From: Paraburkholderia sp.
GTDB taxonomy: Bacteria; Pseudomonadota; Gammaproteobacteria; Burkholderiales; Burkholderiaceae
Length of the DNA stretch: 64,000 nt
Assembly: GCF_004298475.1 (NCBI RefSeq)
Contig: NZ_SCRP01000034.1
Location: forward strand, 304,587-368,586
Direction: 5' to 3'
In this document: positions 1 to 64,000 of the stretch, in pieces
How the letters are laid out: every line of letters starts with the position of its first letter
Numbering within the stretch: the first letter of the stretch is position 1
Made by a program: the position numbers and the translations under genes
Notes under the pieces: model-generated
Database searches by the model: none
Told to the model about the DNA's origin: nothing
What the model saw: the letters and a program-made list of their open reading frames with translations, nothing else

Positions 1-1351
1 GGTCCTCCGCCACTACGGCGTCAAATGTCTCGCGCGTGCGTTCGGCGAGTAATGTCTGGGTTTCTTCATCGAGGATGTACGGCGGCATGACGTACACCGT
101 CGTGCCGATGGGCCGCAGCAGCAACTCGCGCTTGAGCGCCTGCTCGAAGAAGCGTCGCGAGAACGTGGCCGCGCGTGCTGCATCGTCGATCCGGGCGTCG
201 AACGCGAGGATCGTGCCGCGCTGGCGCATATTGCGCACCAGCGGATGCGCCGCGAGCGGCGCGAACGCATCACGCAGGCGCGCCGACTTGCGCACGTTCG
301 CGGCCAGCACATCGCCCTGCTCGATCAGGTCGAGCGTCGCGAGCGCCGCGCGGCACGCGAGCGGATTGCCCGTGTACGAGTGCGAATGGAGAAAGCCGCG
401 CGTGGTGTCGTTGTCGTAGAAGGCGTCGAAAATCGCATCGCGGGAGAGCACGATCGAGAGCGGCAGATAGCCGCCGCTGATGCCCTTCGAAAGCGTCAGC
501 AGATCGGGCCAGATGTCCGCCTGCTCGCAAGCGAAGAACGTGCCCGTACGGCCGCAGCCCACGGCGATTTCATCGGCGATCAGATGCACGCGATAGCGGT
601 CGCACAGCGCGCGCAGGCCCTTGAGGTACGCAGGATCGTGCATGGCCATGCCTGCCGCGCACTGCACGAGCGGCTCGACGATCAGCGCGGCGATGTGCGC
701 GCTGCGCGCCTCGAACAGCTTCTCCACGTCGGCCAGTGCGCGCCGCGCCACGTCGGCGGCCGATTCGCCCTCGCGTGCGGCGCGCGCATCGGGCGACGCG
801 ACGACATGCGCGTGATGGAGCAACGGATCGTATGCATCCCGGAAGATCTTGACATCGGTCACGGCCAGCGCGCCGATCGTCTCGCCGTGATAGCTGTTCG
901 CAAGACAGACGAATTCCCGCTTGTCGCTTTCACCCTGATTACGCCACGCGTGAAAGCTCATCTTCAGCGCGATTTCCACGGCCGATGCGCCATCCGACGC
1001 GAAAAACGCATGGCCGAGCGCGTGACCGGTGAGTGCGGAGAGCCGCTCGGCGAGTTCGACGGCGGGTTCGTGCGTGCAGCCCGCGAGCATCACATGTTCG
1101 AGCGTATCGAGCTGCGCCTTGAGCGCCGCGTTGATCGACGCATTGGCGTGGCCGAACAGGTTGACCCACCACGAACTGACCGCGTCGAGATAGCGCCGTC
1201 CGTCGCGGTCGTAGAGCCACGGCCCTTCACCGCGCGCGACGGGAACGAGCGGCACGCGCTCGTGGTGTTTCATCTGGGTGCACGGATGCCAGACGGCGCG
1301 CAGGCTGCGCGCGACCCAGTTATCGCTGGCAAGGTTGGAATGCTGATTCAA
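1..1351 (-). CDS. bioA: Adenosylmethionine-8-amino-7-oxononanoate aminotransferase (partial, 3' end outside window)
   Basis: This PLP enzyme transfers an amino group from S-adenosylmethionine to 7-keto-8-aminopelargonate in biotin synthesis, in the cytoplasm. The translation shows the family landmarks in order: HPCTQM near the N-terminus, VSSWWVNLFGH, NSYHGET, the IADEIAVGCGRTG aspartate region and the LSKGISGGYLPL PLP-lysine motif. The reading frame stays open to position 1, so the last residues and stop lie outside. No ATG fits the N-terminus. I chose TTG at 1351-1349 because GGGAG sits seven bases upstream and the protein then begins LNQHSNLASDNW. The rest of the biotin genes probably continue to the left, but that is inference. 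Confidence 0.93.
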   Translation of the reverse strand, partial: MNQHSNLASDNWVARSLRAVWHPCTQMKHHERVPLVPVARGEGPWLYDRDGRRYLDAVSSWWVNLFGHANASINAALKAQLDTLEHVMLAGCTHEPAVELAERLSALTGHALGHAFFASDGASAVEIALKMSFHAWRNQGESDKREFVCLANSYHGETIGALAVTDVKIFRDAYDPLLHHAHVVASPDARAAREGESAADVARRALADVEKLFEARSAHIAALIVEPLVQCAAGMAMHDPAYLKGLRALCDRYRVHLIADEIAVGCGRTGTFFACEQADIWPDLLTLSKGISGGYLPLSIVLSRDAIFDAFYDNDTTRGFLHSHSYTGNPLACRAALATLDLIEQGDVLAANVRKSARLRDAFAPLAAHPLVRNMRQRGTILAFDARIDDAARAATFSRRFFEQALKRELLLRPIGTTVYVMPPYILDEETQTLLAERTRETFDAVVAED

Positions 1352-1684
1352 GTACGACTCCCGAAACGACAGCGGGACCGAGAGTAGCGCGAACGCCTGC
1401 GCAATGCACTACCCCCAAAAATGGCCTTGCGCGGCACCGCGCGGCGACGTTCGGCGCCGTTCCCGGCTGCACGGAACGGATCTTCAATGAAGGCCGGAAA
1501 TGGCCGCAGATGACGACGGCAAAGTGACCTGCGCTTACGCAAAAAAATCTGTGGGAACGACAGAAAATTGGCGTGCCGCAAAGAAAGGGCGTGCACGCGC
1601 CGCAGTACGCGCAAGCAGAATCGGGCAATCGGAAGGTGCGCGAGACAGCGCGCGCATCACGCCGCGCGCTGTGTAAGGAAGCGC
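1352..1684. other. Intergenic, no gene seen
   Basis: This stretch lies upstream of bioA and downstream of the hydrolase gene, both on the minus strand. It should carry the bioA promoter. I could not pick out a convincing -35/-10 pair, terminator or structured RNA. The short open frames here have no recognisable product. Confidence 0.5.
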
Positions 1685-3094
1685 TTAACGGCTCGCGAGC
1701 GCGTGGTCGTCGTGAACGGCCATGTCGGGGATATTGGGAGTATTGGCGGTATCGGCGACGGCGGGCGCCACACCCGCGCTGGCGTCGTTGCGCGCGGCAA
1801 TCGCTGCGTCGTTAGACCAGACCACGGCGTTGTCGACCGCGTAAAGATGGCAGGCGTCGCTGCTGTGCTTCTGGCAGTTTGCGATGGCGACGGCCATGGG
1901 ATTGTCGCCGCCTTCGGCCCACGACCACGCGCCCGAATCGGACACCGCGAACGCGCGGCTCGAATACTGCGAAAGGAAGTTGCGGTAGCCACTGCGGCCA
2001 TTCGCGTCGAGGAACGGCACCGCGCTCACCGAATCGATGGCGGCATAGCCCGTGCCGCGCGGCGCGGCAGACTCCGCCACGCGATATTCGACCGCGGTCG
2101 GCATGCCCGCGCGGGCGAGGAACACCTCGACCTGCGGCCACCAGATCTTCACGCCGTCGCGGTCGCCCACCAGCCGGTGCGCGTCGTTCTTGTACGCGCC
2201 GAAATCGACGAGCTTCGCGCTCGCAGTGGGCAGCGCTTCTGCGGCCTGAGCATCGTGGTACGCCGCGTACATCCGCGTGACGAGATCGCGCGTCCATACC
2301 GAATCGTTGTCGCCGTAAAGCCAGAGCGACGCCACGCGCGCCTTGCCGCCGTAGCCGCCGAAGGCCTGGGTCAGGTTGTCCTGCCAGCCCTTGCAGGTGT
2401 CCTGGCGCAGGCCGCCCGAGAAGTTGATGAGCGCGCGCACGCCCTGCGCGGCTTCGGTGCCGTAGGCAATCGTCGCCAAACCGCCGTGCGACGTTCCCGC
2501 CACCACGATGTGGTTCGCGTCGACGTACGGCTGCCTCGACATATAGGCGACGGTCGCGGCGACATCGGCAGCCTGGTCGAGTCCATTGCTCGCCACATCG
2601 CAGCCGTCCTGTACGTAGTCGCCGCCCGAGCCTGCGAAGCCGCGGCGGTTCGGCGCGACGACCACATAGCCGCGCCGCACGAATTCGCGCGCGAACGAAA
2701 CGGGATCGCTGCGCGCCTGATTACGCGGGTCGCCGAGAATCTTGCCGTGATTGAACACCACCATCGGGAACGGGCCGGGGCCTTCCGGGCGGTAAATCGT
2801 GGTTTCGAGCGTGATGTCGCCATCGGCGTCGACAGGAATACGGATTACCCGCGCATTCATGTCGGCGCGCACGGCAGGCAGCCAGCTGTCGTCGAGCGCG
2901 AGACGCGGGACATTGGCGCTGCCGAGCGACCCGGCCGAGACCGGTTCGACGCGTTGAACGTTGGCTGCGGCGGCAGCAACAGGTGCGACGCGGTGCGGTC
3001 CTTGCGGATCGGCAAGCGATGCTGCGTGCGCGACCGAAAAGACACACGCCGTGCCAGCCAACACCCAACCGGTCAGTAGCTTTTTGAACGCCAT
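1685..3094 (-). CDS. Secreted alpha/beta hydrolase (dienelactone-hydrolase/prolyl-peptidase-like fold)
   Basis: The 469-residue protein begins with a typical signal peptide (MAFKKLLTGWVLAGTACVF, cleavage probably after AHA near residue 24), so it is periplasmic or exported. The hydrolase core runs from about residue 85 to 400. It contains an NHG oxyanion-type motif near 115-117, the NRRGFAGSGG segment, and the nucleophile elbow G-T-S-H-G-G with Ser202. A possible acid/histidine pair lies in the DNDSVW and DAHRLVGD segments. The substrate cannot be told; esterase or peptidase are both possible. An in-frame upstream extension to 3376 was rejected because it would bury the signal peptide. Confidence 0.8.
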   Translation of the reverse strand: MAFKKLLTGWVLAGTACVFSVAHAASLADPQGPHRVAPVAAAAANVQRVEPVSAGSLGSANVPRLALDDSWLPAVRADMNARVIRIPVDADGDITLETTIYRPEGPGPFPMVVFNHGKILGDPRNQARSDPVSFAREFVRRGYVVVAPNRRGFAGSGGDYVQDGCDVASNGLDQAADVAATVAYMSRQPYVDANHIVVAGTSHGGLATIAYGTEAAQGVRALINFSGGLRQDTCKGWQDNLTQAFGGYGGKARVASLWLYGDNDSVWTRDLVTRMYAAYHDAQAAEALPTASAKLVDFGAYKNDAHRLVGDRDGVKIWWPQVEVFLARAGMPTAVEYRVAESAAPRGTGYAAIDSVSAVPFLDANGRSGYRNFLSQYSSRAFAVSDSGAWSWAEGGDNPMAVAIANCQKHSSDACHLYAVDNAVVWSNDAAIAARNDASAGVAPAVADTANTPNIPDMAVHDDHALASR

Positions 3095-3678
3095 GCGCCA
3101 CCCGCCCGCGAGAATCGTTGTTGAATCCGTCTTACTCCGGCCGGCCCGATTTCCGGCGCGACGACAGCCGCTGCGCATCTCGCAAGACACGTGCCTGGGC
3201 GACCCTTCGCGGGGAAAAGCCAATCGGAACACCACTATCGAAACGCGCAGCAATCGTGCAATCGCGCCCCGGCGACGCTCGCCGTGCAACGTTTCGGACC
3301 TGAACCGGGCGTCGCCATCGAAGCAAAATCGCGAGGCAAAACCGCCGGTTGACCGAATCGCGCACCGAACGCACAAGCCATGTTTAACCTCTGACTTATG
3401 CGAACTGCGAACACCGTGATTTCATAGTCGCACAACAATTTATTGCTGCGCAATACAGGGGTTTCCCGGCATAACACATGCCAGTGCGACGTGTGCCCGG
3501 CAGGGCTTGGCGCTCGTGCGAATCCGGTCATTTTGTGCGCGCACATTCGTCGCACACTTCTCGCATCAATTCCGGAAAAACCCGAGGATTTGGGCGCTTA
3601 CGTATTCAGGCGAATGTATTCAAACATGGACGCGTTGCAGTGGCCGCGCGGGGGATTGGCGCTCACGCGTGCAGGCAT
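3095..3678. other. Intergenic, no gene seen
   Basis: These 584 bases separate two leftward genes. Base composition is mixed, with an AT-richer patch around 3420-3480. Open frames here have no RBS or recognisable product. The right part should hold the end of the six-gene leftward unit, the left part the promoter of the hydrolase gene, but no clear hairpin or promoter was found. Confidence 0.45.
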
Positions 3679-4131
3679 TCAGGTATCCGTGACATCGCCG
3701 TCGACATAACGCCAACGGCCATCCTCCGCGCGCGTGAAACGGCTCACTTCATGCAGCCGCGAGGCGCGGCCTCCGGTCTTGTAGCGTGCGACGAATTCGA
3801 CGACCGCATGCGTTGCATCCGTCTGCTCATGACGCTTGATTGCGAGTCCAAGCCAGCGCGGCGCAGCGGGCGCCAACGGATCCACGTCGAGGTCCGGCGG
3901 GCACGTTTCGCAGGCCCAGGTTGCACGCAGATACGCGCTCTCGCCGAGTACGTAGGCCGTGTAGCGCGAGCGCATCAGTTCGAGCGCCGTTTCGGGCTGT
4001 GCGCCCGCGTCGATGAAACGGCCGCAGCACGCCGCGTAGCGCGGCGGCTTCGCGGTGGCTTTCAGGTTCGGCGCGGCGCCGCCGCACGGACAATCGGCAG
4101 GCCGTGCGGCGCGCGAGGTTTCAGCATTCAT
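3679..4131 (-). CDS. YchJ-like protein (UPF0225 family)
   Basis: The 150-residue protein carries an N-terminal CPCGG cysteine motif (Cys14, Cys16), a paired CC near residue 35 and the LMRSRYTAYVLGESAYLRATW segment typical of the YchJ family, followed by a compact NTF2-like C-terminal half ending in WRYVDGDV. The family's biochemical role is not established; the cysteines suggest metal binding. I chose the ATG at 4131; an upstream extension of 19 residues (to 4188) is Arg/Pro-rich and unlike the family. It is the last gene of a leftward run beginning at the MerR regulator. Confidence 0.82.
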   Translation of the reverse strand: MNAETSRAARPADCPCGGAAPNLKATAKPPRYAACCGRFIDAGAQPETALELMRSRYTAYVLGESAYLRATWACETCPPDLDVDPLAPAAPRWLGLAIKRHEQTDATHAVVEFVARYKTGGRASRLHEVSRFTRAEDGRWRYVDGDVTDT

Positions 4132-4229
4132 CGAGAGAAAATCAGGGGAAATTCCGTTCGGGCGGCGCGCCGCGCGCACGCCCGTCAAGCAAAAAGACCG
4201 CGACAGCGTGCGCGGTCAGGATCGGTACG

Positions 4230-4907
4230 TCACCAGTCGAGTTCGGTGCCGTCGTACTGGAAGAAGCGTCCGTTGAACACGTCGCGCGCGGCCGCCGCTT
4301 CGGCTATCACCTCGCGCATGCCCGTGACGCTGCGCGCGGCGTCGATCGCCGCCTGCGGGCCGCCCATGTCGGTGCGCACCCAGCCCGGATGCAGCGCGAT
4401 GCAGGTGGCGCGGCGCGTCTGGAGCGAGGTGATCTTGATCACATCGTTGAGCGCCGCCTTGCTCACGCGATAGAGCCAGCCCGTCGTGCCCGTGGTCTGC
4501 CCGATGCTGCCCATGCGGCTCGACAGCACGGCCAGCACGCCGTTGGCCGCATCGACGAGCGGCAGCAGCACCGGAATCAGTTGCATCGGACCGCGCACGT
4601 TGGTGGTCATCACGCGGTCGAAATCCTCGGCCGAGATCGTTTCGACGCCCTCGGTGCGCGGGCCGTAGACGCCCGACACGATGAGCACCACGTCGAGCCG
4701 CTCGCCTTCGAGCGCCGCGCCGAGCGCCGAGATCTCGTCGGGCCGCGTGACGTCGAGCTGAAACGGCCGCACGTTGTGCCTGCCCAGTTCGTCCAGCGCG
4801 GCGCTGGTGCGCGCCGTGGCGAGCACGCGCCAGCCCGCCTTCGCATACTGCTGCGCAAACTCGCGGCCAAGGCCGCGCGACGCACCTACGATCAACGCTG
4901 TTTTCAT
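4230..4907 (-). CDS. SDR-family NAD(P)-dependent oxidoreductase
   Basis: This is a 225-residue short-chain dehydrogenase. The nucleotide-binding motif GASRGLG is at residues 8-14, followed by ATART after the second strand. The catalytic residues are visible as Ser129/Ser130 in VLSS and Y146-x-x-x-K150 in YRVSK. The usual NNAG motif is replaced by a VSGV segment (78-81), as in C-factor-like SDRs. C-terminal HPGWVRTDMGG is also typical of that subgroup. The substrate is not predictable. It lies 84 bp downstream of the thiolase gene and could be co-transcribed. Confidence 0.85.
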   Translation of the reverse strand: MKTALIVGASRGLGREFAQQYAKAGWRVLATARTSAALDELGRHNVRPFQLDVTRPDEISALGAALEGERLDVVLIVSGVYGPRTEGVETISAEDFDRVMTTNVRGPMQLIPVLLPLVDAANGVLAVLSSRMGSIGQTTGTTGWLYRVSKAALNDVIKITSLQTRRATCIALHPGWVRTDMGGPQAAIDAARSVTGMREVIAEAAAARDVFNGRFFQYDGTELDW

Positions 4908-4991
4908 GTCGCCACTCCGGTTTTCTGTCGCGCGCGGCCTCGATGTCGCGAGGCCGCGCGCCGCTAAACAGCCTACCGCAGTTCGCTCGCG

Positions 4992-6185
4992 TTACAGCAA
5001 TTCGATGCCCATCGCCGTCGCCTCGCCGCCGCCGATGCACAGGCTCGCGACGCCGCGCTTGCCGCCGCGTGCCCGCAGCGCGCCGATCAGCGTGACGAGA
5101 ATGCGCGCGCCCGATGCGCCGATCGGGTGGCCGAGCGCGCACGCGCCGCCGTTGACGTTGACCTTGTCGTGCGGCAGATCGTGCTCCTTCATCGCGGCCA
5201 TCGTGACCACGGCGAACGCCTCGTTGATCTCATAGAGATCGACGTCGTTCGCCCGCCAGCCGGTCTTCTCGTAGAGCTTCGCAATCGCGCCGACCGGCGC
5301 GGTCGTGAACTTCGACGGCTGCTGCGCGAAGGTCGAATGCCCCGCCACACGCGCGAGCGGGCTCACGCCAAGGCGCCTGGCCGTCGATTCGCGCATCAGC
5401 ACGAGTGCCGCCGCGCCGTCCGAAATCGACGACGAATTCGCCGCCGTCACCGTGCCGGTCTTGCTGAACGCGGGCTTGAGCGTCGGGATCTTGTCGGGAT
5501 TGGCCTTGAACGGCTGCTCGTCGCGCGAGATCGTCGTTTCCCCCGCGCGCGACGCGACCTTCACCGGCGCGATTTCCCACGCGAACGAACCGTCCTCGTT
5601 GGCGCGCTTCGCGCGCTTGAGCGACTCGATCGCGAACGCATCCTGGCTCTCGCGCGAGAAGTTGTACTCGCCCGCGCACTCCTCGGCGAAGGTGCCCATC
5701 AGACGGCCCTTGTCGTAGGCATCTTCGAGGCCGTCGAGAAACATGTGGTCGAGCACCTGGCCGTGGCCCATGCGCATGCCCGCGCGCGCTTTCGGCAGCA
5801 GGTACGGCGCATTCGACATGCTCTCCATCCCGCCCGCGACGATCACGTCCACCGAGCCGGCCAGCAGCATGTCATGCGCGAACATCACCGCGCGCATGCC
5901 CGAGCCGCACATCTTGTTGACGGTCGTCGCGCCCACTGCGAGCGGCAAGCCCGCGCCGAGCGCCGCCTGGCGCGCGGGCGCCTGGCCCTGCCCCGCGGGC
6001 AGCACGCAGCCCATCACGGCTTCGTCGATCTGCGCCGGTGCGAGGCCCGCGCGCTCGACGGCCGCAGCAATCGCCGCTGCGCCGAGCTGCGGCGCCGCCA
6101 GCGAGGCGAAATCGCCCTGAAAACCGGCCATCGGCGTGCGCGCCGCCGAGACGATGACGATCGGGTCCTTCAATGTCTCACTCAT
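4992..6185 (-). CDS. Acetyl-CoA acetyltransferase (thiolase)
   Basis: The 397-residue protein is a type II thiolase that condenses or cleaves acetoacetyl-CoA in the cytoplasm. Catalytic residues are visible: Cys93 in NKMCGSGMRAV, His353 in ALGHPIGASG and Cys383 in LCIGGGEA. The start at 6185 overlaps the stop of the upstream carbonic anhydrase gene by eight bases (ATGAGTGA), so translation is probably coupled. A longer frame to 6314 only reads back through the carbonic anhydrase gene. With the LiuR-like regulator upstream, a role in ketogenic or branched-chain acyl-CoA metabolism is a reasonable inference. Confidence 0.95.
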   Translation of the reverse strand: MSETLKDPIVIVSAARTPMAGFQGDFASLAAPQLGAAAIAAAVERAGLAPAQIDEAVMGCVLPAGQGQAPARQAALGAGLPLAVGATTVNKMCGSGMRAVMFAHDMLLAGSVDVIVAGGMESMSNAPYLLPKARAGMRMGHGQVLDHMFLDGLEDAYDKGRLMGTFAEECAGEYNFSRESQDAFAIESLKRAKRANEDGSFAWEIAPVKVASRAGETTISRDEQPFKANPDKIPTLKPAFSKTGTVTAANSSSISDGAAALVLMRESTARRLGVSPLARVAGHSTFAQQPSKFTTAPVGAIAKLYEKTGWRANDVDLYEINEAFAVVTMAAMKEHDLPHDKVNVNGGACALGHPIGASGARILVTLIGALRARGGKRGVASLCIGGGEATAMGIELL

Positions 6186-6945
6186 GTTTAAGCTCCTTGA
6201 TGACTCCTGCGACGACGGCCGGCACATCGCCAAGACTGGCGGCGTCCGCGGCAACGACGTCGTTATCTGCCTCATGGGCGCGATGCGCGGACACGCCCGC
6301 GACACAACGCTCATACGTCTCCTGCAATTGCTGCGGCCCGCTGACGGTCATGCCCAGGTCGCGCACACGCCCGTCGTGCACGCCGTAGGCCCAGCCATGC
6401 ACCGTGAGCGACTGGCCGCGCGCCCATGCATCGCCGACGATGGTCGTGCGGCACGTGTTCGCAACCTGCTCGATCGTGTTCAACTCGACGAGGCGGCGAT
6501 GGCGCGCCTCGCCCATCGGCCACTCTTCGAGCAGCGCCGCGTGCTTGCCGCGCACGTCCTGAACGTGATGGAGCCAGTTGTCGGCGAGGCCGATGCGCTT
6601 GCCGTGCAGCGCCGCACCCACGCCCGAGCAGCCGTAGTGGCCGACCACCATGATGTGCTTCACCTTCAGCAGATCGACGGCGAACTGGATCACCGAAAGA
6701 CAGTTGAGGTCGGTGTGCACGACGACGTTCGCGATGTTGCGATGGACGAACACCTCGCCCGGCGGCAGGCCGATGATCTGGTTCGCAGGCACGCGCGAAT
6801 CGGAGCAGCCGATCCACAGGTATTCGGGCGCTTGCTGGTGCGCGAGGCGTGAAAAGTACTCGGGATCGGCGGCGAGACGCGCGGTGACCCACTTTTCGTT
6901 GTTCTCGAACAGTTGAGCAAGCGGATTGTCAGGGATGGATGTCAT
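6178..6945 (-). CDS. can: Beta-carbonic anhydrase
   Basis: The 255-residue enzyme interconverts CO2 and bicarbonate. The zinc ligands of the beta class are present: Cys47 with the Asp49/Arg51 dyad in GCSDSRVP, then His103 and Cys106 in GHYGCSGVG. Length and order match bacterial beta enzymes, with a slightly long Ala/Asp-rich C-terminal tail. It sits between aceK (27 bp gap) and the overlapping thiolase gene. Bicarbonate supply to acyl-CoA carboxylases is a plausible link to its neighbours but not shown by the sequence. Confidence 0.95.
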   Translation of the reverse strand: MTSIPDNPLAQLFENNEKWVTARLAADPEYFSRLAHQQAPEYLWIGCSDSRVPANQIIGLPPGEVFVHRNIANVVVHTDLNCLSVIQFAVDLLKVKHIMVVGHYGCSGVGAALHGKRIGLADNWLHHVQDVRGKHAALLEEWPMGEARHRRLVELNTIEQVANTCRTTIVGDAWARGQSLTVHGWAYGVHDGRVRDLGMTVSGPQQLQETYERCVAGVSAHRAHEADNDVVAADAASLGDVPAVVAGVIKELKHE

Positions 6946-6972
6946 GTCGTTTAGCTGGTTGATCCGTGAGCG

Positions 6973-8811
6973 TCAGGCGACGCGCGCCGCCGGGGTGGCT
7001 TCTTTCAGTTCGCCCTTCAGTTCACCACCCGGTTCGCCCTTCAAATAACTTTCCGGGTAGCGCGCGCAAAAGCGCATCGACGGATCGTAGGGAAAAACGT
7101 CCGGCACTTCGCCCGCGATGAGTCGCGCCTTGCTCTCCTGCCAGAGCGCCGGGTCGAAGAAGTCCGGATGATACGCGAGGAAATAACGTTGCACACGCGG
7201 GTCACCGAGCAGGAACGTGCGATAGGTCTCGGGAAAGATATCGCGCGGGCCAATCGAATACCACGGCTCGCTGGACAATTCGTCTTCCTCATTGCGCGGT
7301 TCAGGCACTGTCCGGATGTTGCAGTCGGTCAGGTATTCGATTTCGTCGTAGTCGTAGAACACCACGCGGCCGTGGCGGGTCACGCCGAAATTCTTGTACA
7401 GCATGTCGCCGGGGAAAATGTTGGCGTGCATCAGATCCTTGACCGCGTTGCCGTATTCGCGGATGCCGTGCTCGATCTGCGCGTCGCTGCCGTTCTGCAG
7501 CCACAGGTTGAGCGGCACCATGCGGCGCTCGATATACAGATGGCGGATCACGAGGTTGTCGCCCTCGTACTCGATCATCGACGGCGCGGACTGCTGCAGT
7601 TCGCGCACGAGCGCTTCGTCGAGCCTCGCGACGGGCAGCGCGACGCTCGAATATTCGAGCGTATCGGCCAGACGCCCCAGACGGTCGTGGCGCTTGACGA
7701 GCTGATACTTCGCCTCGACTTCTTCACGCGTGGTTTCCTTCGGCGCAGGAAAGCTGTCCTTGATGACCTTGAACACGTACGGAAACGACGGCAGCGTAAA
7801 CACGATCATCACCATGCCGCGGATGCCGGGCGCAGTGGCGAACCGGTCCGACGAATACGAAAGATGGTGCAGCAGATCGCGGTAGAAGAGATTCTTGCCC
7901 TGCTTCTGCAACCCGAGCGACGTGTAGATCTCGCCCTTGGGCTTGAGCGGCATGATCGTGCGCAAAAACTCGACGTAGGCCGACGGCACGCCCATGTCGA
8001 CGAGAAAATACGAATGCGCGAAGCTGAACATGACGAGCAGTTGCTCGGGGCGCAGCAGCACGGCGTCGAGCGCGAGCCGGCCGCCCGCCACATGGCGGAT
8101 CGGCAGGACGAAGGGCGCGAGCAGATCGCCGTTGATGATGCGTCCGATCACGTACGCCGACTGGTTGCGAAAGAACAGCGACGACAGCGCGTGAATCTGG
8201 AAATTGGGCTTCGGCTCGACTTCGCCGAAGGTGTCGCGCAGCGCGCGCAGCACGCACTGCACGTCGCGCGCGAGGTCCTCGAACGGCGTCTCCAGCTGGA
8301 AGTTCGTGACGATACGCTCGAACGTTGCCGCGAGCCCGTCCTTGCCGGGGTAGTACGCGCGGTAGGCCGGCTTCGCCGCGGGCTCGTCGTTTTCGATGTA
8401 TTCCGTCGAAATCGCGGGCCGCACGAAGATGAAGTCGTTGTTGAAGTACGAGCGATGCAGGATCTTGCAGCACACCGAGTTGAAGAACGTTTCGGCGCAC
8501 TCGGGCTGCCGGTGCGTCGTGAGCAAGCCGATGTAGTGCAGCTTGATCTGCTGCCACACGTCGTCGTCGATGGTTTCCGCGTCGTACTCGTCTTCCAGCG
8601 TCACCACGCAGTGCTTGACGCGCTCGTCGTACGACGCGATGCGCTCGCGCGCGAGCCGCTGCACGCCGTGCCAGTCCGCCGACTCGAAAAGCCCCTTCGC
8701 GCGCACCGCCGCGTCGCAGAAATTGCCGTAGTGGCGGTTGAAGCCCTCGAGTATCGTCTGCGCAACGTCGAAGCCAATCTGCGACGAGAGCAGTTTCGGA
8801 AAGTGTTTCAT
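6973..8811 (-). CDS. aceK: Isocitrate dehydrogenase kinase/phosphatase
   Basis: The 612-residue protein matches AceK along its length. AceK phosphorylates and dephosphorylates isocitrate dehydrogenase to divide carbon between the TCA cycle and the glyoxylate bypass. The N-terminal regulatory half has the characteristic [11 protein letters not shown] and [14 protein letters not shown] segments. The kinase half carries [10 protein letters not shown], the catalytic-loop-like [19 protein letters not shown] and the metal-binding [16 protein letters not shown]. The C-terminal tail beyond SYLKGEP consists of short GEL-K repeats not expected in the core family. It lies downstream of the MerR gene; isocitrate lyase genes are not in the window. 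Confidence 0.96.
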
Positions 8812-8884
8812 CGCGGCCTTGCCGCCTTTGTCTGTAACGTGCGTCGCGAAGCAACGCCTTCAATGAACCGGATGGCAGACACGG

Positions 8885-9337
8885 CTACTTCCGCGCGTCT
8901 GTCGTTTCGTTTGTCGCTTCGTCTGCCACTTCGTCTGCCGCTTCGTCTGCCCGCGTATCGGTGCGTGCGAGCAGTTCGCGCGCCTGCGTCTCGTACTGCG
9001 CGAGATCTTCGAGCGTGGCGTCGAGATCGGCGCGCTGGCGCTCGAGGATCTCGCGGTGGCGCACGACCGTATCGAGAAACGCCTGCAACTGGGGGAGCGT
9101 GTCGGTCGGCGAATCGTACAGGTCGAGCAGCGTGCGGATCTCCGACAGCGTAAAGCCGAGCCGCTTGCCGCGCAGCGTGAGGCGCAAGCGCGTGCGATCA
9201 CGCCCCGAAAACACGCGCTTGAGGCCGCCCGCGCCTTCCCGGCTGGGTGCGAGCAGGCCCTGGTCCTCGTAGAAACGGATCGCGCGCGGCGTCACGTCGA
9301 ATTCGCGGGCGAGTTCGCTAATCGTGTACTGGGTCAT
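8885..9337 (-). CDS. MerR-family transcriptional regulator, LiuR-like
   Basis: The 150-residue protein has an N-terminal MerR winged-helix domain (YTISELAREFDVTPRAIRFY, residues 4-23, then GLLAPSR). A coiled-coil dimerisation helix runs to about residue 125. It has no cysteine metal-binding loop, which is the pattern of LiuR, the regulator of leucine/isovalerate and acyl-CoA catabolism in proteobacteria. The C-terminal tail is made of Ala/Asp/Glu repeats encoded by a 12-bp tandem repeat. It is transcribed away from the metallo-hydrolase gene, and a palindromic site of LiuR type lies between them. Family assignment is firm, the LiuR function is inferred. Confidence 0.85.
   Translation of the reverse strand: MTQYTISELAREFDVTPRAIRFYEDQGLLAPSREGAGGLKRVFSGRDRTRLRLTLRGKRLGFTLSEIRTLLDLYDSPTDTLPQLQAFLDTVVRHREILERQRADLDATLEDLAQYETQARELLARTDTRADEAADEVADEATNETTDARK
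8901..8948. repeat. 12-bp tandem repeat (4 copies) in the 3' end of the MerR gene
   Basis: Four 12-base units begin at 8901, 8913, 8925 and 8937, with consensus GCCGCTTCGTCT. The first two copies are degenerate. On the coding strand they encode four-residue Ala-Asp-Glu-Ala-type blocks, so copy-number change would leave the frame intact. Confidence 0.85.
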
Positions 9338-9402
9338 GGTGAGCAGTGAACGGCAGGCACGCTGCCGCCAGCAGGTCCGTGCATTGAACGATAGAATCGG
9401 CG

Positions 9403-9418
9403 TTTACGTTATCGTCAA
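9403..9418. promoter_or_regulatory. Candidate LiuR-type operator between divergent genes
   Basis: TTTACGTTATCGTCAA is an imperfect palindrome with the TTtACGTTnnCGTnAA pattern I recall for LiuR sites. It lies 66 bp upstream of the MerR gene and 160 bp upstream of the metallo-hydrolase gene, so one site could control both. Binding by this regulator is inferred. Confidence 0.55.
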
Positions 9419-9466
9419 CCTGCTGGTTACGCAACCGCAGTGCAACCGGCGCGCACCCGGGACGTG

Positions 9467-9488
9467 CACTCCGGGCGCGCCCGGAGTG
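9467..9488. repeat. Perfect 22-bp palindrome in a 5' leader
   Basis: The arms CACTCCGGGCG and CGCCCGGAGTG match exactly with no spacer. The site lies 93 bp upstream of the metallo-hydrolase start. It could be a protein-binding site or a cruciform/hairpin in the leader RNA; there is no T-run, so it is not a typical terminator. Confidence 0.7.
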
Positions 9489-9580
9489 AGATATATCAGC
9501 TTGCGGGATTGATGCGACGCGGCAACCATGCCGGAAAGCCAGCCTTGCCCGCGGCGGCGACAAAGGAGAACACACCCGCA

Positions 9581-10651
9581 ATGAACGCTCTCGAACACCA
9601 GCTCGACTATCCGTACGCCGACACCCTGCCGGAACCCGGCCGCGTCTTCGACGTCGCCCCCGGCGTCAAGTGGCTGCGCATGCCGCTGCCGTTCGCGCTC
9701 GATCACATCAACCTGTGGCTGCTGCGCGACGAAATCGACGGCCAGCCGGGCTGGACCGTGGTGGATTGCGGCATTGCCAGCGACACGATCAAGGCGCACT
9801 GGGAGCAGGTGTTCGACACGGCGCTCGAAGGCCTGCCGGTGCTGCGCGTGCTCGTCACGCACTGCCATCCCGACCACATCGGCCTCGCGCAGTGGATCTG
9901 CACGGGCGGCGACAAAGAGCGCTGGAACGTGCGCCTGTGGGCGACGCTCGGCGAGTATGCGAGCGCGCGCGTGATGGCGTCCGGCGAGGGTTCGAACGCA
10001 GGCGGCGAAAGCGCGGCGCGTCACTTCGGGCTGCACGGTCTTGTCGATGCGCAATCGCAAGACAAGCTGCGCAACCGCCGAGGCTACTACGCGAACCTCG
10101 TGCCCGCGCTGCCGACGCAATTCCGCCGCCTGCGCGAAGCCGACGTCGTGACGATCGGCGCTCACGCGTGGCGCGTCGTCACAGGCTACGGCCATTCGCC
10201 GGAGCATTGCGCGCTGTGGTGCGAGCAAACCGGCGTGCTGCTGTCCGGCGACATGGTGCTGCCGCGCATCTCGACCAATGTCTCCGTGTTCGAAATGGAG
10301 CCGGAAGCCAATCCACTCGGCCTGTACCTCGAATCGCTCGGACGTTACGAGACGATGGCCGAAGACACGCTCGTGCTGCCCTCGCACGGCAAGCCGTTTC
10401 GCGGCGTGCGCACGCGCGTCGCGCAACTGCGCGCGCACCACGATGCGCGCCTTGCCGAAGTCATGGAAGCGTGCGCGGCGAAGCCGCGCAGCGCCGCCGA
10501 CATCGTGCCGCTCATGTTCAAGCGCGAACTCGACATCCACCAGATGACTTTCGCGATGGGCGAAGCGCTCGCGCACCTGCATCTGCTCTGGCTCGCGGGC
10601 AAGCTCAGACGCACGACCGGCACGGACGGCGTGATCCGTTTTTCCGCGTGA
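9581..10651 (+). CDS. MBL-fold metallo-hydrolase
   Basis: The 356-residue protein has the metallo-beta-lactamase metal site THCHPDHIG (His94, His96, Asp98, His99), a later GYGHSPEHC histidine, the SGDMVLP aspartate and the LPSHG histidine. The C-terminal 90 residues form a helical domain as in the LACTB2/RNase-Z-like hydrolases often linked to acyl-CoA or glyoxalase-like chemistry. The start at 9581 is supported by AAAGGAG 12 bases upstream; upstream in-frame codons lack an RBS. It is divergent from the LiuR-like gene, so it may belong to that regulon. Substrate unknown. Confidence 0.88.
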   Translation: MNALEHQLDYPYADTLPEPGRVFDVAPGVKWLRMPLPFALDHINLWLLRDEIDGQPGWTVVDCGIASDTIKAHWEQVFDTALEGLPVLRVLVTHCHPDHIGLAQWICTGGDKERWNVRLWATLGEYASARVMASGEGSNAGGESAARHFGLHGLVDAQSQDKLRNRRGYYANLVPALPTQFRRLREADVVTIGAHAWRVVTGYGHSPEHCALWCEQTGVLLSGDMVLPRISTNVSVFEMEPEANPLGLYLESLGRYETMAEDTLVLPSHGKPFRGVRTRVAQLRAHHDARLAEVMEACAAKPRSAADIVPLMFKRELDIHQMTFAMGEALAHLHLLWLAGKLRRTTGTDGVIRFSA

Positions 10652-10726
10652 ATCCGGCCTGATTTTCGGCCTGAGTTTCGACCCGATCCGCTGCCATTTC
10701 CCAAACACGCGAAGCAGAAAGCAAAT

Positions 10727-10749
10727 GGGCGGCTCGCAATGAGCCGCCC
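10727..10749. terminator. Hairpin between convergent genes
   Basis: A nine-base stem (GGGCGGCTC / GAGCCGCCC) with a five-base loop is followed by GTTTCCGTTTC on the plus strand and preceded by AAA-rich sequence. It lies between the metallo-hydrolase and lolA genes, which converge, so it could end both transcripts. Confidence 0.75.
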
Positions 10750-10809
10750 GTTTCCGTTTCTATTGGCTTTCCGGTGCACTTCTGGCGCCGTGCCGGTCAC
10801 ACGCGAGCG

Positions 10810-11526
10810 TCAGTTATCGCCGCCGGTCACGAGATCGGAGCCTGCGGGCCGGACGAACTTGAATGCCGACGCGCTCAGCGACGGATTCTTCTGAATGTTG
10901 GAGAACGTGAGCAGCGTCACGTTGCCGAACACGTCGTGCAGTTCCATCGCCTGCAGATTGCCGTCGCGAAAGCCGATGCCGACGCTCTGAAACTGCGTGT
11001 CCTTCGCCTTCGGAATCAGCTCCAGCCAGTCGATGCCGCCCTTCACGCCCGCGTCGCGCAGCGTGAAGTTTTTCTCCAGATCGTTGCTGCCGAACAGGAT
11101 CGCCGCCGGGCTCGCGCCGAGCGCGCCGCCAAGCTTGCGCTCGGTGACCTGGTTCAGGTCCTTGTCGTAGACGAAGAGGTTTTCGCCGTCCGACTGCAGC
11201 AGCTGCTGATACGGCTTCTGGTATTGCCAGATGAACTTGCCCGGCCGTGCGAAGACGAACGTGCCGCTCGAAGTCTTCGCGTTCGCCGTGGCCGTGGCTA
11301 TCGCCTCACTCGCGTTCGCCGCGCCGGAGGGCACTTTCAGCTCGCGCTGCACGAATTCGCCGCGCGCCGAATGCACCTGCGCGACGAACTGTTTGAGCTG
11401 ATCGGTGCCGCCCGCGAACGCGTGCGACGCCATCAGCACGGACACGCCGAGCGCGAGCGCGCACGTGCGCGCCGCACGGGCGCCCACTTGAACGAGACGG
11501 GTGGAAAGTCCTGCCTGGAACTGCAT
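10810..11526 (-). CDS. lolA: Outer-membrane lipoprotein carrier protein
   Basis: LolA is the periplasmic chaperone that carries lipoproteins from LolCDE to LolB. The 238-residue precursor has a long signal peptide ending in ASHAFA near residue 38. The mature part shows the family pattern [17 protein letters not shown], then [25 protein letters not shown] and [14 protein letters not shown]. Six codons before the ATG at 11526, another ATG (11541) has no RBS, whereas GGAGA lies eight bases before 11526. A Thr/Ala-rich loop near residues 60-75 is longer than usual. The gene follows ftsK with a 37-bp gap, the usual ftsK-lolA order. Confidence 0.93.
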
Positions 11527-11563
11527 CAATTCGTTCTCCATGAGGAAAGGGATGCGCGCGGCC

Positions 11564-13900
11564 TCATTCGGTCTCGCGCGTGGGGACGAGAATCTCGCGG
11601 TTGCCGCTCGACGACATCGCGGAGACGAGCCCCGACTGCTCCATCTGTTCGAGCAGCCGTGCTGCCCGGTTATAGCCAATGCGCAGGTGCCGCTGCACGA
11701 GCGAAATCGACGCGCGCCGGTTCTTGATCACCACTTCGACGGCCTGGTCGTAAAGCGGATCGGACTCGTCGCCGGTGCCGCTGGCTCCCGCGCCCGCCGA
11801 GCCTTCGTCGCCCTCGCCCGCCGTGCCGCCTTCGAGCAGGCCCTCGATATACCGCGGCTCGCCCTGCTCCTTGAGCTTTTCGACGACGCGGTGCACTTCG
11901 TCGTCGGAGACGAACGCGCCGTGCACGCGCACCGGCAAGCCCGAACCGGGCGGCAGGTAGAGCATGTCGCCCATGCCGAGCAGCGATTCGGCGCCCATCT
12001 GGTCGAGAATCGTGCGCGAGTCGATCTTCGAGGAAACCTGGAACGCCATGCGGGTCGGCACGTTGGCCTTGATGAGGCCGGTAATCACGTCGACGGACGG
12101 ACGCTGCGTGGCCAGGATCAGGTGAATGCCCGCCGCGCGCGCCTTTTGCGCGATGCGCGCGATCAGTTCTTCGACCTTCTTGCCGACCACCATCATGAGG
12201 TCGGCCAGTTCGTCGATCACGACGACGATATGCGGCAGCTTGTCGAGCGGTTCCGGATCGTCCGGCGTGAGGCTGAACGGATTCGGAAGCTTCTCCTCGC
12301 GCTTGCCCGCTTCCTCGATCTTGTTGTTGAAACCGGCCAGATTGCGCACGCCCAGCTTGCTCATGAGCTTGTAGCGGCGCTCCATTTCGGCGACGGTCCA
12401 GTTCAGCGCGTTGCCGGCCTGGCGCATGTCCGTGACGACCGGACACAAGAGATGCGGAATGCCCTCGTAGACGCTCATTTCGAGCATCTTCGGGTCGATC
12501 AGGATCATGCGGACCTGCTCGGCGCTCGCCTTGTAGAGGAGCGAGAGGATCATCGCGTTGATCCCGACCGACTTGCCCGAGCCGGTCGTGCCGGCCACGA
12601 GCAGGTGCGGCATCTTCGCGAGATCGGCGCAGACCGGCTTGCCGCCGATGTCCTTGCCGAGGCCCATCGTGAGCGCCGACGCCGCGTCGGCATACACGGC
12701 CGAGCCGAGAATCTCCGAGAGGCGCACCGTCTGGCGGCGCTGGTTCGGCAGTTCGAGCGCCATGAAATTCTTGCCCGGAATCGTCTCGACGACGCGGATC
12801 GACACGAGCGACAGCGAGCGCGCGAGATCCTTCGCGAGATTCACGATCTGGCTGCCCTTCACGCCCGTCGCGGGTTCGATTTCGTAGCGCGTGACGACCG
12901 GGCCCGGATAGGCGGCCACCACTGCGACTTCGATGCCGAAATCCTTGAGCTTCTTTTCGATGAGGCGCGAGGTGAATTCGAGCGTTTCGTCGGAGATCGT
13001 TTCCTGCACGGCGGGCGCCGGATCGAGCAAAGCGATCGGCGGCAGCGTGGAATCGCCCGGCAGGTCCGTGAAAAGCGGCACCTGGCGCTCCTTTTCGACC
13101 CGCTCCGAGCGCTCCGGCGTCACGACCGGCGGCACGATCACGACCGGCTCGTGATCCTCGATCTTCACGCGGCCGCGCTCGACCTTGCCTTCGCGCTTGA
13201 CCGCCGCGGCCTCGCCGAGCCTGCGATCACGCCCTTCCTCGCGCCGCAGCCGTGCGAACGTGACTGCGTTGATCAGCGCCTCGCCGACCCGTTCGGCGAC
13301 CGAGAGCCACGAGAAGCGGAAATAGAGCGACAACCCGATTGCGAGCACCACCAGCAGCGCGAGCGTGCCGCCCGTGAAGCCGAGCGCGTGCGAGACGCCG
13401 CGCGCCACGGCTTCGCCCACGACGCCGCCCGGCGCGCGCGGCAGCTGTACCCTGAGCGACCACATGCGCAACGCCTCGATGCCATTGCTGGCGAGCAGCA
13501 CGAGCACGAACGCGAAACCTTCGGCAATCCAGCTATGGTCGCGCGGAGTGTTACCTGAATCGCCCGCGTCGCCCGCGTCGTCGAACCCTTCCTGGCGCGT
13601 GATGCGCCGGTAGTTCGCGGCGATGCGCCGCGCGAGCAGCGCAACCCACCAGTAGGCAGAGAGGCCGAACAGCAGCAGCAGGATGTCCGAGGTCCACGCG
13701 CCGACGCGGCCCGCCCAGTTCGCGATGTGATCGACGTGGGTGGCGTGGGTCCAGCTCGGGTCGCGGCGGTTGTAACTGATGAGCGCCATCAGCAGGAACA
13801 CGCCGAGCGCCACCTGAAGGATCCAGCGGATCTCGGTGAACAGACGCGACATGCGGTGCGGCAACGCCTGCGCCTGCGCGGAATAGGGAGCTTTGGCCAT
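11564..13900 (-). CDS. ftsK: DNA translocase FtsK
   Basis: The 778-residue protein is the septal DNA pump that coordinates chromosome dimer resolution with division. Four to five N-terminal membrane segments (about residues 25-45, 70-92, 127-145 and 178-195) are followed by a short linker (220-300). The motor domain has Walker A GTTGSGKS at 437-444, and [14 protein letters not shown] is the Walker B region. The winged-helix gamma domain lies at the C-terminus ([33 protein letters not shown]), which binds KOPS and activates XerCD. Length is typical of the short-linker FtsK of beta-proteobacteria. The gene is divergent from trxB. Confidence 0.97.
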
Positions 13901-15402
<1,502 letters not shown>

Positions 15403-15470
15403 GACCAGCACCCGGGCGCAGCGGCGGACCGCTAGAATAGCGATCTGAAGCCTGTCGGCGCACCGGAACG

Positions 15471-15504
15471 AGGGCCGCGGCCAGCCAGCCGGCGGCCCTT
15501 TTCT
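15471..15504 (+). terminator. Rho-independent terminator of trxB
   Basis: An eight-base stem AGGGCCGC / GCGGCCCT encloses a short GC-rich loop and runs into TTTTCTTTT. It ends 102 bp after the trxB stop. Confidence 0.8.
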
Positions 15505-15634
15505 TTTGCGCCGCGCGTCGCCATCGCGCCGCTGTTGCACCACGCCGTTACGCCGCTGTCGCGCCACGTACGACACGCGCCGCAATGCGCCCCGCCGCGA
15601 TCGAACCCGAACGAACCCGAAAGCGCCTCACGCC

Positions 15635-16432
15635 ATGCCGAAGAACGTGCCCCATCCCGGCGAGCCCAAGCGCCCCGCCGCACCCCGTCCCGCTACTTCC
15701 GCCACCGCCGTTTCCGCTGCGGCAACGCCTGCTGCAACGTCCGCGGCCACGGCCGAAACCGGCAAGCCCGCCGCGGGCTTCGCGGGGCTCGGCAGCCTGC
15801 GCGACGCCTTGAAGACGCAGACCCGCGAACGCGAGCGCGAACGCGCGGCCGCACAGGCGGCCCGCACGGAAGCCGCCGCCGACAGCGAGATGTTCCGCCG
15901 CGAAATGGGCGCCATCGCGCCGTTGAATGCGCCCGAGCGCGCGTCGGCGCGCCGCGCGCAGCCCGTGCCGCTGCCGATCCAGACGCAGCGCGACGAACAG
16001 GCAGTGCTGCACGAAGCCATCTCCGACGAGTTCGACCCGGAAGCGCTGCTCGACACCGACGACTCGCTCTACTATCACCGCCCCGGCATCAGCGCCGAGG
16101 TCGTGAAGAAGCTGCGGCGCGGCACGTGGATCGTGCAGGCGCAACTCGACCTGCACGGCATGCGCCGCGAGGAAGCGCGCGAGGCGATGCAGACCTTCAT
16201 CCGCGAAGCCGGCAAGCGCGGGCTGCGCTGCGTGCGCGTGATTCACGGCAAGGGGCTCGGCTCCGTCGGCAAGGAGCCGGTGCTCAAGGGCAAGGTCCGC
16301 ACGTGGCTCGTGCAGAAGGAGGAAGTGATCGCGTTCTGCCAGGCGCGGCCGCACGACGGCGGCGCAGGCGCGGTGCTCGTGCTGCTGCAGCCGCATCCGG
16401 TCGGCCCGGCTGGCGCCCATATGCCGCGCTGA
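15635..16432 (+). CDS. Smr/MutS2-domain protein
   Basis: The 265-residue protein has a low-complexity Ala/Pro/Thr N-terminus (1-50), a charged helix (RERERERAAAQAARTEA, 64-80) and a C-terminal Smr domain. The Smr motifs are LDLHGM (171-176) and the VIHGKGLGS loop (202-210). Stand-alone Smr proteins are nickases or RNA endonucleases; members of this type resemble E. coli SmrA/SmrB, the latter acting at collided ribosomes. The exact role here is inferred. The ATG at 15635 was chosen at the beginning of the Lys/Pro-rich N-terminus; upstream frame is only low-quality sequence. Confidence 0.85.
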   Translation: MPKNVPHPGEPKRPAAPRPATSATAVSAAATPAATSAATAETGKPAAGFAGLGSLRDALKTQTRERERERAAAQAARTEAAADSEMFRREMGAIAPLNAPERASARRAQPVPLPIQTQRDEQAVLHEAISDEFDPEALLDTDDSLYYHRPGISAEVVKKLRRGTWIVQAQLDLHGMRREEAREAMQTFIREAGKRGLRCVRVIHGKGLGSVGKEPVLKGKVRTWLVQKEEVIAFCQARPHDGGAGAVLVLLQPHPVGPAGAHMPR

Positions 16433-16472
16433 CCGCCGCGCGCCGGTTTCCCCGGTAATCCGCGATGAATCC

Positions 16473-16517
16473 AAAAAAAAGCCTCACGCGCGATCTGAAC
16501 TGCGCGTGAGGCTTTTT
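16473..16517. terminator. Bidirectional terminator
   Basis: The stem AAGCCTCACGCGC / GCGCGTGAGGCTT is flanked by an A-run on the left and a T-run on the right. It separates the convergent Smr and ABC-ATPase genes and can serve both. Confidence 0.9.
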
Positions 16518-16549
16518 CATTGCATCGCGAACGACGCGATCAGGCGATA

Positions 16550-17668
<1,119 letters not shown>

Positions 17669-17709
17669 ACTGTGAATCCTTTATTCAAACGTGGGCGTTT
17701 CGACCCTGG

Positions 17710-18567
17710 TCAACCCTTCACCGCGCCCGCCGTAAGGCCACGCACGAAGTAGCGGCCGGCGATCACGTAGACGAGCAGCGTAGGCAGCGCGGCGATGATC
17801 GCGCCGGCCATGTCGACGTTGTATTCCTTCACGCCCGTGGACGTGTTCACGAGATTGTTCAGCGCGACCGTGATCGGCATCGAATCGACGCCCGAAAACA
17901 CGATACCGAACAGGAAGTCATTCCAGATCTGCGTGAATTGCCAGATCAGGCACACCATGAAGATCGGCAGCGAGATCGGCAGCATGATGCGCGTGAAGAT
18001 CATGAAGAATCCGGCGCCGTCGATGCGCGCGGCCTTCACGAGTTCGGCGGGCACGCTCACGTAGAAGTTGCGGAAGAACATCGTGGTGAACGCGATGCCG
18101 TACACGACGTGCACGAGCACGAGGCCGCCGATCGTGTTCGACAGGCCGAGAAAGCCTTCGAGTCGCGCCATCGGCAGCAGGATCGCCTGAAACGGAATGA
18201 AGCAGCCGACCAGCAGCATCGTGAACAAACCGTCCGCGCCGCGAAAACGCCAGTGCGTGAGCACGTAGCCGTTGAACGCGCCGATGATCGACGAGATCAG
18301 CACGGCCGGGATCACCATCTTCACGGAGTTCATGAAGAACGGCTGCATGCCGTCACAGCGCACGCCGGTGCACGCCTCGCTCCACGCTTTCACCCACGGC
18401 GCGAAGCTCGGATGCGTGGGCAGCGTGAGCATGTTGCCCGTGTGCAGCTGATCGAGACTCTTCACCGAGGTCGACAGCATCACGTAGAGCGGGAACAGGA
18501 AGTACAACGCGAACAGGATCAGTGCCGCATACACGACCACGCGGCTTGCCTTCATCTTAGGCTGCAT
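17710..18567 (-). CDS. Carbohydrate ABC transporter permease (MalG family)
   Basis: The 285-residue inner-membrane protein has six predicted membrane segments and the permease EAA loop, seen as ELVKAARIDGAGFFMIFTRI near residue 175. The C-terminus YFVRGLTAGAVKG is the typical end of the MalG group. The start at 18567 is supported by GAGGAG eight bases upstream and overlaps the stop of the upstream permease gene by 11 bases, implying coupled translation. Substrate is inferred from context to be glucose or another hexose. Confidence 0.92.
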   Translation of the reverse strand: MQPKMKASRVVVYAALILFALYFLFPLYVMLSTSVKSLDQLHTGNMLTLPTHPSFAPWVKAWSEACTGVRCDGMQPFFMNSVKMVIPAVLISSIIGAFNGYVLTHWRFRGADGLFTMLLVGCFIPFQAILLPMARLEGFLGLSNTIGGLVLVHVVYGIAFTTMFFRNFYVSVPAELVKAARIDGAGFFMIFTRIMLPISLPIFMVCLIWQFTQIWNDFLFGIVFSGVDSMPITVALNNLVNTSTGVKEYNVDMAGAIIAALPTLLVYVIAGRYFVRGLTAGAVKG

Positions 18568-19498
18568 TGCGCGTGCTCCTCGATTCCAGGTACATCAGCG
18601 GCACGAGCACGGCCACGACGGTTGCGAGCATCATGATCGACGAGGCCGCGCCTACGCCGAGCTGCCCGCGGTTGAACGAAAACGTGTACATGAAGATGGC
18701 CGGCAGCGACGACGCCGTGCCCGGACCACCCGCAGTCAACGCAACGACGAGGTCGAAGGTCTTGATCGCGATGTGGCAGAGAATCAGCAGCACCGAGAAG
18801 AACACCGGACGCATGCTCGGAATCACGATCTTGCGGTAGATCGTGGGCAGCGTCGCGCCATCCACCTGGGCGGCCTTGAAGATCTCCGCATCGACACCGC
18901 GCAGCCCGGCGAGGAACAGCGCCATGCAAAAGCCCGTGGACTGCCACACCGCCGCGATCACGATACAAAAGATCGCCCGGTCCGGATTGTCGAGCCAGTC
19001 GAACGCGAAGCTCGTCCAGCCCCAGTCGTGCATCACGCGCTGGATGCCGAGATCGGGATTCATGATCCACTGCCAGGCCGTGCCGGTCACGATGTACGAC
19101 AGCGCCATCGGATAGAGGAACACCGCGCGCAGCGCACCTTCCTGGCGAATCTGCTGGTCGAGCAGGATCGCGAGGAACAGGCCGAGCCCGACACAGATGC
19201 CGATGAACGGAATGCCGAACCAGCCGAGATTCTGTGCGGACGTCCACCAGACATCGTTCGCGAACAGTTCCCTGTAACGCGCGAGGCCGGCGAATTCGTA
19301 ACGAGGCATCAGTTTCGAATTGGACAGCGACAGATAGCCGGTGACGATGATGAAGCCGTACACGAACACAAGGCTGATCAGGATGCTGGGCGAAAGCACC
19401 AGCTTCGGGATCCAGCGGTCTGCGAGCGCCGACATGGGCGACACGCGGCTGGCAGCCGGCGTTGCAGCCTTGCCGTTGCCGCTAAGAGAAGCAGTCAC
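18557..19498 (-). CDS. Carbohydrate ABC transporter permease (MalF family)
   Basis: The 313-residue membrane protein starts at a GTG (19498) with AGGAG seven bases upstream; an in-frame ATG further up at 19591 or 19564 lacks such an RBS and lengthens the cytoplasmic N-terminus implausibly. Six hydrophobic segments follow an N-terminal cytoplasmic stretch. The EAA loop reads EIFKAAQVDGATLPTIYRKI. It forms the heterodimeric channel with the MalG-type partner downstream, with which it overlaps. Confidence 0.9.
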   Translation of the reverse strand: MTASLSGNGKAATPAASRVSPMSALADRWIPKLVLSPSILISLVFVYGFIIVTGYLSLSNSKLMPRYEFAGLARYRELFANDVWWTSAQNLGWFGIPFIGICVGLGLFLAILLDQQIRQEGALRAVFLYPMALSYIVTGTAWQWIMNPDLGIQRVMHDWGWTSFAFDWLDNPDRAIFCIVIAAVWQSTGFCMALFLAGLRGVDAEIFKAAQVDGATLPTIYRKIVIPSMRPVFFSVLLILCHIAIKTFDLVVALTAGGPGTASSLPAIFMYTFSFNRGQLGVGAASSIMMLATVVAVLVPLMYLESRSTRNAA

Positions 19499-19618
19499 TG
19501 CGCAACTCCTGGTACGGTGCGAAAGAGGCTTCGCACGATGATAGGGTTCAGCTCGAACCGTCATGTCCAGGGTGCCGCGCGCGGCGCACAAGCGTGCCGC
19601 GCGCGGAATTCACCCTGC

Positions 19619-20869
19619 TTACTTCGTTTTTGCGGCCTTCGCGAGCGCTTCGACTGCGCTCTTCGAATCCTGACTGGAGTTCATGAACTTCGTCACGACG
19701 TCGGTGATCGCACCGGCGGTGGCATCGGGCTGAGCCATGCCGTGCGCGAGCGACGGCACATAGCCGCCGACCTTGATGGCGGTCTGCTCATCCGCGTACG
19801 AGCGCTTCGCGCAGGCGTCGAACTTGCTCATGTCCACACCCAGACGGACCGGGATAGAACCCTTGTACAGACTGAACTGCTCCTGGAACGACGGGCTCAT
19901 GATGGTCTTCGCGAGCGCGACCTGGCCCGGCGTTGCGGCCTTCTGGCCCTTCTGCTGGAAGAACACGAACGAGTCGACATTGAAAGTGTAGGCCTTCTCC
20001 GTGCCCGGCACGGGCGCGCAGACGTAGTCCTTGTCGGGCTGCTTGTTCGCGGTCGCGAACTCGCCCTTCGCCCAGTCGCCCATGAACTGCATGCCGGCCT
20101 TGCCGTTGATGACCATCGCCGTCGCGAGGTTCCAGTCGCGGCCCGTGCGGCCGTTATCCATGTACGACTCGATCTTGCGGACCGTATCGAACACGCCGAC
20201 CATCTGCTGCGACGTGAGCGTCTTCTGGTCCAGATCCACGAGCGCCTTCTTGTAGAAGTCCGCGCCCTGCGAGAGAACCACGTCTTCCCACAGCGTCAGG
20301 TCCTGCCACGGCTGGCCGCCCGCTGCGACCGGCTGATAGCCGGCAGCCTTCAGCTTGTCGGCGAGCGCGAAGAATTCCGGCCACGTGGTGGGCGGCTTGC
20401 CGCCCACCTTCTCGAGCGCGGCCTTGTTGATCCACACCCAGTTCACGCGGTGCACCGAGAACGGCGCGCCGACGTAGTGATTGTCTGCGCGCACGATCTT
20501 GTCGATCTGCGGCGGCAGGTGCGCCTTCCAGTCGGCGGCGGCCGAATCGACCGGCACGAGCACGCCCTGGTCAGCCCATTCCTGGATCAGAGGCCCCTTG
20601 ATCTGGGCAGCGCTCGGCGCATTGCCCGAGATCACCTGGGTTTTCAGTGCGGTCATGGCCGCCGCGCCCGCACCGCCGGCAACAGCGAAGTCCTTCCACA
20701 CATAGCCCTGCTTCTGCATGTCGTCCTTGAGCACGCCAACGGCTTTCGATTCGCCGCCCGACGTCCACCAGTGCAGCACTTCGAGGGATTCGGCTGCCTG
20801 CGCGGTGACCGCGACGTTGCCCAACAGACCTGCGGCGCACAGGGCGCCCATGATCGCTCGGAATTTCAT
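19619..20869 (-). CDS. Carbohydrate ABC transporter substrate-binding protein
   Basis: The 416-residue periplasmic protein has a signal peptide (MKFRAIMGALCAAGLLGNVA, cleavage after AQAA near 25) and then LEVLHWWTSGGESKAV, the hallmark of glucose/mannose-type solute-binding proteins (family 1). No lipobox cysteine is present. NADNHYVGAPFSVHRVNWVW-like central motifs also fit the GtsA/GlcE group. It is the first gene of the leftward transporter unit, 120 bp before the permease gene, and faces the HexR-controlled zwf gene across a 571-bp regulatory region. Glucose as ligand is inferred from family and context. Confidence 0.9.
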   Translation of the reverse strand: MKFRAIMGALCAAGLLGNVAVTAQAAESLEVLHWWTSGGESKAVGVLKDDMQKQGYVWKDFAVAGGAGAAAMTALKTQVISGNAPSAAQIKGPLIQEWADQGVLVPVDSAAADWKAHLPPQIDKIVRADNHYVGAPFSVHRVNWVWINKAALEKVGGKPPTTWPEFFALADKLKAAGYQPVAAGGQPWQDLTLWEDVVLSQGADFYKKALVDLDQKTLTSQQMVGVFDTVRKIESYMDNGRTGRDWNLATAMVINGKAGMQFMGDWAKGEFATANKQPDKDYVCAPVPGTEKAYTFNVDSFVFFQQKGQKAATPGQVALAKTIMSPSFQEQFSLYKGSIPVRLGVDMSKFDACAKRSYADEQTAIKVGGYVPSLAHGMAQPDATAGAITDVVTKFMNSSQDSKSAVEALAKAAKTK

Positions 20870-21215
20870 TGCTTATCTCCTCCAGACACCTGAAAAAAAA
20901 CGATTGGCCCCTGATGTCGCCAGGGTGCGGGTGTGGTTCAAACAGGCAAAACACTGGACGGTCGGGCGCCGGAGTGCCGCGCGAGCATGCGTTTTCGCTG
21001 GATGCGCGCGGGCCGCGTGCCGGAGTACGGCCGCTGTACGCTCATGGGATGAGTGGCTTGGGATGCAACTGACTGTCTCCTCTTTTGATTTTCACCGGCC
21101 GGCGGGCAACGCACGGATCGCCCGCACCTGCAGCTGGTCGAGGCGCCGCTCATCGCATCTCGCGTAAAGCGGCCCAACGTCCCTCGGGATCGCGCCCCGT
21201 CCACCACGGCGCGCG

Positions 21216-21234
21216 TGGACAATTTCATTGTCCA
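21216..21234. promoter_or_regulatory. 19-bp palindrome, candidate operator
   Basis: TGGACAAT-TTC-ATTGTCCA has perfect eight-base arms around a three-base centre. It lies between the transporter and zwf promoters, about 350 bp before the binding-protein gene. No known consensus is recognised; a sugar-responsive regulator is a guess. Confidence 0.55.
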
Positions 21235-21333
21235 TTACCATGAGGAATGTTCCGTCCGCCCGGGAATTCATGGGCCGGCGGCGCCTTTATACCGCGCTCC
21301 GGCATGCATTTTCCATCGATTGAACGTTACCTC

Positions 21334-21361
21334 TTGATTTGGATTGTAGTTAAACTACAAT
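21334..21361 (+). promoter_or_regulatory. zwf promoter (TTGATT-16-TACAAT)
   Basis: The -35 TTGATT (21334-21339) and -10 TACAAT (21356-21361) are separated by 16 bp and lie 80 bp upstream of the zwf start. The -10 box is inside the HexR palindrome, so repressor binding would block polymerase. Confidence 0.75.
21343..21361. promoter_or_regulatory. HexR operator
   Basis: ATTGTAGTT-A-AACTACAAT is a perfect palindrome that fits the HexR consensus TGTARTTWWAYTACA known in gamma- and beta-proteobacteria. The HexR-type regulator is encoded three genes downstream as a fusion with glucokinase, so this is probably autoregulation with 2-keto-3-deoxy-6-phosphogluconate as the expected inducer (family knowledge). 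Confidence 0.85.
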
Positions 21362-21440
21362 TCAGTGTCAAAAAAATTTTTGTCGAACTACGGCCGCCCG
21401 ATTTCCCCCTGCAGCGGCCCCCAGGACTGTGACGGAGACT

Positions 21441-22907
21441 ATGCAATCCCAGACCGATTCGGGCTTCACGTTCGTTCTCTTTGGCGGCACCGGCGACCTG
21501 TCGATGCGCAAGATCCTCCCCGCCCTCTATGAAGCGCATCGCTCAGGCATGCTCGCGGCGTCGGGCAAGATCGTATGCGTCGCACGGCAAGAGGACGACC
21601 GCGGGCAGTACCTTCAGTGGGTCGACGCGCATGTGCGGCCGCACGTCTCGAAAAACGGCCTCGACGAAGCCGCGTGGGCCAGCTTTCTCGCCCGCATCGA
21701 CTATGTGAAGCTCGACCTGTCGCGCGCAGAAGATTTCACGACGCTGCGCGACGCCATTGCGCCGTTGCCGGGCATCCGCGTGTTCTATCTCGCGACGGGC
21801 CCGTCGCTGTTCGTGCCGATCTGCCGCGCGCTCGCCTCGGTCGGGTTGAACAGCAACGCGCGCATCGTGCTGGAAAAGCCGCTTGGCTACGACCTCAAGT
21901 CGTCGAATGCGATCAACGACGCTGTCGGCGAAATCTTCGCCGAAGGCCAGATCTACCGGATCGATCACTACCTCGGCAAGGAGCCGGTGCAGAACCTGCT
22001 CGCGCTGCGCTTCGGCAACGCGCTCTTCGAGCCGCTGTGGCGCCGCGAATGGGTGGAGAGCATCCAGATCACCATCGCGGAGGAACTCGGCGTCGAGGCG
22101 CGCGGCGACTTCTACGACAATACCGGCGCGCTGCGCGACATGGTGCAAAATCACCTGTTGCAGTTGCTGTCGATCGTCGCCATGGAACCGCCTCACTCGA
22201 TGGATTCCGACTCGGTGCGCGACGAGAAGCTGCGCGTGCTGCGCGCGCTCAAGCCCATCGATACCCGCGACATCAGCAAGGTTGCGGTGCGCGGCCAGTA
22301 TCATGCGGGGGTGATCCGCGGCCAGGCCGTGCCGGCCTACGCGACCGAACCGGGCGTGAAGGAAGACAGCCGCACCGAGACCTTCGTCGCGCTCAAGGTG
22401 GAGATCGAGAACTGGCGCTGGGCCGGCGTGCCGTTTTTCCTGCGCACCGGCAAGCGGCTCGCGGACCGCGTCGCGGAAATCGTGGTGAACTTCCGCCCCG
22501 TGCCGCACTCGGCGCTCGGCGCGCCTGCGCTGCGCCCCGGCGCGAACCGCCTCGTGATCCGCCTGCAGCCGAACGAGACCATTCGTCTTTACTGCCTCGC
22601 GAAACAGCCTGGAGAAGGGATGAATCTCGCCAGCGTGCACCTCGATCTCGCGTTCGACCGGTTCTTCCGCGAAGGCCAGATGGAGGCGTATCAGCGCCTG
22701 CTGCTCGACGTGATCCACGGGCGGCTCGCGCTCTTCGTGCGCCGCGACGAGCAGGAAGCGGCCTGGAAATGGGTCGAGCCGATCCTGAACGAATGGGCGG
22801 CCTCGCTGCGTCCGCCGAAGCCTTACGCAGCCGGCACGTGGGGACCTGCCGCGTCGGGCGCGATGCTCGCGCAGCACGGCACCTGCTGGCTCGAAGAGGA
22901 AAACTGA
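21441..22907 (+). CDS. zwf: Glucose-6-phosphate 1-dehydrogenase
   Basis: The 488-residue enzyme oxidises glucose-6-phosphate to 6-phosphogluconolactone, feeding the Entner-Doudoroff and pentose-phosphate routes. The coenzyme motif FGGTGDLSMRK is at residues 14-24, and the active-site signature RIDHYLGKEPVQN is near 173-185. ATG at 21441 was preferred; a GTG twelve bases upstream (21429) is an alternative because GGAG is very close to the ATG. It heads the zwf-pgl-glk/hexR unit under the HexR-box promoter. Confidence 0.96.
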   Translation: MQSQTDSGFTFVLFGGTGDLSMRKILPALYEAHRSGMLAASGKIVCVARQEDDRGQYLQWVDAHVRPHVSKNGLDEAAWASFLARIDYVKLDLSRAEDFTTLRDAIAPLPGIRVFYLATGPSLFVPICRALASVGLNSNARIVLEKPLGYDLKSSNAINDAVGEIFAEGQIYRIDHYLGKEPVQNLLALRFGNALFEPLWRREWVESIQITIAEELGVEARGDFYDNTGALRDMVQNHLLQLLSIVAMEPPHSMDSDSVRDEKLRVLRALKPIDTRDISKVAVRGQYHAGVIRGQAVPAYATEPGVKEDSRTETFVALKVEIENWRWAGVPFFLRTGKRLADRVAEIVVNFRPVPHSALGAPALRPGANRLVIRLQPNETIRLYCLAKQPGEGMNLASVHLDLAFDRFFREGQMEAYQRLLLDVIHGRLALFVRRDEQEAAWKWVEPILNEWAASLRPPKPYAAGTWGPAASGAMLAQHGTCWLEEEN

Positions 22908-23021
22908 CGCTGGATGCAGGACGGCGGCCACGCGCTGCGCGGCCGCCCGGACACGACTGATGGGCTGATGGAATCTGCACGAGATCCGCAATGATCTCCG
23001 CACTAGCTGCATGGAGGAGAA

Positions 23022-23723
23022 GTGATCGAGCTTCATGTATTCGATGACCCGCGCGTCCAATCCGACGCGCTGGCACGCGCCGTGGGCGATGCGCTACATG
23101 CGTCGCTCGCCGCTCAGCAGGCCGCCCCCGGCACCGGCACGCGCCGGGCGACGCTCGCCGTCTCCGGCGGCACGAGCCCGCGCCCGTTCCTCGAGGCGCT
23201 GTCGACGCATCGCTTCGACTGGGCCCGCACCGACGTCACGCTCGTCGACGACCGCTGGGTGCCGGAGACCGACCCCGCCAGCAACGCGCGCCTCGTGCGC
23301 GAAACCCTGCTGAAAAACGAGGCTGCGCTCGCACGCTTCCTGCCGCTCGTGGACGTGTCCGCCACGCTCGACTCGCACGTCGCCGCGCTCAACGCCGATC
23401 CGCAGCGCCTGTTGCCCAACGTCGCCGTGCTCGGCATGGGCGAGGACGGCCACACGGCTTCGATCTTCGCGGACGCGCCCGAGTGGCACGAAGCGATCAC
23501 GACGGCTCGTCCGTTCGTCGCCGTGCATCCGCGGGCGGCGCCGCATGCGCGCGTGTCGTGGTCGATGCAGGCGCTGCGCCAGATCGATCGCCTCTTCCTG
23601 CTGATCGCGGGACAACGTAAGCTTGACGTTTTGCAACAGGCCGCCGCGGCCGAACAGAACAACGCCATATCTAAACTGGCGAACGACAAGGGAGTGAGAC
23701 TCGATGTCTACTGGTGTGCCTAA
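23022..23723 (+). CDS. pgl: 6-phosphogluconolactonase
   Basis: The 233-residue protein hydrolyses 6-phosphogluconolactone to 6-phosphogluconate, the step after Zwf. Family motifs are [39 protein letters not shown] and the [16 protein letters not shown] signature. The start is GTG at 23022 with GGAGGAGAA just upstream. The 3' end overlaps the glk/hexR start by 20 bases, so the two are translated together. Confidence 0.95.
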
Positions 23724-25620
23724 CAAAGCTGGCCCGTCCGCGGGCCAGCACGCCGACGGACCGAGGCTCCTCGCCGATATCGGCGGAACCAACGCGCGCT
23801 TCGCACTCGAAACCGGCCCGGGCGAAATCGGCCAGGTGCGCGTGTATCCGTGCGCCGAGTACCCGGGCGTCGCGCAAGTAATCGAGCAATACCTGGCCGA
23901 CGTGAAGATCGGCCGCGTGAATCATGCGGCGATAGCGATTGCGAACCCGGTCGACGGCGACCAGGTGCGCATGACCAACCACGACTGGACCTTCTCGATC
24001 GAAGCCACGCGCCGCACGCTCGGCTTCGACACGCTGCTCGTCGTGAACGACTTCACCGCGCTCGCCATGGCGCTGCCGGGCCTCACCGACACCCAGCGCA
24101 TGCAGGTGGGCGGCGGCACACGGCGCCAGAACAGCGTGATCGGCCTGCTCGGGCCGGGCACGGGCCTCGGCGTCTCGGGCCTGATTCCCGCCGACGACCG
24201 CTGGATCGCGCTCGGCAGCGAAGGCGGCCACGCGAGCTTCTCGCCGCAGGACGAGCGCGAAGACCTCGTGCTGCAGTTCGCCCGCAAGAAGTGGCCGCAC
24301 GTCTCGTTCGAGCGCGTGTGCGCGGGCCCGGGGCTTGAGCTGATCTATCGTGCGCTCGCCGCGCGCGACAAGAAACGCGTCGTCGCCAGCCTCGATCCGG
24401 CCGAGGTCGCCAGGCGCGCCCACGAAGGCGAAGCGCTCGCGCAGGAAGCCGTCGAATGCTTCTGCGGCATTCTCGGCAGCTTCGCGGGCAACATCGCGAT
24501 GACGCTCGGCGCGCTCGGCGGCATCTATATCGGCGGCGGCGTCGTGCCGCGTCTCGGCGAGCTGTTCGCGCGCTCGTCGTTTCGCCAGCGCTTCGAGGCC
24601 AAAGGGCGCTTCGACGCGTATCTCGCGAATGTCCCCACCTACGTCATCACCGCCGAATATCCGGCGTTCCTCGGCGTCTCCGCGATCCTCGCCGAGCAGT
24701 TGTCGAACCGCGCGGGCGGCGGCTCGTCGGCCGTCTTCGAACGCATCCGCCAGATGCGCGACGCGCTCACGCCCGCCGAGCGCCGCGTGGCCGACCTCGC
24801 GCTCAACCATCCGCGCTCGATCATCAACGATCCGATCATCGACATCGCGCGCAAGGCCGACGTGAGCCAGCCGACGGTGATCCGCTTTTGCCGCTCGCTC
24901 GGCTGCCAGGGGCTCTCCGACTTCAAGCTCAAGCTCGCGACCGGCCTCACGGGCACGATTCCCGTGAGCCACAGCCAGGTGCATCTGGGCGACGCGGCGA
25001 CCGACTTCGGCGCGAAGGTGCTCGACAACACCGTTTCGGCGATTCTGCAGCTGCGCGAGCACCTGAACTTCGAGCACGTCGAAGAGGCCATCTCGCTGCT
25101 CAACGGCGCGCGCCGCATCGAGTTCTACGGGCTCGGCAATTCGCACATCGTCGCGCAGGACGCGCATTACAAGTTCTTCCGCTTCGGCATTCCGACCATC
25201 GCCTACGGCGACCTGTACATGCAGGCGGCCTCGGCGGCGCTGCTCGGCAAGGGCGACGTGATCGTGGCCGTGTCGAAATCGGGCCGCGCGCCCGAGCTGC
25301 TGCGCGTGCTCGACGTCGCGATGCAGGCCGGCGCGAAGGTGATCGCCATCACGTCGAGCAACACGCCGCTCGCGCGCCGCGCGAACGTTGCGCTCGAAAC
25401 CGATCACATCGAAATGCGCGAGTCGCAGCTTTCGATGATCTCGCGCATCCTGCATCTGCTGATGATCGACATTCTCGCGGTGGGCGTCGCGATCCGCCGC
25501 GCGTCTCCGGAAGGCGACATGCACGACGCGATGGAACGCGTGCGCGCGCAGGCCGACGACGATGCATCGGCCGTGCTCGACTGGCTGAGCCACGGAGCGT
25601 CGTCGACCGCGCGCGACTGA
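23704..25620 (+). CDS. glk: Glucokinase fused to HexR-type (RpiR family) regulator
   Basis: The 638-residue protein has two parts. Residues 20-340 are a ROK-independent bacterial glucokinase: [12 protein letters not shown] phosphate motif (24-35), ALPG and [10 protein letters not shown] motifs, the [10 protein letters not shown] segment and a [12 protein letters not shown] motif. From about 345 an RpiR helix-turn-helix begins ([13 protein letters not shown], then [14 protein letters not shown]), followed by a SIS sugar-phosphate-binding domain ([14 protein letters not shown] to [13 protein letters not shown]). The fusion is known in Burkholderia-type genomes. The protein should both phosphorylate glucose and repress the zwf promoter. 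The gene is the last of the unit and is followed by a strong terminator. Confidence 0.95.
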
Positions 25621-25663
25621 TTGCGGCCTGTACGCGCACCTTTGCGCGCGCAACGGCATGGGC

Positions 25664-25695
25664 AAAAAAATGGGACGTCCTGGCGTCCCATTTTT
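25664..25695. terminator. Bidirectional terminator after glk/hexR
   Basis: Perfect arms AAAAATGGGACG (25666-25677) and CGTCCCATTTTT (25684-25695) enclose a six-base loop, giving A- and T-runs on both sides. It separates the convergent glk/hexR and MFS genes. Confidence 0.93.
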
Positions 25696-25722
25696 CATGG
25701 CGGCTGCCGCTGGCCGCTTCGC

Positions 25723-26958
25723 TTATGTCGAAGCAGGCTGCCGCGCCTGACCCGGCGCGGGATGCCCGTGCCAGCGCACGACGAGCAAGCGCCCGACGTA
25801 GGCGAGCATGCCGCACACGCCGATCGTGACGCCCATGCCGAACGGCGAGACGCCGGGAAACGCGCCGACCACGGCGCTCGCGAGCGCGCCGAGGCCAAGC
25901 TGCGCCGCGCCGAACACGGCCGCCGCCGCGCCTGCGTTCATCGGATAGCGGTGCATCAGATCGGTCGCGCAATTCGCGCCGAGAACGCCCACCACGCTCA
26001 CCACGAAGAACAGCCCGAACACGATCGACCACAGCCCGCCCCACCCGGTCAGGCACATCAGCGCGACGAACAGCGACGCGATGCAACTGACCGTCGACGC
26101 CATCGAGACCATGCGCAGCACGCCGAGCCGGCCGACCAGCCGCGTGTTGAGCACGTTGCCGAGCATGATGCCGAACACGTTCACGCCGAAGAAAAGCCCG
26201 TAATGCTGCGGCGAAACGTGGAAATACTCGATGTAGACGAACGGCGTGGCGGAGATATAGGTGAACATCGACGCGAACGCCATGCCGCCGCACAGCATGT
26301 GCCCCCACACGAGCGGATCGCGCAGCAGGCGCCCGTAGGCGGCGAACGATCGGAACACCGCCGCGCTTTCGCGCTTTTCGGGCGGCCAGGTCTCGGGCAC
26401 GCGCAGCCAGGCCGCGACGGCGCACGCGAGCCCGAACAGCGTGAGCGCGACGAACACGACGCGCCAGCCGCCGATCAGCAGCAACTGCCCGCCGATCAGC
26501 GGCGCGAGCAGCGGCCCGATCGACATGACGATGGCGACCATCGAAAGCACCTTGGCGGCATCGGATGGATCGTGTGCGTCGCGGGCGATGGCGCGCGCGA
26601 GCACCGACGCCGCGCCCGCGCCGAGCGCCTGCAAAAAGCGCACGATCACCAGTTCGCCGATGGAAAACGACAGCCAGCACGCAATGCTCGCCACGGTGAA
26701 GAGCGCGATGCCGCCCAGCAGCACCGGGCGGCGGCCATAGGCATCGGACACCGGGCCGTAGAGCAGCATGCCGACCGAAAAACCGGCCATGAAGCTCGTG
26801 AGGGTCGCGGACGCCGCCGCTGCCGATACGCCGAACGTCTGCGCGATGCCCGGCAGGCTCGGCAGGTACATGTCGGTTGCGAGCGGGCCGCAGGCCGCGA
26901 GCGCGCCGAGCAGCAGAATCAGCCGGATATCAGGCCGGCGGCGTGGCGAATGAGGCAT
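25723..26958 (-). CDS. MFS drug-resistance transporter, Bcr/CflA family
   Basis: The 411-residue inner-membrane protein has 12 predicted membrane segments. MFS and DHA1 motifs are clear: [16 protein letters not shown] after the first segment, [19 protein letters not shown] between segments 2 and 3, and [21 protein letters not shown] in segment 4, typical of Bcr/CflA proton-driven exporters (bicyclomycin, chloramphenicol, other small molecules). The actual substrate cannot be told. The ATG at 26958 starts just before the Arg-rich cytoplasmic N-terminus; the longer frame to 27102 lacks support. Confidence 0.92.
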
Positions 26959-27383
26959 GGAAATGGGCAGGAACGGGCAGAAACGTGCAGAAGCGGGCCG
27001 CGTGCGTTCGAGCGGCGTCAAGCCGCGGCCGTATCGGTCATGAGCCGCTTCGCGCGTGGCGCGCGCGGCATCGGAGCGAGCCATTGTACCCGAGGCAGGC
27101 ACGGGTCTTTAGCGCTGCAAAAACGGCTCCAAAAACGGAAAAATCGTCCATCGTGGCGGCTTTCGTGGCCGGTTTCGCGACCGGTTTCGTCGCGACGTCG
27201 CACCCCGCCCACCCGCCTTCGGACCGGGCTGGCCGCTCTTGCGCCAGCGCGGCGCGCGCGGCTGCCGCGGCAACCTGCACCCCGGACCTATCCCCGCGAG
27301 TCCGGTACAATTTCGCCAGATTCCCCCTACGCGGCGCGAGATTGCACGCCGCGCGCCACATCACTCACGCAGGTTCAGCACTC
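26959..27383. other. Divergent intergenic region between MFS gene and hemL
   Basis: No gene is seen. The hemL side contains TACAAT at 27306-27311, 73 bp before the start, as a possible -10 box. The middle has short degenerate repeats of GGTTTCG. Confidence 0.45.
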
Positions 27384-28673
27384 ATGTCCAACACCCAGTC
27401 CAGGAACCAGGCCCTCTTCGAACGCGCGCAGCAAACCATTCCCGGCGGCGTCAACTCGCCCGTACGCGCCTTCCGCTCGGTCGGCGGCACGCCGCGCTTC
27501 GTCGAGCGCGCCGAAGGGCCGTACTTCTGGGATGCCGACGGCCAGCGCTATATCGACTACATCGGCTCGTGGGGCCCGATGATCCTCGGCCACGTCCATC
27601 CCGAAGTGCTCGACGCCGTGCAGCGCGTGCTCTCGAAGGGCTTCTCGTTCGGCGCGCCGACCGAGGCCGAGATCGAGATCGCCGAGGAAATCTGCAGGAT
27701 CGTGCCGTCGATGGAACAGGTGCGCATGGTGTCGAGCGGCACCGAAGCGACCATGAGCGCGCTGCGTCTCGCGCGCGGCTTCACGAAGCGCGACCGCATC
27801 GTGAAGTTCGAGGGCTGCTACCACGGCCACGCGGACAGCCTGCTCGTGAAGGCCGGCTCGGGCCTGCTCACGTTCGGCAACCCGACTTCGGCGGGCGTGC
27901 CCGTTGACATCGCGAAGCACACCACCGGGCTCGAGTACAACAACGTCGCGGCGCTCGAAGAGGCGTTCAAGGCGTTCGGCGACGAAATCGCCGCCGTGAT
28001 CATCGAACCCGTCGCGGGCAACATGAATCTCGTGAAGGCCTCGCCGGCATTCATCGGCGCATTGCGCAGCCTGTGCACGAAGCACGGCGTCGTGCTGATT
28101 TTCGACGAAGTGATGTGCGGCTTCCGCGTGGGCCTCAAAGGCGCGCAGGCGCTCTACGGCGTCGAGGCCGACATGGTGTGCCTCGGCAAGGTGATCGGCG
28201 GCGGCATGCCCGCAGCGGCGTTCGGCGGCCGGCGCGAGATCATGGATCACCTCGCGCCGAACGGCACCGTGTATCAGGCAGGCACGCTCTCGGGCAATCC
28301 GGTTGCGGTCGCGGCCGGTCTCAAGACGCTGCAGCTGATCCAGGCGCCCGGTTTCTACGATCGCCTCACGGCGCAGACCGCGCGTCTCGCGCAAGGCCTC
28401 ACCGAGGCGGCACGCGAAGCGAAAGTGCCGTTCGTCGCCGATTCGGTGGGCGGCATGTTCGGCCTCTACTTCGCCGAGAAGGTCCCGACGAGCTTCGCCG
28501 AAGTCACGAAGAGCGATGTCGCGCGCTTTAACCGCTTCTTCCACCAGATGCTGGACGCGGGCGTGTACTTCGCGCCGTCGGCTTATGAAGCGGGCTTCGT
28601 GTCGATCAAGCACGACGACGCGATCATCGACGAGACCATCGCCGCCGCACGCCGCGCGTTCGCCGAAGCATAA
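27384..28673 (+). CDS. hemL: Glutamate-1-semialdehyde 2,1-aminomutase
   Basis: HemL makes 5-aminolevulinate, the first committed tetrapyrrole precursor, using PLP. The 429-residue protein shows the N-terminal [16 protein letters not shown], the [19 protein letters not shown]-phosphate motif, the EPVAGNM and [11 protein letters not shown] segments and the PLP lysine (about Lys269) in [17 protein letters not shown]. Start at 27384 matches the family N-terminus ([15 protein letters not shown]). It heads a hemL-ribD-ribE run. Confidence 0.96.
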
Positions 28674-28752
28674 ACTCGCGCGACGCACGCCACGAGAGAG
28701 CGCCGGGCACCTCGCCCGGCTCACCCGAACCGCTGCCCGGAAGTGCACGACG

Positions 28753-29895
28753 ATGTTCTCGCAAACCGATTTCGTCCATATGGAACGCGCGCTCGCCCTC
28801 GCGGCGCGCGGCCTTTACACGACCGATCCGAATCCGCGCGTCGGCTGTGTGCTGGTGAAGGACGGCGTGGTGATCGGCGAAGGCTTCACGCAGCCGGCCG
28901 GCCAGGACCACGCCGAAATCCAGGCGATGAAGGACGCGCGCGGGCGCGGCCATGAACTGCGCGGCGCAACGGCTTATGTGACGCTCGAACCGTGCAGCCA
29001 CTTCGGCCGCACGCCGCCCTGCGCGGGCGCGCTCATCGAAGCGAAGGTCGCGCGCGTGATCGCGGCGATGGAAGACCCGAATCCGCTCGTATCGGGGCGC
29101 GGCCTCACGATGCTGCGCGATGCCGGTATCGACGTGCGCTGCGGGCTGCTCGCGAACGAAGCGCGCGAGATGAACATCGGTTTCGTCTCGCGCATGACGA
29201 GAAAGCGCCCGTGGGTGCGCATGAAGATCGCGGCGTCGCTCGACGGCCGCACGGGCCTGCCCTCCGGCGTGAGCCAGTGGATCACGGGCGCCGAAGCGCG
29301 CGCGGACGGCCACGCGTGGCGCGCGCGTGCCTCGGCGATTCTCACGGGCATCGGCACCGTCAGGGAAGACGATCCGCGCCTGACCGTGCGCGCGGTCGAC
29401 ACGCCGCGCCAGCCGAAGCGCATCCTGGTCGACAGCAGGCTCGAAGTGCCGCCCGAAGCGCAGATTCTCGCTGGCGCGCCGACACTCGTGTTTTGCGCTT
29501 CGCTTGACGATCGCAATGCCGAGCGGGCCGAAGCGCTGCGTGCGCGCGGCGCCGAACTGGTGGCGCTCGGCAACGGACACGGCAAGGTCGATCTGCCCGC
29601 GATGCTCACCGAACTGGCGGCGCGCGGCGTGAACGAGCTTCACGTCGAGGCCGGCAACAAGCTCAACGGCTCGCTGCTGCGCGAGGGCTGCGTGGACGAG
29701 CTGCTGCTCTACGTCGCGCCGTCGCTGCTCGGCACCGACGCGCTCGGCATGATCGACATCGCCGCGCCCGCGAGCCTCGACGAGCGCACGCGCCTGACCT
29801 TCCATGCGGTCGAGCGCATCGGCGACGATCTGCGCATCCTCGCGCGGGTGGTGCGCGTGGTGCGCGGCGAGAACCCGCAGGCGGATGCGCCGTAA
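28753..29895 (+). CDS. ribD: Bifunctional riboflavin deaminase/reductase
   Basis: The 380-residue enzyme carries out the second and third steps of riboflavin synthesis. The N-terminal cytidine-deaminase-like domain has the zinc site His53-Ala-Glu55 and Cys81...Cys90 in LEPCSHFGRTPPC. The C-terminal reductase domain (from about 150) has MKIAASLDGRTGLPSG and the NELHVEAGNKLNGSLL motif. It lies 79 bp after hemL and 48 bp before ribE. Confidence 0.96.
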   Translation: MFSQTDFVHMERALALAARGLYTTDPNPRVGCVLVKDGVVIGEGFTQPAGQDHAEIQAMKDARGRGHELRGATAYVTLEPCSHFGRTPPCAGALIEAKVARVIAAMEDPNPLVSGRGLTMLRDAGIDVRCGLLANEAREMNIGFVSRMTRKRPWVRMKIAASLDGRTGLPSGVSQWITGAEARADGHAWRARASAILTGIGTVREDDPRLTVRAVDTPRQPKRILVDSRLEVPPEAQILAGAPTLVFCASLDDRNAERAEALRARGAELVALGNGHGKVDLPAMLTELAARGVNELHVEAGNKLNGSLLREGCVDELLLYVAPSLLGTDALGMIDIAAPASLDERTRLTFHAVERIGDDLRILARVVRVVRGENPQADAP

Positions 29896-29943
29896 AGGGC
29901 CGCCGCGCCTCTCACTCACGAAACGAACACAAGGAACAGCACG

Positions 29944-30573
29944 ATGTTTACCGGAATCGTCGCGGCAGTGGGCCGCATCGAATCGATCAAGCCGCTTGGC
30001 GCCGGTGCTGATGCGGGCGTGCGCCTCACCGTCGATGCGGGCAGCCTCGATCTCGATGACGTGCAGATCGGCGACAGCATCGCGATCCAGGGCGCGTGCA
30101 TGACCGTGATCGAAAAGTCGGCAACGCGCTTCGACGTCGAAGTCTCGCGCGAAAGCCTGAACCACACCGTGGGCCTCGCCGCGACCGGCGACGTGAACCT
30201 CGAAAAGGCGTTGCGCGCGCATGACCGCCTCGGTGGCCACATCGTGTCGGGCCACGTGGATGGCCTCGGCACGGTTACGCGCTTTGCGCCGGTCGGTGAG
30301 TCGCATGAACTGCGCGTTCTCGCACCCGCCGACGTCGGCCGCTACCTCGCTTACAAGGGTTCGGTGACGATCAATGGCGTGAGCCTCACCGTGAACTCGG
30401 TCGACGACCGCGCGGACAGCTGTGAATTCTCGATCAACCTGATTCCGCACACTGTCGAGGTGACGACGCTCAGGCATCTGCAGGCCGGGTCGCAGGTGAA
30501 TCTGGAGATCGACCTGATTGCGCGGTATGTGGAGCGGATGCTGTCGACGGCGTCGACTATCCAACGTAGCTGA
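29944..30573 (+). CDS. ribE: Riboflavin synthase alpha subunit
   Basis: The 209-residue enzyme dismutates two 6,7-dimethyl-8-ribityllumazine molecules into riboflavin. It starts with the invariant MFTGIV and has two lumazine-binding barrels, each with a GxxLTV-type segment (IQGACMTVIEKS and INGVSLTVNSV), followed by LIPHTVEVTTL. The next riboflavin gene lies 6 kb away beyond accessory DNA, whereas ribB normally follows closely in related genomes (recalled). Confidence 0.95.
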   Translation: MFTGIVAAVGRIESIKPLGAGADAGVRLTVDAGSLDLDDVQIGDSIAIQGACMTVIEKSATRFDVEVSRESLNHTVGLAATGDVNLEKALRAHDRLGGHIVSGHVDGLGTVTRFAPVGESHELRVLAPADVGRYLAYKGSVTINGVSLTVNSVDDRADSCEFSINLIPHTVEVTTLRHLQAGSQVNLEIDLIARYVERMLSTASTIQRS

Positions 30574-30686
30574 CCGCTGCGAGGAGCCTGGCGGGCAACA
30601 GTGCAACTCTCGGGGCGCGTTGCCCCGGCGCGTCGGTTATCAACCCTCCTGTCACTCAAACCGGACTACGCCGCGGCCGATCGCAA

Positions 30687-31187
30687 TCAGGCGGCTGTTC
30701 CTCCACCGCTCGTCAGTTCTTTCAACGCTCGCTCCGGGGACACGGGTCCCTTGTAAAGCGGGCTACACGGCGTACGCGCCAGTTCTAGCGACAGCTCGAT
30801 GAGTTCGGTCGGTTTGTCTTGGGTGCGGTAGGCTTCGGCGAGATGTGCGAACTCCGTCATGATGCCGACAACGCTGCGATTTTGCGTCTTCGCGTATTTG
30901 ACGACCTGCATTTCGCGTACTTCCGAGTCGATAAACGAACGCGGCACGCCGTGGGCGGCCAGTATATCCACCAGAGCCCCCGGGAGCCTGACCGCCAGGT
31001 TGGCGGCCGGAGCCAACGGCATCAGCACCGGCAATAGCGTCCGCTCATTCACAAGCATCGCAACCTGCGGCCGCCATGGCAAAACAGTTGCGTACCAGTT
31101 GCCAAGCTTCGTGGTGCTGCTTCCGACCTCGAGCACATCAGGATTCAGGCGTTTGAGCAGCTTGTGAGTGCAGTAAAGATGCAACAT
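30687..31187 (-). CDS. DUF6933-domain protein
   Basis: The 166-residue protein begins MLHLYCTHKLLKRL and continues LGNWYATVLPWRPQVAMLVNERTLLPVLMPLAPAANL, the pattern I recall for DUF6933 proteins, which have no assigned function. No strong RBS precedes the ATG. The gene runs opposite to the riboflavin genes and belongs to the accessory segment. A 17-18 base sequence near its 3' end (30739-30756) recurs upstream of its start (31259-31275). Confidence 0.75.
   Translation of the reverse strand: MLHLYCTHKLLKRLNPDVLEVGSSTTKLGNWYATVLPWRPQVAMLVNERTLLPVLMPLAPAANLAVRLPGALVDILAAHGVPRSFIDSEVREMQVVKYAKTQNRSVVGIMTEFAHLAEAYRTQDKPTELIELSLELARTPCSPLYKGPVSPERALKELTSGGGTAA
30739..30756. repeat. Direct repeat, copy 1 (inside DUF6933 gene)
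   Basis: GACACGGGTCCCTTGTAA here matches 31259-31275 except for one missing T. The two copies bracket most of the DUF6933 gene. Confidence 0.7.
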
Positions 31188-31258
31188 GGAAAAGGGAGCA
31201 ACCTCGTACCAGGAGAAGATGTACGCCGAGCTAACAAGCGTGGTCCGGCCCGCTCGCC

Positions 31259-31275
31259 GACACGGGCCCTTGTAA
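31259..31275. repeat. Direct repeat, copy 2 (upstream of DUF6933 gene)
   Basis: GACACGGGCCCTTGTAA repeats the 3' coding region of the DUF6933 gene; on the minus strand it still reads YKGPVS. It looks like a remnant of a second gene copy or a recombination scar. Confidence 0.7.
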
Positions 31276-31276
31276 T

Positions 31277-31295
31277 TATACGCAGGTAGCGTATA
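31277..31295. promoter_or_regulatory. Inverted repeat, candidate operator of the first toxin-antitoxin pair
   Basis: TATACGC-AGGTA-GCGTATA has perfect seven-base arms and ends 8 bp before the toxin start. This is the usual place for antitoxin-mediated autorepression. Confidence 0.75.
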
Positions 31296-31303
31296 GTTTT
31301 GTC

Positions 31304-31648
31304 ATGCAAGCGACCTTCATTGAACTGCCGCCATTTTCCCGTGAACGCGAGAACTACCTGGCGGATGACGAGTACGCCGTCCTGCAGAAAGAGCTGCTGG
31401 CTAATCCCGAGGCTGGTGACTTGATCAAAGGAGCCGGCGGTCTGCGGAAGTTGAGGTTCGCCGACAAACGCCGCCAGAAAGGCAAACGCGGTGGCCTACG
31501 AGTGATCTATTACTACTGGGTCAGCGGTTTCCAATTCTGGTTGTTCACACTGTACGACAAGGATGAAATGGCAGATCTATCCAGTGACGAGCGCAAAGCC
31601 TTCGCGAAGCTGCTGGCAAGAGAGGTCACGATACGGAGCAAGCAATGA
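31304..31648 (+). CDS. RelE/HigB-family toxin
   Basis: The 114-residue protein resembles HigB2/RelE-type mRNA interferases. ERENYLADDEYAVLQKELLANPEAGDLIKGAGGLRKLRF and GKRGGLRVIYYYW are characteristic, with the basic strand and the final KDEMADLSSDERKAFAKLL helix. Such toxins cleave mRNA on the ribosome. Toxin-first order and a four-base overlap with the antitoxin gene (ATGA) fit the HigBA arrangement. Confidence 0.85.
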   Translation: MQATFIELPPFSRERENYLADDEYAVLQKELLANPEAGDLIKGAGGLRKLRFADKRRQKGKRGGLRVIYYYWVSGFQFWLFTLYDKDEMADLSSDERKAFAKLLAREVTIRSKQ

Positions 31649-31959
31649 AGAAGCGAAATCTGTTTGCTGAATTGACTGAGGGTCTCGACGCCCTTGCTAC
31701 GGAGCGCGAAGGGAAAATCACGCTGCGGAAGATCAAGGCCGACGTGCCCGATGCGCTCGAAGTCTCGCCGGCCGAAATCAAGGCCGTGCGCGAAGCCTCT
31801 CACGCATCGCAAGCCGTCATGGCCCGAAGCCTGCGCATCAACGTGCGCACGTATCAGAATTGGGAGCAAGGCAAGGCCAGGCCCAACGCACAGGCCGCCA
31901 CACTGATCCGACTGGTCGCCAAGCACCCGGAAACGCTTCAGATGCTGGAAACGCTCTGA
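31645..31959 (+). CDS. XRE-type antitoxin (HigA/NadS-like)
   Basis: The 104-residue protein has a C-terminal helix-turn-helix (VSPAEIKAVREASHASQAVMARSLRINVRTYQNWEQGK, about 40-78), as in NadS/HigA antitoxins, and an N-terminal segment that should contact the toxin. It should neutralise the toxin and repress the operon at the inverted repeat 31277-31295. The last 19 bases of the gene are repeated exactly at 32417-32435. Confidence 0.85.
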   Translation: MKKRNLFAELTEGLDALATEREGKITLRKIKADVPDALEVSPAEIKAVREASHASQAVMARSLRINVRTYQNWEQGKARPNAQAATLIRLVAKHPETLQMLETL

Positions 31960-32029
31960 CCGACTGCGGGCATCGTCCAGCATCGCCTTTCGTCGTCTCG
32001 CTACAAGCGCCGTGACGCGACGGTATTTC

Positions 32030-32070
32030 TGACGGTATACGAGCAGCTTTCTGCGGCTCGTATACCGTCA
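32030..32070. repeat. Long perfect hairpin downstream of the antitoxin gene
   Basis: Arms of 15 bases (TGACGGTATACGAGC and GCTCGTATACCGTCA) enclose an 11-base loop. It begins 71 bp after the antitoxin stop and is followed by ACGTCTTTAAAG, so it may end the operon. The same GACGGTAT begins a partial copy nine bases earlier. Confidence 0.8.
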
Positions 32071-32108
32071 CGTCTTTAAAGATTCCCTTTTTCGGCACAC
32101 GCGCCATA

Positions 32109-32363
32109 TCACTGCGCCGGCGCAGACTTCCCGACGTACGGATGATGCTTTTTCACCCCGGGATGCTCTCTCGTCACTCTCGCCGGCGCCATCCGTGCCG
32201 GCTGCGCTTCGCCTTGGTGCGCCTGCACTTCCTGTGCGTGCTGCTCGAATTCCGCAATCTTCTGCGGGTCGGTGCTCATGGTGATGCCGTTCTCCGTCTG
32301 CGCATAGGCGGCACCCGCCAGGGTTGAAAGGGAAATCAGAACTGCAAGGGACACTTTATTCAT
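32109..32363 (-). CDS. Small secreted protein, function unknown
   Basis: The 84-residue protein starts MNKVSLAVLISLSTLAGAAYA, a clear signal peptide with cleavage after residue 21. The mature part is hydrophilic, rich in Gln, Glu and His (FEQHAQEVQAHQGEAQ) and ends HPGVKKHHPYVGKSAPAQ. I do not recognise the family; a periplasmic metal or stress role would be a guess. The ATG at 32363 has GGACGAG upstream. It lies between the higA 3' end and its 19-base repeat. Confidence 0.65.
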   Translation of the reverse strand: MNKVSLAVLISLSTLAGAAYAQTENGITMSTDPQKIAEFEQHAQEVQAHQGEAQPARMAPARVTREHPGVKKHHPYVGKSAPAQ

Positions 32364-32689
32364 CTCGTCCTCCGTGCGGAATCGACATGTCACTACAAAG
32401 AGCAATATACCTACCCGATGCTGGAAACGCTCTGAATCCGCGCGTCTCACGGATATAAGCTCTCGAGTACATCACAGACCTTATCCGTTCATCGCTGCAG
32501 TCAATGCGGTTGCAAATTCTGCGGCCGTTTACTCCGATTGTTCGGATGATCCTGCCACTCAATTCGTTTCCCGCCGCTTTATCGCGGCGCCGCGGACCTC
32601 TACATTCACGCTCAGCACCGGCGGATTTCTTCATGCAAGTCAAAACGCCGGTTTCGATTAATGGTGCGATTTACGCTGAGGAATACATC
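32364..32689. other. Intergenic; contains a 19-base copy of the antitoxin gene's 3' end
   Basis: No gene is seen. GATGCTGGAAACGCTCTGA at 32417-32435 is identical to 31941-31959, the last codons of the antitoxin gene. The rest should contain the promoters of the small secreted protein and the SDR. Confidence 0.6.
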
Positions 32690-33436
32690 ATGGGCAAGCT
32701 TGCAGGGAAGGTAGCCATTGTCACGGGCGCGTCGAAAGGCATCGGCGCCGGTATTGCGAAGGCACTCGCGGCCGAAGGCGCTGCGGTGGTCGTCAACTAC
32801 GCGAGCAGCAAGGCGGGTGCGGATACCGTTGTATCCGCCATTACTTCGGCCGGAGGGAAGGCAGTTGCCGTAGGCGGCGACGTGTCGAAGGCCACCGACG
32901 CGCAAGGCATCGTCAGCACGGCCATCGAAACGTACGGTCGCCTCGACATACTCGTCAATAACTCCGGCATCTACGAGATGGCGCCGATCGAAGAAGTCAC
33001 GGAAGCCCATTACCGCAAGCAGTTCGACACGAACGTGCTCGGCGTGCTGCTCACCACGCAGGCTGCCGTCAAGCATCTTGGCGAAGGTGCGAGCATCATC
33101 AACGTCAGCTCGGTCGTCACGACCATTACGCCACCGGGGAGCGCTGTCTATAGCGGAACGAAGGGCGCGGTGGATGCGATCACCGGCGTGCTCGCACGCG
33201 AACTCGGGCCGAAGAAGATCCGCGTGAACGCAATCAATCCTGGCATGGTCGTGACCGAAGGTACGCACACCGCGGGGTTCATCGGATCGGACTTCGAGCA
33301 GTTTGCGATCAGCCAGACGCCGCTCGGCCGCATTGGGCAGCCGGACGATATCGCGTCAGCCGTGGTTTTTCTTGCATCGGACGACGCTAAATGGCTGACG
33401 GGCGAGCATATCGTTGCCAGCGGGGGACTGCGGTAA
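32690..33436 (+). CDS. SDR-family oxidoreductase (FabG-like)
   Basis: The 248-residue classical short-chain dehydrogenase has TGASKGIG (residues 12-19), the NNSG variant of the NNAG motif, the catalytic Ser in INVSSV, YSGTK (Tyr and Lys) and the NAINPGMVVTEG tail. Residues after NYASSK suggest NADP(H) preference. Its substrate is unknown. The gene lies alone in the accessory segment, with its own terminator, and has GAGGAAT before the ATG. Confidence 0.88.
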   Translation: MGKLAGKVAIVTGASKGIGAGIAKALAAEGAAVVVNYASSKAGADTVVSAITSAGGKAVAVGGDVSKATDAQGIVSTAIETYGRLDILVNNSGIYEMAPIEEVTEAHYRKQFDTNVLGVLLTTQAAVKHLGEGASIINVSSVVTTITPPGSAVYSGTKGAVDAITGVLARELGPKKIRVNAINPGMVVTEGTHTAGFIGSDFEQFAISQTPLGRIGQPDDIASAVVFLASDDAKWLTGEHIVASGGLR

Positions 33437-33470
33437 CTCGCACTGGCGGTGAACCTGCTCTGAGAAAAGC

Positions 33471-33499
33471 GGCACGTCGGCGACTTTTGCCGACGTGCC
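33471..33499 (+). terminator. Terminator of the SDR gene
   Basis: Eleven-base perfect arms GGCACGTCGGC / GCCGACGTGCC enclose a seven-base loop and are followed by CGTTTGTGTTG. Confidence 0.8.
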
Positions 33500-33630
33500 C
33501 GTTTGTGTTGAATCGGGCTAGCGCGATTGAGATCCCGTGTACTGACGACCGGCGGCGCGTGCCCTGACCGATGACACGCGGACACGCCGCCGCGAAGTCA
33601 AGGCCGTAAAGTCGAGGCCGCACAGCCGGG

Positions 33631-33651
33631 CTGCGCGGTTGGACCGCGCAG
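33631..33651. terminator. Hairpin near the chemoreceptor 3' end
   Basis: CTGCGCGGT-TGG-ACCGCGCAG is a perfect nine-base stem with a three-base loop, 19 bp beyond the chemoreceptor stop. No U-run follows on either strand, so termination is uncertain. Degenerate repeats of AAGTCGAGGCCG precede it. Confidence 0.5.
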
Positions 33652-33669
33652 TTGGACCGATTCAGGATG

Positions 33670-35226
33670 TCAGTTTTTCAACCTGAACGCATTGACCACC
33701 TGAGTCAATTCGCCGGCCTTCTTGTCCAATGCATCCGCCGAGGTGACAGCCTGTTCGACCAACGCGGCGTTCTGCTGCGTCGTCTGATCCATTTGAGCGA
33801 CGGCCTGGTTGACCTGTTCGATGCCGTTCGTTTGCTCGTGCCCGGCTGCGGCGATCCCGCTGATGATGTCCGACACACGCTGGATGCTCTCCACGACTTC
33901 TTTCATCTTCGCGCCGGCTTGCTCGACGAGTGAAGTCCCGGCATCCACGTTGCAGACGGAATCGTCGATCAGGGCCTTGATCTCTTTGGCGGCCACGGCG
34001 GAGCGTTGCGCCAGCGTGCGCACTTCGCCTGCAACGACCGCAAACCCCCGGCCATGCTCGCCAGCGCGTGCGGCTTCCACCGCCGCATTGAGCGCGAGGA
34101 TGTTGGTTTGGAAGGCAATGCCGTCGATAACGCCGATGATGTCGACGATCTTCCTCGACGACACGTTAATGGCCGCCATGGTGCTCACCACTTCGGCGAC
34201 GGCGTCCCCGCCCTGGCCCGCTACACGCGAAGCTGCAACGGCCATCTGGCTGGCCTGATGCGCGTTGTCTGCATTCTCCTTCACGGTCGCCGTCAGTTCC
34301 TCCATCGACGCGGCAGTCTGTTCCAATGCCGCCGCCTGTTGTTCGGTCCGTGACGACAGGTCGACATTGCCCGCGTTCATTTCGCCCGCGGCGCCCGAGA
34401 TGGCGTCGGCGCCCGAGCGCACCTTGGTTACGATACTCAGCAGGCTGTCCTGCATGGTTTTCATCGTGTGCAGCAGGCTGGAGTCGTCACCGGGTTTGAC
34501 CTTGACCGTTTCGGACAGATCACCGGCGGCGATTCGTCGCGCAACGTCTGCGGCGGCTTCAAGTTCTCCGCCGACCGCCTTGTTCAAGCTTCGAATGACC
34601 AGCAGGCTTGCGCCGTTCAGGAAAATACCGACCAGGCTCAGCGCCAGAAAAGCCAGCCAGAAGTCCTTGATCGTCGCGTCGGTCAGGTCATCCAGATAGA
34701 CGCCTGTTCCGAACGTCCAGTCCCATGGCTTGTACGTCAAGACATAGGTGCCCTTGGGAAACACCCTGGATTGGTCGGGATTGCCTGGCTTGGGCCAGAC
34801 ATACTCCACCCACCCCTCGCCTTTGGTTCTCGCGATGTCCGCCATATCCCTGAACAGGTGGTGCCCCTTGGGATCTTTATAATCCGCGACGTTTTGCCCC
34901 TCCATCTCGGGCTTGATCGGATGCAGCAGGATCTTGGGCTCGGACGAGATCACAAAAAGGTAACCGTCCTTCCCAAAGCGCAGCGCTCTGATACGGGCCA
35001 GCGCTTGTTGCTGCGCTTCAGCCAGGGGAAGTTTTCCGGCGGCCACCATCGCCGCGTAATCCTTTGCGATCGAGACGCCGATTTCAGTGGCCGATTTCAT
35101 CGCAAGCTGCCGCTCTTCCAGCAGACGCGCCTTGTTGTGGTAGAGGCCCGCTCCCGTCACCGCCCATAAACTGATCCAGCAAACGAACAGAGGGGCAAAG
35201 AGCTTTGCGCGAAAAGTCAGTTTCAT
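33670..35226 (-). CDS. Methyl-accepting chemotaxis protein with single Cache sensor
   Basis: The 518-residue receptor has a membrane segment at about 10-30, a periplasmic sCache_2-type domain ([25 protein letters not shown] to [14 protein letters not shown], about 35-185), a second membrane segment (about 190-212), HAMP, and a long cytoplasmic signalling domain. The hairpin tip is recognisable as [50 protein letters not shown]. It lacks a C-terminal NWETF-like CheR tether. Ligands of such Cache domains are often small organic acids (family knowledge). It is an orphan receptor in the accessory segment; no che or fla genes are nearby. Confidence 0.93.
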
Positions 35227-35649
35227 GGTTTCCCCGAATGTCTTCGCCCATGACAGTTGTTAATGCAGCTATATGTGCCTGCACGATCAGCACATGTCAT
35301 GGGAGATTATTTTCGATTTATTTTGTGTAGCTACGTTGGTCTGGTTCGAGGTGAACCGCTCCCGTTGATCGATACTAAAACGTATAAGAGCGATTTTCCA
35401 TGCCTGAATATGCATTGCCTTGACCGGTACGAAACGTTTGGCGTCGACAGATGTACACCGTCATCGTTCGTAATGGCTGTGAAAGCAGGACGTGCCGGAC
35501 AGCCCGGCCTTATTGCGCGATTGGGTGCGATTTGGCGCGCCCAGCTTTGCCTGACAATCGCAAGCTGCTGACCATGCTCAATGCCATGGTCAGAACCAAC
35601 ACGCCTTGGGACAATTCACTTCATCGGGCTTGACTCGAGAGACGGTTAC
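35227..35649. other. Intergenic, AT-richer, no confident gene
   Basis: The region lies upstream of the chemoreceptor gene and downstream of the HigA gene. A 104-codon open frame (35257-35571, plus strand) has no RBS, an odd composition and no recognisable domain, so it is not called. No sigma-28-type flagellar promoter was seen for the receptor. Confidence 0.5.
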
Positions 35650-35955
35650 TCAGACGTGCTCGGCCCGGACAAACGGCTTGATGCGCGCGAGCACGTCCTG
35701 AAGCTGTTCGCGCGCACGTTCGGTGTCGTAATGGGCCTGTAGCTCCATCCAGCTGCGTGCGTCGGTGCCGAAAAAGACGGCGAAGCGCACCGCCGTGTCG
35801 GCTGTGATCGCACGCTTGCCGAGCACGATCTCGTTGACGCGGCGCGGCGGCACGTCAATCGCCTTGGCGAGTGCGTACTGGCTGATGCCGAGAGGCTTGA
35901 GCCAATCTTCCGAAAGAATCTCGCCCGGTGTCGCAAGCGGAACTTCGCGTGCCAT
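35650..35955 (-). CDS. higA: HigA-family addiction-module antitoxin
   Basis: The 101-residue protein begins MAREVPLATPGEILSEDWLKPLGISQYALAKAIDVPPRRVNEIVLGKRAITADTAVRF, the HigA/VapI family helix-turn-helix. It binds and silences the HigB toxin and represses the operon. The gene is 11 bp downstream of the toxin gene on the same strand. The ATG at 35955 fits the family; longer frames only add sequence antisense in character. Confidence 0.93.
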   Translation of the reverse strand: MAREVPLATPGEILSEDWLKPLGISQYALAKAIDVPPRRVNEIVLGKRAITADTAVRFAVFFGTDARSWMELQAHYDTERAREQLQDVLARIKPFVRAEHV

Positions 35956-35966
35956 GGTGATGCTCC

Positions 35967-36245
35967 TCAGTGGTAGTCGACGATACGGACCTCCGATGCG
36001 TCGCCGTCTGCGAAATGAAAGCAGATCCGCCATTGCACATTGATGCGCAGGCTGTAGTAGCCAGCCAGGTCGCCGGATAGCCGCTCAAGGCGATTGCCCG
36101 GCGGCACCCGCAGAAACGAAAGCGTGGCGGCGGCATGGATCTGCTGCATTTTGCGCACCGCTACCCGCTCGATGAGCGCGAAGCGTGCGACCCGGCGCCC
36201 GAAAAAGAGCGCCTCGGTATCCCGGCAAGCAAACGAAGTAATCAT
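35967..36245 (-). CDS. higB: HigB-family toxin
   Basis: The 92-residue protein is a typical small HigB/RelE ribosome-dependent mRNA interferase: MITSFACRDTEALFFGRRVARF at the start, LHAAATL-like helix, PPGNRLERLSGDLAGYYSLRINVQWRICFHF and the IVDYH end. The C-terminal Tyr-His is characteristic of the group. Toxin-first order with the antitoxin downstream is usual for higBA. An inverted-repeat operator lies just upstream. Confidence 0.93.
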   Translation of the reverse strand: MITSFACRDTEALFFGRRVARFALIERVAVRKMQQIHAAATLSFLRVPPGNRLERLSGDLAGYYSLRINVQWRICFHFADGDASEVRIVDYH

Positions 36246-36249
36246 CGCA

Positions 36250-36290
36250 AATAGTAACGTAGTGCGTTAATAACATCAACCGTTACTATT
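36250..36290. promoter_or_regulatory. higBA operator/promoter
   Basis: Ten-base arms AATAGTAACG (36250-36259) and CGTTACTATT (36281-36290) are perfect inverted copies with centres 31 bp apart. A nested TAACG-TAGTG-CGTTA occurs at 36255-36269. Three half-sites on one helical face fit HigA dimer binding next to the higB start. Confidence 0.8.
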
Positions 36291-36528
36291 GTGCCGAGGG
36301 TGTTTTCCGCCGCCCAGCCAGCCGTTCGGCCAACCCCGGGCCAACGCGTCGGCGAGGCACCGGGCAGCGAGCCGGAACGTGGCGACGGCGCGGCAACTGC
36401 GCGGCGCAACGCGCGTAGCGTGCCCGCTGCGGAACGGGGCGGGTCTCTTCTTGTTTCTTGCCCCCGCCGACGGCGACGCGCACGCCCGCGTGGCGTAAAA
36501 TACCGGCTTTCCAGACCAGATCCTCATA

Positions 36529-37695
36529 ATGACCCTCGCCACCACCCCAGAGATCATCGCCGAGCTCAAAGCCGGCCGGATGGTGATCCTCGTCGACGAA
36601 GAAGACCGGGAAAACGAGGGAGACCTCGTCATCGCAGCAGAATTCGTGACGCCCGAGGCGATCAACTTCATGGCGAAGTACGGCCGCGGCCTGGTCTGCC
36701 TGACGCTCACGCAGGAGCGCTGCAAGCAGCTCAACCTGCCGCTCATGACGTACCGCAACGGCACGCAGTACGGCACCGCGTTCACGGTCAGCATCGAAGC
36801 GGCCGAAGGCGTGACGACGGGCATTTCCGCCGCCGACCGCGCCCGCACGATCCAGACCGCCGTCGCGCACGACGCGCGCGCCGATCACATCGTTCAGCCG
36901 GGCCACGTATTCCCGATCATGGCGCAGCCTGGCGGCGTGCTCGTACGCGCCGGCCACACCGAGGCGGGCTGCGACTTCACGGCGCTCGCGGGCCTCACGC
37001 CGGCCGCGGTGATCTGCGAGGTCATCAAGGACGACGGCACGATGGCGCGCCTGCCCGATCTCATCGAATTCGCGCAGCAGCACAACCTGAAGATCGGCAC
37101 GATCGCCGATCTGATCCACTATCGCAGCCGCACCGAGTCGATCGTCGAGCGCGTTGCCGAACGCACCATGCAGACGGCGCACGGCACCTTCCGCGCGATC
37201 ATGTACATCGACCACCCGACGCGCACCCCCCACATCGCGCTCGTGCGCGGCACGCCCACGCCCGAGCGCGACACGCCGGTGCGCGTGCACGAGCCGCTTT
37301 CGGTGCTGGATCTGCTCGAAACGGGCGCGTCCACGCACTCGTGGACGCTCGACGCCGCCATCCGCGAAATCGCGGGGCGCGATCTCGGCGTCATCGTCAT
37401 GCTCAACTGCGGCGACACCAGGGAACATCTGATCGACGTCTTCACGGCGTTCGACCAGAAGGAGCGCGCGGAAGCGCTCGCGCGCCGTCCGGTCGACTTC
37501 AAGACCTACGGCATCGGCGCGCAGATCCTGCGCGAACTCGGTGTAGGCCGCATGCAGGTGTTGTCGAAACCGCGCCGCCTCGGCAGCATGTCGGGTTACG
37601 GGCTCGAAGTCACCGGCTTCGTGCCGATGCCCGGCAGCAGCACTGAAGCGCCCTGCCCGCCGGAAGGCGCCGAGCGCACCGCGACGCGCGCCTGA
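36529..37695 (+). CDS. ribBA: 3,4-dihydroxy-2-butanone-4-phosphate synthase fused to a degenerate GTP cyclohydrolase II domain (RibBX)
   Basis: The 388-residue protein has an intact N-terminal RibB domain: [18 protein letters not shown] (23-40), CLTLT, PGHVFP, and [10 protein letters not shown]. It makes 3,4-dihydroxy-2-butanone-4-phosphate from ribulose-5-phosphate. The second half (about 210-375) aligns in style with GTP cyclohydrolase II ([44 protein letters not shown]), but the zinc-binding CxxGxxxxxxxCxC motif and its cysteines are missing. This is the RibBX variant described in proteobacteria, so a separate RibA must exist elsewhere. The GC-rich 238-bp leader contains TAAAAT at 36496-36501; no FMN riboswitch was recognised. 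Confidence 0.93.
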
Positions 37696-37760
37696 CGGGC
37701 CAGGCCCCAGGCGCGCCCACTCACACCGTCACCACGCTCAACCGAACCTACGGACACCAC

Positions 37761-38273
37761 ATGGAAATCGGACAATACCAACCGAACCTCGACGGCGACG
37801 GACTGCGCATCGGCATCGTCCAGTCGCGCTTTAACGAACCCGTCTGCAACGGCCTCGCGGATGCGTGCATCGAAGAACTCGAACGCCTCGGCGTGACGGG
37901 CGAAGACGTGCTGCTCGTCACCGTGCCCGGCGCGCTGGAAATCCCGCTCGCGCTGCAAAAGCTCGCGGAAAGCGGCCAGTTCGACGCGCTGATCGCGCTC
38001 GGCGCGGTCGTGCGCGGCGAGACGTATCACTTCGAACTCGTTTCGAACGAGAGCGGCGCGGGCATCTCGCGCATCTCGCTCGACTTCGGCGTGCCGGTCG
38101 CCAATGCCGTGCTGACGACCGAAACCGAAGAACAGGCCGTCGCGCGCATGACCGAAAAGGGTCGCGACGCAGCGCGCGTCGCAGTCGAGATGGCGAACCT
38201 CACGGTTGCGCTCGAACAGCTCGACGGCGGCGACGACGAAGAGGACGAGGAAGACGAAGAGGAACAACGATGA
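37761..38273 (+). CDS. ribH: 6,7-dimethyl-8-ribityllumazine synthase
   Basis: The 170-residue enzyme condenses the RibB and RibD products to lumazine; it forms pentamers or capsids. The family segments are [50 protein letters not shown] and [16 protein letters not shown]. The C-terminus has an unusually acidic tail ([15 protein letters not shown]) beyond the fold. The stop overlaps the nusB start as ATGA. Confidence 0.96.
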
Positions 38274-38704
38274 AGAGCGCGCGCCGACGCTCCCGCGAAC
38301 TGGCCACGCAGGGGTTGTATCAGTGGCTGCTGTCGGGTGTGCCCGCCGGCGAAATCGACGCCCAGCTGCGCGGTTCGCAGGGCTACGACAAGGCCGATCA
38401 TGAGCATCTGGACGCGATCCTGCACGGCGTGATCCGCGACGCGGACACGCTGTCGGCCACCATCGCGCCGTGCCTCGACCGTCCGATCGAGCAGCTTTCG
38501 CCCGTCGAGCGCGCCGTGCTGCTGGTCGCGACTTACGAGCTCACGCATCACGTCGACATCCCGTACCGTGTCGTGATCAACGAGGCGGTCGAACTGACGA
38601 AGACGTTTGGCGGCTCGGACGGCTACAAGTACGTCAATGGCGTGCTCGACAAGTTGTCGGTGCAACTGCGCGCCGCTGAAATTCAGGCTGCGCGCAGGTC
38701 CTGA
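38270..38704 (+). CDS. nusB: Transcription antitermination factor NusB
   Basis: The 144-residue all-helical protein binds boxA RNA with NusE during rRNA antitermination. [23 protein letters not shown], the [24 protein letters not shown] block and [31 protein letters not shown] are diagnostic. It is translationally coupled to ribH, the common ribH-nusB arrangement. Confidence 0.96.
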
Positions 38705-38798
38705 GGCCGGGGGCCGGGGCCGCGCCGAATACGCGCGGGCCTTGGCCTTGACCTTTCTTGACCCGCCAGGCCGGTATGAAAGAACTGGAATCACCCGC

Positions 38799-39992
38799 AT
38801 GAACACCGTTGCCGAACCGCTCTTGCGGCTTGCCGCGCGCGTCGACGAAATCCAGCCGTTCTACGTCATGGAACTGGCCAAGGAAGCGGCGAAACTCGAA
38901 CGCGCCGGACGCGACATCATCCACATGGGTATCGGCGAGCCGGACTTCACGGCCCCGGAGCCGGTGGTGGAGGCCGCCGCCGCCGCCCTGCGCCGCGGCG
39001 TCACGCAGTACACGAGCGCGCTCGGCATTCACGAACTGCGCGAGGCAATCGCCGCGCATTACCAGCACACCTTCGGGCTTACGATCGACCCGGCGCGCGT
39101 CGTGGTCACGGCGGGCGCCTCGGCGGCGCTGCTGCTCGCGTGCACCGCGCTCGTCGATCGCGACGACGAAGTGCTGATGCCCGACCCGTGCTATCCGTGC
39201 AACCGTCATTTCGTGGCGGCTGCGGAAGGCAAGCCCGTGCTCGTGCCGAGCGGCCCGCAGGCGCGCTTCCAGCTGACCGCCGCCGACGTCGAACGCCACT
39301 GGACCGAACACACGCGCGGCGTGCTGCTCGCGTCGCCGTCGAATCCCACGGGCACGTCGATCGATCCCGCCGAATTGAAACGGATCGTGCAGACGGTGCG
39401 TGCACGCGGGGGCTTCACGATCGTCGACGAGATCTACCAGGGTCTGAGCTATGACGCGCCGCCCGTTTCGGCGCTCTCGTTCGGCGACGACGTCGTGACG
39501 GTCAACAGCTTCTCGAAGTACTTCAACATGACGGGCTGGCGGCTCGGCTGGCTGGTTGTGCCGCCCGCGCTCGTCGGCGCGTTCGAGAAACTGGCGCAGA
39601 ACCTGTTCATCTGCGCATCGGCACTCGCGCAGTACGCGGCGCTCGCGTGCTTCGAGCCGGATACGCTCGCCATCTACGAGTCACGCCGCCTCGAATTCAA
39701 ACGACGCCGCGACTTCATTGCACCTGCGCTCGAAACGCTCGGTTTCAAGGTGCCGGTGATGCCCGACGGTGCGTTCTACGTCTACGCGGACTGCACGCAC
39801 GTCGCACATCCGGCCGCAGGCGACAGCGACGCACTGACTCGCGCGATGCTCCACGACGCGGGCACGGTGATGGTGCCGGGCATGGACTTCGGTGTCGCCG
39901 CGCCGCATCAGTACGTGCGGCTCTCGTATGCGACCGCGTACGAGCGGCTCGAAGAAGCGGTCGAACGGCTGCGCAAGCTGTTCAATCGCTAG
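38799..39992 (+). CDS. PLP-dependent class I/II aminotransferase
   Basis: The 397-residue enzyme belongs to the aspartate-aminotransferase fold. HMGIGEPDFTAPEPV is N-terminal, then VTAGASAALLLACTAL, SPSNPTGTSIDP, IVDEIYQGLSYD, and the PLP lysine about Lys240 in NSFSKYFNMTGWRLGW. The arginine for the alpha-carboxylate is in YVRLSYA. The substrate pair is not predictable (alanine-, aromatic- or methionine-type). It follows nusB by 94 bp and ends in a strong terminator, so it is probably the last gene of the riboflavin/nusB unit. Confidence 0.92.
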   Translation: MNTVAEPLLRLAARVDEIQPFYVMELAKEAAKLERAGRDIIHMGIGEPDFTAPEPVVEAAAAALRRGVTQYTSALGIHELREAIAAHYQHTFGLTIDPARVVVTAGASAALLLACTALVDRDDEVLMPDPCYPCNRHFVAAAEGKPVLVPSGPQARFQLTAADVERHWTEHTRGVLLASPSNPTGTSIDPAELKRIVQTVRARGGFTIVDEIYQGLSYDAPPVSALSFGDDVVTVNSFSKYFNMTGWRLGWLVVPPALVGAFEKLAQNLFICASALAQYAALACFEPDTLAIYESRRLEFKRRRDFIAPALETLGFKVPVMPDGAFYVYADCTHVAHPAAGDSDALTRAMLHDAGTVMVPGMDFGVAAPHQYVRLSYATAYERLEEAVERLRKLFNR

Positions 39993-40021
39993 GCGCCGCG
40001 GCTGCTATTGCAGCAGGCAAC

Positions 40022-40049
40022 AAAAAAGCACCCGAGGGTGCTTTTTTTC
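40022..40049. terminator. Terminator after the aminotransferase gene
   Basis: AAAAAAGCACC / GGTGCTTTTTT with a four-base loop is a near-ideal bidirectional terminator between convergent genes. Confidence 0.93.
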
Positions 40050-40094
40050 TATATCCGGCGGACCTGCCGCGGGTCGCGCCAACTACGGTCCCAA

Positions 40095-41231
40095 CTACGC
40101 GCCAACTTCGGCAGATGAACCGTGCTTCTGCGTGGTCGTGCTGGCATCGTCCTGCTCCGATACTGCCTTGGCCGCGATCGAATGCGCACCGTCGAGCATC
40201 ACCTGCACGCGCTTGTTGCCAGCCGCCTTCGACGCTGCGCTCACCGACGCGGTCTGGACGGGCGCCTGCGGCGCATTGACAGGCACGTTCCGGCCGCGAG
40301 CGACATCGCGCAAACGCCCGCGCTCGGCCATGACCTTGGCGCCGTAGCCGCCATCGTCCTGCGACGTCGAACCGACGTACAGACGCAGCCCGCCCGGCAC
40401 CGAACCGCCGCGCGCAATGCAGTCCTTCAGCACGAGCGCGCCGACCTTGATGTTCGCGAGCGGATTGAGCGCTGCGCTTTGTCCGCCGAAGTATTGGAAC
40501 TTGTCCGAGTGGACCTTCGACATCACCTGCATCAGCCCCTGCGCACCCACGCCGCTCTCGGCATACGGATTGAAGCCCGACTCGATTGCCATCACGGCAA
40601 GCAACAGCAGCGGATCGAGACCCACTTCACGGCCCGTATCGAACGCGGCTTTCACGAGTTCGCCTACCGGCCCCTGCGCCACGCGATAGCGGCGCGCGAG
40701 GTAGCCGGACACGAGCGACTGCTCACGTTGAGAGACTATGACGCGGTCGTCGCGGGCATCGGGCGTGATGCGTTGAGACGGAATCAGGCGTGCAAGCGAA
40801 CCCACGCTCGGCAGCGAATGCGAATCGAGGCCATTGAGGGTGACGGCGTTCAGCGTCGTCGTCACGCCCGCTTGCGCATTGGCGGCAACGCTTGCGGCAG
40901 CGCCAGCGGTATCGGGTACGAGCGCCACCGGCAGGTTCGCGCCGTCGTTGTCGTCCGTCGCCGCGCCCGGGGGCGCGAAGGACGGCAGCGGGTTGCCTTG
41001 CAGCAGGCGCGCTGGACCGGCCTGCACGGCCGCCGATACGAAGGGCATCAGGCGTGCGGCCAGCGCGCCGCGCCACGTGGGCAGCAGCCAGAGAGCGAGT
41101 GCAAGCAGAACGGCACAGCAGCCAACGAGGCTGAACAGGTTACGACTCAGGCGGGTGCCGCGCTCAAGCAGTGCGCGGAAGCCTTGCGACAGACGTCCGT
41201 CGGCGCGCCACCACATTAACCAGGTATTCAT
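40095..41231 (-). CDS. Lytic transglycosylase, SLT domain
   Basis: The 378-residue protein has an N-terminal membrane anchor (about 33-52), a disordered Ala/Pro/Asp-rich stretch to about 160, and a type I SLT domain. The catalytic Glu217 is in LLAVMAIESGFNPYAES, followed by GAQGLMQVMSKVH, which is typical of MltE/Slt-like enzymes that cleave peptidoglycan glycan strands. The C-terminal 60 residues are low-complexity. It is probably anchored in the inner membrane with the enzyme in the periplasm. Confidence 0.9.
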   Translation of the reverse strand: MNTWLMWWRADGRLSQGFRALLERGTRLSRNLFSLVGCCAVLLALALWLLPTWRGALAARLMPFVSAAVQAGPARLLQGNPLPSFAPPGAATDDNDGANLPVALVPDTAGAAASVAANAQAGVTTTLNAVTLNGLDSHSLPSVGSLARLIPSQRITPDARDDRVIVSQREQSLVSGYLARRYRVAQGPVGELVKAAFDTGREVGLDPLLLLAVMAIESGFNPYAESGVGAQGLMQVMSKVHSDKFQYFGGQSAALNPLANIKVGALVLKDCIARGGSVPGGLRLYVGSTSQDDGGYGAKVMAERGRLRDVARGRNVPVNAPQAPVQTASVSAASKAAGNKRVQVMLDGAHSIAAKAVSEQDDASTTTQKHGSSAEVGA

Positions 41232-41863
41232 CTACAGATCTCCCATGGTGCATGATCCGGCAGACGGGACGGCCAATCGCCAACAACCCATTGCAGGATC
41301 AAGACGCCGCGCGCCCTGGCTGGTGCGGCAGCGACGTCGGGAAAACGGCAAGTACGCCGTGGGTGGAACTCCTCCTGTATTACATACGGCATGGCACGCC
41401 AGGGGCGCGCTCAGGAGTTCTCACGCGAACAGCCAGCGCAAAGGCGCGCTGGCGAAGACTACTTATCTAGACCGTATGAAGCCGTGCAGGGAGTCGGCTT
41501 GACGGCGACGCATCGCGTCTGAAGGACCGGGACGGTGGTTAAAAATTGCAAGCCCTGCAACCAGTGTTTGCGGATTCTAGCAGCGTTTTATAGATCGTCA
41601 ATACTATAGAACACAGAAATCATAACTATTTGTAATAATGAACAGCGTTCAATCCGTCGGGGCCGATACGCCAAGCGCGTTTCCGGCCCATTACGCATTG
41701 TGTCCGGCAGCGTGTGTCAGCCAACACATGTAAAATCGACAATCCAGCTGCCGCGTCTGCCTGCCACGTCCGGCGACGGCGGCCCAATCCGCAGCCCGAT
41801 CCGCGGCCCAACCCGCAGCCCCAGCCGCCGCCTCATGCGGCCCCGGCCATTCACTCGCTCCTG
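41232..41863. other. Divergent intergenic region upstream of ubiD
   Basis: No gene is seen in these 632 bases. An AT-rich patch (about 41,575-41,640) probably holds promoters. From 41,778 to 41,826 there is a degenerate 12-bp GC-rich tandem repeat (CCGCAGCCCGAT-like) that is open in the ubiD frame and would encode a Pro/Asn/Gln tract. I take it as leader rather than coding. Confidence 0.5.
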
Positions 41864-43432
41864 ATGAAATACAAAGACCTGCGCGACTTCGTCGGCCGCC
41901 TCGAGACGCTCGGCGAATTGCGCCGCGTGCCCCAAGCCGTCTCCCCGGTGCTGGAAATGACGGAACTGTGCGACCGCGTCTTGCGCAAAGGCGGTCCGGC
42001 ACTGCTGTTCGAGAACCGCTCGACCCATGCATTCCCGGTGCTCGGCAATCTGTTCGGCACGCCGCGCCGCGTCGCACTCGGCATGGGCATCGATACGCCG
42101 GAAGGCGCGGGTGACGGCGCCGCGCTCGAATCGCTGCGCGACGTCGGGCGTCTCTTGTCGACGCTGAAGGAGCCCGAGCCGCCGCGCGGTCTCAAAGACA
42201 CCGGCAAGCTCTTCACGCTCGCCAAAGCGGTGTGGGACATGGCGCCGAAGACGGTCAGCTCGCCGCCCTGCCAGGAAATCGTCTGGGAGGGCGACGATGT
42301 CGATCTCAACCGGCTCCCGATCCAGACCTGCTGGCCCGGCGACGCCGGTCCGCTCGTCACCTGGGGCCTCACCGTCACGCGCGGACCGAACAAGACGCGC
42401 CAGAACCTCGGCATTTACCGCCAGCAGCTCATCGGCCGCAACCAGCTCATCATGCGCTGGCTCGCGCACCGCGGCGGCGCGCTCGACTTCCGCGAGTTCG
42501 CGCTGAAGAACCCCGGCAAGCCGTATCCGGTAGCCGTCGTGCTCGGCGCCGATCCGGCGACCATCCTCGGCGCCGTCACGCCCGTGCCCGACACGCTCTC
42601 CGAATACCAGTTCGCCGGCCTGCTGCGCGGCGCGCGCACCGAACTCGCGAAGTGCCTGACGCCGGGCGTAGATACGCTGCAGGTGCCCGCGCGCGCCGAA
42701 ATCGTGCTGGAAGGCTTCATCTACCCGCAGTCCGGCGAGCCGGGGGCGGCGCCCGCTAGTGCGCCGCCGCGTCCGTCGAAGGGCGCGAGCGCCGCTTACG
42801 AGCACGCGCTCGAAGGCCCCTACGGCGACCATACGGGTTACTACAACGAACAGGAGTGGTTCCCCGTCTTCACGGTCGAGCGCATCACCATGCGCCGCGA
42901 CGCGATCTATCACTCCACCTACACCGGCAAGCCGCCCGACGAGCCCGCCGTGCTCGGCGTCGCGCTCAACGAAGTGTTCGTGCCCCTGTTGCAGAAACAG
43001 TTTCCCGAGATCACCGACTTCTATCTGCCGCCCGAGGGCTGCAGCTACCGCATGGCGATCGTGCAGATGAAGAAGAGCTATCCCGGGCACGCAAAACGCG
43101 TGATGTTCGGCGTCTGGAGCTTCCTGCGCCAATTCATGTATACAAAGTTCATCGTCGTGGTCGACGATGACGTGAATATCCGGGACTGGAAGGAAGTAAT
43201 CTGGGCAATCACGACGCGCATCGACCCCGCGCGCGATACCGTGCTCGTCGAGAACACGCCGATCGACTATCTTGACTTTGCATCGCCGGTAGCCGGGCTC
43301 GGCTCGAAAATGGGTCTCGACGCGACCAACAAGTGGCCCGGCGAAACCACGCGCGAATGGGGCCGCGCCATCACGATGGACGCCAGCGTGAAAGCGCGCG
43401 TCGACCGGCTTTACGACGAACTGGGGCTCTGA
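41864..43432 (+). CDS. ubiD: 4-hydroxy-3-polyprenylbenzoate decarboxylase
   Basis: The 522-residue enzyme removes the carboxyl group in ubiquinone synthesis and needs the prenylated FMN made by UbiX. It starts [22 protein letters not shown], as in the family, and has PALLFENRS, the metal/prFMN-binding [24 protein letters not shown] region, [33 protein letters not shown] and [19 protein letters not shown] loop rich in Ala/Pro ([16 protein letters not shown]) is inserted after the LEGFIY motif. UbiX is not in the window. Confidence 0.95.
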
Positions 43433-43543
43433 GGCGAAGCGGGTCTTTGAGCCGCGTCGATACGCGCCGCGCGCCAGGCACGGCTCGTATCGACAGACGA
43501 CGCGACAGCCGCCGCGCCGCCGACGCACTCAGGAGACACGAAG

Positions 43544-45016
43544 ATGATGCTGTTCGCAACGGAGCGCCTCACGCAGCTGAAGGACCCCGCCCTCTTCAAG
43601 ACGCGCGCCTACATCGACGGCGAATGGAGCGGCAGCACGACGGACTTTGCCGTGCTCGATCCCGCCGACAACACGGAGATCGCGCGCGTCCCTGACCTGG
43701 GCGCCGACGAGGCAAGGCGCGCGATTGCCGCCGCGCACGCCGCCCTGCCAGCGTGGAGCGCGAAAACCGGCAAGGCGCGCGCGGCGATCCTGCGCCACTG
43801 GTTCGATCTCGTGATCGAACACGCCGACGACCTCGCCACGATCATGACCGCCGAGCAAGGCAAGCCGCTTGCGGAAGCGCGCGGCGAAGTCATCTACGGC
43901 GCGTCGTTCCTCGAATGGTTCGCTGAAGAAGCAAAGCGCGTGAACGGCGACGTCCTTGCGAGTCCCGCCACCGACAGAAAATTAGTGGTCCTGAAGCAGC
44001 CGATCGGTGTATGCGCATCCATCACGCCGTGGAATTTCCCGATCGCGATGATCACGCGTAAAGTCGCACCGGCAATCGCGGCGGGCTGCACGATCGTCGT
44101 GAAGCCCGCCGAGCAAACGCCGCTCTGCGCACTCGCGCTCGCGGAACTCGCGCAGCGCGCGGGCGTGCCGCGCGGCGTGTTCAACGTCGTGACGGCCGAC
44201 GCGGCGAATTCAATTGAAATCGGCAAGGCATTGTGCGAGAGCGACGTCGTACGACACCTGTCGTTTACCGGATCGACGCCGGTAGGCCGCATCCTCATGC
44301 AGCAATGCGCGCCGACGGTCAAGAAACTCGCGCTCGAACTCGGCGGCCACGCGCCGTTCATCGTTTTCGACGACGCCGATATCGACGCAGCCGTCGAAGG
44401 CGCGGTGATTTCGAAGTATCGCAACGCGGGCCAGACCTGCGTCTGCACGAACCGTTTCTATGCGCACGATTCGATCTACGACGCGTTCGTCGAAAAGCTC
44501 GCCGCGGCGACGCGCAGGATCCGCGTCGGCAACGGCTTCGAGGCGGGCGTGACGCAAGGCCCGCTGATCGACGACGCCGCAGTCGAAAAGGTCGCGCTGC
44601 ATATCGACGATGCGAGCGCGAAAGGCGCAACGCTCATCACCGGCGGCGGCGTGCGCGAGGGCCGCTTCGTCGAACCGACTGTGCTCGCGAACGTCACGCG
44701 CGACATGCTGATCGCGCGGGAAGAGACGTTCGGCCCGGTCGCCGCGGTGTTCCGCTTCAGCGACGAAGCGGAAGCAATCGCGCTCGCCAACGACACGGAA
44801 TTCGGTCTCGCCGCGTATTTCTACAGTCGCGACATCGGCCGCGTGTGGCGCGTAGCCGAGGCGCTCGAATACGGCATGGTCGGCATCAACACGGGCCTCA
44901 TTTCGAACGAGGTGGCGCCGTTCGGCGGCGTCAAGCAATCGGGGTTCGGCCGCGAAGGCTCGAAATACGGCATCGACGAGTATGTCGAACTGAAATACCT
45001 GTGTATTGGCGTTTGA
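43544..45016 (+). CDS. gabD: NAD(P)-dependent succinate-semialdehyde dehydrogenase
   Basis: The 490-residue aldehyde dehydrogenase oxidises succinate semialdehyde, the last step of GABA degradation. The motifs are PWNFPIAMITRKVAPAIAAGCTIVVKPAEQTPL, FTGSTPVGRILM, the general base Glu265 in LELGGHAPF and the nucleophile Cys299 in NAGQTCVCTNRF. The CxC arrangement around the nucleophile and the EVAPFGGVKQSGFGREGSKYGIDEYVELKYLC end are typical of GabD. No gabT is adjacent. A close homologue such as glutarate-semialdehyde dehydrogenase cannot be excluded. Confidence 0.92.
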   Translation: MMLFATERLTQLKDPALFKTRAYIDGEWSGSTTDFAVLDPADNTEIARVPDLGADEARRAIAAAHAALPAWSAKTGKARAAILRHWFDLVIEHADDLATIMTAEQGKPLAEARGEVIYGASFLEWFAEEAKRVNGDVLASPATDRKLVVLKQPIGVCASITPWNFPIAMITRKVAPAIAAGCTIVVKPAEQTPLCALALAELAQRAGVPRGVFNVVTADAANSIEIGKALCESDVVRHLSFTGSTPVGRILMQQCAPTVKKLALELGGHAPFIVFDDADIDAAVEGAVISKYRNAGQTCVCTNRFYAHDSIYDAFVEKLAAATRRIRVGNGFEAGVTQGPLIDDAAVEKVALHIDDASAKGATLITGGGVREGRFVEPTVLANVTRDMLIAREETFGPVAAVFRFSDEAEAIALANDTEFGLAAYFYSRDIGRVWRVAEALEYGMVGINTGLISNEVAPFGGVKQSGFGREGSKYGIDEYVELKYLCIGV

Positions 45017-45275
45017 GGACCGAACGCTTACTACTTGCGCTGCCGTAACGCGCGCTCCCGCAGACGCGGCGGGCGCGCGCGTGCCATGTCTTTTCGGCGC
45101 TGCGGTTCGCGTACTTCTCGTAGAGCGTGATCGTCCACGGCTATCGCGACCTGAACTCACGCGGCCAACGTCCAACGTTTACGCGGAAGAAAAAAGCAAA
45201 CGGCGCAACGCGGCCCGAGCCTGCGTTACGCCGTAGCGCACAGCACATGTTGCAGGGCGGCAGCCGCCGCCCATG

Positions 45276-45590
45276 TCACCAATGCCGGTAATGACCGCGA
45301 CCGCGATAGTAGCCGCCATAACCACCGTACCCACCGTAGCCGTACGGACGATGCCAGTACGGCCCCCCGCCCCAGTAACCGCCAACCACCACTGCGGGCG
45401 GCGGCGCGTAGACGACCGGCGGCGGGGCATAAACGACGGGCGGCGGCACATAGACCGGCGCCGCGTACACCGGATACGCAGGCGCGACCGGAATGCCGAT
45501 ACCGATGCCCACCGAAACATGCGCCTCGGCTGCGCTGACGAGCCCCAGACCCAGCACAGCGGCAACGATAAACGAAACGGTCTTTTTCAC
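45276..45590 (-). CDS. Small secreted Pro/Gly/Tyr-rich (PXPV-repeat) protein
   Basis: The 104-residue protein starts at a GTG (45590) with GGAGAAGGGA upstream. A signal peptide (KKTVSFIVAAVLGLGLVSAAEA) is followed by a proline-valine-tyrosine repeat region (VYAPPPVVYAPPPAVVV) and a glycine-tyrosine tail (YGYGGYGGYGGYY) ending in RGHYRHW. Such PXPV proteins are common in Burkholderia and are of unknown, probably envelope, function. The low complexity means homology should be judged by length and layout. Confidence 0.8.
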   Translation of the reverse strand: MKKTVSFIVAAVLGLGLVSAAEAHVSVGIGIGIPVAPAYPVYAAPVYVPPPVVYAPPPVVYAPPPAVVVGGYWGGGPYWHRPYGYGGYGGYGGYYRGRGHYRHW

Positions 45591-45995
45591 TTCCCTTCTC
45601 CTGACAGCCGACAACGGCGCCAATTCACATGACGGCACAACTTGCGATTCAAATGTATCGAAAACGCAGCGTGCCAGCATTGGCCATTTGTTGCAAATTG
45701 CAATCCCATCCTCATGCCTCGCGGCGCGCCTCCTCAGCGAAGCGACGCAACGTCATCCGTGAAAGCCCCTGGAAAGGCGCTGCCGAGGCCTGGATTGCCA
45801 TCCGTGGTGCGGCGCGATCGTTGTGGCGGTCAAAACGGCGCGGCGTGGCAACCGGTGCGGTAAAGATTGATTACAAAATCGGTTCAAACCACGGGCAAAC
45901 GCGACCTGTAACGTGGCGCACAAACGACGATGCCCGGTCGGGAACCGGGCATCGCTCGTTGCCGCAGACGGCGGCTGCGGGCCGCTCGTCCGGCG
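45591..45995. other. Intergenic with a perfect hairpin at 45927-45953
   Basis: No gene is seen. Eleven-base arms CGATGCCCGGT / ACCGGGCATCG with a five-base loop lie 42 bp beyond the stop of the leftward 53-residue ORF and may end it (GTCGTTTGTG follows on that strand). The left part should contain the promoter of the PXPV gene. Confidence 0.55.
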
Positions 45996-46157
45996 TCATC
46001 CGACCTTCACATAGGTGAACTCGCGTATGACATTCGGGGGAACATAGGCGCCACTGATCTGCACCCTGGGCTTCAGGCGCTTTTTCTGATCCCACCAACG
46101 GCGGCGCTGGCCAGGTGTAAGAAACCGAAGATGCTTCCGGTAAGCAAAGATGCTCAT
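45996..46157 (-). CDS. Small basic protein, function unknown
   Basis: The 53-residue protein (MSIFAYRKHLRFLTPGQRRRW...) is rich in Arg, Lys and aromatic residues and ends VIREFTYVKVG. GGGAG lies six bases upstream of the ATG, which supports translation. No domain is recognised. A hairpin downstream suggests its own transcript. Confidence 0.55.
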   Translation of the reverse strand: MSIFAYRKHLRFLTPGQRRRWWDQKKRLKPRVQISGAYVPPNVIREFTYVKVG

Positions 46158-46581
46158 GGTGGACTCCCGAATCGGACTACCGACAGGAAACAACGCACGA
46201 CTTCAACAGCAAAAACCGAAACCCTGGAAAGTATTGTGCGCAAAATCCGGGGCGTCGGCTGCAGTGTTGCGAGATAGCCGCACCGAAGCACCCCGTGTAC
46301 CCATCCGCATGCCGCACGCGCGTTGTCCACGCCGCGCGTGCGTTCATGCCATCGCATTCCGTGTCGCGACTGCATCCTGCCAGCAGCCTGGGCGCGCGCC
46401 GCGCCTTGTGCCGCCGATGCACCGCGCACCGATATTTCTCCCTGATCGCCGGGCTGCCATCCGACGTGCGCGGCAGCCCATGGTGCCTCTCCCGAATAAT
46501 CGTTTTAGCTGCACCCGGTGCCGCGCATCGGTACGACAGCGAACAGAGCGTGTGCTGGGGCGCCTTGCCGGTGCTTTGCGC

Positions 46582-46625
46582 CCGCTTTGTATCCGCTTTG
46601 TATCCGCTTTGTGCCCGCTTCGTCC
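46582..46625. repeat. 11-bp tandem repeat, four copies
   Basis: Units begin at 46582, 46593, 46604 and 46615 with consensus CCGCTTTGTAT; the last two have changed 3' ends. The period of 11 is not a multiple of three, which argues against coding function. Confidence 0.85.
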
Positions 46626-46685
46626 TGCCGCTTCCACAGCGGCGCGCCAACGCGACAGAGTGGAACAACTTTACCCGGTTACCTC

Positions 46686-46711
46686 AAAAAACGTCGAGCC
46701 TGATGCTCGAC
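46686..46711 (-). terminator. Orphan minus-strand terminator-like hairpin
   Basis: Reading the minus strand, GTCGAGC-ATCAG-GCTCGAC is followed directly by GTTTTTTG. No annotated minus-strand gene ends here, so it may terminate an uncharacterised short transcript. Confidence 0.55.
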
Positions 46712-46847
46712 AAAAGGGCTTCGGCGCGACGCCGCGCGCCGAAGCGCACTGCACCGGCAAAAGCCGTGGTAATGTGGCAAACGGCGCGCGCGCCGCCGGA
46801 CCACGCAGCGCCCGCTACGCTACGGGATTCACCGACGAGAACGCACA

Positions 46848-47018
46848 ATGATCAAGGTCAGCATCCTTTATCCGCACCGCCAGAACGGGCGCTTCGACAG
46901 CGAGTACTACACCACGCGGCACATGCCGCTCGCGCAGACGCTTCTCGACGACATTCCCAACTACACCGACAGCGGAAATGGCACGATCCTGATCAGCGAG
47001 ATCAAGGTATCGGTCTGA
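46848..47018 (+). pseudogene. EthD-like protein with apparent internal deletion
   Basis: The 56-codon frame reads MIKVSILYPHRQNGRFDSEYY, then HMPLAQTLLDDIPNYT and ends ILISEIKVSV. EthD-family proteins of about 100 residues begin with MIKVSVLYP...FD.dYY...HMPL and end with DIPNYT...iQiSEv. Here the N- and C-terminal parts are joined directly, so roughly 40-45 central residues appear to be missing in frame. The reading frame itself is intact, with no frameshift. It may be non-functional. yggT follows 48 bp downstream. Confidence 0.65.
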
Positions 47019-47066
47019 TTCCAGTTCCGCTTGCGCGGCCCCAACCACACGAAAGAAAGGACACCG

Positions 47067-47630
47067 ATGTTCGGCGATATCGCCCGTTTTCTGCTCAACA
47101 CGATCTTCACATTGTTCGGCGCCGCCCTGCTCCTGCGCGCATGGCTGCAGTTCGTTCGCGTACCCGCCTACAACCCCGTGACTCACGCCGTACAACAGGT
47201 CACTAACTGGATCGTGCTGCCGTTGCGGCGCGTTATCCCGGGTCTGCGCGGCATCGACTGGGCGAGCATCGTGGCCGCGCTGGTCGCGGCCATCGTCTAC
47301 GTGCTGCTGATGTTCTGGCTCGGGGGCATCGATCTGGTCAGCCAGTTGCCGATGCTCGTGATCGTCGCAGTGCTGACGGTCGTGAAGTGGGCGCTCAACC
47401 TGCTTTTCTGGCTGACGATCCTCATGGCGCTGCTGTCGTGGCTCAATCCGCGCTCGCCCGCCATGCCGGTGCTGTTCGAGCTGACCGCACCGTTCCTGAA
47501 CCCGCTGCGGCGCATCCTGCCGCAAATGGGCGGACTCGATCTTTCGCCGATCCTGCTGTTCGTGATCGTGCAGGTGCTGCTGATGGTGATCACGCGCGCC
47601 GTCGTCTCGCTTACGCTCTTCGGGATCTGA
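47067..47630 (+). CDS. YggT family membrane protein
   Basis: The 187-residue inner-membrane protein contains two YggT repeats, each with a hydrophobic pair of helices and the F...L.PLRR.IP motif: VTNWIVLPLRRVIPGLRGIDWASIV and LTAPFLNPLRRILPQMGGLDLSPILLF. AAAGGA precedes the ATG at 47067. YggT proteins are linked to osmotic tolerance and, as YlmG, to division or cytochrome assembly; function here is uncertain. Confidence 0.9.
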   Translation: MFGDIARFLLNTIFTLFGAALLLRAWLQFVRVPAYNPVTHAVQQVTNWIVLPLRRVIPGLRGIDWASIVAALVAAIVYVLLMFWLGGIDLVSQLPMLVIVAVLTVVKWALNLLFWLTILMALLSWLNPRSPAMPVLFELTAPFLNPLRRILPQMGGLDLSPILLFVIVQVLLMVITRAVVSLTLFGI

Positions 47631-47769
47631 TCGCGCTTGCCTTGCGGTGCGCGCTGCGCGCGCCGCAGCGCGTTCAGGGACCGAACGGCGCAACCAGCAA
47701 ATGCCCGTACTGCCGAGGCTACGACAACGCCCTAACGCACCGCAATTGAGCATCATTTGACGCCATAAT

Positions 47770-47790
47770 CCGTGCATCTCCATTGCACGG
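47770..47790. promoter_or_regulatory. Inverted repeat, candidate vapB operator
   Basis: CCGTGCA-TCTCCAT-TGCACGG has perfect seven-base arms and directly abuts the vapB RBS. A VapB dimer site that could block transcription or translation is inferred. Confidence 0.65.
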
Positions 47791-47798
47791 AGGCTCCC

Positions 47799-47996
47799 AT
47801 GCGCACCACTATTTCCCTTCACGACGACCTGGTCATGAAGGCTCAGGCGTACACGGGCGTCGAAGCGAAAACGGCTCTTGTACGCGAAGCGCTAAAGGCG
47901 CTGATCCAGCGCGAGGCCGCAAAACGACTCGCGAACCTTGGCGGCAGTCAACCGGGGATCAAGGCGGCGCCGCGTCGTCGGCAGGACGTCGAATGA
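47799..47996 (+). CDS. vapB: VapB-family antitoxin
   Basis: The 65-residue protein begins MRTTISLHDDLVMKAQAYTGVEAKTALVREALKALIQREAAKRL, the ribbon-helix-helix of the VapB (type II) group. The C-terminal SQPGIKAAPRRRQ is the toxin-wrapping tail. GGAGG lies upstream of the ATG. The stop overlaps the vapC start (ATGA). Confidence 0.88.
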   Translation: MRTTISLHDDLVMKAQAYTGVEAKTALVREALKALIQREAAKRLANLGGSQPGIKAAPRRRQDVE

Positions 47997-48157
47997 TCCT
48001 TGTCGATACATCAATCTGGATCGATCATCTCGGCCATTCGGATCCCGTCCTGATTGACCTGCTTATGGGTGAGCGGGTGCTGGCTCATCCGTATGTCATA
48101 GATGAGATTTCGCTCGATAGTTTTCACGTCAGCGTCCGGAAATCCCGTCTACCGTAA
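47993..48157 (+). pseudogene. vapC: VapC toxin, truncated after about residue 44
   Basis: The frame begins MILVDTSIWIDHLGHSDPVL and LLMGERVLAHPYVIDEI, a perfect PIN-domain start including the first catalytic Asp in VDTS. After about residue 44 the sequence diverges (SFHVSVRKSRLP) and stops at 54 residues, against about 130 in intact VapC. The remaining acidic residues of the nuclease site are absent, so the toxin should be inactive. The break lies close to tRNA-Gly. Confidence 0.85.
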
Positions 48158-48188
48158 TCACGTCAAACCCTGTAAAATGGCGCGCTCT

Positions 48189-48263
48189 GCGGGCGTCGTA
48201 TAATGGCTATTACCCCAGCTTCCCAAGCTGGAGACGTGGGTTCGATTCCCATCGCCCGCTCCA
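48189..48263 (+). tRNA. tRNA-Gly(CCC)
   Basis: Acceptor arms GCGGGCG (48189-48195) and CGCCCGC (48253-48259) pair, with T discriminator and encoded CCA. The anticodon stem CCAGC/GCTGG encloses TT-CCC-AA, giving anticodon CCC. The T arm GTGGG-TTCGATT-CCCAT is normal. Confidence 0.97.
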
Positions 48264-48456
48264 CATCGGCTTGCCAGCCTCCCTACGGACCACAGCGGAA
48301 CCTCAACGGGAGCACTGCGGGAGCGCAGCGCGGGCACGCCAGGTTGACCTGAATTCCCCCGTCGCACGTTCCTGCTCCGGCGTCTACCGCCCACTGGCCT
48401 GCCCCATTTCCCTCTCTTGAGCGACTCGCCTGGCGCATGCCGCGGGGCTGTCATCG

Positions 48457-48681
48457 ATGGAACGATTTTTCATGCCTCGCAAGCGCGCCATCGCGCTGAT
48501 CGTGGGCGCCCGCAACGATCTGCTCTCGCACGCCGCTGAGCGAATTCCGGCCGACGCCCAGCCCCTTAACGAAACGGCTGCCCAACTCGAGCGCCTGTTG
48601 CTCGACGTTCGTGCCGGCCGGATCAACGAATTCGAGCTGCATCACCCGGCGCATATTCACGTCTGGATCTCCGCCGACTGA
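48457..48681 (+). CDS. Small conserved-looking protein, function unknown
   Basis: The 74-residue protein reads MERFFMPRKRAIALIVGARNDLLSH and then ADAQPLNETAAQLERLLLDVRAGRINEFELHHPAHIHVWISAD. Coding character is good (no low-complexity, balanced composition), with a predicted alpha/beta pattern. A second ATG at 48472 is a possible start. I do not recognise the family. It lies between tRNA-Gly and trmB on the same strand. Confidence 0.55.
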   Translation: MERFFMPRKRAIALIVGARNDLLSHAAERIPADAQPLNETAAQLERLLLDVRAGRINEFELHHPAHIHVWISAD

Positions 48682-48957
48682 ACGCCCGAAAGGCGCTCGC
48701 CGAGTGCCAAATAAGCGGCGAACAAGCGCCAAACAAGCACCCGCAGCAGCGCCGGACGTACGCGCCTGCGCTGCTATAATGCGCGACGAATTCAGGGCCG
48801 GTCGCACCTCGCGCGCGGTGCACGTGCGAGACTCGCGGGTTCCGGTCCGCCGCAGGCCACAACCGCCGCCTGAGCCCGATCCCGTGTCAGGCAGCAGCGA
48901 ACGCAAGGCTCGCCGTTCGATGCCGTACCCGCTGCCCCCACCTTCCCATCCTCGAAC

Positions 48958-49761
48958 ATGATTCACGATCCGAACGACGCAGTCCCGTCCGACTGCCTGC
49001 CCTCCGACGCGTCCGCCGAAGCGCACGACCAGGCGCACAACGAACCGCACGAAGAAGCGCAAGAAAATGCTGCCGGCGACGTCCTGCACCGCCGCCGCAT
49101 CCGCAGCTTCGTGACGCGCGCGGGCCGCACGTCGCCGGGCCAGCGCCGCGCGCTCGACGAACTCGGTCCGCGTTTCGTGGTGCCGTATACGCCTGAGCAG
49201 GCCAACTGGGACGCCGTATTCGGCCGTAGCGCGCCGCGCGTACTGGAAATCGGCTTCGGGATGGGTGCGAGCACGGCGGAAATCGCAGCGCTGCGTACCG
49301 GCGACGACTTTCTCGGCGTCGAGGTCCATGAACCGGGCGTCGGCGCGCTGCTCAAGCTGATTGGCGAGCAGAACCTCTCGAACATCCGCATCATCCAGCA
49401 CGACGCGGTCGAGGTACTCGAACAGATGATCGCGCCGGGGAGCCTCGACGGCGTCCACATCTTCTTCCCGGATCCATGGCACAAGGCGCGCCACCACAAG
49501 CGCCGTCTGATCCAGCCGAAGTTCGTGGAACTCCTCGTGTCGCGCATGAAACCGGGCGCCTATCTGCACTGCGCAACCGACTGGCAGAACTACGCGGAGC
49601 AGATGCTCGAGGTACTGAGCGCCGAGCCGGGGCTCGCGAATACGGCCGCCGATTACGCGCCGCGCCCGGACTATCGTCCGGTGACGAAGTTCGAGCGCCG
49701 CGGCCTGCGCCTCGGCCATGGCGTATGGGACCTGGTGTTCCGCCGCCGCGCAGCGGGCTGA
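48958..49761 (+). CDS. trmB: tRNA (guanine-N7)-methyltransferase
   Basis: The 267-residue enzyme methylates G46 of tRNAs using S-adenosylmethionine. The SAM-binding [16 protein letters not shown], the [11 protein letters not shown] segment, the diagnostic [26 protein letters not shown] and the [14 protein letters not shown] and [17 protein letters not shown] ends are all present. The first 40 residues are an acidic His/Glu-rich extension outside the fold; a later internal start is possible. It ends in a strong terminator. Confidence 0.95.
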
Positions 49762-49777
49762 TCGCTCTTCACACGAT

Positions 49778-49816
49778 AAAAAAACGGGGCGCTTTTCACT
49801 GAAGCGCCCCGTTTTC
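49778..49816. terminator. Bidirectional terminator between trmB and uppP
   Basis: AAAACGGGGCGCTT (49781-49794) pairs with AAGCGCCCCGTTTT (49802-49815). A- and T-runs on both sides serve the convergent genes. Confidence 0.93.
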
Positions 49817-49818
49817 GT

Positions 49819-50667
49819 TTACGCGTCGAAGCCGAGCCAGCCGCCGTAACCGGCCAGCAGAATGACGAGGCCAAGCACGATCCGGTACCAGGCGAATGCG
49901 GTGAAATCGTGCGAAGCGACGAAGCGCAACAGCCAGCGCACGCACAGGAACGCGCTCACAAACGCGGCGACGAAGCCGACACCGACAACACCGAGCCAGT
50001 CGGCCGGGAGCCCGTGCCAGTTCTTGTGCAGCTCGTAGACGGTTGCGCCGAAGATCACGGGGATCGCGAGAAAAAACGAAAATTCAGTCGCGACGCGCCG
50101 CTCGAAGCCGAACAACATCGCACCGATGATCGTCGAGCCCGAGCGCGACATGCCCGGAATCAGCGCAAAACACTGCGCGAAACCGACCTTCAGTGCATCG
50201 ATGGGCGAGATTTCGTCGATCGAGCGTACGCGCGCGCTTGTCTGCGCAACTGGCGCACCGCTGCGGCGCTGGTGCCGTTCCACCCAGAAAATGACGATCC
50301 CGCCCGCGATGAGCGCGAGCGCGACGGGCAGAGGCGCGAACAGCACCGACTTGATCGCCCGCTCGAACAGCAGGCCGAGCACGACGGCCGGCACGGTTGC
50401 GACGATCACGTTCAACGTGAAGCGCCGGGCGTCGGAACGCGCGGGCAGACCGACGATCACGCTGCCGATCTTGCGGCGAAATTCCCAGCAGACCGCGAGA
50501 ATCGCGCCGAGCTGGATCACGACGTCAAAGCTCTTGGCGTAGTCGCCCTCGAATTTGAGGATGCTGCCGGCCACGATCAGATGGCCGGTGCTGGAAACGG
50601 GCAGAAACTCAGTCAGCCCTTCGACGACGCCCAGAATCAGGGCCTTGCAGATCATCAACCAGTCCAT
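49819..50667 (-). CDS. uppP: Undecaprenyl-diphosphatase (BacA/UppP)
   Basis: The 282-residue integral membrane phosphatase recycles undecaprenyl pyrophosphate for cell-wall synthesis; overproduction gives bacitracin resistance. The signature motifs are [20 protein letters not shown] near the N-terminus and [18 protein letters not shown] in the second half. Eight membrane segments are predicted. The stop lies only a few bases past the shared terminator. Confidence 0.95.
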
Positions 50668-50747
50668 CCGTTCTCCTCGCGAAGGTTCGCGCCGGACGGA
50701 CCACGCGCGCGCCCGCCGACGGCTGCGCGCAGCGGCGTTTCGTCAGT

Positions 50748-51335
50748 TCATTTCTCGACGATCTGCACGCGTATGCCATTTGTAAGGACCGAGATTGTAC
50801 CCGGTTCGTAGCTGACTCCGGCGAACTGCAGTTGCTCGGGCTTGAACGTATAGACGGCATAGTGGTCGAGCAACTGCGCCGCAGCGAGCGCCGCCACTGC
50901 GCCGACCTGCTGGCCATAAGCTGCGGCGGCGCCCTGCATGTCGACGCTGTCGACCGACGGCTGCTTCAGCACAACGGCGTGGCGCTCGCCGTCCCAGGCC
51001 AGTTCGCTCGACAGCGTGAACACGCCGCTCACCGGCTGCTGCATGAGCGGACTTTCGAGCTGCGCATCGAGCTTCACCGCGACGCGATTGCGCTCGGGCA
51101 GCAGCGTGACCACCGGATTCGTCAGCGCAACATCGAAGAGCTGCTGCACCTCGCGCCGGTACGGGAACTTGCGCTGGACCGCGGCCTGTACCTGTTGCTG
51201 CGAGAACGTGTAGTGATCGGGGATGAACGGAAAGGTCCCCGTCGCACACGCGCCCAGCGACACGACCGATCCCGCCGTGGCACAGGCCGCGAGGAGGAAG
51301 GCACGCCGGGAAACGCGCGTTGCGGAGTGGGTCAT
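50748..51335 (-). CDS. DUF1439-type lipoprotein with twin-arginine-like signal
   Basis: The 195-residue precursor has SRRAFLLAACATAGSVVSLGAC at the N-terminus: a twin-arginine-like motif and a lipobox (LGAC, Cys about residue 29), so it is a lipoprotein possibly exported by Tat. The mature domain (FSQQQVQAAVQRKFPYRREVQQLFDVALTNPVVTLLPERNRVAVKLDAQL) fits DUF1439, a YceB-like beta fold. Function is unknown. AGGGAG precedes the ATG at 51335. Confidence 0.82.
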   Translation of the reverse strand: MTHSATRVSRRAFLLAACATAGSVVSLGACATGTFPFIPDHYTFSQQQVQAAVQRKFPYRREVQQLFDVALTNPVVTLLPERNRVAVKLDAQLESPLMQQPVSGVFTLSSELAWDGERHAVVLKQPSVDSVDMQGAAAAYGQQVGAVAALAAAQLLDHYAVYTFKPEQLQFAGVSYEPGTISVLTNGIRVQIVEK

Positions 51336-51390
51336 GCGAAATCTCCCTGATGGGCGGCGCAACGCCGCAGCATAATAATGCGAAATGGAT

Positions 51391-51693
51391 TCAGGCCTGG
51401 TGCGATGGCTGCGTCTCGGTTTCGAGCCACGTGAGCCATATAATCGCCTCCTCACGCGACGCGCCGCACATGTCGGCTTGCGGCTGCAGTCCGTCGCAGC
51501 ACGCGGGCCGCAACGGCGAGCCGAAGATCGCGCATTGCAGATCGTCGCCGAGCTGCACGCAGCGCACGCCCGCGGGCTTGCCGTGAGGCATGCCCGGAAT
51601 CGGGCCGGTAATCGAGGGTGCGATACAGCACGCGCCGCAGCCGGGGCGGCACGCGTGCCCTGGTACGTCGAAAGGGGAAGCGGAACTGATCAT
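51391..51693 (-). CDS. YkgJ-family cysteine-cluster protein
   Basis: The 100-residue protein has the motif [32 protein letters not shown] and a later [16 protein letters not shown]. The eight or so cysteines fit a YkgJ/CxxCxxCC zinc- or iron-binding module, of unknown function. Start at 51693 (AGGAAACAG upstream); a longer frame to 51753 is Gly/Pro-rich and less likely. It is divergent from hemN. Confidence 0.85.
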
Positions 51694-51806
51694 CTGTTTC
51701 CTGAAGCGATTTATGCCGTCTGGTCCGCCGCCGTGCGACGGACCAGGCGGCATTGTGCCACTGCACTATGCGACCTTTTTACACAATCGGAGCAACGTGT
51801 GCCCTT

Positions 51807-51820
51807 TTAAACTAGATCAA
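51807..51820. promoter_or_regulatory. Possible Anr/FNR half-conserved site upstream of hemN
   Basis: TTAAA-CTAG-ATCAA has a perfect right half of the FNR consensus TTGAT-N4-ATCAA but only a partial left half. It lies 89 bp before hemN, a gene often induced without oxygen. Weak evidence. Confidence 0.3.
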
Positions 51821-51908
51821 ACTGGCGCCAGAAAATTTGTCGTCCGATGTGCCGTCCAGTGCGGCGCAGGGAGCAATTTTACGGCGCGCCACCTATGAGA
51901 GCCCTTGC

Positions 51909-53294
51909 ATGAGCGACGCCGACCTGATTTTCCGCCCCGACCTGATCGCCAAATACGGTACGAACGGTCCGCGCTACACGTCTTACCCCACGGCCCTCCA
52001 GTTCCGCGACGACTTCGATCTGGCCCAGTACCGCCGCGCCGCCTCCGATCCGGGCGCCGAAGAAACCGACCTCTCGCTCTACTTCCACATTCCGTTCTGC
52101 GACACCGTCTGTTTTTATTGCGGCTGCAACAAAGTCATTACGAAGAACCGCGGACGCGCCAAGCCGTACCTGAAGCAGCTGATCCACGAAATCGAACTGC
52201 AGGCGAAGCTCTTCAACACGCATCGTCCGGTTTCGCAGCTGCACTGGGGCGGCGGCACGCCGACGTTCCTTTCGCCTGAAGAAATGAGCACGCTAATGGC
52301 CGCCACGCGCGAGCATTTCAGGCTGCTCCCGAACGACGAAGGCGAATATTCGATCGAGATCGATCCGCGCGAGGCGTCGCCGGCTACGATCGCTCATCTG
52401 CGCGGGCTCGGCTTCAACCGCATGAGCCTCGGCGTGCAGGACTTCGATCCGGTCGTGCAGCGCGCGGTCAACCGCATCCAGCCGCTCGAACTGACTGTCG
52501 ACTGCATGAACGCGGCGCGTGCAAACGGCTTCGAGTCGATCAGCGTCGATCTGATCTACGGCCTGCCGCATCAGACGGTGGCAAGCTTTCGCCGCACGCT
52601 CGAAACGATCCTGCTGCTCGCGCCCGATCGTCTTTCGGTCTTCGGCTACGCGCACTTGCCGCAGCTCTTCAAGATGCAGCGGCAGATGGACGCCAGCACG
52701 CTCCCCACGCCGGACACGCGGCTCGCGCTGCTGCAGCTCGTGATCGAGCAGCTGACCGAAGCGGGCTACGTCTACATCGGCATGGACCACTTCGCGCTGC
52801 CCACCGACGAACTCGCGATTGCGCAGAAGCAGGGCACGCTGCATCGCAATTTCCAGGGCTACAGCACGCGCCGGGACTGCGACCTGATCGGTTTCGGCGC
52901 ATCGGCGATCGGCAAGGTCGGCGATCTCTACGCGCAAAACGCGAAGGATCTGCCGGGCTACGGCGCGGCGATCAACGACGAACGCCTCGCGATCGTCCGC
53001 GGCGTGAAGCTGAGCGCCGAGGACCGTCTGCGCCGCGACATCATCACCCAGCTGATGTGCAACCTCGAACTGCGCTTCGACTTGTTCGAAGCCGCCTACG
53101 GCATCCGTTTCGCGACCGCGTTCGCGTCCGAACTGGAGCGCCTGCGCGCGTTCGAGGAAGACGGCCTCGTGGCGTGCAGCACGAACCGCATCGACGTGTT
53201 GCCGGCCGGACGCATGTTCGTGCGCAATATTGCGATGGTGTTCGACCAGTACCTCGGCACGCAACGCTCGGAGCGGTTCTCCCGCACCGTTTGA
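51909..53294 (+). CDS. hemN: Oxygen-independent coproporphyrinogen III oxidase
   Basis: This radical-SAM enzyme decarboxylates coproporphyrinogen III to protoporphyrinogen IX. The 461-residue protein has the N-terminal GPRYTSYPTALQF, the iron-sulfur motif C64-x3-C68-x2-C71 plus Cys73 in FCDTVCFYCGCNK, LHWGGGTPTFLS, the EIDPREAS segment and FNRMSLGVQDFDPVVQ. These are features of true HemN rather than HemW. Start MSDADLIFRPDLI at 51909. Confidence 0.95.
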   Translation: MSDADLIFRPDLIAKYGTNGPRYTSYPTALQFRDDFDLAQYRRAASDPGAEETDLSLYFHIPFCDTVCFYCGCNKVITKNRGRAKPYLKQLIHEIELQAKLFNTHRPVSQLHWGGGTPTFLSPEEMSTLMAATREHFRLLPNDEGEYSIEIDPREASPATIAHLRGLGFNRMSLGVQDFDPVVQRAVNRIQPLELTVDCMNAARANGFESISVDLIYGLPHQTVASFRRTLETILLLAPDRLSVFGYAHLPQLFKMQRQMDASTLPTPDTRLALLQLVIEQLTEAGYVYIGMDHFALPTDELAIAQKQGTLHRNFQGYSTRRDCDLIGFGASAIGKVGDLYAQNAKDLPGYGAAINDERLAIVRGVKLSAEDRLRRDIITQLMCNLELRFDLFEAAYGIRFATAFASELERLRAFEEDGLVACSTNRIDVLPAGRMFVRNIAMVFDQYLGTQRSERFSRTV

Positions 53295-53398
53295 ACGACA
53301 TAGCGGCCCCGGTTGCCGGGCGGGCCGAATTGCGTCATAATCTTCGGCTAATTCACGCGCTATCGGCCGCCAACGGCAGCAGATAGCGTCTGAAAGAC

Positions 53399-53483
53399 GC
53401 CTCGGTGGTGAAATTGGTAGACGCGCCGGACTCAAAATCCGGTTCCGAAAGGAGTGCCGGTTCGATTCCGGCCCGAGGCACCA
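53399..53483 (+). tRNA. tRNA-Leu(CAA)
   Basis: Acceptor arms GCCTCGG (53399-53405) and CCGAGGC (53473-53479) pair, with A discriminator and encoded CCA. The anticodon loop between CCGGA and TCCGG reads CT-CAA-AA. The long variable arm TTCCGAAAGGAGT is that of a class II tRNA. Its 3' end is the integration site of the element that follows. Confidence 0.97.
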
Positions 53484-53491
53484 AAGAATAT
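53465..53491. repeat. attL: tRNA-Leu 3' end core
   Basis: The 27-base segment from the T loop of tRNA-Leu through CACCAAAGAATAT is repeated, with one base missing and one changed, at 63809-63834. It marks the left junction of the integrated element. Confidence 0.8.
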
Positions 53492-53586
53492 CCCAACGTT
53501 CACAACGTTCTCCCAAAGAACCCCGCCAGATCTAGTCTCGCGGGTTTTTTTGTTGCAAACTACTCCCAACTTCCACTAGTACAAAC

Positions 53587-53608
53587 AACCCCCGCTCTGG
53601 GGTTTTTT
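53587..53608 (+). terminator. Terminator-like hairpin downstream of tRNA-Leu
   Basis: AACCCC-CGCTCT-GGGGTT is followed by TTTT. A second weaker hairpin with a seven-T run lies at about 53519-53553. Together they may insulate integrase expression from the tRNA promoter. Confidence 0.6.
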
Positions 53609-53690
53609 CAGGGGTCGTCTGGGGTTCCGGCAAATCGATAGCGGAAAAGACCCCCGAAAACACCCCCGCGACCGGCGCACGGAGCACCCC

Positions 53691-54911
53691 ATGGCTCTTA
53701 CCGAACTAGCAGTCCGCAATGCCAAGCCCGCAGCCAAGCAGCAGAAGCTGTTTGATGCTGGCGGCCTGTTCCTGCTGATCACCCCGGCCGGCGGTAAGCG
53801 CTGGGTGCTCAAGTATCGGATCAACGGGAAAGAGAAGAGCCTCGCGCTCGGCATGTATCCCGACGTCTCAATCGCAGAGGCACGCAAACGGCGCGACGCC
53901 GCGCGCGAGAAGCTGGCGGGCGGCGTCGACCCGGGCGATGCGAAGAAGGCGGACAAACGGGCCGCGAAGCTGGCTGCCGCCAACTCGTTCGAAGCCGTCG
54001 CCCTCGCCTGGATGGACGAGCGACGTCCCTATGTCGAACCGGCGCAGTACGACAAGACGCTGGCGCGCTTCAAGAACGACGCCTTCCCGTGGCTCGGCAA
54101 GCGCCCTATCTCCGAGATCGAGGCACCGGAAATCCTCGACGTGATGAAGCGCGTCGACAGCCGCGGCGCGCGCTTCACGGCACACCGGCTCCGCAGCGAG
54201 ATCAGCCGCGTGTTCCGCTACGGGATCAAGGAAGGCTTCTGCAAGAACGATCCGGCGCGCGACCTGCTCGGCGCGATTCCGCCTGCCCAGACGATGCACT
54301 TCGCTTCGATCACGGAGCCCGCCAAGGTTGGCGAGATGCTTCGCGCGTTCGACGGCTTCACCGGCACGTTCCCGGTGCAGTGCGCCCTCAAGCTTGCGCC
54401 GATGTTGTTCGTGCGCCCCGGCGAGCTACGCAAGGCGGAATGGGAGCAATTCGACCTCGATAAAGGCGAGTGGCGCTACCTCGTCACCAAGACGACGACG
54501 GCCCACCTCGTGCCGCTCGCCACGCAAGCCGTCGCAATCCTGCGCGATCTGCACGCGCTCACCGGCTCAGATCGCTACGTGTTTCCCGGCGCACGCGACC
54601 GTAAGCGGCCCATGAGTGAGGCAACCATTAATGCGGCCTTGCGCCGTCTTGGCTACGACACTCGCACCGAGATTACCGGCCACGGCTTCCGGGCCATGGC
54701 GCGCACGATCCTGCATGAAGAGCTCGAGCAGAAGCCCGAGGTCATCGAGCACCAGCTCGCGCACGCGGTCCCCGACAATCTCGGTGGCGCATACAACCGC
54801 ACGCGATTCATCAAGGAGCGCCGCGCGATGATGCAGAAGTGGGCTAACTACCTTGATCGAATCAAGGCGGGCGCTGCGGTCATTCAGCTCAACGCGGGGA
54901 CTCGCTTCTAA
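53691..54911 (+). CDS. int: Tyrosine-recombinase integrase (P4/DUF4102 type)
   Basis: The 406-residue integrase has an N-terminal DUF4102 arm-binding domain (MALTELAVRNAKPAAKQQKLFDAGGLFL and KRWVLKYRINGKEKSLALGMYPDVSIAEARKRRD), a core-binding SAM-like domain (about 100-200) and a catalytic domain. The catalytic residues are Arg242 (FVRPGELR), His331 and Arg334 (HGFRAMART), a histidine at 354 or 358 (IEHQLAHA) and the nucleophile Tyr368 (GGAYNRT). Such integrases insert at tRNA 3' ends, which fits the adjacent tRNA-Leu. GGAG precedes the ATG. Confidence 0.96.
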   Translation: MALTELAVRNAKPAAKQQKLFDAGGLFLLITPAGGKRWVLKYRINGKEKSLALGMYPDVSIAEARKRRDAAREKLAGGVDPGDAKKADKRAAKLAAANSFEAVALAWMDERRPYVEPAQYDKTLARFKNDAFPWLGKRPISEIEAPEILDVMKRVDSRGARFTAHRLRSEISRVFRYGIKEGFCKNDPARDLLGAIPPAQTMHFASITEPAKVGEMLRAFDGFTGTFPVQCALKLAPMLFVRPGELRKAEWEQFDLDKGEWRYLVTKTTTAHLVPLATQAVAILRDLHALTGSDRYVFPGARDRKRPMSEATINAALRRLGYDTRTEITGHGFRAMARTILHEELEQKPEVIEHQLAHAVPDNLGGAYNRTRFIKERRAMMQKWANYLDRIKAGAAVIQLNAGTRF

Positions 54912-55012
54912 CGCTTTCGGAAGGCATCCTTGATATATGTCGTCGATTTTTCCTTTTGCGCAATCAATAGCGATCCTTTTAGTTCGCCGTAGTTGTTCGG
55001 ATCGACCGGCAT

Positions 55013-55858
55013 TTACCACCCCTGAGAGGAAATCAGCGAACCCAATGGATCGCCTGTGGAGTTGGCAAAATTCAATGCGCTCTGGCCTCCAACAAGGCCG
55101 GATGCCCCAGAGTTACCGCCAAACGAGTTCAGGAACGCCTGGTTGTTCAGCAGGCTCGTGATTCCTCCAGAAAGCGCATTCGCAGAACCAACGGTGCCAG
55201 CCGCCTGTGCGTTACCGGCGCCGATCATGTTGTTGCCGATCGACTGTCCTGTCTGGATGGCCGCATTGCCAACCCCCGCTGCCGCGTTCTCGCCCAAACT
55301 CGCCGTGTTATAGAGGCGACTGAAGATGTTGTTGAGGTTCGAATTCCACGTGTTGAAATTCGTGTTGTACGAGGTCAATGCGTTATTGAGCTCGTTCTGG
55401 TACGAACCCAGTGCAGTCTGCTGACCATAGTCGGATAGAGCCTTGAGCGTCGCCCCGGAATTCACGCCACCGAGCGCCGAGGCCTGGCTTGTGATCGCGT
55501 TCGTCCCCTGCTTGAGCAGGAAGTTGTACTCGGGGTCTTGCGACGGGTCGTAGTTGAACGAGAACTTGGGGTAATTGAGTTGCTGATTGTTGTCCTGGTT
55601 CGCAAACCACGTCAGACCGTTCAGAGCATTGTTGCCGGTCTGCATGTACGGCTGAAGATTCCCCTGCGTCGTGTTGAACATCTGCAACTGTGCTGCAGTG
55701 GCGTTTCCCGCTGCCGCAGCCTGCTCATTGGCGGCGTTCGACGCTGCATTGCTTCCAATGAGAGCGCTGCCGAGTGACCCTACGGCTCCAATCGTTCCTC
55801 CCAGTGCCCCCGCAGAGAATGTGCCGATTCCAATTGCTGCTCCGATTGCGGAACTCAT
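55013..55858 (-). CDS. Glycine-zipper, Asn/Gln-rich phage virion/DNA-ejection-type protein
   Basis: The 281-residue protein has an N-terminal glycine-rich hydrophobic stretch (AIGAAIGIGTFSAGALGGTIG, residues 5-45) and then a long Ala/Asn/Gln/Gly-rich helical region without Cys (NNALTSYNTNFNTWNSNLNNIF). This pattern is found in internal virion or pilot proteins ejected with podophage DNA. The assignment is by composition and position at the end of a phage gene series, not by a clear motif. GC content is lower than in flanking genes. Its start overlaps the stop of the cupin-SET gene (ATGA). Confidence 0.6.
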   Translation of the reverse strand: MSSAIGAAIGIGTFSAGALGGTIGAVGSLGSALIGSNAASNAANEQAAAAGNATAAQLQMFNTTQGNLQPYMQTGNNALNGLTWFANQDNNQQLNYPKFSFNYDPSQDPEYNFLLKQGTNAITSQASALGGVNSGATLKALSDYGQQTALGSYQNELNNALTSYNTNFNTWNSNLNNIFSRLYNTASLGENAAAGVGNAAIQTGQSIGNNMIGAGNAQAAGTVGSANALSGGITSLLNNQAFLNSFGGNSGASGLVGGQSALNFANSTGDPLGSLISSQGW

Positions 55859-56736
55859 ACTTCACCCCCGATAGGCTTGAACCCTGCCCCGTTGACCCGC
55901 ATGGCCTGCCTGTAGTCGACCACAACCTCATCGCCTGACCGAATAAGGCGATTGGCAACCAGCGCTAGATTTCCGTTGAACAGATCCACAAACCTGGCAT
56001 TCGGCTTGGCCGAGTGATTCAGGTATCTTCCCGCCGGAGTGCGAAACCCCTTGACCCGGGCCGGAGCAATAAATTCGTCCGGGTTGAAGTCTCGCTTGGC
56101 GAACATCCCCCGCCCGGCGATCAGCGAATCGCGCAGTTCGAGCGTCTCGATTGGAACGTTAATCTGGTCGTACGGATTCTCGACCAGCCTTGTCACCACA
56201 TCCTGCGCCAGACCATACTCGACGAGAAAGCGCGCGTAGTCGGCACGATCCTCCGCAGCGCGGTTATTCCGCATCTGCACGTTGTCGCGTCCGCCGATCA
56301 GTTCAGCGTTCGTCGACTCGGTAATCTCGATCATGATTTCGTCGAGATCGGTTTTTGTGGTGCAGTGATAGGTCGTCCAGACCGTTTCCTCCAGTGCGTA
56401 CCCGACGCGCTTCTTCCCTGCCTTGGAGACCAGCGTGCAGGGTGCCTGAATCTCCCTCATGAACTCGTCGTCTAGCACCAGCAGGCGCCCCTTCGAAACG
56501 GTGCACAGGTGCTCGTGGCGATGCACCGCCCCCGTGACCGCCACGCCCGCTGGAATCGTCATCTCGCGCGCGTACATGCCGGGGGCGAAGTAGTGGCGCA
56601 CCGGGCAGTCGACTTGCGGCATCTTCTGGATTTCCCGTTCCAGAGCCATGATCTTTTCACGGGCCACCGGCTGATCGAATCTGTCTATGGCTTTCGCGAA
56701 TTGCAGCAAGTGCATTTCGCTCGTTACGTCGGACAT
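55855..56736 (-). CDS. Phage-encoded cupin-SET fusion (predicted lysine methyltransferase)
   Basis: The 293-residue protein appears to have three parts. Residues 15-42 are helical and charged. Residues 45-140 look like a cupin barrel: HYFAPGMYAREMTIPAGVAVTGAVHRHEHLCTVSKGRLLVLDD with His72/His74, then TTYHCTT (His124). Residues 195-278 read as a SET domain: ELRDSLIAGRGMFAKRDFNPDEFI, the pseudo-knot motif RYLNHSAKPNA (Asn240-His-Ser) and LIRSGDEVVVDY with the catalytic-type Tyr275. SET enzymes methylate lysines using S-adenosylmethionine. The target is unknown; a virion or host protein is possible. GAGGAGG precedes the ATG. Confidence 0.75.
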   Translation of the reverse strand: MSDVTSEMHLLQFAKAIDRFDQPVAREKIMALEREIQKMPQVDCPVRHYFAPGMYAREMTIPAGVAVTGAVHRHEHLCTVSKGRLLVLDDEFMREIQAPCTLVSKAGKKRVGYALEETVWTTYHCTTKTDLDEIMIEITESTNAELIGGRDNVQMRNNRAAEDRADYARFLVEYGLAQDVVTRLVENPYDQINVPIETLELRDSLIAGRGMFAKRDFNPDEFIAPARVKGFRTPAGRYLNHSAKPNARFVDLFNGNLALVANRLIRSGDEVVVDYRQAMRVNGAGFKPIGGEV

Positions 56737-56776
56737 ACACCCCTCCTCACGGATTGTTGGAAATCGGACTATCACG

Positions 56777-57043
56777 TCACAGGACAAGAAAATCGTTCTC
56801 GTCGATCACAACAGGTCGCAGTGTTCGGGCGCCGCGGGGTAGCTGGCGATTGATTTCCGCAGCGAGCCGTGCCTCCAGTTCGCCCATCGTTTCGCCGGCA
56901 TCGAGTTCGTACATCTCACCGTTCCATTCGACACCCACAGGATGTCCATCACCGAAGCGCCGGATCACGATGACCAGCGGATTAATCGAACTCGAGAGTT
57001 CTCTTTCGAGCTGCGTCACTCGCGACTTGAGACTGCTTCCCAT
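56777..57043 (-). CDS. Small phage protein, coiled-coil N-terminus
   Basis: The 88-residue protein begins MGSSLKSRVTQLERELSSSINPLVIVIRRFGDGHPVGVEWNG and continues with a Glu-rich helix (AGETMGELEARLAAEINRQL). GAGGAG lies seven bases upstream of the ATG at 57043. The start resembles that of the next small protein upstream (57076-57279), so the two may be paralogues. Function unknown. Confidence 0.65.
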   Translation of the reverse strand: MGSSLKSRVTQLERELSSSINPLVIVIRRFGDGHPVGVEWNGEMYELDAGETMGELEARLAAEINRQLPRGARTLRPVVIDENDFLVL

Positions 57044-57075
57044 TGCTCTGCTCCTCGCCACTGCGCTGAATTGGT

Positions 57076-57279
57076 TTAGCGGTACAGACGTTCAACATCT
57101 TCCAGGGTCATGCCTTCAGGTACTGCCTCGAAGTGGATGTGCCCGGGCCGACCGACGAGGCGGGGACGCTCCTCGGGATCGCCCATCGCCACGATCACCA
57201 CCAGTCGCGGGGCATCCGCAGGAGGTTGCCGCTGCTCCAGTTGCTCGATGCGTGTTCTGAGAGTGCTGCTACTTGGCAT
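57076..57279 (-). CDS. Small phage protein, similar in layout to its neighbour
   Basis: The 67-residue protein reads MPSSSTLRTRIEQLEQRQPPADAPRLVVIVAMGDPEERPRLVG and ends EGMTLEDVERLYR. The pattern of a coiled-coil start, a V-rich strand and a short acidic helix parallels the 56777-57043 protein. Its start overlaps the end of the DUF5681 gene by 11 bases. Function unknown. Confidence 0.6.
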   Translation of the reverse strand: MPSSSTLRTRIEQLEQRQPPADAPRLVVIVAMGDPEERPRLVGRPGHIHFEAVPEGMTLEDVERLYR

Positions 57280-57670
57280 TGCCGTTGCCCTCCAAGGCCT
57301 CGATGCGTTTCACAAGGTCGTCGACCTCGATAACCCTCAACTGCGCGGTGACAACCTGCATCACCGCGGCTGCTTCGTCGGGCGTGATCTTTCCCGCCGC
57401 CATTGCCTGCAAAACCGTTTTGCCCATCTGCGCCGGTGTGCCGTTCAAACCCTTCAGGCTGATCGGCTGATCCTTCGCCTTGATCGCCGGGATGCACCGA
57501 TCGATGCAGATGCGCAGCGCCGTCGTGTCGCCCGCCAGCGCCAGTTCGACAGCCTTCTTCACGAGGCCCTCGGCGTGCGGCTGCAGCAGTTCGCGCAGCG
57601 CCGTGCGCTTGTCGGGTGTGCCTCGCTTGCGGCCGGCCGGATTGCCCGATACCCCCTTTTTGAACCCCAT
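57269..57670 (-). CDS. DUF5681 protein, terminase-small-subunit-like
   Basis: The 133-residue protein starts MGFKKGVSGNPAGRKRGTPDKRTALRELL, the hallmark GNPAG-R basic motif of DUF5681 proteins, often encoded just before the large terminase in phages. A helical region (GLVKKAVELALAGDTTALRICIDRCIPAIK) and a coiled-coil C-terminus follow. No large terminase gene is present after it. If it is a small terminase it would choose DNA for packaging by a helper's motor (inference). An upstream start at 57703 is possible. Confidence 0.7.
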   Translation of the reverse strand: MGFKKGVSGNPAGRKRGTPDKRTALRELLQPHAEGLVKKAVELALAGDTTALRICIDRCIPAIKAKDQPISLKGLNGTPAQMGKTVLQAMAAGKITPDEAAAVMQVVTAQLRVIEVDDLVKRIEALEGNGNAK

Positions 57671-57715
57671 GTCGTTGTTTTTCCCTTGATCTGTGCAGGT
57701 CAACGTGGCCGCCAG

Positions 57716-58681
57716 TTACCGTTGCCATACTTGGCTCCACGATCCAGAGTCCAGATCCAGATATCGCCCTGGCGCATTCGGATCGTCCCGAAACTGCAAA
57801 CTGGCCGGATCGAACCAAAGCCGCACGTTTCCCTCCCAGGTGTAGTGGCGTTGCTTCGCGCATATCAGCACCGTGTCGGCCTGCCCTTCGATCGACGCGC
57901 GCTTCTCGTCGGATAGATCTGTCTTGCGCAGATCAGCCTCCTTGCGCTTGTTGCGATGGACGATCAGCACGTTGTCGACGAGGTCGGTAATCTCACCCGC
58001 GCCTTTCAGGTCGAACTTGTCGGGCACGTCGGATTCCTTCTCGCGCTTGCGCGCGTGATGCACGAGGTGGATGTGCAGATCGGTGTCCCGGGCCAGTGCG
58101 CACAGCTCGTCGACGAACGACTTCTGGCCCGCGTAGTCGTCGGGCGCGATGCCGCACTTGAGCAGGCTATCGATCACCATGTGCGAGACGCCGAGCTCCT
58201 TGCGGCAGTATCGCGAGACCGCGATCATGCGGTTTCGCGGCACAGTCCCGACGTGGTTGTAGATCCACAGCCGGTCATTGGTCCAGCGGCCGAAGCCCTG
58301 CAAATAGCCGCCAGCCGGCTTCTCGTTGCACGCAGCCTGGCGCGCGAGGCGCTCCATCGTTGCGCGCGGGCGCATTTCCATCGATGCAATGCAGGTGCGC
58401 TCGCCCGCGGTCATGGCGTGCAGCATGGCGTAGCCGAGCACGGCGGATTTACCGTGGCCGTTCACGCCACCCCAAAGCGACACCTCACCCGGGCGAAACA
58501 TGAGGTCGCCACCGACACTGGGCCACGGCGAAGCGACGCCGATCTGTTGCTGCTCGGCGCCGTACAGGTGCTCGACGAGCTCATCAATGAACTCGTGTGC
58601 AGGGCGCACGTCGGCGCGGCCATCGTCCTCGGCGCATGCGTACGCCTCCCAGTCGATGTTGTCGGGAATCGTGCGGGCCAT
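57716..58681 (-). CDS. DnaB-like/RecA-fold phage helicase
   Basis: The 321-residue protein has a Walker A GGVNGHGKS (71-79), a Walker B-like MVIDSLLKCG, LHIHLVHHARK and TDLVDNVLIVHRNKR, as in the RecA-fold ATPase domain of DnaB/T7 gp4 helicases. It lacks the N-terminal DnaB or primase domain, so it should be a helicase-only phage protein or a recombination ATPase. It overlaps the upstream gene by one base (TGATG), and it follows the DUF1376-like replication gene two genes away. Confidence 0.85.
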   Translation of the reverse strand: MARTIPDNIDWEAYACAEDDGRADVRPAHEFIDELVEHLYGAEQQQIGVASPWPSVGGDLMFRPGEVSLWGGVNGHGKSAVLGYAMLHAMTAGERTCIASMEMRPRATMERLARQAACNEKPAGGYLQGFGRWTNDRLWIYNHVGTVPRNRMIAVSRYCRKELGVSHMVIDSLLKCGIAPDDYAGQKSFVDELCALARDTDLHIHLVHHARKREKESDVPDKFDLKGAGEITDLVDNVLIVHRNKRKEADLRKTDLSDEKRASIEGQADTVLICAKQRHYTWEGNVRLWFDPASLQFRDDPNAPGRYLDLDSGSWSQVWQR

Positions 58682-59199
58682 CAGGCCACCTCCGTAACGG
58701 TTGCGTTTTGCTCGACGAGCAGCTCGATCGCCAGCTCACATGCGCGGTCGTATGGGTTCGGCAGCATGTCGCCAAGAGCGGCCAGCAATCGGCGCGCGAG
58801 CGTCCGTGATGCGGCCCAGCGTGTCGTCTCGACGGGCATCGGGAACCAGTCGAACAAGGCGAAGTCCTGGCCCGGTACCGTGCGCGTCTCGCCGCAGTGG
58901 ATACGCGGACCTTCACGGAACGTCAGCACGAGCGTGTTGGGCACGATCGCGGCAATGTCGGCGAGCGTCCGCAGCAGCGAGTCCCACGGCACGCTGGCGG
59001 ACGCAAACACCTCGATATCGAGCGCGCGAACCGGGTTCCAGTCGTACCGTTCTCCGGCATGCGCCGACAGCGTGACGTTGGCATAGGGCAACGGGCCCGC
59101 CAGCGTGACGAGCACCGGAAGCGCGGACACGTTGCCGCTCTTGCGCATGGCAATAAGTTCGGCAGAGTTGCGGGGATAGCGAAGATCCATGGCGCTCAC
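58681..59199 (-). CDS. Phage protein of unknown function between replication genes
   Basis: The 172-residue protein starts at GTG (59199; overlap GTGA with the upstream stop) or ATG (59190). It has no recognised domain. Segments such as LPVLVTLAGPLPYANVTLSAHAG and ASRTLARRLLAALGDMLPNPYDRACELAIELLVEQNATV suggest an alpha/beta fold with a helical end. Its place between the DUF1376-like gene and the helicase suggests a replication accessory role, by position only. Confidence 0.6.
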   Translation of the reverse strand: MSAMDLRYPRNSAELIAMRKSGNVSALPVLVTLAGPLPYANVTLSAHAGERYDWNPVRALDIEVFASASVPWDSLLRTLADIAAIVPNTLVLTFREGPRIHCGETRTVPGQDFALFDWFPMPVETTRWAASRTLARRLLAALGDMLPNPYDRACELAIELLVEQNATVTEVA

Positions 59200-59999
59200 C
59201 CGAATACGCTGTCCGAACTGCCGTGCCCGTTGATGCGGCCGCTACCGGATGTCAGCCAGTCAGCCTTGAAGCCACCCCAACCGCGGACCACGCAGGTTCG
59301 CAGCGCATCGGTCATCGAGATCCCTGCCTTGGCCGCCTCGGCGCTGGTGTCGTCAAAAGCGGTAACGGTAGGTGCGAGCCGTTTCGCCTTGCGCACCGCA
59401 AGCCAGTCCTGTGCGAGATCTGAGGGCACGCCCAAAGATTCGAGATGCGCTTGCGCATCGAAGCGCGGAGCGCGTTGTTTTTGTCTTTTTGAAGACGAAG
59501 ATGAAAATGAAGAGCCGTCACCTAAGGGGGGCTTTGGTGAAGCTTTGGTGCTATCACCAAAGGGGGGCTTTGGTGCATCCTTCGATGCACCGTCACCTTC
59601 GCTCTGAAAGCGCGACGACTCGCCACGAACCGAGCGGACATACTCATCCTTGACCATCCGCGACGAGTACCAGATTGGCCCATCCTGCCCGGCAACCAGC
59701 GTCACTGGCTCACCGTCACGACGCCCGGATCGCGGGACGTAGATGCACGCCGCGCACGTCTGCCCCTTATCCGCGCCCTTCAGGACACCCTTGTTGACGA
59801 TGCTCTTGAGCGTGGCGAGCGATGCGCCGATTGCCTGTGCGATTTCCTTGAGCGGCCAGCGCAGCACACCGTACTCTTCGGAGTCATGTAGGAGGCACAT
59901 CACGTCGATCCACACGCCCTTCTCGGCATGGGTGCAGCGCCGCAGGTTGCTGTTCGCCTGCCAGTCGCCCGGGTAAAACTGGAAAGATGGGCGCGTCAT
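59196..59999 (-). CDS. DUF1376-like phage replication protein
   Basis: The 267-residue protein begins MTRPSFQFYPGDWQANSNLRRCTHAEKGVWIDVMCLLHDSEEYGVL, a DUF1376/YdaU-type winged-helix start found in phage replication initiators. The middle (about 125-180) is disordered and repetitive (KPPFGDSTKASPKPPLGDG, then a poly-Ser run). The C-terminus (SLGVPSDLAQDWLAVRKAKRLAPTVTAF) is a DnaT-like helical module that may contact the helicase. The repetitive part is encoded by a 22-base direct repeat that could be an origin. Overlaps both neighbours by four bases. Confidence 0.75.
   Translation of the reverse strand: MTRPSFQFYPGDWQANSNLRRCTHAEKGVWIDVMCLLHDSEEYGVLRWPLKEIAQAIGASLATLKSIVNKGVLKGADKGQTCAACIYVPRSGRRDGEPVTLVAGQDGPIWYSSRMVKDEYVRSVRGESSRFQSEGDGASKDAPKPPFGDSTKASPKPPLGDGSSFSSSSSKRQKQRAPRFDAQAHLESLGVPSDLAQDWLAVRKAKRLAPTVTAFDDTSAEAAKAGISMTDALRTCVVRGWGGFKADWLTSGSGRINGHGSSDSVFG
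59518..59575. repeat. 22-base direct repeat with extra CTTTGGTG copy, candidate origin iterons
   Basis: Near-identical copies lie at 59518-59539 and 59554-59575 (TCACC-AAGGGGGG-CTTTGGTG core, two differences). A third CTTTGGTG is at 59543-59550 and an inverted CACCAAAG at 59556-59563. The repeats lie inside the replication gene, as the iterons of phage lambda lie inside gene O. Confidence 0.55.
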
Positions 60000-60268
60000 G
60001 CCAACACCCTCAACGCGGCTTCCATGCGACGGATCTGGGCAGCGCTGCGCGTCCTGATTTCCGCCAGCATGAGATGACTGCAGCGAGCGCGCAGTACACG
60101 CGTCTGAGCCGCGCATACCAGGCGACCGAGTGCGTCAATGCGCAGCTCGCGCGCATGATCGTCGATAGATTGTCCAAACGCGGCTGCAGAAGAGGCGGCC
60201 GTGCGCATCGACCGGCTATGCAACCGAACACCGCCGACGCAGGGCGCGCGAGTCGTGAGGTTCGCCAT
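59996..60268 (-). CDS. Small phage protein, function unknown
   Basis: The 90-residue protein (MANLTTRAPCVGGVRLHSRS...) is Ala/Arg-rich with a predicted long helix (LVCAAQTRVLRARCSHLMLAEIR). AAGGGG precedes the ATG, and the stop overlaps the next start (ATGA), which supports expression as part of the series. No family recognised. Confidence 0.55.
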   Translation of the reverse strand: MANLTTRAPCVGGVRLHSRSMRTAASSAAAFGQSIDDHARELRIDALGRLVCAAQTRVLRARCSHLMLAEIRTRSAAQIRRMEAALRVLA

Positions 60269-60281
60269 CGTCGCGAGCCCC

Positions 60282-60551
60282 TTATACAGCGATCGAGATC
60301 TGCACTTGATAGGCCGCCGGATTCTTCATCCAGCGATGGACTTCCTCGTTGCTGTACACGGTGCAACGCTCGGTCCAGCGCTGCGGCTGTGGCGCGCGGC
60401 CTTCCTTGACCAGCTTGCGCCACGTTTCGCGGCTGACGGGGATGAACTGCCGGAGTTGCTCCCAGCGAGAGAACCCGACAGCGGGAAGCGTTTGAGGAGC
60501 GTTGACGGATACTTCGCCAGTGCGTTGTACGTCAGCTGATTTGCGAGCCAT
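60282..60551 (-). CDS. AlpA-like DNA-binding regulator/excisionase
   Basis: The 89-residue protein has an AlpA/excisionase-type winged helix: GFSRWEQLRQFIPVSRETWRKLVKEGRAPQPQRWTERCTVYSNEEVHRWMKN. AlpA proteins control integrase and excision in P4-like and PICI elements. The start at 60551 was chosen at MARKSADVQR; a longer frame reads back through the upstream repeat region. GCACC-GC-rich spacing gives a modest RBS. It is the first gene after a palindrome-rich intergenic segment. Confidence 0.85.
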   Translation of the reverse strand: MARKSADVQRTGEVSVNAPQTLPAVGFSRWEQLRQFIPVSRETWRKLVKEGRAPQPQRWTERCTVYSNEEVHRWMKNPAAYQVQISIAV

Positions 60552-60617
60552 TGCGGTGCCTCCTGAGGCGTCGATTGCAATGGAGCCAGCGTAAATTAAC
60601 GGATATTGTAAAAATAG

Positions 60618-60656
60618 CCGCAGTTCACTGCGTGAACTTAGCGCGGGGAACTGCGG
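60618..60656. promoter_or_regulatory. Nested palindromes upstream of the AlpA-like gene
   Basis: CCGCAGTTC (60618-60626) and GAACTGCGG (60648-60656) are perfect inverted arms. GTTCAC-TGC-GTGAAC (60623-60637) is nested in the left part. The GTTC/GAAC half-site thus occurs four times in 39 bp. A phage-type operator or RNA hairpin is likely. Confidence 0.65.
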
Positions 60657-60710
60657 TAAATCTCGGAAACCCTTATCAAATAAGGCCAAGAATGGGCGCG
60701 GGGAATTCCT

Positions 60711-61982
60711 CTATGCAGATGTGCGTGGACCGGTAGGCAATCCGTCGGCGCGCAAGATCGTTGCCATGACTTCAGCAGTTCGTTTCGATACACCTTGCGC
60801 TGTCAGCCAGTCTCGAACCTGGTCATTCGTCGGCGCCGTCGTAGGGTCCGTCGGATCGTAGCGTTTCCAGAACGTCTCAGCCGCTTCCCCGAGCTTACGT
60901 AGTAGCTGTGTTTCGTGACTGCCCCAAGGCCAGCGGCCCGCGTCTGTCTCAGAGGCGCTAGCTTGTAATTGGACTCTGCCGTTGTGGCTGCGCACCTCGA
61001 TCTCCTCTTGACCCGCACTGTACTGCATGGCCCGCTCTTGCATCGCCGCGGGCAACGAAAATCCCTTACGCAATGCCCAATGTGCAAATTCATCTATCCG
61101 CACGGGGTACATCATTCGTCCGCTGTCGGGTTTTGGTTCCACGTTCGCCGAGATGTAGGCGTCCCGATTCACCGCGTCCCAAACGTTGTCAAACGCCGCG
61201 GGGAACACACTCAACTGACTCAGACAAAAGATTCCCTTTTGTCCAGGCTGCGGCGGCTCAATATCCGCTGCCAGGCACGCTGCCTCCCATAGAAAGGCCC
61301 CGTCAAGCTTGCTCCATCTGTCCCAGTTCGGCTTCTCGAATTGATAGTCCCATTCCAGCACCAGTGGACGGTCCGGTAAATGCTCAATCGGCGGCGGCGC
61401 CTTGGAGACTTCGGCGCGCTGCTTGACCTTTTGCGCTTGGTCTATCGCCAATCGACACTCCAAGGCATCGAGCGTCGAAACCCCTATGCGCAATTCGTCA
61501 GCACCTGGAAGCCACCGGGGCGGCACATATTCGAGCTCGAATATGTGCTCATGCTCGGGAATGGCATCAGGATCAAAGTTGTCGCTTTGCTCGGGCAGCG
61601 CGGCGCCCTCGACGACGTCCCAAGCAGGCCGGCCTAAATCGTCAGCATCGCCAGGCAGGAAAAGCGTTATGCCTTCATGCGGCTGGTCCTCCAACTTCCA
61701 CGCGCCCCCTTTCGCGAGAGCAAGCAGGTACCTTGATGGCGGTCCCCCGTCGATCGTGAGTTGATAGATACCATCCGGGATAACCTCGTTCACGTCGTCG
61801 CCATGACCATCGATCGATGGACCGTGATATTCCCCGAGCAGGTTATGGCCGGCGAGTTCGCAATAAATGTCGATCGCTGCGTGGCCAGCTGCGCGCAGTA
61901 CATCACTGGTCGATGTTGGCCGACCAAGACGGCACTTGAGTTCCTTGCATGCCGCGTCGAGCGACAAGTAAGTCGCACTCAT
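60711..61982 (-). CDS. Island protein of unknown function with conserved C-terminal module
   Basis: The 423-residue protein starts MSATYLSLDAACKELKCRLG. The N-terminal part (to about 170) is acidic and contains FELEYVPPRWLPG. The middle has WDYQFEKPNWDRWSKLDGAFLWEAACLAADIEPP. The C-terminal 60 residues (LLRKLGEAAETFWKRYDPTD and NDQVRDWLTAQGVSKRTAEVMATILRADGLPTGPR) are a module I recall at the end of many proteobacterial island proteins. Function unknown. AGGGA lies ten bases before the ATG at 61982. A role in element maintenance or defence cannot be judged from sequence. Confidence 0.7.
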   Translation of the reverse strand: MSATYLSLDAACKELKCRLGRPTSTSDVLRAAGHAAIDIYCELAGHNLLGEYHGPSIDGHGDDVNEVIPDGIYQLTIDGGPPSRYLLALAKGGAWKLEDQPHEGITLFLPGDADDLGRPAWDVVEGAALPEQSDNFDPDAIPEHEHIFELEYVPPRWLPGADELRIGVSTLDALECRLAIDQAQKVKQRAEVSKAPPPIEHLPDRPLVLEWDYQFEKPNWDRWSKLDGAFLWEAACLAADIEPPQPGQKGIFCLSQLSVFPAAFDNVWDAVNRDAYISANVEPKPDSGRMMYPVRIDEFAHWALRKGFSLPAAMQERAMQYSAGQEEIEVRSHNGRVQLQASASETDAGRWPWGSHETQLLRKLGEAAETFWKRYDPTDPTTAPTNDQVRDWLTAQGVSKRTAEVMATILRADGLPTGPRTSA

Positions 61983-62116
61983 GTCTCTACGTCCCTGCAC
62001 ATATGCCCTGAGGAGGAGCCGCGCCAACGGGTCAGGGAACCCGGTTTTCGCCCCGTCGAGCTAGGCGCGGTAAAAACGATTATGCCAAAACGTCTTTACT
62101 GGCGGTGGCCATTACC

Positions 62117-62458
62117 TCAGCCCTTTCCTTCCGGGGCACAGCACTTATCCGCCCAGTCAGCGACGCGCTCGATGTCGCGTTCCAGCGACTCCGCGGACAC
62201 GCGAGCAAGTTCCAAGAGCCTGTGCATGATGCCGCTCGACAGCGGCGACTCCAGCCCGTCATCGGGTGTACTCACTTCGCCGCGGACGATATTCACGGTC
62301 TCAAGCTGCAACACTGCGGCCACACCGCTGGCAACGATTAACGCGCGTTCGAGCACGTCAACCAGCGGCGCGGCATCAAGGCGCCCCTCGCGCGCCGCCG
62401 TCACGACCGGTTCAGAAAAGCGGGGAAAGCTTTGTTCGAGATAGCTTTGCTCGCTCAT
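62117..62458 (-). CDS. Phage protein of unknown function
   Basis: The 113-residue protein (MSEQSYLEQSFPRFSEPVVTAAREGRLDAAPLVDVLERALIV...) is mostly helical, acidic, and ends DWADKCCAPEGKG. Its start overlaps the upstream stop by one base (TGATG). It shares an Ala/Leu/Glu-rich helical style with the next two genes, which may be related small proteins. Confidence 0.6.
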   Translation of the reverse strand: MSEQSYLEQSFPRFSEPVVTAAREGRLDAAPLVDVLERALIVASGVAAVLQLETVNIVRGEVSTPDDGLESPLSSGIMHRLLELARVSAESLERDIERVADWADKCCAPEGKG

Positions 62459-62691
62459 CAATGCACCTCCGCAAAAAAATCGGCTTCCGCGTCGGCGCGC
62501 TCGGCATAGACGCCCGTGAGTTCGAGCGCCGTTTCGATTAGCGAGTGAGCACACAGGCCATCGAGGTTGCTTTCATCCACTGCCTTCTTGATGACAACGA
62601 GCAGCGCATTGGTGCGGAGCAGCGCATCGGCGGCGGCACTGATTTCGGCACGCGCACGCTCTGCCAGTTTTGCGGGGGTGAGATTAGCCAT
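62458..62691 (-). CDS. Small helical phage protein
   Basis: The 77-residue protein (MANLTPAKLAERARAEISAAADALLRTNALLVVIKKAVDES...) is almost entirely helical and acidic, ending ERADAEADFFAEVH. Its start overlaps the upstream stop by eight bases (ATGGCTAA). No family recognised. Confidence 0.6.
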   Translation of the reverse strand: MANLTPAKLAERARAEISAAADALLRTNALLVVIKKAVDESNLDGLCAHSLIETALELTGVYAERADAEADFFAEVH

Positions 62692-62854
62692 GCGCCACCT
62701 CCGCGCGGGCAAGCTCGGCAAGGCGGCGCAGGGCGTCGCCGGTCACGTCGAGCGCATCGAACACGGTCGGCGCGGTTGCAGCGTCGCGCAGGGCAGCGCG
62801 GATGATTTCAAGCGGGGATTGTGTTTGCTCAGAACGAGCGGGTGTTTGGCGCAT
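62684..62854 (-). CDS. Small helical phage protein, first of the leftward series
   Basis: The 56-residue protein MRQTPARSEQTQSPLEIIRA...RLAELARAEVAHG is helical. GGAGG lies upstream of the ATG at 62854. It overlaps the next gene, so it probably begins the translationally coupled series. Confidence 0.55.
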   Translation of the reverse strand: MRQTPARSEQTQSPLEIIRAALRDAATAPTVFDALDVTGDALRRLAELARAEVAHG

Positions 62855-63210
62855 GATGCGGCCTCCAGAGACAGGTTGAGCAACCCGCTCCCGTCGCCAA
62901 ACGGGGTGAGCGGGCACTGAGCAGGGTTGGCGAACCGGCGTCTCTGGATACCGGCAGACCCGAAGGTCTCCCCACCCAGGCCCGCCCATTGAAGGCGTGC
63001 GAAGGCGTGCGCAAAAAGCAAAGCCGCGGGTCGAACGACGGCGCGGCTTCCTTGCGCCAGAGAGCATGTCAGGTCGCCAAACCCGAGCCGCTGTTGTTTC
63101 AGCAGCATTCGCAGGGTAGTTCCACCGGCCGCCGGCCGTCAAGCGGGAATTTGTAAACCTCGGCACTCGGCAACAGTGGCAAGATGGACGCTCCACTTCG
63201 GGAGCGAATC
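62855..63210. other. Divergent control region of the element
   Basis: These 356 bases lie between the leftward series and the rightward HTH gene and should hold the main promoters of the element. A 10-bp tandem duplication (GAAGGCGTGC twice, about 62,994-63,013) is visible. Open frames here look spurious. Confidence 0.5.
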
Positions 63211-63555
63211 ATGGCAGACCAAGGGGAAGACCTACGCACGATCGCTGCGAGGCTCAAGCGCGATAGCGAAGAACTGTCGCGACGAATTGGCACGGATCGC
63301 CCAGCCACCGCCGCGCAAAGCCCGATCAACGAACAACTGACCGACGAACAAATACTGCTCATCGCAAAGCAGGCCGTTGATTTGTTCGAAAAGAAACCAT
63401 TACGTCCGCCACATGTGACGATTAAGCAGGCGGCTGAGAGGCTCGGGCTCAGCCGAAGCACAGTTTCCAAGATGCTGCACGCAGGCCAGTTCAGATTGAA
63501 CAAATGCGGCCGCATTCCGATTGAGCAGATCGACGCGGCGCTGCTTCCCGACTAG
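63211..63555 (+). CDS. Helix-turn-helix (excisionase-type) regulator
   Basis: The 114-residue protein has an acidic helical N-terminal part (ARLKRDSEELSRRIGTD) and a C-terminal excisionase/MerR-like winged helix: VTIKQAAERLGLSRSTVSKMLHAGQFRLNKCGRIPIEQIDAAL. GGAG lies seven bases before the ATG at 63211. It is divergent from the leftward series and close to attR, so it is probably the regulator or excisionase of the element. Confidence 0.8.
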   Translation: MADQGEDLRTIAARLKRDSEELSRRIGTDRPATAAQSPINEQLTDEQILLIAKQAVDLFEKKPLRPPHVTIKQAAERLGLSRSTVSKMLHAGQFRLNKCGRIPIEQIDAALLPD

Positions 63556-63656
63556 TGGCACCGGCAGATCCTGATTTCGTGGCGCGGGCGCTCGGGCTGC
63601 CGGCACCTGAGGACGACTTGCCGATGGACTTCCGCAACTGGCCATCACGCGATTGA
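63555..63656 (+). CDS. Possible 33-residue ORF coupled to the HTH gene
   Basis: A GTG overlapping the HTH stop by one base opens a 33-codon frame (APADPDFVARALGLPAPEDD then LPMDFRNWPSRD). Overlap and composition hint at translation, but length and the lack of a domain make it uncertain. It might be a displaced C-terminus of the HTH protein. Confidence 0.25.
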   Translation: MAPADPDFVARALGLPAPEDDLPMDFRNWPSRD

Positions 63657-63881
63657 ACACTCTGACAGTTCTGACGCGGGCGAGGCCGCCTACCTCGTTG
63701 CACGCTGGCAACCACGCAGGGGCCACGATGCGGGGGTTGTTTTGGGGGTTTTCTGAAGACTGAAAATCATCAGCGGCTTATCTGACAAGGCTTAGCCGTC
63801 AACATTTCATTCCGGCCCGAGCACCAGAGAATATTCCGGCAAGTTCCGGCCAGTACGGAAAACCCACAGAAACCCGCGACT
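63657..63881. other. Element end and junction, no gene
   Basis: No gene is seen between the HTH gene and the IS end. The segment contains the attR-like repeat at 63809-63834. Confidence 0.5.
63809..63834. repeat. attR-like copy of the tRNA-Leu 3' end
   Basis: ATTCCGGCCCGAG-CACC-AGAGAATAT matches attL at 53465-53491 except for one missing G (GAGG to GAG) and one A-to-G change. It marks the right junction. Confidence 0.8.
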
Positions 63882-64000
63882 GAACTGCACCCCAAAAGTT
63901 GGACGCCGATCCAGCCTTTGGGGTGTTTTTCATGACGAAGTACGATGAGCGGTTCAAACAGAAGCTGGTCGACAGGCACCTGCGTGATGGGGTTGGCCTG
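63882..64000 (+). mobile_element. IS3-family insertion sequence, left end (partial)
   Basis: The terminal sequence TGAACTGCACCCCAAAAGTT is typical of IS3/IS150-group ends. An internal inverted repeat (ACCCCAAA near 63890, TTTGGGGT near 63917) lies just before the transposase start. The element continues beyond the window. Confidence 0.8.
63932..64000 (+). CDS. IS3-family transposase OrfA (partial, N-terminus only)
   Basis: The 23 visible codons read MTKYDERFKQKLVDRHLRDG then VGL, the start of the helix-turn-helix OrfA of IS3-family elements (MTKYSEQFKL-type). The rest lies outside the window. Confidence 0.75.
   Translation, partial: MTKYDERFKQKLVDRHLRDGVGL

Follow-up and report, generated by a model that had tools for sequence, protein, structure and literature searches.

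In known SET enzymes, lysine is the usual substrate. The N-terminus of the Rubisco small subunit is also methylated by a SET enzyme. Monomethylation at that N-terminus is documented in PMC11450134. In short-tailed phages, T7 gp13 and P22 gp14 are encoded in the slot immediately upstream of the small ejection protein (T7 gp14 and P22 gp7, respectively), and both are presumably assembly proteins. Among satellites, P4 contains a C4-type RNA. According to PMC8628076, P4-like satellites are characterized by an integrase, replication genes, a small size, and no capsid genes. The locus analyzed here can be compared with each of these systems: a gene encoding a fusion of a cupin and a SET domain occupies the same slot as gp13 and gp14, and is carried by a small integrated element. 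The family to which this gene belongs is real and common in phage contigs, with no function assigned in the libraries searched.

The Cupin-SET Gene and Its Two Domains

Within the window, by which the whole analyzed stretch of 64,000 nucleotides is meant, the cupin-SET fusion gene is located at positions 55855..56736 on the minus strand and encodes a protein of 293 amino acids, denoted P0001. The open reading frame of the original prediction is real, plus-strand frame 1 of the same interval being interrupted by stops. It starts with ATG at 56736, preceded by GAGGAGGGG, and its stop shares four nucleotides with the next gene (ATGA, 55858-55855). P0001 matches Pfam SET (2e-9; 38.2 bits with a cut-off of 22.4), phrog_12032 (1e-60), and phrog_34170 (3e-59). 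All motifs that had been quoted were found, namely HRHEH at residues 72-76, YHC at 123-125, GRGMFA at 208-213, NHS at 240-242, and GDEVVVDY at 268-275. The claimed overlap with a virion-type gene also held, and this neighbor could be specified as a DNA-ejection protein of P22 gp7 type (55013..55858, minus strand, 281 amino acids, starting MSS; phrog_598, 1e-28). Structure prediction and fold search covered both domains with high confidence. The cupin β-barrel of the predicted model extends over approximately residues 40-140 (56317..56619, minus strand) and the compact SET domain over approximately residues 195-282 (55891..56154, minus strand). A cupin fold was thereby upheld by the model and the alignments, as was a SET fold in which the SAM and catalytic residues are conserved. 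Overall, the observation behind the original prediction is confirmed and its interpretation is supported in part.

Fold comparison demonstrates a SET fold in the predicted model, in which residues 195-275 align with residues 2-105 of vSET (PDB 3kma) over 81 pairs. Profile matches of P0001 to MLL come in split pieces. Together, these two results imply that most of the SET-I stretch is missing. Moreover, threading of the C-terminal pseudoknot is implied by the fold alignments of the model, at the level of alignment rather than of coordinates. In 53 relatives of less than 80% identity, residues G208, G210, R232, G236, R237, N240, E270, and Y275 are invariant and H241 is present in 52. A larger SET alignment has 111 rows; it is redundant, containing the window protein and some contigs twice, and scan patterns behind it partly select on the NH motif (later loci came from cupin patterns instead). 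Here, G210, R237, N240, E270, and Y275 are present in every row, H241 in 110, and G208 in 109. In SET7/9, N296 and H297 contact SAM, as described in PMC1282579, and the N-H pair of the NHS motif can be read as their counterpart. Judged from its residues, the SET domain would be a catalytically active SAM-dependent methyltransferase.

The cupin histidines displayed a different distribution among 53 relatives of less than 80% identity: H48 is present in 52 and H76 in 50, with H72 in 19, H74 in 11, and H124 in 10. A histidine at position 70 occurs in 41 of these relatives and is absent from the window protein. No conserved set of metal-binding histidines was found in the alignment of the 53 relatives. 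A metal site of fixed make-up is unlikely, since the histidines originally quoted are mostly not conserved, and for the same reason the proposal that the cupin could sense a small molecule was not borne out. The barrel is probably a docking domain or a putative chaperone domain.

Relatives and Their Gene Slot

At least 593 relatives were confirmed by a scan of IMG/VR. Among GenBank phages, 58 records match P0001, 8 of them over at least 80% of the protein, and 12 records match the SET part alone, several of which are duplicates. Scans with single proteins returned one locus for P0001 and only itself for the protein of L165, described below. A genome search across the order with query A3 gave 27 places, comprising 3 in the genome of the window, 9 matches to the cupin part, and 15 weak matches to the SET part only. 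The first 117 loci, in which two places of the window's own genome are counted twice, comprise 95 cupin-SET, 20 cupin-only, and 2 SET-only loci. The context survey of homologues that had been suggested as a check revealed a recurrent neighbor. With an HMM trained on those same 117 loci, a gp7-type gene was recognized immediately after the family gene in 91 of them and was not found in 23, and in 3 there is no room for one. By eye, about 19 of the 23 have a similar Gly/Ala-rich start. All three ejection proteins tested against PHROGs (window, L004, and L105) match phrog_598.

The same arrangement can be observed in individual phages. In Rhodoferax phage P26218 and a Manatee Spring podovirus, a gene-10-type tail hub is followed by one small gene, the cupin-SET family gene, and the gp7-type ejection protein. 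In Sphaerotilus phage R1 and Variovorax phage VAC_51 (T7-type), a cupin-only gene comes after the tail-tube B gene and before the gene of a small protein, which in VAC_51 is annotated as an internal virion protein; the large internal virion proteins come next in both phages. PF11090 and PF11039 match the T7 and P22 proteins, with no match to P0001 or to two cupin-only proteins (L022 and L009). Phage zth2-2 appears to be a contextual exception: here, the reading frame ahead of cupin-SET can be read as terminase-like, and the protein encoded after cupin-SET has 110 residues and a Gly/Ala-rich start. A GNAT acetyltransferase gene is situated shortly after cupin-SET in this phage (L020:13096-13584).

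The Carrier Element

The description of the surroundings as a phage-like element could be made more specific: the carrier is small, is bounded by att repeats, contains RNAs of satellite type, and gave no match to terminase, portal, or coat families. Its integration target is tRNA-Leu(caa) (53399..53483, plus strand), the 3' end of which constitutes the attL repeat (53465..53494). This end is repeated as attR at 63809..63837, with one gap and two mismatches (alignment score 43), and the element is therefore 10.37 kb long and wholly in the window. The best score in 500 Markov-simulated sequences was 30, and a control stretch (window 1-53000) gave 19. The attR was found within the window, and elsewhere in the genome two partial matches only, of 75-79%, were obtained. 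The contig ends 163 bases after attR.

A tyrosine integrase is encoded on the plus strand (53691..54911; Pfam Phage_int_M 9.5e-29, Arm-DNA-bind_3 8e-26, and Phage_integrase 5e-16). The features listed next all lie on the minus strand. After the gp7-type gene, the start of the next ejection gene (54908..55012, MPVDP...) stops after 34 codons and is truncated; the gene after gp7 in L105 starts MPIDP. On the other side of cupin-SET are a small protein at 56777..57061 (no family above cut-off; relatives in L132, L290, and L292), another at 57076..57279 (no family; a relative in L132), a DUF5681 protein (57269..57703; Pfam 5.6e-12), for which a small-terminase-like role is our guess from known gene neighborhoods, a DnaB-type helicase (57716..58681; Pfam DnaB_C 2.8e-8), a conserved replication-module protein (58681..59199; matched in 9 of the 398 genomes searched, its own included), an O-like replication initiator (59196..60116; phrog_678 1.8e-13 and phrog_6451 1.5e-13), a weakly matched excisionase/regulator-like protein (60282..60689; phrog_66 0.0011), and a 438-aa protein also found in the L120 element (60711..62027). 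Two RNAs were recognized by Rfam, an int-alpA RNA (RF02996, 62006..62071; 60.3 bits, gathering 35.8) and a C4 antisense RNA (RF01695, 62902..62993; 69.4 bits, gathering 45). None of the 13 element proteins scanned with PHROGs matches a coat, portal, or terminase family. In being integrated between att repeats and in having no coat, portal, or large terminase gene among these 13, it is satellite-like.

It is possible, albeit doubtful, that the carrier is instead a decayed P22-like prophage of which cupin-SET and gp7 are remnants. The next ejection gene breaks off after its 34 codons, which indicates that the window element may be decaying, and the gap and mismatches that separate attR from attL point in the same direction. 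An apparently complete P22-like prophage with the cupin-only form is present in the same genome (C15), and a scan of 40 kb there gave neither RNA. The replication module is followed in L132 and L133 by large proteins of virion/transglycosylase type. L133, which has the replication module of the window, is not free of virion genes, since two of its proteins belong to PHROGs head-and-packaging families (phrog_992, "head protein", and phrog_684, "virion structural protein"), and this also favors a prophage origin. Against it, the replication module recurs in L120 and L132-L134 with no match to the terminase, portal, or coat seeds. The int-alpA RNA is shared by the window, L120, and L132-L134, and the C4 RNA by the window, L120, L133, and L134, whereas neither RNA occurs in the scanned parts of four portal-bearing phages (C15 as L013/L014, L105, L116, and L136), nor was an int-alpA or C4 RNA found in L135. 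A further argument against decay is a second att-bounded element in the same genome (C12:269601-284955, 15.35 kb), bounded by a 14-base repeat of a tRNA-Ser end that occurred in none of 300 simulated sequences. This element contains a C4 RNA, a primase, cupin-SET, gp7, and a transglycosylase-type protein, with no int-alpA match and, in the 8 proteins scanned with PHROGs, no terminase, portal, or coat match.

An int-alpA RNA was detected in 32 of 200 Burkholderiaceae genomes, 30 of them over the cut-off, which indicates that such elements are common in Burkholderiaceae. Judged by the seeds, 20 int-alpA stretches have mostly other or unrecognized cargo, few of their proteins having been scanned. 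The int-alpA elements L290 and L292 contain DUF5681 and a relative of the protein at 56777-57061; a phosphoadenosine phosphosulfate reductase-like protein is found in L292 and an endolysin/tape-measure-like protein in L290. L132, L133, and L134 come from Burkholderiaceae genomes; in L134, the replication module is followed by a protein of 348 residues that has a Gly/Ala-rich start and matches no family. An isrK RNA lies beside the C4 RNA, just over the cut-off, at L133:6849-6927 and L134:12974-13047.

Gain and Loss of the SET Domain

Sequence trees reveal that the SET domain is repeatedly gained or lost. In the cupin tree of 124 rows, which like the SET tree was built after an 85% redundancy filter, 6 changes are needed to account for the SET label, and well-supported branches force at least 4 of them. 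The window clade (window, L025, L026, L028, and L105) is nested in a 34-row group (support 99/99), the rest of which is cupin-only except L165. In the SET tree, the window clade is positioned apart from the main clade, near stand-alone SET domains, with middling support (83/97). L165 (L165:5566-6438) is an independent fusion, having SET before cupin in the same slot, ahead of an ejection protein that begins MAF. In L120, cupin and SET are two overlapping genes, and in L119 and L121 SET is present alone.

Residue 3 of the Ejection Protein

The start of the ejection protein differs according to the presence of SET, being mostly MSG, MSA, or MSS after cupin-SET and mostly MSF, MSW, MAF, or MAW after cupin-only proteins. 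Among 166 non-redundant loci, counted before the recoding described below, residue 3 is G, A, or S in 56 of the 58 cupin-SET loci (V and W in the other two) and F or W in 92 of the 107 cupin-only loci, in which 6 are small and 9 other. It is F in the reversed-order L165. These loci derive from 351 cupin ORFs, 337 of which have a usable cupin domain and an ejection-gene start, reduced to 166 by an 80% redundancy filter. The set excludes loci L124-L139 and L225-L302, and the counts exclude L120 (separate genes) as well as L119 and L121 (SET alone), the ejection-type protein of L119 starting MSL. An earlier set of 120 rows (124 minus 4 with no assignable start) gave 52 small, 1 aromatic, and 1 other with SET, and 4, 59, and 3, respectively, for cupin-only.

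The signal is confined to a single site. Position 3 carries 0.69 bits on the SET label, and positions 2 and 4-30 carry at most 0.08, as calculated from residue classes in 163 rows (166 minus two dropped rows and L165). Because relatedness acts on all positions from 2 to 30, shared ancestry is unlikely to be the sole cause. The difference is present in each of three start-overlap classes, non-overlapping starts included, as determined with the first, rougher starts. The score used for start choice credits F and W as well as G, A, and S, and should therefore favor neither class. The tree of 166 rows was evaluated with 2 rows dropped and, on inspection, with an aromatic code assigned to 4 cupin-only rows (F at residue 2 in 3 of them, a later start in 1). 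Three contrasts on supported branches were obtained, of which a mean of 2.7 point the same way and none the opposite (sign test, p 0.25). The 124-row tree yields 2 contrasts, of which 0.9 agree in direction and 1.1 show no difference. Independent SET events are few, and neither test can reach significance.

Nested switches on branches of moderate support can also be observed: the window clade (MSA/MSS) lies beside L087 (MSF), and L351 (MSAGLS) beside L158 (MAFGIS). Exceptions with intact SET residues and an aromatic residue 3 are L339 (MSW) and L165 (MAF). On the cupin-only side, 15 of 107 are not F or W, including an MSVV group and L155, L216, and L019 with small residues. In T7 gp14 (MCW) and P22 gp7 (MLY), both without SET, residue 3 is aromatic (L140 and L141), which suggests that this trait is old among small ejection proteins. 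In the sequences compared, the third residue of the ejection protein and the presence of SET vary together, and formal support from the trees is weak.

Proposed Role and Alternatives

The joint reading towards which we lean, tentatively and at a little under an even chance, is that of an assembly factor of short-tailed phages whose SET domain acts on the N-terminus of the ejection protein, borne here by a satellite-like carrier. The cupin-SET protein would be the assembly factor in the slot of T7 gene 13 and P22 gene 14, made in direct coupling with the ejection protein encoded next. The cupin barrel would provide the constant part of the slot protein, and the compact SET domain would recognize the ejection-protein N-terminus. 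Given the coupled start, a slot that stays constant, and covariation at a single site, the slot protein probably contacts this N-terminus. The ejection-protein start is a likely target of the SET domain, because the third residue tends to change when SET is present. N-terminal methionine is normally removed before Ser or Ala, and its loss would leave an S-G or S-A start on SET-coupled ejection proteins. A small second residue might then allow the terminal amine to enter the narrow SET channel, for which F or W would be too large. The putative acceptor, most likely, would be the α-amine of the ejection protein, methylated during its synthesis and loading into the head. Against this reading stand the preference of known SET enzymes for lysine, the absence of most of the SET-I stretch, which contributes to substrate binding, and the exceptions at residue 3 given above. 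A satellite-like element could place its own marked ejection protein in the particles of a presumed helper. In its complete form, with methylation of the N-terminal α-amine, residue 3 as a size gate, and Burkholderiaceae satellites carrying the pair to take over injection by a podovirus helper, this scheme is rather unlikely.

A lysine of the ejection protein was rejected as the general acceptor: 2 of 101 SET-coupled ejection proteins (L027 and L029, one lineage) have no lysine. No lysine common to the SET-coupled gp7 proteins was found among the alignment rows listed. In lysine content the groups hardly differ, with medians of 2.26 per 100 residues (91 proteins) and 2.49 (95 proteins). A lysine within residues 2-20 occurs in 6 of 101 SET-coupled proteins, a redundant set, and in 5 of 221 cupin-only ones, which says only that a lysine in this region is an unlikely acceptor.

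Methylation may instead be directed to lysines elsewhere, either in a host protein or in a different virion component (larger ejection proteins, portal, or coat); the switch at residue 3 would then represent only the hand-over of the nascent ejection protein. This is favored by lysine being what SET enzymes usually modify and by the position of the family within the head/ejection module; in the lysine-free lineage, moreover, a lysine substrate must be elsewhere. By itself, however, it leaves unexplained why residue 3, and no other early position, tracks SET, and we regard it as somewhat unlikely. Still less probable is a non-catalytic assembly chaperone in which SET is a binding module for the start of the ejection protein. 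Binding alone would suffice for the covariation at residue 3, the cupin metal ligands are mostly not conserved, and the slot is that of T7 gp13 and P22 gp14, the former described in Pfam as a probable scaffold protein. Nevertheless, the SAM and catalytic residues are kept in 109-111 of the 111 rows, despite an identity of 30-36% between the first seven full-length relatives and the window protein, and a purely binding role is thereby rendered quite unlikely. That the protein is a short tail fiber or adhesin, as the cupin part is named by PHROG 12032, PHROG 24280, and several records, is highly improbable, given a predicted cupin fold and a gene that adjoins the ejection gene and, in P22-like and T7-like phages, comes after the tail-hub or tail-tube genes.

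Comparison with Known Systems

If the reading of an assembly factor that acts on the ejection-protein N-terminus is true, SET enzymes would gain a role in the building of phage particles, probably on a protein N-terminus. Among the matches listed from open-licence PMC, none dealt with SET enzymes of phages within virion modules, and none with satellites that contain ejection proteins. With vSET of chlorella virus PBCV-1 (3kma), KMT2/MLL, and EZH2, P0001 shares the SET fold, the GxG loop, the NH(S) motif, and the Tyr in E..DY. In contrast to these enzymes, which act on histones, its SET domain is shorter, with most of SET-I missing, is fused to a cupin, and is located in a phage ejection module. 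PHROG 34170, itself without assigned function, covers almost the entire fusion. PHROG 12032, "short tail fiber protein", matches the cupin part, a name at odds with both gene position and fold. T7 gp13 (PF11090) and P22 gp14 (PF11039) share the slot, with no sequence relation to cupin or SET seen. Their PDB matches are very weak, to acetyltransferases for gp13 (E 0.39) and one to a glyoxalase for gp14 (E 0.008). The present study offers a candidate and testable function for a slot whose occupants in T7 and P22 are poorly understood.

As regards the carrier, the scans of the window element with Pfam and PHROGs, which are general libraries rather than P4-specific models, gave no match to psu, delta, sid, epsilon, or alpha, and membership of the P4-like group is not claimed. 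The window element resembles P4-like satellites in its integrase, replication genes, small size, absence of capsid genes, and C4-type RNA. Its replication is of DnaB/O type, whereas that of P4-like satellites depends on the P4 alpha primase. Unlike them, it also carries an ejection protein together with cupin-SET, which suggests that some satellites may contribute components of the injection machinery.
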